DNA of 25,052 nt from a virus. This document shows, one piece after another, positions 1 through 25,052 of the stretch; the stretch's first letter is position 1, and every line of letters begins with the position of its first letter. The notes beneath the pieces were generated by a model that worked only from the letters and a program-made list of their open reading frames with translations, was not told the origin of the DNA and searched no databases. The stretch covers positions 1 through 25,052 of the IMG/VR virus record IMGVR_UViG_3300007539_000191. The stretch is one strand, 5' to 3'. Both the position numbers and the translations under genes were made by a program.

Positions 1-3
1 AGG

Positions 4-59
4 GTCAGTGTCTTCGTAACGGTTCACATAGTTATATTTATACTTGAGCCTACACTGAC
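4..59. repeat. 8-bp inverted repeat near left edge
   Basis: GTCAGTGT at 4-11 is the exact reverse complement of ACACTGAC at 52-59, with 40 bases between the arms. The spacer holds TATAAATA on the minus strand (35-42), which equals the T4 late-promoter core and would point leftward out of the window. I see no gene in bases 1-101. Such short matches arise by chance in AT-rich DNA, so a function is only a possibility. Confidence 0.3.
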
Positions 60-101
60 GGAAAGTTTCTCGTTTCGAGTTGCTGATAGTATCACAAAAC
101 A

Positions 102-374
102 TCACATCACCATCGGATAGTAGATCTCAATCTCAATAGTATCAAAGAAGTCCTGTACTTGATCATCAGAGTACTTACATTTCTTAGTTAGGTAAGCATA
201 TAAACTTTTCTTTTTAATGGGTTTCTTATTCTGTATTGAGTCCAGTAGCTTATATTGAAACTTCTTAATGAACGATACTGAGTACTTATATCTCCATTTA
301 CTAATAAATCTATCACTGAATGTATAGTCTAGTAAATCTATAAACTCTATAATCTCTATGTTTTCATTATTCAT
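102..374 (-). CDS. small hypothetical protein, 90 aa
   Basis: I do not recognise this leftward gene. It encodes 90 residues, rich in Ile, Lys, Tyr, Phe, Asp and Glu, starting MNNENIEIIEF and ending IEIYYPMVM. There is no signal peptide or membrane segment. The first half has basic and aromatic clusters (FISKWRYKYS, IKKFQYK), followed by a lysine-rich stretch (KKPIKKKSLYAYLTKK) and an acidic helix (YSDDQVQDFFDTIEIE), which suggests a compact helical protein. Its base composition is clearly more AT-rich than the structural genes to the right, and it is the only gene in the window on this strand, so it probably belongs to a different transcription unit. No clear Shine-Dalgarno site precedes the ATG at 374. 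It could be a small early or accessory phage protein, but no function can be assigned. Confidence 0.6.
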   Translation of the reverse strand: MNNENIEIIEFIDLLDYTFSDRFISKWRYKYSVSFIKKFQYKLLDSIQNKKPIKKKSLYAYLTKKCKYSDDQVQDFFDTIEIEIYYPMVM

Positions 375-400
375 GTATATATTAATGTATTAATACATGA
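371..400. promoter_or_regulatory. AT-rich inverted repeat in divergent intergenic region
   Basis: TCATGTAT (371-378) and ATACATGA (393-400) form an exact 8-bp inverted repeat. It overlaps a perfect 14-bp palindrome, ATGTATTAATACAT, at 385-398. The left arm covers the start codon of the leftward gene (372-374). A dyad between divergent genes is a typical place for an operator, and TATATT/TATTAA strings could serve as -10 elements. No convincing -35 element is visible, so the promoter itself is unproven. Confidence 0.35.
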
Positions 401-401
401 T

Positions 402-423
402 AGGGAGCCTAACCCCTGTTTTT
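402..423 (+). terminator. weak hairpin plus T-run (possible terminator or leader hairpin)
   Basis: AGGG (402-405) can pair with CCCT (414-417) around an 8-base loop, followed by G and a run of five T (419-423). The stem is only 4 bp, weak for an intrinsic terminator. Its place 12 bases before the first gene of the rightward cluster also suits a leader structure. The string TAGGGAGCCT here (401-410) recurs inside the next gene at 502-511. Confidence 0.2.
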
Positions 424-434
424 GAAACTAATCT

Positions 435-914
435 ATGGAAAAGTCCCCATTTGATGAAGTGCCTGAATTGATTAGGAGAAAAGGTGAAGCCGAGTCCACT
501 GTAGGGAGCCTTCGCCCAGGATCTGTATGTAGAGTAGTGTACACTAACAAGGCTGGTACAGGAAGAAGAGTGACCAATAAAGAAATGACATTATTAATTG
601 TGTCAAATAATCGTTCAGGGTTAGGGTCGGGTGTATACAGTCATACCAATAAGAAATTTATTGGCGATAAATACCTGTCCTGCTTTGTTCTAGATGGACT
701 ATCTTTTGAAAGCGTACAAACAATTACAGGTTCTATAAATAAATACGGGACTTTATTAACTGACAGGCAGAAGGTTAGGTCCTACAAGTATATAAAAAAT
801 CTATTCGGAACACTTCTAGGCAGAAAAAAGTACAGAACATTATCTATATCAATGGGTGGAGTATCCAATGTCCGCAGGTATGATGTGGAATTCATAAGCA
901 AACAAATGATCTGA
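435..914 (+). CDS. hypothetical protein upstream of tape measure, 159 aa
   Basis: This is the first gene of the rightward structural cluster; it ends one base before the tape measure start. I do not recognise the family. Residues about 25-105 alternate in a way that suggests a small beta-barrel: LRPGSVCRVVYTNKAG, then EMTLLIVSNNRSG, then KYLSCFVLDGLSFESV. The C-terminal part is basic (RQKVRSYKYIKNLFG, LLGRKKYR). There is no signal peptide or membrane segment. Genes directly upstream of tape measures are often tail assembly chaperones, but those are usually acidic and helical, and this basic, beta-rich protein does not look like one. A minor tail or morphogenesis protein is a guess from context. 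The ATG at 435 is the only ATG before residue 51; no clear Shine-Dalgarno site precedes it. Confidence 0.7.
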   Translation: MEKSPFDEVPELIRRKGEAESTVGSLRPGSVCRVVYTNKAGTGRRVTNKEMTLLIVSNNRSGLGSGVYSHTNKKFIGDKYLSCFVLDGLSFESVQTITGSINKYGTLLTDRQKVRSYKYIKNLFGTLLGRKKYRTLSISMGGVSNVRRYDVEFISKQMI

Positions 915-915
915 A

Positions 916-2730
916 ATGGACGAGACTCAGTTACAGCAGCTTCTTCAAGGAATACAAATGCAAACAGGTCAGTTAGCTGACTTGAGAACAAGTATTGGAA
1001 GACTTAACAGGCAACTAGAAAAGTATACAGACGCAGTTTCGGGTAAGAAGGGAGATGATAGCGAAAAGAATAAAGGGCAAAAGGTTTTCGAGAGTGCTGT
1101 AGATAAGTTGCAGGGTCAACTGCTGGCTGGACTTAATAACATTGGGCAACAGATATCAGCAGCCTTGCCAACCGCTTTATTCACCGAGTTCCCTAGAATA
1201 CAAACTCAATTAGCTGGTCTAGGATCTGAGTTATCGCAATTAACACCATCTCTAAGAGGTCTTGACGGTGGAATGATGTTAGCCGCGCAGAATTCTGCAA
1301 AGCTTCTTGAAATGGGATTTGATCCTCTCAACACTGAGGTTTTAAATCTTGCCGGAAGAATGGGAACCACTGGTCAGAACATAGGTGTCCTATTCGGTTC
1401 AATAGAGAACCTCATCAAGCAAACTGATCTATCGAATGATGAGATAGGTGGGTTAGCCGCTACAGTACAAGAAAGTTCAGAGAAAACAGGTGTAAGCTCT
1501 GAGAGAATAGTTCAAGGTCTTAATCAGCTTAGTAATCAGTTAGCCTTATTCAATATTGGAGATATGGCTGATGGGATTACTGACCTAACCTTAGCATTAC
1601 AAACAGGTCTTCCTGCTGCGTTACAAGAGTTACCTGCACAGTTAATAGGAGGTCTTGTTCAAGGAGGGCCTGCTCTTAGATCTATTCTAGGTTTTGAAGG
1701 TAATCTTGAAGAAATGATTCAAGCAGGTGCTGGTGGCGAGCCTGCAATGAGAGAAGCAATCGTTGATCTTAGAGATAGGTTAGACGATCAGATTGGACTT
1801 TCAAAGCTATCAATAACAGAGCTTCAAGCTATTGCTCCTGCGTTTGGTGGAGTAGAAATACTTAATCAAATTAAACAGCTAGGAGATGCTTTTGAAGAAG
1901 GGGATCAGACAGCTACGATAAAAGACTCTTTCTATAACAGCATCGACAACTTGATGAATCAAATAAAAGAACCTCTTCAAGCCATCGCTGCTGGTGTATT
2001 TAATGTTTTTGCTGAACTTGCTGGTCCTATATCTAAGTTCTTCCAGGAGATGAATGGGGGGTTACAAGGACTTGGAGAGAAGATTGGAAACTACTTAATT
2101 GACCTAATAAAAGGTATATTAGATCTTTCAATATTTCTTATTGATTATATAATTCCTATTTTAGCAGGGGCCTGGGTTGCTACGAAAAGTTATCAACTGG
2201 CTGATAATATCATACAGCAAGGACAGTTACTTTCTATAGGTGCTTTAGGAACAATATTTACAGGAGGAATTAGCAACGCTATAGCAGGCGCTGCTCTTAC
2301 AGCAGCTAATGCAGCTTCCATAGGAGCAGGGATAGTTGCTGGCGTCATGGTAGACGAAGCTTTAGATCCTGTAGCAGATGGATTAAGATCAGTAAGAGAC
2401 GCAATAGATACAGGTAATAACTTACAACAGCAACAACAAACGCAACAGAGACTAGCTAACGCTAACCCCAATGCATTAGCTTCCACTCAGAGCGACTACG
2501 AGAGATTTATATCAGGATTTATGAGAAACAATATAGCCTCACTAATGCTTACAGAGTCTGGGAATGCTCAAGTATTTAGCACATTGGTTTCTCAGTTAGG
2601 GCTGATAGCCACCGCATCGTTAAGAACTGCAAACAACACCACACAAACTACATTCCCAGGACCTTCAAGATCAGGGTCATCATCACAAACTGTACCTGGA
2701 GTAGGAAGCTTTGCTCCACAAGTACCATAA
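916..2730 (+). CDS. tail tape measure protein, 604 aa
   Basis: This is the probable tail tape measure protein, the extended rod that fixes tail-tube length and is ejected with the DNA. It is almost wholly helical, Gln/Ala/Leu/Gly-rich and low in Cys. It begins with a coiled-coil-like stretch (LQQLLQGIQMQTGQLADL). About residues 391-425 (GNYLIDLIKGILDLSIFLID onward) and 437-485 (LSIGALGTIFTGGISNAIAG onward) are strongly hydrophobic, as expected of tape measures that insert into host membrane. A Gln-rich linker follows near residues 503-512. The C-terminus is low-complexity, rich in Ser, Gly and Pro. At 604 residues it is close to T4 gp29 (590), which by the usual 1.5 A per residue rule predicts a tail near 90 nm. 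The next gene is a baseplate tube-initiator candidate, the expected neighbour. No peptidase or lysozyme motif is visible. Confidence 0.8.
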   Translation: MDETQLQQLLQGIQMQTGQLADLRTSIGRLNRQLEKYTDAVSGKKGDDSEKNKGQKVFESAVDKLQGQLLAGLNNIGQQISAALPTALFTEFPRIQTQLAGLGSELSQLTPSLRGLDGGMMLAAQNSAKLLEMGFDPLNTEVLNLAGRMGTTGQNIGVLFGSIENLIKQTDLSNDEIGGLAATVQESSEKTGVSSERIVQGLNQLSNQLALFNIGDMADGITDLTLALQTGLPAALQELPAQLIGGLVQGGPALRSILGFEGNLEEMIQAGAGGEPAMREAIVDLRDRLDDQIGLSKLSITELQAIAPAFGGVEILNQIKQLGDAFEEGDQTATIKDSFYNSIDNLMNQIKEPLQAIAAGVFNVFAELAGPISKFFQEMNGGLQGLGEKIGNYLIDLIKGILDLSIFLIDYIIPILAGAWVATKSYQLADNIIQQGQLLSIGALGTIFTGGISNAIAGAALTAANAASIGAGIVAGVMVDEALDPVADGLRSVRDAIDTGNNLQQQQQTQQRLANANPNALASTQSDYERFISGFMRNNIASLMLTESGNAQVFSTLVSQLGLIATASLRTANNTTQTTFPGPSRSGSSSQTVPGVGSFAPQVP

Positions 2731-2737
2731 TTAAATC

Positions 2738-3682
2738 ATGGGAAGATTCACACCTGACGATAGGCGCATAGATCCTAAGATAGAAGAAAGAGCTTCCATC
2801 ATATTTAACTTTTATGATGGTGGTGATGTTAAAAGAATAGCTATGCCTTTCTTCGAGAATGCTACAATAAAGGAATCTAAGAAAGCTAACTACGCTACTT
2901 ATAATCCAATAGGTAGATCAAGCTCTTTGTTTTCATACTTAGGAGCAAATGCTAGATCAATCAGCATAGACTTCAATCTTACGACTCCCGTAATAGTTGA
3001 AAGGTACCTGAAGCTAGAGGAAAGAATTGAAAGCAAGCTTACTAGATCCGAGATTCAAGAAGATTACAAATCCTTATACGAGCAAGGGAGTAATCCTGAC
3101 GACGCTATCGAAGATCAAGTTACCAGATTCTTATCAGTTTTAGATGAAAGAGAAAAGACTGCATACGAGCAGGACTTGTCTCAATATGACACAGCCCTAG
3201 ACACCTTTAGTGCTGAGAATGTTCAAACTGCAATTCCAACTGGTCCATTTTTTCCACCTATTTCAACAGTAGCAGCCGCAAAGATAGGAGGTTCTTTAGC
3301 ACAACAAGCATCTCAGATCGACAGGTCTGGATTAAGAAAAGGACACAAGGCCGTTCTTTCCTTGATCAATCTTATAAGAGCATCCGTGGTAAACAATGTT
3401 GACAGACCTATGGACGGTCCTCCTATAGCAATCTTAGATTATGGAATTCAATACCGTAATGTTCCCTGCATAGTAGAGGATTACAGCATAAACTTCTCCG
3501 ACAAGTACGGTTATGATTTAGAGCTTATGCTACCTAGAGTTATCGAGTGTAGTTTAAAGCTTAGTGAGGTTAGACCCAGTGGAAACATTGTAGGATCTAC
3601 AAACAACGCTAGTTACAAAATCAAAGGATGGGAGTCCTTAATAAAAAACCTACAGGTAGGAACCAACCCTGATATACCATGA
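2738..3682 (+). CDS. baseplate tube-initiator / hub-linker protein (gp48/gp54-like position), 314 aa
   Basis: This protein probably joins the hub to the first tail-tube ring, as T4 gp48 and gp54 do. The N-terminal part has an aromatic beta-rich start (IIFNFYDGGDVKRIAMPFFE) followed by IKESKKANYATYNPIGRSSS, a pattern I associate with baseplate proteins encoded right after tape measures. Residues about 95-205 form a charged, probably helical insertion. The C-terminal part, PPIAILDYGIQYRNVPCIVE then a beta-rich YSINFSDKYGYDLELMLPR, resembles the tube-like fold of initiator/LysM-adaptor proteins. The length is near T4 gp54 (320). It starts 7 bases after the tape measure and overlaps the next gene by 4 bases (ATGA). 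The exact family is uncertain; a Mu gp43-type protein is an alternative. Confidence 0.6.
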   Translation: MGRFTPDDRRIDPKIEERASIIFNFYDGGDVKRIAMPFFENATIKESKKANYATYNPIGRSSSLFSYLGANARSISIDFNLTTPVIVERYLKLEERIESKLTRSEIQEDYKSLYEQGSNPDDAIEDQVTRFLSVLDEREKTAYEQDLSQYDTALDTFSAENVQTAIPTGPFFPPISTVAAAKIGGSLAQQASQIDRSGLRKGHKAVLSLINLIRASVVNNVDRPMDGPPIAILDYGIQYRNVPCIVEDYSINFSDKYGYDLELMLPRVIECSLKLSEVRPSGNIVGSTNNASYKIKGWESLIKNLQVGTNPDIP

Positions 3683-3972
3683 CACAATACCCTTCAAGAT
3701 ACGAGTTTGGCTACAAAGTTATGGAGCACAAAGGTAAGAGGATAACCACTTCCCTTACTGAGAGAATGGATACCGTAATTCAGAACTTAGAGAATGATTA
3801 CGAAGTGGAGCTTGGACGCATACCTAAGTATCATGACAGTAGGCCCGATTTAGCATCCTATGCATTTTATGCAAGTCCTAAGTTCTGGTGGATGATTCTA
3901 ATGTATAATACTATGGAGGATCCTTTTAATAACTTTAACCCAGGGGATATTGTAAGGATACCTGAACTATGA
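3679..3972 (+). CDS. LysM-like baseplate protein (gp53 / gpX-like), 97 aa
   Basis: This short baseplate protein has a LysM-like C-terminal half, as in T4 gp53, P2 gpX and the LysM adaptor of contractile injection systems. These clamp the hub and tube to the wedges. Residues about 52-95 show the expected pattern: RPDLASYAFYASPKFWWMIL, then a hydrophobic N-containing loop, then FNPGDIVRIPEL, matching the family's D-L-x-x-Y-x-Y-x-x-x-x-W-W and P-G-x-x-x-x-I-P elements. The N-terminal half (residues 1-50) is charged and probably carries the wedge contact. The start is fixed by the ATGA overlap with the preceding gene, and its stop overlaps the hub gene the same way, so all three are probably translationally coupled. 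It is shorter than T4 gp53 (196) and nearer gpX-type length. Confidence 0.75.
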   Translation: MTQYPSRYEFGYKVMEHKGKRITTSLTERMDTVIQNLENDYEVELGRIPKYHDSRPDLASYAFYASPKFWWMILMYNTMEDPFNNFNPGDIVRIPEL

Positions 3973-6209
3973 CCATTGGACTATCACAAACAGGATCTAA
4001 TTTTGCGAGTAACCATTCCATAGCACCTCAGTCTATGGTAGCCCTTTCGTTTGATAAGAAATCCATCGAGAAGTTCTATCAAGGATCCTTGAAGAAAAGT
4101 GATAAGGACATCATAGTCTTCAACCGTGGAGATAGTACTCTTCTTAGTTTTACTCATGAGTTTGGTGGAGGTACAGGATCAAAAGGCCCAGGGCTTAGAT
4201 TCTCCATGAGAATCGTTGACCAAGATAACTATTTCTTAAACTCTCTGTTCTCTAGTCGATACGAAGATTATATCAACAGAATAAAGAATCTTCCAATTGA
4301 TGATATAAGAGAAGAATCAAAGAAAGCTGCACAAGAGACGAGAAGAGATCAATTAAATTCAGATGACCCCTCAACAACAGTTCAATCTTATGATATCTTG
4401 CTTGAAGAAGAAGTTCAGTCAAGACTGCGAGAGGCTGTAAAGACTAACACTAACTTTTATATAACTTACGGCATAGGTCCTAACAGCGCATATTGGGCTG
4501 GTCCTTTTATGTGCTGTTTGTCCAATGGAGTTTACGAGGAGAAGGATGGTCTTGTAATATTTAATCTAGAATTTGTAGGGTCAAGAGCTATAAGAAACCT
4601 GGGTCCTACAGTGACTCAAGATACACAAGCTGCCAGCATCACTTCAGAGGATATACTGTTTGCTGAGGTTAACTGGGATGCCCATGGAGACTACAATCTA
4701 GAATTCCGCCCTTTATGGAGAACCGTTCATTTAGCAGTAGAACCCTTACTATTGAACTACTGCAAAAATCAGTTAGGATTTTCAAATGTACTCCTGTGTT
4801 ATAGAGATTTTGGGAAAGGTGCTCATACCTATGTCGATAGAGTAGGGGCTGGGGTTACAGCAGAATCTGTATCTGCTTTGGATGAGTTTGAATTCTTAGG
4901 CTTACAGCCTACTGCCACGGCAGCAACTGGAAGACGAAATCTTACTGCTGCTGATTTGAGGGTAGGCAGTACGCTTGCGATGGATCCTTTTGTACCAAAT
5001 GATATTAACTTAGCGACCACTAATGATTTTATTGAAGCAAGAGATTCAACATACCCTCAGGACAGTGATATTTATATAAAACTAAATACTAACATAGCTG
5101 CTGGTCAAGATGAGTACGCTCCTATAATTAGTTTACTAAAGAATATATCAAAACTTCCAAACATAGAGGAGTTAGTAGAACCTGTTATAGTTCTAGAAAA
5201 CAATGTAGAATTTATTCAGGAGCTTTATGACACATACAATGGTGTTTTACCTGGGTACATGACTAGCCCTGACGAGCCTGTACTCATCATCGGAGAAAAT
5301 GCTCTTATACAGCATGTAATATACGGTAAGCCTGTATCTGATGAATCACAAATATCCAACTTAATGGTTGGGGATGAGGACACTGTTGTAAAGAAAGTTT
5401 ATAACGCAAGAGCAGATCTAAAAACATTTGCTGATAGGAAGAGGGAGAGAAAGCCTTATGTTTCTATATTTGATGAGATGGCTCCTATAGTTCCTGAAGA
5501 CTTTGCATTACCTCAAAGTGTTTCAGATAAGATTAGGAAATTCAACATACCAGTCTTTAGAATGAACACTCAAAATGCTAATGTCCTCAGTCTTACTGCG
5601 AATAGTGATGCATTCCTGATAAGCACCATAGGACAAGTATCAAGGCAGTTACTTATATCTGCTACAAAAAACGCTGCCGCGTCACCACCTCAGTTACTCC
5701 ATAGCAAAGCTCAATCCAACACATTAATATCCAAGATAACAAAGGCGTTAGTGTCTGCATATAAACTTTCAAATGTTAATAATGCTTATTCAGTTTTAAA
5801 TACGACTCTAGTAGGAGATCCTGATTTTCAAGGAATAGCTAGTGATCTCGCTAATCTCATTCTAGCACCAGACGCAGCATTGGTAGGCCCCAATCCGACA
5901 ACAACAGGATCCTCGGCATCATCTCTTATAGCTTACTTGTACAACTTCTATAAACTATTCTCTTTTCAGCACACGGCTATAATTAAGACAGTGCCTCATT
6001 TTAACTTTTCTGATACTGAATTACTTGGAGACAACTGCATACTCTTCAAGAACATCAATAAAAGTTTGATGGGAGATCCTTCTGTTACAAACAGCATATA
6101 CACAGGAGTTTGGGTAATAACAGGATTTAAGCATGTAATTAGTGGAGATGACTCGTACTCAGAGTTCTCGATAGTTAAGAAACCATTCTCAATGGAGGTA
6201 GGCAGTTGA
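3969..6209 (+). CDS. expanded baseplate hub protein (gp27-like position), 746 aa
   Basis: This is the probable baseplate hub protein, forming the ring between tube initiator and spike (T4 gp27, Mu gp44 and the N-terminal half of VgrG). The assignment rests mainly on position, between the LysM-like gene and the OB-fold spike, and on a beta-rich framework: LSFTHEFGGGTG near residue 60, FYITYGIGPNSAYWAGPFMC near 160-185, and a C-terminal GVWVITGFKHVISGDDSY that ends in beta strands. At 746 residues it is almost twice T4 gp27 (391). The extra length includes a charged helical stretch (about residues 95-150) and a long middle region (about 310-640) with Ala/Asn/Thr-rich parts that I cannot assign. 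The last 4 bases overlap the spike gene. It could also be hub plus an added domain; no enzyme motif is visible. Confidence 0.6.
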   Translation: MTIGLSQTGSNFASNHSIAPQSMVALSFDKKSIEKFYQGSLKKSDKDIIVFNRGDSTLLSFTHEFGGGTGSKGPGLRFSMRIVDQDNYFLNSLFSSRYEDYINRIKNLPIDDIREESKKAAQETRRDQLNSDDPSTTVQSYDILLEEEVQSRLREAVKTNTNFYITYGIGPNSAYWAGPFMCCLSNGVYEEKDGLVIFNLEFVGSRAIRNLGPTVTQDTQAASITSEDILFAEVNWDAHGDYNLEFRPLWRTVHLAVEPLLLNYCKNQLGFSNVLLCYRDFGKGAHTYVDRVGAGVTAESVSALDEFEFLGLQPTATAATGRRNLTAADLRVGSTLAMDPFVPNDINLATTNDFIEARDSTYPQDSDIYIKLNTNIAAGQDEYAPIISLLKNISKLPNIEELVEPVIVLENNVEFIQELYDTYNGVLPGYMTSPDEPVLIIGENALIQHVIYGKPVSDESQISNLMVGDEDTVVKKVYNARADLKTFADRKRERKPYVSIFDEMAPIVPEDFALPQSVSDKIRKFNIPVFRMNTQNANVLSLTANSDAFLISTIGQVSRQLLISATKNAAASPPQLLHSKAQSNTLISKITKALVSAYKLSNVNNAYSVLNTTLVGDPDFQGIASDLANLILAPDAALVGPNPTTTGSSASSLIAYLYNFYKLFSFQHTAIIKTVPHFNFSDTELLGDNCILFKNINKSLMGDPSVTNSIYTGVWVITGFKHVISGDDSYSEFSIVKKPFSMEVGS
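6194..6198 (+). promoter_or_regulatory. Shine-Dalgarno site deciding a TTG start
   Basis: GGAGG lies 7 bases before the TTG at 6206 and inside the end of the hub gene. It is the strongest Shine-Dalgarno match I see in the window and supports the non-ATG start of the spike gene, whose TTG overlaps the hub stop codon (TTGA). Confidence 0.7.
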
Positions 6210-7246
6210 AGATATATCTAGGGACAGTATTAGGAAGAGTAGACATAAACAGATCGGGAACTATTTCGGCTAGTATAGATGATATAGGAATACGACATGT
6301 AGAATATGTTTCTCCTACAGCAGGAAGCTCTGCAAAGTTTATATCTATTCCTAGAGCGGGATCTAGAATTCTTATTTGCCAACCTTTCGGAAGTCTTAAA
6401 TACTTCTATATGGGATCTTGCATGGGTCCTGAAAGGTTAGCAAACCTAGGCGTTGATCCTTTAGATATAGAGTCCAACAACTCTCACGACGATATACCTC
6501 ATTGGAACTTCCCTGACATATATCATCAAACTATTGAACCAACTATTCAGGCGTGGTCATCTGCATACGGTGCTGCCTTGATTCTATCCGACTCAGCGAG
6601 TGAAGCAAACATTAGAAGATTTGCTGCGCTTAAATCTACCAAGGAGCACTTCTTAAATCTAAGTGATGATCCTTTAAACGAGGGAGTAACGCTGAGAACT
6701 AATCAAGGTGATCCTAAGGATATGAATAACCCGGAGGATGTAATTAAGATCACTGGCAAGAACACTACTGATCTGATTGGTCCTAGATCCATGCTCATGG
6801 AGTGCAAGAGGAATATGCACCAAGAGAGTAGATTTGGAAACTACACCCAAAGGATTTATAACGGAGGTTTGATGAGGCTTTATAACTCATCAAGAAACGA
6901 TTACGAGCCAGATGACGATGGGTACTTTATCAACTCACAGAATGGCGAGATAGAGATTGAGGCTTGGCACAATGACATTCATATCTATGTCAGAAACCCC
7001 AAGGCCAATGTTGTTGTTGAGTCATGGGGAGGCAATGTGCAGGTATATGCTGGTGGTGATGTACGGGTACATGCGGATGGTGATGTAGGACTTGATGCTG
7101 GAGGGGATATCAATATGAAGGCTGGAGGTAACATAAACCTTGAAGGAAGCCAAATACACCTAAATACTCCAGGACAAGTTAATGCAAAAGAGAGATTAAC
7201 ATCTAAGAGAGAAGACATGGAAGGAGATCTTTCACTTACGGATTGA
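6206..7246 (+). CDS. baseplate spike protein, OB-fold plus octad beta-helix (gp5/VgrG/gpV-like), 346 aa
   Basis: This is the central membrane-piercing spike at the tail tip. The N-terminus (LGTVLGRVDINRSGTISASI and a following strand-rich part to about residue 75, PRAGSRILICQPFGSLKYFY) fits the OB-fold that plugs the hub. Residues about 275-322 are consecutive eight-residue repeats of G-G-[DN]-[VI]-x-[VLM]-x-A type (7028-7171), the signature of a triple-stranded beta-helix needle as in T4 gp5 C-terminal domain and VgrG. Between them lies a linker region with IEIEAWHNDIHIYVRNP leading into the helix. No lysozyme domain is present, unlike T4 gp5 (575 residues), and no PAAR tip domain follows; the protein ends in a charged tail (REDMEGDLSLTD). 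The TTG start is chosen because of the GGAGG at 6194-6198 and the TTGA overlap with the hub gene. Confidence 0.85.
   Translation: MKIYLGTVLGRVDINRSGTISASIDDIGIRHVEYVSPTAGSSAKFISIPRAGSRILICQPFGSLKYFYMGSCMGPERLANLGVDPLDIESNNSHDDIPHWNFPDIYHQTIEPTIQAWSSAYGAALILSDSASEANIRRFAALKSTKEHFLNLSDDPLNEGVTLRTNQGDPKDMNNPEDVIKITGKNTTDLIGPRSMLMECKRNMHQESRFGNYTQRIYNGGLMRLYNSSRNDYEPDDDGYFINSQNGEIEIEAWHNDIHIYVRNPKANVVVESWGGNVQVYAGGDVRVHADGDVGLDAGGDINMKAGGNINLEGSQIHLNTPGQVNAKERLTSKREDMEGDLSLTD
7028..7171 (+). repeat. six octad repeats encoding the spike beta-helix
   Basis: Six successive 24-base units encode GGNVQVYA, GGDVRVHA, DGDVGLDA, GGDINMKA, GGNINLEG and SQIHLNTP. The first five keep Gly at position 2 and a hydrophobic residue at positions 4 and 6. 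At the DNA level the units are similar but not identical, so the protein periodicity is what is conserved. Confidence 0.9.
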
Positions 7247-7249
7247 GGT
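7245..7249 (+). promoter_or_regulatory. Shine-Dalgarno site of the LamG-protein gene
   Basis: GAGGT lies 6 bases before the ATG at 7256 and overlaps the spike stop codon (7244-7246), so termination of the spike and initiation of the next gene are adjacent. Confidence 0.6.
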
Positions 7250-7255
7250 AGATAA

Positions 7256-9970
7256 ATGACAAAGTTAAATCCAGCGATATTAAGTAATCCAGGAAACTTC
7301 GCCCAAACGACATGGGGAGTTCCTTCTTGTATAGTTGATCTTGCAGAAAATCTTTTATCTCTAATTCCAGGTGATGTCTTAGGATCTTACTCTCAGGGAT
7401 TGCAAGAAGGTAGAGAGGAAGCTAGGTCTTGGCTTGCTAGTAAGTCTAAAGAGTGGTTTGGTGATAGTGGATTCCTTTCATATAACAGCGCAACAGGAAA
7501 GCTAGAGCTATTTTCTCCAAAGAATACAGGAAGCAGCACAGGATTTTTAAGTGATCTTGGAAAGTATGCAGGTATAGCGGCTGCTGCATGGGATGTAGCA
7601 GAAGATTTGTATGAGCAAGTAGAAGATGTGCTAGACTGTATAGGGGAGTTTAGTGATTATCTAGATGGATTAAACAACGAGTCTCCAAACCCAACTGTTC
7701 AAGCATCTCCTCCTGCTCCAGGAAGCACACCTCCAGTATATCCTAGTGAAGGAGCAAGGTCAGCGTTTGAAAGACAGTTTGATGAGACTATAGCTGACAT
7801 TAATAAGTTTACAGAGAAGATTCAAATGATAGAAAGGGAGCTTCGCCTTAGAAGAGAAGATCCTTCAAGAGAACCCGTCATTAACTTTTCTGGTCCTGGG
7901 GATGTTGAGGAAGCTCCTGACCCAATCTTTAGACTTACATATGGACCTCCTAAATCCAAGAGTGGTCAGTTCTTATTATCAAGAGATGGTATTTATTACA
8001 ATAGCCAGGATAGGGACTATGCAGAAGGGCAAGTTCCTAAGACGGCAGACATAGGAATGATACCATCACCAGAGCGTTGGAAGCTAGACCATCCTGCTAA
8101 CTTAGGAGGTAAAGGACAAGGGTTCTCTCTAAAGCAAGTTAATCGTTATGTAGGAACCTTGTTCGATATTACCAAGGTAGACGATTCTCAGTCCATGCAT
8201 AGATTCTACGATGTAGATAATATGCTTAAATCCTTAATAGGACGAAAGAATAGTGAAGTAGCTAAACTGAACAATGAGAGACAAGCATACATAGCTTCTG
8301 GATATGATTCAGACTCTGCCATAGTAAGCAACATTTACAATCAACTTCAAAGTGCTGTTGATGAGTTTGATTATAAGATAGCCAAGAGAAAGAAGCAAAT
8401 TGAAGTGGCTGTAAAAGCACCCGATTTCTTCGGTATTGATATTCCCTTTGAGCCTGGACATATCCCAATCAACGACTTCACTTTCCTAAGTTCTCTTAAC
8501 CTTCCTGTAGAATTAAGTAAGCAGAGAGAGTTAACTTTTGATCATGGTGAAGTACAGGATATAGTTCTTCCTCTAGTTCCTAAGTATGTAAGAGCAAAGG
8601 ACTCTGAGTGGAGAGTTAGTCTTGATGCGCTAGAAGTTGCTGAGATAGGAACAGGAGATCACATTAAAGTCTTCGATGTCTCTACGACACCTGCTCCTAT
8701 TCTACGAGTTACCGATGGAATAGTAACAGATCATCTAGAAGCTTCATACTCATTCCTCATACCCTCTGTAGAAAAAACAGGTAGATCAACCAAATTCAAT
8801 GTTCTAAACGACAACGCTGATGGAGGCTATCATGACGCACAGCTTGTAGGTAATGATGTATCAAGCGTATTTGATCTAGGAGTTTCTATCCCTAGATTGA
8901 ATGGAGTTATAAGACCACAATATTTTATTAAGGGTTCCACAAGTAGTATAATTTTTGATAAGTTAGGATCCTATGTAAGGCTTCCTGATTCCCCAAGTAT
9001 GCAGAACCTTATGTATAACAAGTATGGATGCTCTTTCGATACTTGGCTATACATGCCCAATTTAGGATCTTCAAATAATACAGCAGAGAAGGATCTCGTC
9101 TCAGTACCTAACTTCTTAGCAACGGATTCCTCTTGGACTGATTATAATTACTACAAGATTCTAATCGGTAATGAGAACATCGGTGGTTCTTACACAGAAA
9201 GTGACATCACTGAGATGACAGATAACTTTGGAACCAACACCGTTAGAGGTATGTTAATGGGCTTCACAAGAGATCCTCAAATAACAGAGAACTCTATAGT
9301 TGGTCGCGGCTCAGACTTTGATATAGGAGACACTTTAGGTATAGACACAAGTGCAACTGCTAGAAAGACTCACTTCTTTATAGCACCAACTCAGTCTGCA
9401 AATGGAACAGATGTAGAGTTTATAAGAAACGAGCCTTGCAATCCAGGCGACGATCCTTATAGAAAAATGTCAGTATCCATATCAGCAACTACAGACAAGG
9501 GGTATGCGTTGAGTGATGCTTCTAACAGCTTTGTTCACTTGAGCGTATCTTTCAATGTATCTGCTGACGAGGTTACTATCTTCCTAAACGGTGAGGAGCT
9601 ACAAAAAGGAAGCTACTCTACTCTGTTCGGAAAAGACCCTAAGATCCCAGCTAATATACCCACATTCATATCTCCTAAGGATTCGACATATCCTAGCTAC
9701 AACTACAACAATGTAGCGGTAGGACCTCAGTTAAACACTTTCTTTACTCCATGGATTATAGGCGGTGGTTATACTGACGGTATAGATGTAGTTATGAATG
9801 GAACTCCAGACGAAGGGTATGGTGGATTCATGGCTACAGGTCATGGGCTCTATTCTGGATTGACAGGCCACATAGGAAGTTTCAAGGTTTATTCAAAACC
9901 TCTAGATATAACAGAGGCTCTCAAAAACTACGAGTCTCACAAAGAATACTACGAGGATATTGATTTATAA
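7256..9970 (+). CDS. baseplate-associated structural protein with C-terminal LamG / concanavalin-like domain, 904 aa
   Basis: This large virion protein lies between the spike and gp25-like genes. Residues 1-140 are mostly helical; a Pro-rich linker follows (about 143-168, with SPPAPGSTPPVYP), then a likely coiled coil (IADINKFTEKIQMIEREL). Around residue 240 is a FLLSRDGIYYNSQ element, then another helical segment (about 330-395). The C-terminal third looks like a LamG/concanavalin-type jelly roll: YVRLPDSPSMQNLM and CSFDTWLYMPNL from about residue 562, HLSVSFNVSADEVTIFLNGE at about 760-780, and GHIGSFKVYSKPLDITEAL near 870-890. This order of strands, with the F-L-N-G-x-x-x turn and the closing I-x-x-x-x-V-Y-x-x-x-L, is typical of LamG folds, which usually bind glycans. 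A host-surface or decoration role on the baseplate is inferred. There is no counterpart here in T4, Mu or P2. Confidence 0.65.
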   Translation: MTKLNPAILSNPGNFAQTTWGVPSCIVDLAENLLSLIPGDVLGSYSQGLQEGREEARSWLASKSKEWFGDSGFLSYNSATGKLELFSPKNTGSSTGFLSDLGKYAGIAAAAWDVAEDLYEQVEDVLDCIGEFSDYLDGLNNESPNPTVQASPPAPGSTPPVYPSEGARSAFERQFDETIADINKFTEKIQMIERELRLRREDPSREPVINFSGPGDVEEAPDPIFRLTYGPPKSKSGQFLLSRDGIYYNSQDRDYAEGQVPKTADIGMIPSPERWKLDHPANLGGKGQGFSLKQVNRYVGTLFDITKVDDSQSMHRFYDVDNMLKSLIGRKNSEVAKLNNERQAYIASGYDSDSAIVSNIYNQLQSAVDEFDYKIAKRKKQIEVAVKAPDFFGIDIPFEPGHIPINDFTFLSSLNLPVELSKQRELTFDHGEVQDIVLPLVPKYVRAKDSEWRVSLDALEVAEIGTGDHIKVFDVSTTPAPILRVTDGIVTDHLEASYSFLIPSVEKTGRSTKFNVLNDNADGGYHDAQLVGNDVSSVFDLGVSIPRLNGVIRPQYFIKGSTSSIIFDKLGSYVRLPDSPSMQNLMYNKYGCSFDTWLYMPNLGSSNNTAEKDLVSVPNFLATDSSWTDYNYYKILIGNENIGGSYTESDITEMTDNFGTNTVRGMLMGFTRDPQITENSIVGRGSDFDIGDTLGIDTSATARKTHFFIAPTQSANGTDVEFIRNEPCNPGDDPYRKMSVSISATTDKGYALSDASNSFVHLSVSFNVSADEVTIFLNGEELQKGSYSTLFGKDPKIPANIPTFISPKDSTYPSYNYNNVAVGPQLNTFFTPWIIGGGYTDGIDVVMNGTPDEGYGGFMATGHGLYSGLTGHIGSFKVYSKPLDITEALKNYESHKEYYEDIDL

Positions 9971-10422
9971 TGGCTCTTAATAGTAGGCTTTACGGAAAGG
10001 TAACTTCCAACGAGATTAAAGAGAATATCAAGGTTAAGTCCGAAGAGAAAAGGTATGGGGTAGCTTTCCCTGCTGGAAAGACTAAAGAGAATGTCTTTTC
10101 AAAGGAGTACGGTTCAAGCATCATTTTCTCACAGCTAAAGCAGTTGCTTCTTGTTGATAGAGGTGAAAGGGTTATGCTTCCTGGGTATGGAATCAATGTT
10201 CGTAGCTATCTCTTTGATAATATAACTAAATCTGATATGGATATCATGAAGGCTGATATCAAGGATCAGATAGCAAAATATGTTCCTAATGTAGAGGTTC
10301 TAGATATTAAACTTAACCTTGCACAAAATTACAAATACGGTGGCTTAGATGCTGTATTAGTTCAAATAAAGCTTAGAGCCCTAAAGATGAATCAGATATT
10401 AGATTTTAACTTAGAACTATGA
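9970..10422 (+). CDS. baseplate wedge protein, gp25-like, 150 aa
   Basis: This is a gp25-family wedge protein (T4 gp25, Mu gp46, P2 gpW, TssE), part of the sheath-initiator/wedge core that links the baseplate to the first sheath ring. Residues about 45-105 carry the family pattern: FSQLKQLLLVDRGERVMLPG, YGINVRSYLFDN, then a helix (SDMDIMKADIKDQIAKYVPN) followed by VEVLDIKL. The G-E-R-x-M-x-P stretch corresponds to the conserved EPR-type motif. About 40 extra N-terminal residues are Lys/Glu-rich and probably flexible. T4 gp25 has 132 residues, so the length is normal. Its ATG overlaps the LamG-gene stop by one base (TAATG) and its end overlaps the gp6-like gene by 4 bases, so the wedge genes are tightly coupled. 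Confidence 0.9.
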   Translation: MALNSRLYGKVTSNEIKENIKVKSEEKRYGVAFPAGKTKENVFSKEYGSSIIFSQLKQLLLVDRGERVMLPGYGINVRSYLFDNITKSDMDIMKADIKDQIAKYVPNVEVLDIKLNLAQNYKYGGLDAVLVQIKLRALKMNQILDFNLEL

Positions 10423-12002
10423 GTAACATTCCTTACACAACAGCGTCATCCGACTTCCTTAAAAACATCATGCCTACGGTTGATGAGAGAGGGGAGCTTA
10501 TTGATTTCACCGCAACCGATTTCGCAACTTTAAGAAGAGCGTTATTCGAGTATATTCAGGCTGTATACACAAACGATTATCAGAACTTTGCAGAGTCCGA
10601 CTTCGGAGTAATGTTCTCAGAGCTTGTTGCTTATATGGGTTCAATCATGTCTTACAAAGCTGATATGCTTGCTCATGAAAGCTTTATTAAGACAGCCAAA
10701 GATAGAAACAATGTAAAGAAACTGCTAGAACTTATCGGGATTAGAATGAGAGGTCCTGCTGGTGGAGCAGGTTCTGCAAGAGCTACTACAACAGATGCTC
10801 TCACTGGAGAATACTACACTATAAACCCTGAAGATAGAGTTATCAATGTCGCCTCTCCTATGGACGGAGGACCTGTTAACTATACTCTATACACCGTGGT
10901 AGATGGTCAGCTTGAAGCACCTGCTACAGACGGGTCAATTACTCTTTTATCTGGAACTTCAGAAGGTCAAGCTGGCCTTATTTGGAACAATCTAGCTTTG
11001 GTAGAAGGCGCTCTCGCTGAAGATTCAGGAACTTTCACTCAAATACAAACCCTAAAGGAAGTGAGACTCTCTGAGGGTCCCGTCATTGAGAATAGTATAC
11101 AGGTCATAGTTGAGGGAACCAACGCTAGTGGGGTATACAACGAAGTAGAAAGTTTATTCTCTGCATCCTCAGGAGATCATAAAATCTTCTCAGTAATATA
11201 CGATGAGGATTACAACGCTACTGTAGTCTTTGGTGATGGTTCAAATGGAGCAGCCCCTCCAACCAACGCAAACTATTATATCTACTACAGAGTTGGTGGT
11301 GGAGAAAGAGGCAATGCTCCTAACAGTTACATAAACACTACCGTAACTGAAGCTGGCGGGTCTGTTTCCTTTGTGTTAGAGAACATGACTGCAATCACCG
11401 GAGGATCTGATGCTGAGAGCGTCGGTAAGGCCAAGGAATACGGCCCTCTGGCCTTTAAATCTCAGGACAGGCTAGTGAGCCTAGAGGACTACAAGACCTT
11501 CGTAAACAGGTTCGTAGGGCCTGCTGGAGCCACTGGTAAAGCAACCGTGTCAACTCGTAAATCGTTCGCATCTGCTAACATGATTGATGTTTATGTTTTA
11601 GAGAAAGCTAATAATACACAGCTTACTAAAACATCTGTGGCTTATAAAACTGCTTTGCTCCAGGCCATGAATGAAAAGAAAATGTTAACAGATGAGCTTG
11701 TAGTAGTTGACGGTCTTATTAGAGCCATTGATCTTTCAATGACAATATTTGTAGATAAGTCTTACAGAAGAAGAGAGATAGAGCTACTCCAAAAATCGTC
11801 TGACGCTGTGAAGAGCTACTTCAATGTAGACAATAGGGATTTTGGTGAGAGAGTTTATCTTGACGATATTAATAGGAATGTCTTCAATTCTGTACAGGAA
11901 GTTAAAATATCTACCATTGATAACTTAGATCAAAATATTCAACTTAACTACAACGAGATTATTCAGCTAAATAACTTAGTAATCAATGTGACCTATGTAT
12001 AA
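10419..12002 (+). CDS. baseplate wedge protein, gp6/gpJ-like, 527 aa
   Basis: This is a baseplate J family wedge protein (T4 gp6, P2 gpJ, Mu gp47, TssF), which forms the inner ring that holds the baseplate together and drives its opening. The helical N-terminus (DFATLRRALFEYIQAVYTND, then SDFGVMFSELVAYMGSIMSY and AKDRNNVKKLLELIGIRMRG) is typical of gp6-type proteins, and IYYRVGGGERGNAPNSYIN near residues 285-303 is the hallmark central J-family motif. The C-terminal domain (from about residue 340, KSQDRLVSLEDYKTFVNRFV) carries the usual helical-plus-strand core with a charged helix (YRRREIELLQKSSDAVKSYF). T4 gp6 has 660 residues. The ATGA overlap with gp25-like fixes the start, and the end overlaps the next gene by 8 bases. 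Confidence 0.9.
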   Translation: MSNIPYTTASSDFLKNIMPTVDERGELIDFTATDFATLRRALFEYIQAVYTNDYQNFAESDFGVMFSELVAYMGSIMSYKADMLAHESFIKTAKDRNNVKKLLELIGIRMRGPAGGAGSARATTTDALTGEYYTINPEDRVINVASPMDGGPVNYTLYTVVDGQLEAPATDGSITLLSGTSEGQAGLIWNNLALVEGALAEDSGTFTQIQTLKEVRLSEGPVIENSIQVIVEGTNASGVYNEVESLFSASSGDHKIFSVIYDEDYNATVVFGDGSNGAAPPTNANYYIYYRVGGGERGNAPNSYINTTVTEAGGSVSFVLENMTAITGGSDAESVGKAKEYGPLAFKSQDRLVSLEDYKTFVNRFVGPAGATGKATVSTRKSFASANMIDVYVLEKANNTQLTKTSVAYKTALLQAMNEKKMLTDELVVVDGLIRAIDLSMTIFVDKSYRRREIELLQKSSDAVKSYFNVDNRDFGERVYLDDINRNVFNSVQEVKISTIDNLDQNIQLNYNEIIQLNNLVINVTYV

Positions 12003-15000
12003 GTACTTTCCTAGAACCTACGAGCAAATACTTGAAAAGCTAATTCCTCGCGTCTATATTGATGCGGATTTAGCTATAAGTTCTGTACCAGAAACAGATC
12101 TCGTAGATCTAGTATTGGAATCCATTATAGAGTTATCGGAGAACTCTTATAACAATCCATCACTTAGCAGAAATGTCCTACCAGTATCTGCCGTAGGTTC
12201 TTTATCAGGTGTAGGTGATCCTTCTGGAATGCTTCCCTACTTTGTTCCAAACGGTAAGACCAGAGACATTACTCCACAAAGATTTGAGTTAGAGATTCTT
12301 AATCCTTTAGGATATTCTATCTCTGATTACGACACCTCAGCAGATTTAAGGATAGCACTTAGAGTAAATGTTTTATCAAAAATAAGACTAAATGGTTATA
12401 ACCCTGGCGCAGGTGTATACGATTTAGCGGATAGTACTACCAGCGCATTCGCTAACGACTCTTCGGGAACTCATATTTATCTCGCTAACTCATTAGGATT
12501 ATTCTACTTCCTAAATTATAGCTGCCCTGATGTAGGTCCCTTCGAGCAGCCTTTCTTTTTCCTTGAAGAGATGCTTGCAAAGAAATTCTCTAAAGGAGAG
12601 ACTATAAGGTTAGAGGATGCAATAAGGGTTTATTTTAAATATGTCTGGGCGGTTTACGATTCTTTATTATCTGAACCTGACATAAATCTAACCCAGCTAG
12701 TCCCCGCTCCGTTTGTACAAGGAGCAGGGCTGTACACTAGCGGAACTCAAAATCTAGATAAACTTCTCACTACTGTAGGTATAGTATACAACAGCGGTGC
12801 ATTAAGAAATCAAGATACTTATATAGCTGATACCTTTCAGAATTACATAGATGCTTCTATAAAGCCCGAAACTAAGCTTAGAAGCGGTCCTTTCTCTAAG
12901 TTCATACGAGCAGTCTCGTATATGATGGGAGACATTGATGAATACAATGTCAAGTTAAAATCTATAAAGTCTGTGGAAGAGTGTCCTTCTGAGTATCTTC
13001 CATATCTAGCTGACCTTATCGGATGGAGATTTTATGGAGAGAATGTGTCTTCTTGGAGAAGGCAGTTAAGGGCAGCAACTGATCTATACAAGAAGAAGGG
13101 AAGTAAGAAGGGTTTAATAGACGCATTCACTACAGTCCTTCCTGATGTTCCTATAGATTTGGATAGTAGTATAAGTGAGATGTATGAGTCGTACATACCA
13201 AATCTTATGTACTACTTGATCATCACAGAATCACCTATGTTCAGTGGAGTTGATTCTTGGACATACGAAAACGCTCTTCACTTCAACCAAGGAGAGTTCA
13301 GCGCAGAGTACTTGGATCTAAACATAAGAATCAGCATAGACCATGTTCTAAGAAGAGCAGCCCTTAAATTCCCAGAAGCCTTCACAGTAAAAGGATATAA
13401 GTTTGATCTATCAGACCCAGACTTTATATTCAATTACAGAGGTAGAGATTTCCCAATACCACCTTGGGAAGAAGAAAAGTTCTATGTAGACTGTGACCTT
13501 CATGAAGAGCTTGTTAGATTCCTTCGTGATGAGATTGTATGCCTAGGAGTTCCTGACTACTACGGAGATGCCTTTGAACAATACATTCTTGATAACACAA
13601 TTAGAGGCTATCAACCAATTAAGAAGTATGAGAACACTTTCTTATTCTTCACAGATAGTATAGAAAGACCTCCTAACTACGACAGGATAGTTAAGTACTC
13701 CTCAACTGATTTACTAAAATACTTAACTCTTTGGAGTGGTAAATCCTCTCATTTTGATTTCACTTTGTCAGGGTCTTCTTTTGAAGAATCTACCATATTA
13801 AACAATGTAGATTATTCTAAGGAGGATTTCTTCGCCGCTCTCGGTGTAGTAAAGGACTTCACTCCTGCTAAATCAATACCAAGGGTGCACTTCGATCTTA
13901 CTGCTGTCGATCTGGTAAAGGACGCAGACTACCTGTACCCAAAAGTAAAATACTCTCTAGTTGATTTCCCAACTAGCGGTGTAATGGCTGGTCAAGCTTA
14001 CTCTGGATTAGACATGAGGGACGATAGCCTAGGTCTTCTGGGGTCTCATAGGATGCCTGGATTTACAGAGGATCTGAATAGAACAAGAGTAAGCCACCAA
14101 GATCTCCCAGTCTTCAAGAGAACTCAAGCTGACTACTGGAATGTATCAGGATCAATAAAGCATGACTGCTATAGCTTTGATGCTGATATATCATCAGGAC
14201 CTTTAACTGTATCTGGTCCTTATACAGCAGCAGCACTTAGAAGTTCTGTTAGAAGAAGAGACTTTTCGCAAAAACTTTCTTCTGGAGAGAACTATCTTAG
14301 AAACCATTTTGCTGGTCCTAATTTTTATCTTTCAATGAATGATGGGGATGTTTACCAATCATTAGACACTTCTAATGGAGTAAACGGGCATCCTTACGAC
14401 TATCAACCCTTAGGGTTTAACAATAGGCTATTAGAGTTTACTGATACAGATCCCTTTAAGTTAAAAGGATCTGTATGGGATAAGTGTGAAAACATTTATT
14501 CTCCAAATGTAAAAAGCGGAGTAGAAACCTCCTCTACTTATGAAATTAGAGGACCACTTCAATGGGATACCAGTAGCATAGATGCTACTAGAGAACACTT
14601 CTTTGTAGACAAGAGTAATACTTCTGAGATACGAGCGATTCTTTTCAAGCTTATAGATAAGAAGATCGAGCTTGAGGCAGAGAAGGTATTCAAAGATGCC
14701 CCATCATTATTCTCAGAAGACAAGTACAGCCACGATGTAATACAGTCTATCAAGGCTGACCTTTGGACTCATAAAACATTTACTGAAGAGGATTACTTCG
14801 AGTTTGCTTTCAACACTTGGAAACCTTCGTGTAGACACATGTACTACACCGTACATAAACTCTACGACTTCTACATGAGAAGCTTCGATTATCACACCCT
14901 TGCTGATAAGGAATTGGATACATTAACGAACGGCGGTGCATCAATTATATCCCATGCTTATGGTCCTATATTATTCAATGCAGGACTTCAGTTAGACAGT

Positions 15001-16572
15001 AGCGGAAGAACAGCAGGAATATTAAAAAGAGTAACTTTTGATGTCGCTGATCAATTTGAGGGAAGAGTAGGTTTGTTCGCAGCGAACAAAGGTGCCTATG
15101 ATCAAGTAGATAGAAAGCAGGACTTAGTTCCAGGGTACTTTAAGGAGACGAGAGTATTCTCCATGCTAAGTGGAGTTGAGCTTGTAGATAAGGATTATGA
15201 TTTTGATAAAGATGAAGGATACACTTCAAAGAATAATTTCTTGATGTTAAATCTATCAGACGATAACAACAGGCTCGAAGAACCTAACTTCTTACACAAC
15301 AGGTATTCAATTGTAATGAAGGCCGCTGAGAATTTCCCAAGGGTTAGGTATAATGCGGCTAGTAACTTATACGAGACTGTAGCAGATCAATTAGAGGTCC
15401 CAACATACTTCGGAGATAGACCAAATAAATTATTACCAGAGCATGAATTCACTTTACAAGTAAGTTCTCAATTCCTTAGAGAGTTCTCAAACTTAGCAGG
15501 TGGAGGATCTGTAGGAGTATGGATTCACACTAAACCAGAACTTGACGCATGGGGTAACTATGTGTTCTGGAGCTACACGCCTAAAGGAAAGTGGGAAATG
15601 TTCTATGTAGATGATTATCATCAAAAGAAAGGTGCTCCTAAATTAGTTAAGGATAACCTTGCTCACTTTAAGAATATACCTTCTTTCTCTGTAGATCAGT
15701 TAGTGTGCTATGAGAATATTAGCGCACCTAAATCAGTTCTACTTTCTCTAAAAGAAGAGGACTTAGATGTCTTTACTATAAAGTTTGATACTAAGAACAG
15801 AAATATAAAGTGTCCTGTTGAGTATTATCAAGTACATCAACAAGTTCACAGAGAGGATCAGAATTATATCATTGAAGTTTTCCCTGACAAGAGTGGTGAT
15901 TCAAAGAAGTTCTGGCTACACACAGGCATTCATTTGAGAGATGAAGACCTCTACAAGTGTACTTTCCTAAACCATTACTTTGATATTTACGACTACTCTT
16001 TAATAAATGAGAGAACTACAGAGTCCAATAGATTCTTTAGACCAGACGGATCTCTTGTACCTCACGGTACATTATTAGAGATTGATTCTAGCGGTAATGT
16101 TTTTGATGGTGATCAGTTACTAACACTAGCCCATACTCATTACTTAAACTTCTTCACGGAGTATCCTAGACTTCATAGTACATGCAAAGCTGAGTTCGAT
16201 TCACGATGGATTGTTAATGATAAAATCATCGTCAAAATAGGAAAGCGAGATCATGTCGGATACTTCAAACAGGTAGGAGAAGATGAGTTTACTCCATCAT
16301 CATTGAAAATATCTCCTGGAACTTTAGGGTCTAACATTATAAAATCCTCAGAGGGACATAGTGAGATATCCCCAAGAGACATGATGGTTATTCTTAGATT
16401 CTTCAAGTCTATGAGTGATGACGATCAATCTAGAGATCCAGGTCTCACAAGTACAGTTCACGGTAATGACGGAGGAAGTAGACTCAACTACAGAATACAC
16501 CCCGCCAGCTATGAAACTACGACAAGCTACACAACAAAAGGAAGCTATAATACATTGGAGTTTACTAACTGA
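11995..16572 (+). CDS. giant baseplate wedge protein, gp7/gpI-like, 1525 aa
   Basis: This very large protein follows gp6-like, where T4 gp7, P2 gpI and Mu gp48 sit; these proteins lie on the wedge periphery and connect to fibres. Residues about 298-382 match the tail-protein-I core: ECPSEYLPYLADLIGWRFYG, SSWRRQLRAATDLYKKKGSK and KGLIDAFTTVLP (pattern L-x-x-L-A-x-x-[IL]-G-W, W-R-R, K-K-G). Residues 1-297 precede this core, and more than 1100 residues follow it. The C-terminal extension is mostly beta-rich; FTLQVSSQFLREF at about 1151 and GSVGVWIHTKPELDAWGNYV at about 1172 look like strands of a jelly-roll module, with FWLHTGIHLRDEDLYKCTF later. The rest I cannot assign. T4 gp7 has 1032 residues, so this is about half as long again. 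The reading frame is open throughout with codon use like its neighbours, so it is not a fusion by sequencing error as far as I can see. Confidence 0.75.
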   Translation: MYKYFPRTYEQILEKLIPRVYIDADLAISSVPETDLVDLVLESIIELSENSYNNPSLSRNVLPVSAVGSLSGVGDPSGMLPYFVPNGKTRDITPQRFELEILNPLGYSISDYDTSADLRIALRVNVLSKIRLNGYNPGAGVYDLADSTTSAFANDSSGTHIYLANSLGLFYFLNYSCPDVGPFEQPFFFLEEMLAKKFSKGETIRLEDAIRVYFKYVWAVYDSLLSEPDINLTQLVPAPFVQGAGLYTSGTQNLDKLLTTVGIVYNSGALRNQDTYIADTFQNYIDASIKPETKLRSGPFSKFIRAVSYMMGDIDEYNVKLKSIKSVEECPSEYLPYLADLIGWRFYGENVSSWRRQLRAATDLYKKKGSKKGLIDAFTTVLPDVPIDLDSSISEMYESYIPNLMYYLIITESPMFSGVDSWTYENALHFNQGEFSAEYLDLNIRISIDHVLRRAALKFPEAFTVKGYKFDLSDPDFIFNYRGRDFPIPPWEEEKFYVDCDLHEELVRFLRDEIVCLGVPDYYGDAFEQYILDNTIRGYQPIKKYENTFLFFTDSIERPPNYDRIVKYSSTDLLKYLTLWSGKSSHFDFTLSGSSFEESTILNNVDYSKEDFFAALGVVKDFTPAKSIPRVHFDLTAVDLVKDADYLYPKVKYSLVDFPTSGVMAGQAYSGLDMRDDSLGLLGSHRMPGFTEDLNRTRVSHQDLPVFKRTQADYWNVSGSIKHDCYSFDADISSGPLTVSGPYTAAALRSSVRRRDFSQKLSSGENYLRNHFAGPNFYLSMNDGDVYQSLDTSNGVNGHPYDYQPLGFNNRLLEFTDTDPFKLKGSVWDKCENIYSPNVKSGVETSSTYEIRGPLQWDTSSIDATREHFFVDKSNTSEIRAILFKLIDKKIELEAEKVFKDAPSLFSEDKYSHDVIQSIKADLWTHKTFTEEDYFEFAFNTWKPSCRHMYYTVHKLYDFYMRSFDYHTLADKELDTLTNGGASIISHAYGPILFNAGLQLDSSGRTAGILKRVTFDVADQFEGRVGLFAANKGAYDQVDRKQDLVPGYFKETRVFSMLSGVELVDKDYDFDKDEGYTSKNNFLMLNLSDDNNRLEEPNFLHNRYSIVMKAAENFPRVRYNAASNLYETVADQLEVPTYFGDRPNKLLPEHEFTLQVSSQFLREFSNLAGGGSVGVWIHTKPELDAWGNYVFWSYTPKGKWEMFYVDDYHQKKGAPKLVKDNLAHFKNIPSFSVDQLVCYENISAPKSVLLSLKEEDLDVFTIKFDTKNRNIKCPVEYYQVHQQVHREDQNYIIEVFPDKSGDSKKFWLHTGIHLRDEDLYKCTFLNHYFDIYDYSLINERTTESNRFFRPDGSLVPHGTLLEIDSSGNVFDGDQLLTLAHTHYLNFFTEYPRLHSTCKAEFDSRWIVNDKIIVKIGKRDHVGYFKQVGEDEFTPSSLKISPGTLGSNIIKSSEGHSEISPRDMMVILRFFKSMSDDDQSRDPGLTSTVHGNDGGSRLNYRIHPASYETTTSYTTKGSYNTLEFTN

Positions 16573-18953
16573 TGAGAGGAGAAGTTGAAGTCTATAGAGT
16601 AACTAAGCAAGGTGATTGCCTAGTTCATAAATCCTCGAACCTTATCATGGATGGGTTTGGTGAAGCTCTTGTTGATATATTAACCACTCCATCTGGAATA
16701 GCAGCTAATGGTATTTACGGTCAGGGAGACAACTCATATGAACGCCTGGATACTTCAAACTGGACTATAGGCTCCATAGCTTTTGGCAAGGGGACTCTAG
16801 GCTTTACAAAGAACTCACACGATATAAAGAATACTAACTTGTTAGGATTCTCTGAGAACTTGGTGGCTAACTTCTCTGGAAGTTGGGGCTTAGGAAATTG
16901 GAGAGATGACAATCAATTCAAAGGAGTAGTAACTTCTTCACCAGAGGATGCATCTGATCTTAGTAGTGCGGTGGTTCATGTAGAGGCTTCTTCTGGATAC
17001 AAGTCTGAGATAGCTAATAGGCTGATGCAGTTCGTAAATTCTAAGCCTTTGCACCCCTTGTATGATTCAGTCACCTTCTCTGTTGATATGAAGTTTGATT
17101 TTGAGAACCCTTCTCAATCAATGTCCAGCGGAGACAGGTTTGCCGCGATATCCATATCACAAACAAGTTCATTCGCTTCTCCTTATGAGCATCATAGCGA
17201 GATATTTAATATTATTAAATGGGATGCCAGCGGCAATGCTTCCCTTTTGTCTTCTGATGAGGACCCTCTAGAAGAATTTTCTCATGGATATTTACGAGAT
17301 CTAGGTAATGGGTGGTACAGAAATACTGTGGTTCTAGAGCCAGCCTGTAAAAACATACTCAGTTCAGTTGAAGGTTTCGGTCCTTATTGGAAAGCAAATT
17401 TGATAACATCTTCATATGGAGATTTTGGTCATCCTAGGTATCACGACAAGCAAAGTGAAAAATTTGAAATAACAGTTAATGCTGGAGATAATTTTTATGT
17501 TGAATATAATCCTGGATCAGACTTTTCAACCATATATGAAGGTTATGGTATAGGTACTGATATTGAATTTTCATTTTACTTTAAAAAGGGTGAAGGCTCT
17601 AATCCTCAAGTAAGATGTAGGCTTGTAGATTTAGGTGGCCCTACGACTATATCAGAATGTCGGATTACTAATGTAGACCCTGATAATTTAACTGCAACTC
17701 AAACGGTGGATACTGGCACAAACAGTTTTTCCGTCTCATCTTACAATGAGGAATGGGCTAAAGTTACTGTAACCCTAACAGATACTTTAGGTACGGCTGA
17801 CAGACTAGATGTTTGGATATATCCAAAAACAAATAACGGTGATCCTACAGACTATATCATAGCAAGTGCTCCTCGTTTATGTTTAAAGAGCACTAGCTCT
17901 TACATAAAACCTGATCCTTATGACATCACCTGCTCCATATACCCAACGCTTCCTGTTCAAGCTAAGACTTTATCAGGAGTTGATAGGTTAGGATTGTCGT
18001 TAGAGCCTTCGTCACTATCAGGAGCTATCTATATTTCAAGACCTCAGTTGTCTTATGGAACAGCCCCTGCTTCCTATAACCCCACTTATAGTTATGACAA
18101 TCAGTATCCTAATGACCCTATCATGGGATATAAGATACCCCTTGGATCTAATTTCTACGGAGTTTCTGGTATAGGAAGACTGTACTATGATTCCTCTGCT
18201 TATCAACCAGTAAGCAATCCACCAAGAATACCAAATCCTAAGGATAAGAAATTAGAGTACGGAGTAACTCTTCCAATACAATCTTACAAGGGTTACGAAT
18301 TTGATATAGATAAAAATCTTAATTATACAGCGTTCCCTACTTACGAACTCAGTTTAAATAATGTTTTAAAATCTGATGCCATTCAGGGGTTTGGACTTAG
18401 AGGAGATGCTAGACACTTTGGGGCTTATTGTCCTTCAAGTGGAGCAACTATTTCAGTGCTGTCAGCTTTAGACAATGCAGCTTATCTAAATCCTGTGTCT
18501 TCGTTCGAGTATTCCGCAGGGTTCAATCATCCTGACAGAAGAACCATGGATAGGAACGGCCATATAAATGTTTATTATCCAACCAGAGGAGAAACTCAGG
18601 ATGCATTTGGAAGACTAATTGTATCAGCCAACTCAGACTTTTCTTCCACAGGAGAGCTTTCTTGCATATGCATCATACCTTCAGGGGATGCTGCTGTAGC
18701 AAACATGTACGGAGGTATTTTTGAAGCTGGTCTATACTCTGTAGACTTCTACAACCTGTCTAAAAATAAAAAAGCAGGAAGTCTTCCATTTAGTAAGAAT
18801 GTTGATAAATTACCTGTGAAAGATATGGATTATAGGCTGATAGCTAAAAAGACATTCAATGATAATATCGTGGTATCTAGAGATAACGGGTCTGATGCTG
18901 GAGTGGCTCATCACGACAATATAAAAGTAGTTTGGAAGTTGAAGTTCTTATGA
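16572..18953 (+). CDS. fibre-adaptor-type protein with nested beta-sandwich modules, 793 aa
   Basis: The N-terminus (GEVEVYRVTKQGDCLVH, IMDGFGEALVDIL) and the C-terminus (GGIFEAGLYSVDFYN near 715-729, then YRLIAKKTFND and IKVVWKLKFL) match the start and end of the two paralogues that follow. They use the collar/fibre-adaptor pattern in which a G-x-x-x-x-x-K-V start is closed by E-x-G-L-[FY], A-Y/A-K and W-x-[IL]-x-F. Between them are carbohydrate-binding-type modules: one opens at NLLGFSENLVANFSGSW (residue 89 on), reaches NGWYRNTVVLEP near 246-257, and closes only at YISRPQLSYGTAPASYNPT (487-505). A second, opening NILSSVEGFGPYW (261) and closing APRLCLKSTSSYIKPDPY (about 433-450), lies inside it. 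Expected role: peripheral baseplate or fibre protein that contacts host glycans. Its ATG overlaps the gp7-like stop by one base (TGATG). Confidence 0.65.
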   Translation: MRGEVEVYRVTKQGDCLVHKSSNLIMDGFGEALVDILTTPSGIAANGIYGQGDNSYERLDTSNWTIGSIAFGKGTLGFTKNSHDIKNTNLLGFSENLVANFSGSWGLGNWRDDNQFKGVVTSSPEDASDLSSAVVHVEASSGYKSEIANRLMQFVNSKPLHPLYDSVTFSVDMKFDFENPSQSMSSGDRFAAISISQTSSFASPYEHHSEIFNIIKWDASGNASLLSSDEDPLEEFSHGYLRDLGNGWYRNTVVLEPACKNILSSVEGFGPYWKANLITSSYGDFGHPRYHDKQSEKFEITVNAGDNFYVEYNPGSDFSTIYEGYGIGTDIEFSFYFKKGEGSNPQVRCRLVDLGGPTTISECRITNVDPDNLTATQTVDTGTNSFSVSSYNEEWAKVTVTLTDTLGTADRLDVWIYPKTNNGDPTDYIIASAPRLCLKSTSSYIKPDPYDITCSIYPTLPVQAKTLSGVDRLGLSLEPSSLSGAIYISRPQLSYGTAPASYNPTYSYDNQYPNDPIMGYKIPLGSNFYGVSGIGRLYYDSSAYQPVSNPPRIPNPKDKKLEYGVTLPIQSYKGYEFDIDKNLNYTAFPTYELSLNNVLKSDAIQGFGLRGDARHFGAYCPSSGATISVLSALDNAAYLNPVSSFEYSAGFNHPDRRTMDRNGHINVYYPTRGETQDAFGRLIVSANSDFSSTGELSCICIIPSGDAAVANMYGGIFEAGLYSVDFYNLSKNKKAGSLPFSKNVDKLPVKDMDYRLIAKKTFNDNIVVSRDNGSDAGVAHHDNIKVVWKLKFL
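17346..17921 (+). other. inner beta-sandwich module inserted within another module
   Basis: Residues about 259-450 of the 16572-18953 product have their own module opening (KNILSSVEGFGPYWKANL), centre (DIEFSFYFKKGEG, WAKVTVTLTD) and closing (APRLCLKSTSSYIKP), while the surrounding module resumes at ITCSIYPTLPVQA. Hand count gives about 27% GC over 17461-17580, against 48% at 17101-17160 in the outer module; the AT-rich part covers only some of the insert. Confidence 0.5.
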
Positions 18954-21496
18954 TTGGTGAAGTAACAATAACGAAGGTTTACAAGGATGGCACAAAGGAG
19001 GTTGTCCTTAACAAAGACCGTAATATGATTACGGACGGTATGGGTATATCTTTAGTAAACCTATTTACTGTAAACCCTGCCAATCCTAGATACACTTTGG
19101 AAAACTTTCAGTTCGGGTATTACCAAGTAGGAACTTCTAGTGTTGTAGAGAAAGGCCCAGTAAGAGGAGAGTTTAATAAGTGGGAAGCCACTATGGAGGA
19201 TTCCACAGGTAACAATTTCTATGAGCTTCAATCCCCTCTTGCCGCTTCTGCATACGGAGAAGACACTACCTTAAAGGTAACGAATAAAAAAATACTAACA
19301 GTCACTAATCCTTTTGAGGATGCGATAGATCTGAATTATATTTACTCAGAAGCTGATATGGTTCAGTTTGAGTACGACCCAGTAGTTAAGCTAGTCGATG
19401 GAGCAGTTCATGTTAAAATCTATCTAGATGAGAACTCTTCTAACAATCAAGAAATTTCTGAGCTAGGTCTTTTCATTAGAAACCCTGAGGTATTTGAGTC
19501 TGGTGATCGCCCTTGCCTAGCTGCTTATAAATCCATATTCACCCCAATAAGTAAGTCCAATGAGTTTTCTTTAGACATTGATTGGGTTATACACTTCAGC
19601 GATGAAACACTCGCTTACGGATACTTAGCAGATCCTAAGTATGTTTATTTCGCACCCTCCACCAAGTTTGATCGCCCAGGGTCACAGGCGTTTGTAAAGT
19701 ATATTGAGTTCGATGAGATATACGATATTACGGTGGAAACTCCCATACCTTTAGAGCAAGACTCATATTTATATTATGATGTTTCAGGGGATGCTGTAAA
19801 TGGAGTTCATTATGAAATAACATCAGGACAATCTCCTATATTATTTGAAAAAGGATCTTCTAGTAAAAAGATAAAGGTAAAGACAGTAAGGCCAGCAGGA
19901 ATTTTATATCATGCTCCAAAGAAGCTTAATATAAAAATGAATCGTTTTGAGGGTCCAAGAGATATTCCCAACCCTACAAAAGTGTCCTTATCCAATGAGT
20001 TTATAGTTCATCTAAGGGCCGCATCTATTTATAAACCACCTGTGGTAAATCTCACGGTTCCTAGTGATACAGTAGATACAGATGCTAGTTTTGATGTTAG
20101 TGCAGAAATAACTTATAACAACGGTTCTTTACTCCAACAAACTGAAGACATACAGGTATATCTACATCTATCTTCAAACGGAACTAGACAACTATCTACA
20201 TCTGCCACTATATTAACAATATCAGCAGGGGACAGTTACGGAACATTAACCATAGATACTACAGGAACTGGTGATGTCTCCGTATCCACATACAATACTC
20301 TATCAGCAGGGTCTTATTACAACAATATGGCCCACTCTAATGATTTCACATTCATTAGACAGCTATCATCCACGGACATAGACCCTCAGCTTTTATTTGA
20401 TAACAAGGAAGCTTTTAGACCTTTAGGAGGTAGTGGGTTCTACACTGAGAGATTTAGTCCTTGGGCCACATCTTATGTATGGTTTGCTGGAGACAGTACC
20501 TTAAAAGTTCATAGTAACAACGATGTGTGGACAGCCTTCCCACCACTTGATGTATTCACTCAAGCAAGCTCGTTAGATAACTTTGCTCCTGATGGATTAC
20601 AACCAGCCCAGTTACATTACACTCCATGCTCTCTTTATGCTTGGCACAGGGGAACCGCTGGGGGTGCTTTAGAGGTTTACGGGGCAGCAAGTAAAATCAG
20701 GAAAGACTATACTAGCGATAATAAAAATGGAAGAAACCTATCCCCTGATGGAGACAGCCAAAAGCAACAGTTTGAGTGGACTACTGATGGCTCTTCTATA
20801 TCCTTGTCAGTATATGTGAAGAACATTGATCCTGCGGGAGTAGTTCATAAAGGGACTACAGTAAAACCCGCTAACGCATTTACTATCAATATATTCTCAA
20901 GAGGTATGCCAGGGGTTGATAGAAATATTTCCACAGATATAACCGCTGTAGGAAAGGCTGCCACTTTTTATTGGGAACCTGCTGGAGGTTTAGTTTTAAG
21001 CTCTGTAACCGCTGATGGGTTATGGACGGATAATAGCAATACCAGTGATGCAGGTGTTTTCTCTGGAGTAGGTTACGATACTGCCGCTGGACTTCCTTAC
21101 GATGATCCTTGGGCGGGAGATGGCTGGTATAGAGCTTATATAACAGCTTTAGTGGATAAGCAGTTTACAAACGCTGGGACCTATGCTCCTTTAAGTACAG
21201 ATGGATCAGGTTCTGTATCACAATGGTTCATACATTATAATGTTGATAGTGGGGGTAATTTATTCAGACTTCCTGGAGAGAAGGATGGGTTGTTTACTAG
21301 AGGCGTAGATATACCAGTGGACATGTCAGGATGCTATCTATCTTGGGGCCAGTGGGAATACGGTATAACCCAAGAAGCAGCGCCCTACACTAATTATCCA
21401 AGGCCGTATCAACACAATCTAGATTCGGTATTTACTCCTCTAGGGAAGTGCGTAATAAGAAGCGGCTACGAGAAAGTGATCTTTAGCACCACTTGA
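18950..21496 (+). CDS. fibre-adaptor-type protein with Calx-beta-like and carbohydrate-binding-type modules, 848 aa
   Basis: The start is taken at the ATG at 18950: it gives the ATGA overlap with the preceding gene and aligns MIGEVTITKVYKDG with the start of its paralogue; a TTG at 18932 would add six residues. Residues 1 to about 217 are the shared adaptor domain: DRNMITDGMGISLVNLF, YELQSPLAASAYGED, ISELGLFIRNPEVF (169-182), then AYKSIFTPISKSNEFSLDID and WVIHF. Residues about 257-314 look Calx-beta-like (YYDVSGDAVNGVHYEITSG, ILFEKGSSSKKIKVKTV). A second Ig- or Calx-beta-like unit spans about 363-447 (VNLTVPSDTVDTDASFDVSA onward). The C-terminal half (about 477-848) is a carbohydrate-binding-type beta sandwich: SISLSVYVKN, DGWYRAYITALV and YLSWGQWEYGITQEAAPYT. 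A receptor-binding accessory fibre protein is inferred. Confidence 0.65.
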   Translation: MIGEVTITKVYKDGTKEVVLNKDRNMITDGMGISLVNLFTVNPANPRYTLENFQFGYYQVGTSSVVEKGPVRGEFNKWEATMEDSTGNNFYELQSPLAASAYGEDTTLKVTNKKILTVTNPFEDAIDLNYIYSEADMVQFEYDPVVKLVDGAVHVKIYLDENSSNNQEISELGLFIRNPEVFESGDRPCLAAYKSIFTPISKSNEFSLDIDWVIHFSDETLAYGYLADPKYVYFAPSTKFDRPGSQAFVKYIEFDEIYDITVETPIPLEQDSYLYYDVSGDAVNGVHYEITSGQSPILFEKGSSSKKIKVKTVRPAGILYHAPKKLNIKMNRFEGPRDIPNPTKVSLSNEFIVHLRAASIYKPPVVNLTVPSDTVDTDASFDVSAEITYNNGSLLQQTEDIQVYLHLSSNGTRQLSTSATILTISAGDSYGTLTIDTTGTGDVSVSTYNTLSAGSYYNNMAHSNDFTFIRQLSSTDIDPQLLFDNKEAFRPLGGSGFYTERFSPWATSYVWFAGDSTLKVHSNNDVWTAFPPLDVFTQASSLDNFAPDGLQPAQLHYTPCSLYAWHRGTAGGALEVYGAASKIRKDYTSDNKNGRNLSPDGDSQKQQFEWTTDGSSISLSVYVKNIDPAGVVHKGTTVKPANAFTINIFSRGMPGVDRNISTDITAVGKAATFYWEPAGGLVLSSVTADGLWTDNSNTSDAGVFSGVGYDTAAGLPYDDPWAGDGWYRAYITALVDKQFTNAGTYAPLSTDGSGSVSQWFIHYNVDSGGNLFRLPGEKDGLFTRGVDIPVDMSGCYLSWGQWEYGITQEAAPYTNYPRPYQHNLDSVFTPLGKCVIRSGYEKVIFSTT

Positions 21497-21524
21497 AATA
21501 TATACTATTATACAACGGGTAACT
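21497..21524 (+). promoter_or_regulatory. AT-rich spacer, possible weak promoter
   Basis: This 28-base spacer is the longest gap within the rightward cluster; most other genes overlap or nearly touch. It contains TATACTATTATAC (21501-21513), with TATACT and TATTAT as possible -10 elements, but no good -35 match at the right distance. It could equally be just a spacer with no Shine-Dalgarno site before the ATG at 21525. Confidence 0.2.
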
Positions 21525-22109
21525 ATGCAGAATAAGAGTTCATATAATCCAGTAGGCCGTCTTCAAATATGGAAGGTCTACGAAGATAGGGATAAAGAAA
21601 GAGAGCTTGTATGGGATGAGAGAAACACCATTACTTCAGGTATGGGTGTAGGGCTATCTCACTTATTCTCAGCCTCAGGATCTACCTCCATTGCTGATTA
21701 TCAAATCATAAACTTTCAAATAGGAACTGGTGGAGATTTTGATGATTACGGAGCATCCACTTATAAGTTACAGACTCCTTTAACTTCTACAGAATATGGA
21801 GAGAACGCTAGTTTTGTAAAAGAAACCTTCCAACCCATAGAATCTGGTTCATTGGGATCATCCAAAACATTTGGTAAAATTAGGTTCAGTAACATACATA
21901 AAATTAACAAGACTGCTGTTAGATTCACTATAGTTCTAGATCCTAACACAGCAAACATAACAGAACAATTAGATGAGATTGGTCTGTTTATGAGAAACCC
22001 GAGAGGGCTTACACCTCACTCTCCTATACTTGTAGCTTATAGACCTTTCATAGGTATTACTAAAACGAGTGATTACTCGTTAATATTTATTTGGACAATA
22101 CAATTCTAA
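21525..22109 (+). CDS. minimal fibre-adaptor domain protein, 194 aa
   Basis: This protein consists of the adaptor domain alone, the same domain that makes up the first 217 residues of the preceding protein. Matching landmarks in order are GRLQIWKVYEDRD, ERNTITSGMGVGLSHLF, YKLQTPLTSTEYGEN, LDEIGLFMRN (149-158), LVAYRPFIGITKTSDYSLIF and WTIQF at the very end. Such domains are found at the start of tail-fibre and collar proteins in P2-like and T4-like phages, where they attach the fibre. Here nothing follows the domain; the next gene encodes the large beta-helix fibre, so this protein could be the adaptor for it (inference). It could also be a gene that lost its distal modules or the ancestral single-domain form. 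It starts 28 bases after its paralogue and ends one base before the fibre gene. Confidence 0.7.
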   Translation: MQNKSSYNPVGRLQIWKVYEDRDKERELVWDERNTITSGMGVGLSHLFSASGSTSIADYQIINFQIGTGGDFDDYGASTYKLQTPLTSTEYGENASFVKETFQPIESGSLGSSKTFGKIRFSNIHKINKTAVRFTIVLDPNTANITEQLDEIGLFMRNPRGLTPHSPILVAYRPFIGITKTSDYSLIFIWTIQF

Positions 22110-22110
22110 A

Positions 22111-25052
22111 ATGGCTGGATTCGATATAAATGATTTGTATACGGTTAGTGCAGGAGTCCTTCTAAGTGACTACTGGAACCCTTTCGTAACTAAGCATGAT
22201 ACAAGCTCCTTTTATAACTGGGAGCAGGACAACCTTCCTCTGTACGATTTAGAGGAGCGTACTGATTATCTGTGGGAGAAGCTTGGATGGCCTACTTCAT
22301 CTCTTCCTGGCATGGTCCTTGCAGTATCATCTTCAATCCCCACTCACTTAGATGTAAGTTGCAACTTCTTCCTAGATGTTTCATCAGCCATTAAAGCTCT
22401 ACCTGAAGTTCTGCACATGCCAGTGCTTATTGAGGTATGTGCCTCAGGAAACCTAGGTGATTTATGCCTTGATAATGTGAAGTGTACTCAACACGGGGCA
22501 TTGGAGATTGTAAATAGAACAGGTATTAGAATTATAGGAGCGGATAATGACGCTACTACTCCTTCTGAATTTTCTTCTTTAGTATACGCATTAAATCCAG
22601 GTAGTGAGTACGGTATTCCTCTTGACATTAGTTCTATGGATATGCAGAATATCCTGAACGATACTTCTTGTTTATTAGCATCATCTAATAATGTAGAACT
22701 AATAGGCGCGGCTGATACTGGAGGCACTGCAAGAGGCTTTGCTCAGATAAGACAGGGTTTTTATTCAAACAACTCATTCCTAACAAATTTCCTAGTTGAG
22801 TCTGTAATGGACAAACAACTAACAGCCGCTAACACAGTTAGATTATTCCCAATAGGTAATAGACACACTGCTAATGGAGTTACTGATTATACGACTACTC
22901 AACTTGATGTGTCTTGTATAAATAAGCACGATGGGTCTATAGTTAGGAGATCTAAGACTTCTTCTAATGATAATACTTGTTCACACGGATTTACAACCGC
23001 AAATTTCCTAAGAAGACTTAGCATCAAGAACTGTGATGGTCCTATTTATATTCGTGGATTTATCGTAGATGCTGCTGAAGACCAAACATCAAGCCCTTAT
23101 ACTTCATACAGCCATTCATATGAAGAGGCGGCAGCTATTGATAACAGCAGCCGAGTAACATTAGAAAACTTTGGAGTTATGAGAGGTAGAGGAGTTGGTC
23201 TTCTAGTTAATAACTCTAATGTTGATCTTAGACGAGGGTTTGCTTCAAGTAGAAACTACATAGCAAACAGTACTACCAGAGGAACTTCCTACGGTCTTAA
23301 GGCTTATAACTCTACCCTTAATGTTGTAACAGATACTTATGTGTCAGGATCTGAATACTTCTTCAACATTCAAGGTAACGATGTAGGTGCCTATCTTCAC
23401 AACTCAGTCCTTACTGGAGGTGATGGTTTTGGTGAAACTTTAGTAGGCCATCCTTCTCCAACAGTTATTAACTTCTGTGTAAATGGAACAGGGATAGAGG
23501 CCATAAACTCTGAAATAAGTGTTAAGGGATTGATTACGGCGTATAGTAATAAAAAAGGAATTAAAGCCCTTAACTCAACATTAAAAATTGATGGAATACA
23601 TTGTGAAGCTAATCAAGATGAAGGTCTTCATTTAATTAACTCTCATTTAGTATATTCAGTTGAACAATCTAGACAAGTATCTTTAAATAGATTTCAAACT
23701 ATAGCTGGAGTAGGAGAATACACGCACACTCCCTGGACATATCAGATATCTTTTGCATCTAATGGTCAGCACATTAAAATGGAGTCTTCTACATTTAAGT
23801 TAGATGATGTTGATACGAACTATGTAGACACTGCTCCTCTTATGTATTTCGCTAATCATATAGGTACGGATTCCAGCAGTGCAGAAGGAACGAACCTTAC
23901 GCAAGCTGTGGTTCTTACAAACTCATACGCACAGTTCTGCCATGCTAGAATGTTTGCTCCTCAGGCTAATAATACAGCAGACTTTGTACCTACTGTTTAT
24001 TCTCTAAGGACAGTGAAAGGGTGTTTAGTACACGCAGACAAAGGATCCACTGTTGATTTCCATGGAACATCCTACGGAGCAACGCAGCTTGTTGGCCCTG
24101 ACAATGTAAATGATTTGTCTCAGAGAAGATGCTTGGGGGTGTATGCTAACAACAACTCTCATGTAAACTTCATGGGTCCAACCTTCATAGGACAATTCTC
24201 TGTAGACGCTCTAGCAGATAACAATTCCTCAGTAAAGTTCATGCCTCATCAAGATCATGAAGGTGCTTTAGGTATTGAAAAGTGGAGTCTATCTAGTGGA
24301 GCTAACCATACTTCTGTAGAGCTACATTCTACTAGAGCCTGCTTAGTTGCTGATAAAGGATCTCTTATTAGCATGAGAGATCTTGGAGACTATCACTCAA
24401 CTTGGGATAGAGACACTATTACGGCTTCTGTTTCTGCTGCTGATTATGGAACAGGTGACGAAGGGCAAGCCTACTTAGTATCAGGTTATACTTCCAGTGG
24501 CTGCATGATAATGCTACCTAACCCTGATGATACTGACGCACAACTAAGTAGCACCTTCTCATTAACAGCTAACTTCTCAAACAAGACGAACCCTGAGGCA
24601 AACCCAAATGATCATAGAGCCTTTGCAACTCACAGAAGTATAGGTCTTTATGATGGTCACTTTGCTAGTTTCTTAGGTGTAGAGTATGACACCATTGATG
24701 AGATTGAGTTTCAGGAGAATCTTTCTACAGGTGGTTTCTGTGTGAGAGCGTTGAATGGAAGTAGAGTTGATACTTTGAACACTCACTTTATCCCTGGCCC
24801 AGTGAACGCTGATAAGGAATACTATGACCCATCTCATGATGATAACAACGCTGGTTGCTATAACTTAAGAATATGGAACATTGGAGATGGTTCTTACCTC
24901 AACTCAGGTTATTGTTCTGTAAGCGGTGTTTATCCATCACAAGCTCCTTATTGGGGTCCTCGCGCTGTATGGCAAAAGCCAGGAACTACATGGTATACTG
25001 GTCAAGGAACCGCTAATACTTCAGCAACAGGAAGGACTGGATTTACTGGTCA
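22111..25052 (+). CDS. large beta-helix tail spike/fibre protein, partial (at least 980 aa)
   Basis: The frame is open from the ATG at 22111 to the right edge; I translated it fully and found no stop, so only the N-terminal 980 residues are here. An N-terminal region (NPFVTKHDTSSFYNWEQDNL, LYDLEERTDYLWEKLGWP) probably attaches to the baseplate. From about residue 361 it carries repeated rungs of a right-handed parallel beta-helix, the fold of many phage tailspikes. One rung family has G-[LI]-x-[AL]-x-N-S-x-[LIV] (VGLLVNNSNVDL, YGLKAYNSTLNV, TGIEAINSEISV, KGIKALNSTLKI, EGLHLINSHLVY; residues 363-513). A later family has C-[LV]-x-A-x-x-[GN]-S-x-[VI] (GCLVHADKGSTVDF, CLGVYANNNSHVNF, ACLVADKGSLISM, FCVRALNGSRVDTL; residues about 637-888). 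No catalytic residues or chaperone domain can be judged, because the end is missing. It is probably the receptor-contacting spike or fibre. Confidence 0.8.
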   Translation, partial: MAGFDINDLYTVSAGVLLSDYWNPFVTKHDTSSFYNWEQDNLPLYDLEERTDYLWEKLGWPTSSLPGMVLAVSSSIPTHLDVSCNFFLDVSSAIKALPEVLHMPVLIEVCASGNLGDLCLDNVKCTQHGALEIVNRTGIRIIGADNDATTPSEFSSLVYALNPGSEYGIPLDISSMDMQNILNDTSCLLASSNNVELIGAADTGGTARGFAQIRQGFYSNNSFLTNFLVESVMDKQLTAANTVRLFPIGNRHTANGVTDYTTTQLDVSCINKHDGSIVRRSKTSSNDNTCSHGFTTANFLRRLSIKNCDGPIYIRGFIVDAAEDQTSSPYTSYSHSYEEAAAIDNSSRVTLENFGVMRGRGVGLLVNNSNVDLRRGFASSRNYIANSTTRGTSYGLKAYNSTLNVVTDTYVSGSEYFFNIQGNDVGAYLHNSVLTGGDGFGETLVGHPSPTVINFCVNGTGIEAINSEISVKGLITAYSNKKGIKALNSTLKIDGIHCEANQDEGLHLINSHLVYSVEQSRQVSLNRFQTIAGVGEYTHTPWTYQISFASNGQHIKMESSTFKLDDVDTNYVDTAPLMYFANHIGTDSSSAEGTNLTQAVVLTNSYAQFCHARMFAPQANNTADFVPTVYSLRTVKGCLVHADKGSTVDFHGTSYGATQLVGPDNVNDLSQRRCLGVYANNNSHVNFMGPTFIGQFSVDALADNNSSVKFMPHQDHEGALGIEKWSLSSGANHTSVELHSTRACLVADKGSLISMRDLGDYHSTWDRDTITASVSAADYGTGDEGQAYLVSGYTSSGCMIMLPNPDDTDAQLSSTFSLTANFSNKTNPEANPNDHRAFATHRSIGLYDGHFASFLGVEYDTIDEIEFQENLSTGGFCVRALNGSRVDTLNTHFIPGPVNADKEYYDPSHDDNNAGCYNLRIWNIGDGSYLNSGYCSVSGVYPSQAPYWGPRAVWQKPGTTWYTGQGTANTSATGRTGFTG

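Follow-up and report, generated by a model that had tools for sequence, protein, structure and literature searches.

The evolved Dit proteins of siphophages (PMC7291167, PMC10688798, PMC9692632) can be regarded, by analogy, as the closest precedent for the phage protein described here. They have a conserved baseplate core of the belt/galectin fold with carbohydrate-binding modules in its loops, occur in forms with and without the insert, contain one or two modules per insert, and belong to non-contractile-tailed phages of Gram-positive hosts; their inserted modules have been shown to matter for adsorption, which they promote (PMC7291167, PMC10688798). Among contractile-tailed phages, the wedge protein Gp119 of Bacillus phage Vp4 and its counterpart Gp177 of Deep-Blue differ in the presence of CBM folds, and only the CBM-bearing protein binds cells (PMC11406892). 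Wedge proteins have also been described in E217 (gp45) and Pa193 (gp46) (PMC10329688, PMC11042391), and the head spike fibre of RcGTA binds capsular polysaccharide (PMC10218006). Nested insertions of the type A1-B1-C-B2-A2 are known as a topology class whose named examples are cellular enzymes (PMC13114784). In the literature searched, of which coverage was incomplete, no phage protein was found to be described with one such module lying within another.

The window, i.e., the whole stretch of DNA analysed, is the complete record IMGVR_UViG_3300007539_000191 of 25,052 bases and represents a fragment of an uncultivated contractile-tailed phage. The gene of interest is a single open frame at 16572-18953 (+) encoding 793 amino acids (aa). 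It lies in a baseplate block with the order gp25-like, gp6/J-like, 1525-aa protein, 793-aa gene, ~848-aa adaptor, 194-aa adaptor, and a long fibre-like protein, and the gene order around the 793-aa protein is repeated at its homologues L002, L004, and L112 (Table 1). The ~630-aa extension of the adjoining adaptor bears a similar G-W-Y-R ... closing-strand signature, and the counterpart of this adaptor in L004 (4645-5301), L027, and L029 is an adaptor-only protein of 218-224 aa. The long protein starting at 22111 (22111-25050) has a fibre-like look and runs off the end of the window; in L004, L112, and L002, it has 1169-1253 aa and always comes after the 194-aa adaptor. Upstream, at 7256-9970, a 904-aa protein shows a weak Laminin_G_3/concanavalin-type lectin match at residues 737-790 (E 0.03) and is possibly another binding module of the same block.

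Table 1. Layers of the 793-aa protein and its neighbouring genes, with positions in the window.
Feature	Position	Strand	Evidence
Upstream baseplate protein, 1525 aa, Tail_P2_I segment	11995..16572	+	Tail_P2_I of Pfam found above the family's cut-off at E 2e-4; L002, L004, and L112 have the same neighbour
Core, N-terminal part, residues 1-89	16572..16838	+	Residues 1-97 align with positions 1-87 of a profile built from 19 core-only homologues, iE 1e-19
Outer module, first part, residues 90-255, ending at the N-G-W-Y-R strand	16839..17336	+	Profile positions 23-153 match residues 121-262, iE 1e-19; missing in core-only homologues
Inner module, residues 256-453, between the G-W-Y-R and I-Y-P strands of the outer module	17337..17930	+	Gap 255-454 in 7/7 one-module homologues; AF2 beta-sandwich model with CBM-like matches
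Outer module, closing part, residues 454-522, I-Y-P and Y-I-S-R-P-Q-L strands	17931..18137	+	Profile positions 159-199 match residues 453-503, iE 3e-4
Core, C-terminal part, residues 523-793, and stop codon	18138..18953	+	Core profile positions 89-367 match residues 523-793, iE 1e-34
Adjoining paralogous adaptor, ~848 aa: adaptor domain and ~630-aa C-terminal extension	18950..21496	+	In the 854-aa frame, residues 8-222 are hit by adaptor profile A2
Single-domain paralogous adaptor, 194 aa	21525..22109	+	N-terminal ~57 residues common with core; phrog_5417 at 6e-4

The prediction that the 793-aa protein is composed of three nested layers, a module within a module within a core, is strongly supported by sequence comparison. 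A core of ~370 aa (residues ~1-90 and ~523-793) is interrupted by an outer beta-sandwich module (~90-255 and ~454-522), which is itself interrupted by a second, inner module at residues ~256-453. The profile of the outer module, built from seven one-module homologues with the window sequence left out, matches the protein in two consecutive pieces flanking residues 263-452. When residues 256-452 were deleted in silico, one outer domain of 83.0 bits was obtained, compared with the split scores of 65.2 and 14.6 bits, and a control deletion of a same-length block further upstream lowered the outer-profile score. The core-only profile similarly gives two pieces around residues 98-522. The arrangement therefore follows the order A1-B1-C-B2-A2, in which C interrupts B, B interrupts A, and homologues without C and without B exist. 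In a full-length AF2 model (29 sequences, mean pLDDT 58), the outer strands fall at residues 119-255 and 450-496 and the inner strands at 296-431; a fold search with this model, at the same mean pLDDT of 58, gave no match below E 1e-3. Searches of Pfam and PDB gave no match beyond chance for the core, outer, or inner profiles, and no Pfam family, CBM families included, matched the inner, outer, or sister modules. The matryoshka architecture put forward in the original prediction is thus borne out by the split profile matches and the natural intermediates, the modules not lying in linear order, and the limits proposed there for the sandwiches (89-505 for the outer and 259-450 for the inner) proved nearly exact against profile pieces at 121-262 and 453-503.

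The natural intermediates were gathered by repeated searches of viral contigs and fall into size classes of 338-427 aa (core only), 579-627 aa (core with outer module), and 793 aa (nested). The nested form is found in the window and in contigs L002 and L003, which come from separate metagenomes and encode proteins of 793 aa each, ~56-58% identical to that of the window; the search for further carriers of the inner module found just these two. The 579-aa protein of L004 aligns end to end save for one missing stretch; in a separate search, the query was split at 1-254 and 455-793, the two halves being linked by ~13 residues. As the same stretch is missing in six more proteins (L027, L029, L013, L014, L038, and L045), the segment at 259-450 is not a constant part of the family. 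The outer module is also missing in 19 aligned homologues.

A maximum-likelihood tree was built from 55 near-complete sequences with the core columns only, the insert regions being left out and the root placed without an outgroup. These sequences comprise 40 core-only proteins, nine with one insert at the same site, two nested, two whose insert lies at a second site, and two with several modules. The window and L002 were grouped with support of 100/99 and joined by L004, L027, and L029 (five rows, 100/99), followed by the other four one-module proteins (nine rows, 99/97), and the core-only proteins are placed elsewhere. On this unrooted tree, the simplest history would be that of a core that gained the outer module and later the inner one, since loss needs more steps.

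The core accepts modules at three places, namely, core position ~87-109, which is used by most proteins including that of the window, 174-184 (L032 and L033), and 252-256 (L051 and L055). In L032 and L033, the insert at core position ~174 is a sandwich-type module (residues ~190-405) that matches no recognised family. In L051 (1146-aa ORF) and L055 (1145-aa ORF), the first core site contains ~520 residues and the third site one more module, and L069 (>880 aa) has ~520 residues at the first site as well; by reading, the ~520-residue inserts of all three appear to be two modules in tandem. Given three insertion sites and tandem modules, the family has several ways of gaining modules, nesting among them. 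At the contig end of L056 (4400-5140), the stretch 'CTGTSNTHIAPDGTLTADTIF' is present twice with the second copy right at the end, which suggests that a module was duplicated recently and that the assembly may have broken off for this reason.

The inner module diverges faster than the rest of the protein. Between the window and L002, identity is 34% in the inner module, 60-69% in the outer module, and 59-77% in the core. The inner module of the window has a GC content of 36% and a GC3 of 22%, and the hand-counted values of the original prediction were right, with 26.7% at 17461-17580, the minimum for a 120-bp window anywhere in the coding block, and 48.3% at 17101-17160. The origin of the insert, however, cannot be read from its low GC: AT-richness is confined to this genome, and GC gives no evidence of recent import because the inner segment of L002 is not AT-rich, having 39.7% GC like the rest of the L002 gene.

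Modelled alone from two sequences, the inner segment gave an AF2 beta-sandwich of about nine antiparallel strands with a mean pLDDT of 52, reaching 68-79 in the central strands only, and with a low-confidence prediction for the first ~65 residues. The best Foldseek matches of this model (mean pLDDT 52) were baseplate proteins of Pa193 (9b45, 2.6e-4) and E217 (8env chain K, 6e-4), followed by mannan-binding CBM27, CBM6, CBM4, and the sugar-binding F-box protein Fbs1; at this mean pLDDT of 52, E was about 1e-3 to 1e-2 against CBM27, CBM6, CBM4, CBM16, and lectins, and phage tail-type proteins were matched among predicted viral proteins. These matches are supportive and not proof because the mean confidence of the model is low. 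Sequence gives independent support: in L107, the module that occupies the same site of the core hits a PHROGs tail-protein family at 8e-17, with marginal sequence matches to E217 gp45 (E 0.004), Pa193 gp46 (E 0.013), and the RcGTA head spike fibre (E 0.011); it had no match at 1e-5 in isolated phages. Sequence homology between the inner and outer modules is suggestive only: their comparison gave a probability of 1.4% (P 0.037), and in a shuffle test, the window copy reached best ranks of 2-3 of about 2000 and the L002 copy did worse. The alignments fall in register at the W-motif, the I-Y-P strand, and the closing strand.

The layered reading has to be weighed against three other accounts of the inner segment. 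It might be no independent domain but a hypervariable loop that has grown unusually long within the outer sandwich, which would suit its AT-rich, fast-evolving sequence, the low confidence of its first ~65 residues, and the weak profile similarity to other modules. We consider this improbable, as ~198 residues with about nine antiparallel strands give a beta-sandwich model of their own with significant fold matches and possess a W-motif, an I-Y-P strand, and a closing strand in register with those of the outer module. The window being a metagenome contig, an assembly chimera, a misread tandem, or a self-removing (intein-like) element might be suspected, but the same arrangement occurs in two contigs of separate metagenomes, the frame is uninterrupted, and the outer-profile pieces are consecutive and not repeated; the junctions showed no terminal repeats and no target-site duplication, and an artefact or intein of this kind seems scarcely credible. 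An ancestral inner module lost in the one-module relatives is also very unlikely. With carriers in two lineages only, the direction of change depends on the tree, in which the nested pair lies within the one-module clade, 7/7 other members and every core-only protein are without the inner module, and one gain stands against at least two losses.

The relation of the core to the neighbouring 194-aa paralogue had been described as a match at both ends. At the N-terminus, ~57 residues match firmly (hhalign 96.5%, E 9e-10); at the C-terminus, the alignment runs flush to the end of both proteins, but its support is weak (probability ~20%, P ~0.001). Pairwise BLAST between the 793-aa protein and the paralogue gave nothing useful, so that profiles were needed, and phrog_5417 is matched by the paralogue at 6e-4 and not by the 793-aa protein. 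The suggestion of an adaptor split by about 600 residues has to be revised, since the gap is actually ~425-430 residues (98-522) and residues 523-793 are part of the core family of this protein itself, whose length is ~370 aa, not ~190 aa. Matching the paralogue firmly at the N-terminus and weakly at the C-terminus, the core is related to it but greatly enlarged in the middle, and is not a short adaptor split by 600 residues.

Regarding function, we consider it likely that the protein is a nested-doll baseplate adaptor whose modules most likely bind host-surface polysaccharide. The conserved ~370-aa core would dock in the baseplate, a location indicated by the order of the neighbouring genes. 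A beta-sandwich module was inserted into one core loop, as homologues with and without it show, and the lineage leading to this phage later gained a second sandwich module in a loop of the first, as is shown by the homologues and the tree. For both modules, polysaccharide binding on the host surface would be the most likely role, and the inner module, presumably facing the host at the outer tip, could add specificity or reach as a second or longer-reaching binding site that is free to diverge quickly. Glycan binding and a receptor-binding role are suggested by the resemblance in fold, the position of the gene, and how quickly the inner module diverges. It is distinctly less probable that the layers are real and the modules structural, serving as spacers or contacts with baseplate or fibre proteins and not as sugar binders. 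E217 gp45, of which region 320-388 resembles the L107 module, is indeed a structural wedge subunit holding the fibre (PMC10329688), but presence or absence between close relatives and an inner identity of 34% vs 59-77% suit host-facing parts better, many true sugar binders are among the fold neighbours, and a distant relative of the modules, the RcGTA head spike fibre, binds capsule (PMC10218006).

The polysaccharide-binding adaptor thus favoured would work like an evolved Dit without being a member of that group. It shares with evolved Dits a conserved baseplate core with a loop module of carbohydrate-binding type that is absent in classical relatives, as presence/absence and fold resemblance indicate, and differs in its unrelated ~370-aa core within a contractile-tail baseplate block, the Dit core of belt plus galectin being encoded between tape measure and Tal: the core profile has no PDB match, and the gene follows gp25-like, gp6-like, and Tail_P2_I-type genes in a contractile-tail wedge block. 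Two domains are described per Dit insert, with no mention, in the available portions of the reports, of one interrupting the other, whereas here the second lies within the first. The Vp4/Deep-Blue pair resembles the present family as a contractile-tail baseplate protein with or without CBM folds between related phages, but it has another host group and nesting is not described there (PMC11406892). E217 gp45 and Pa193 gp46 share the best fold match to the inner module, the marginal sequence match to L107, and a wedge position beside a fibre gene (PMC10329688, PMC11042391), the likeness being limited to the module, as the core profile finds nothing in PDB. The nested insertions of PMC13114784 are of exactly the same topology class, with cellular enzymes as the named examples there and, here, a phage adsorption-type protein with a ladder of natural intermediates.

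Isolated phages gave no matches for the whole 793-aa protein, the core, the 194-aa paralogue, or the 1525-aa neighbour. The sole relative among bacterial genome records is the L112 contig in an Altibacter MAG, which carries the whole baseplate block and may be a provirus or a mis-binned phage, or may hint at a flavobacterial host; no host is claimed because this contig may be a mis-binned phage.

Binding-module insertion in baseplate proteins and nested domains in enzymes are both known, and here the two occur in one phage protein. The family may use a recursive plug-in scheme, in which at least three core loop sites take sandwich modules, modules stand in tandem at one site, and the loop of an inserted module is itself a site, a generalization that we hold tentatively, as somewhat short of an even chance. 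If this applies elsewhere too, the loops of modules in phage host-recognition proteins would generally serve as sites at which further modules dock. The surviving intermediates (no module, one module, nested, tandem, and other sites) make the order of events directly readable, and natural proteins can be used to test how recognition domains are added while the baseplate stays intact. A plausible role is also offered for a widespread, unannotated family absent from isolated-phage collections.
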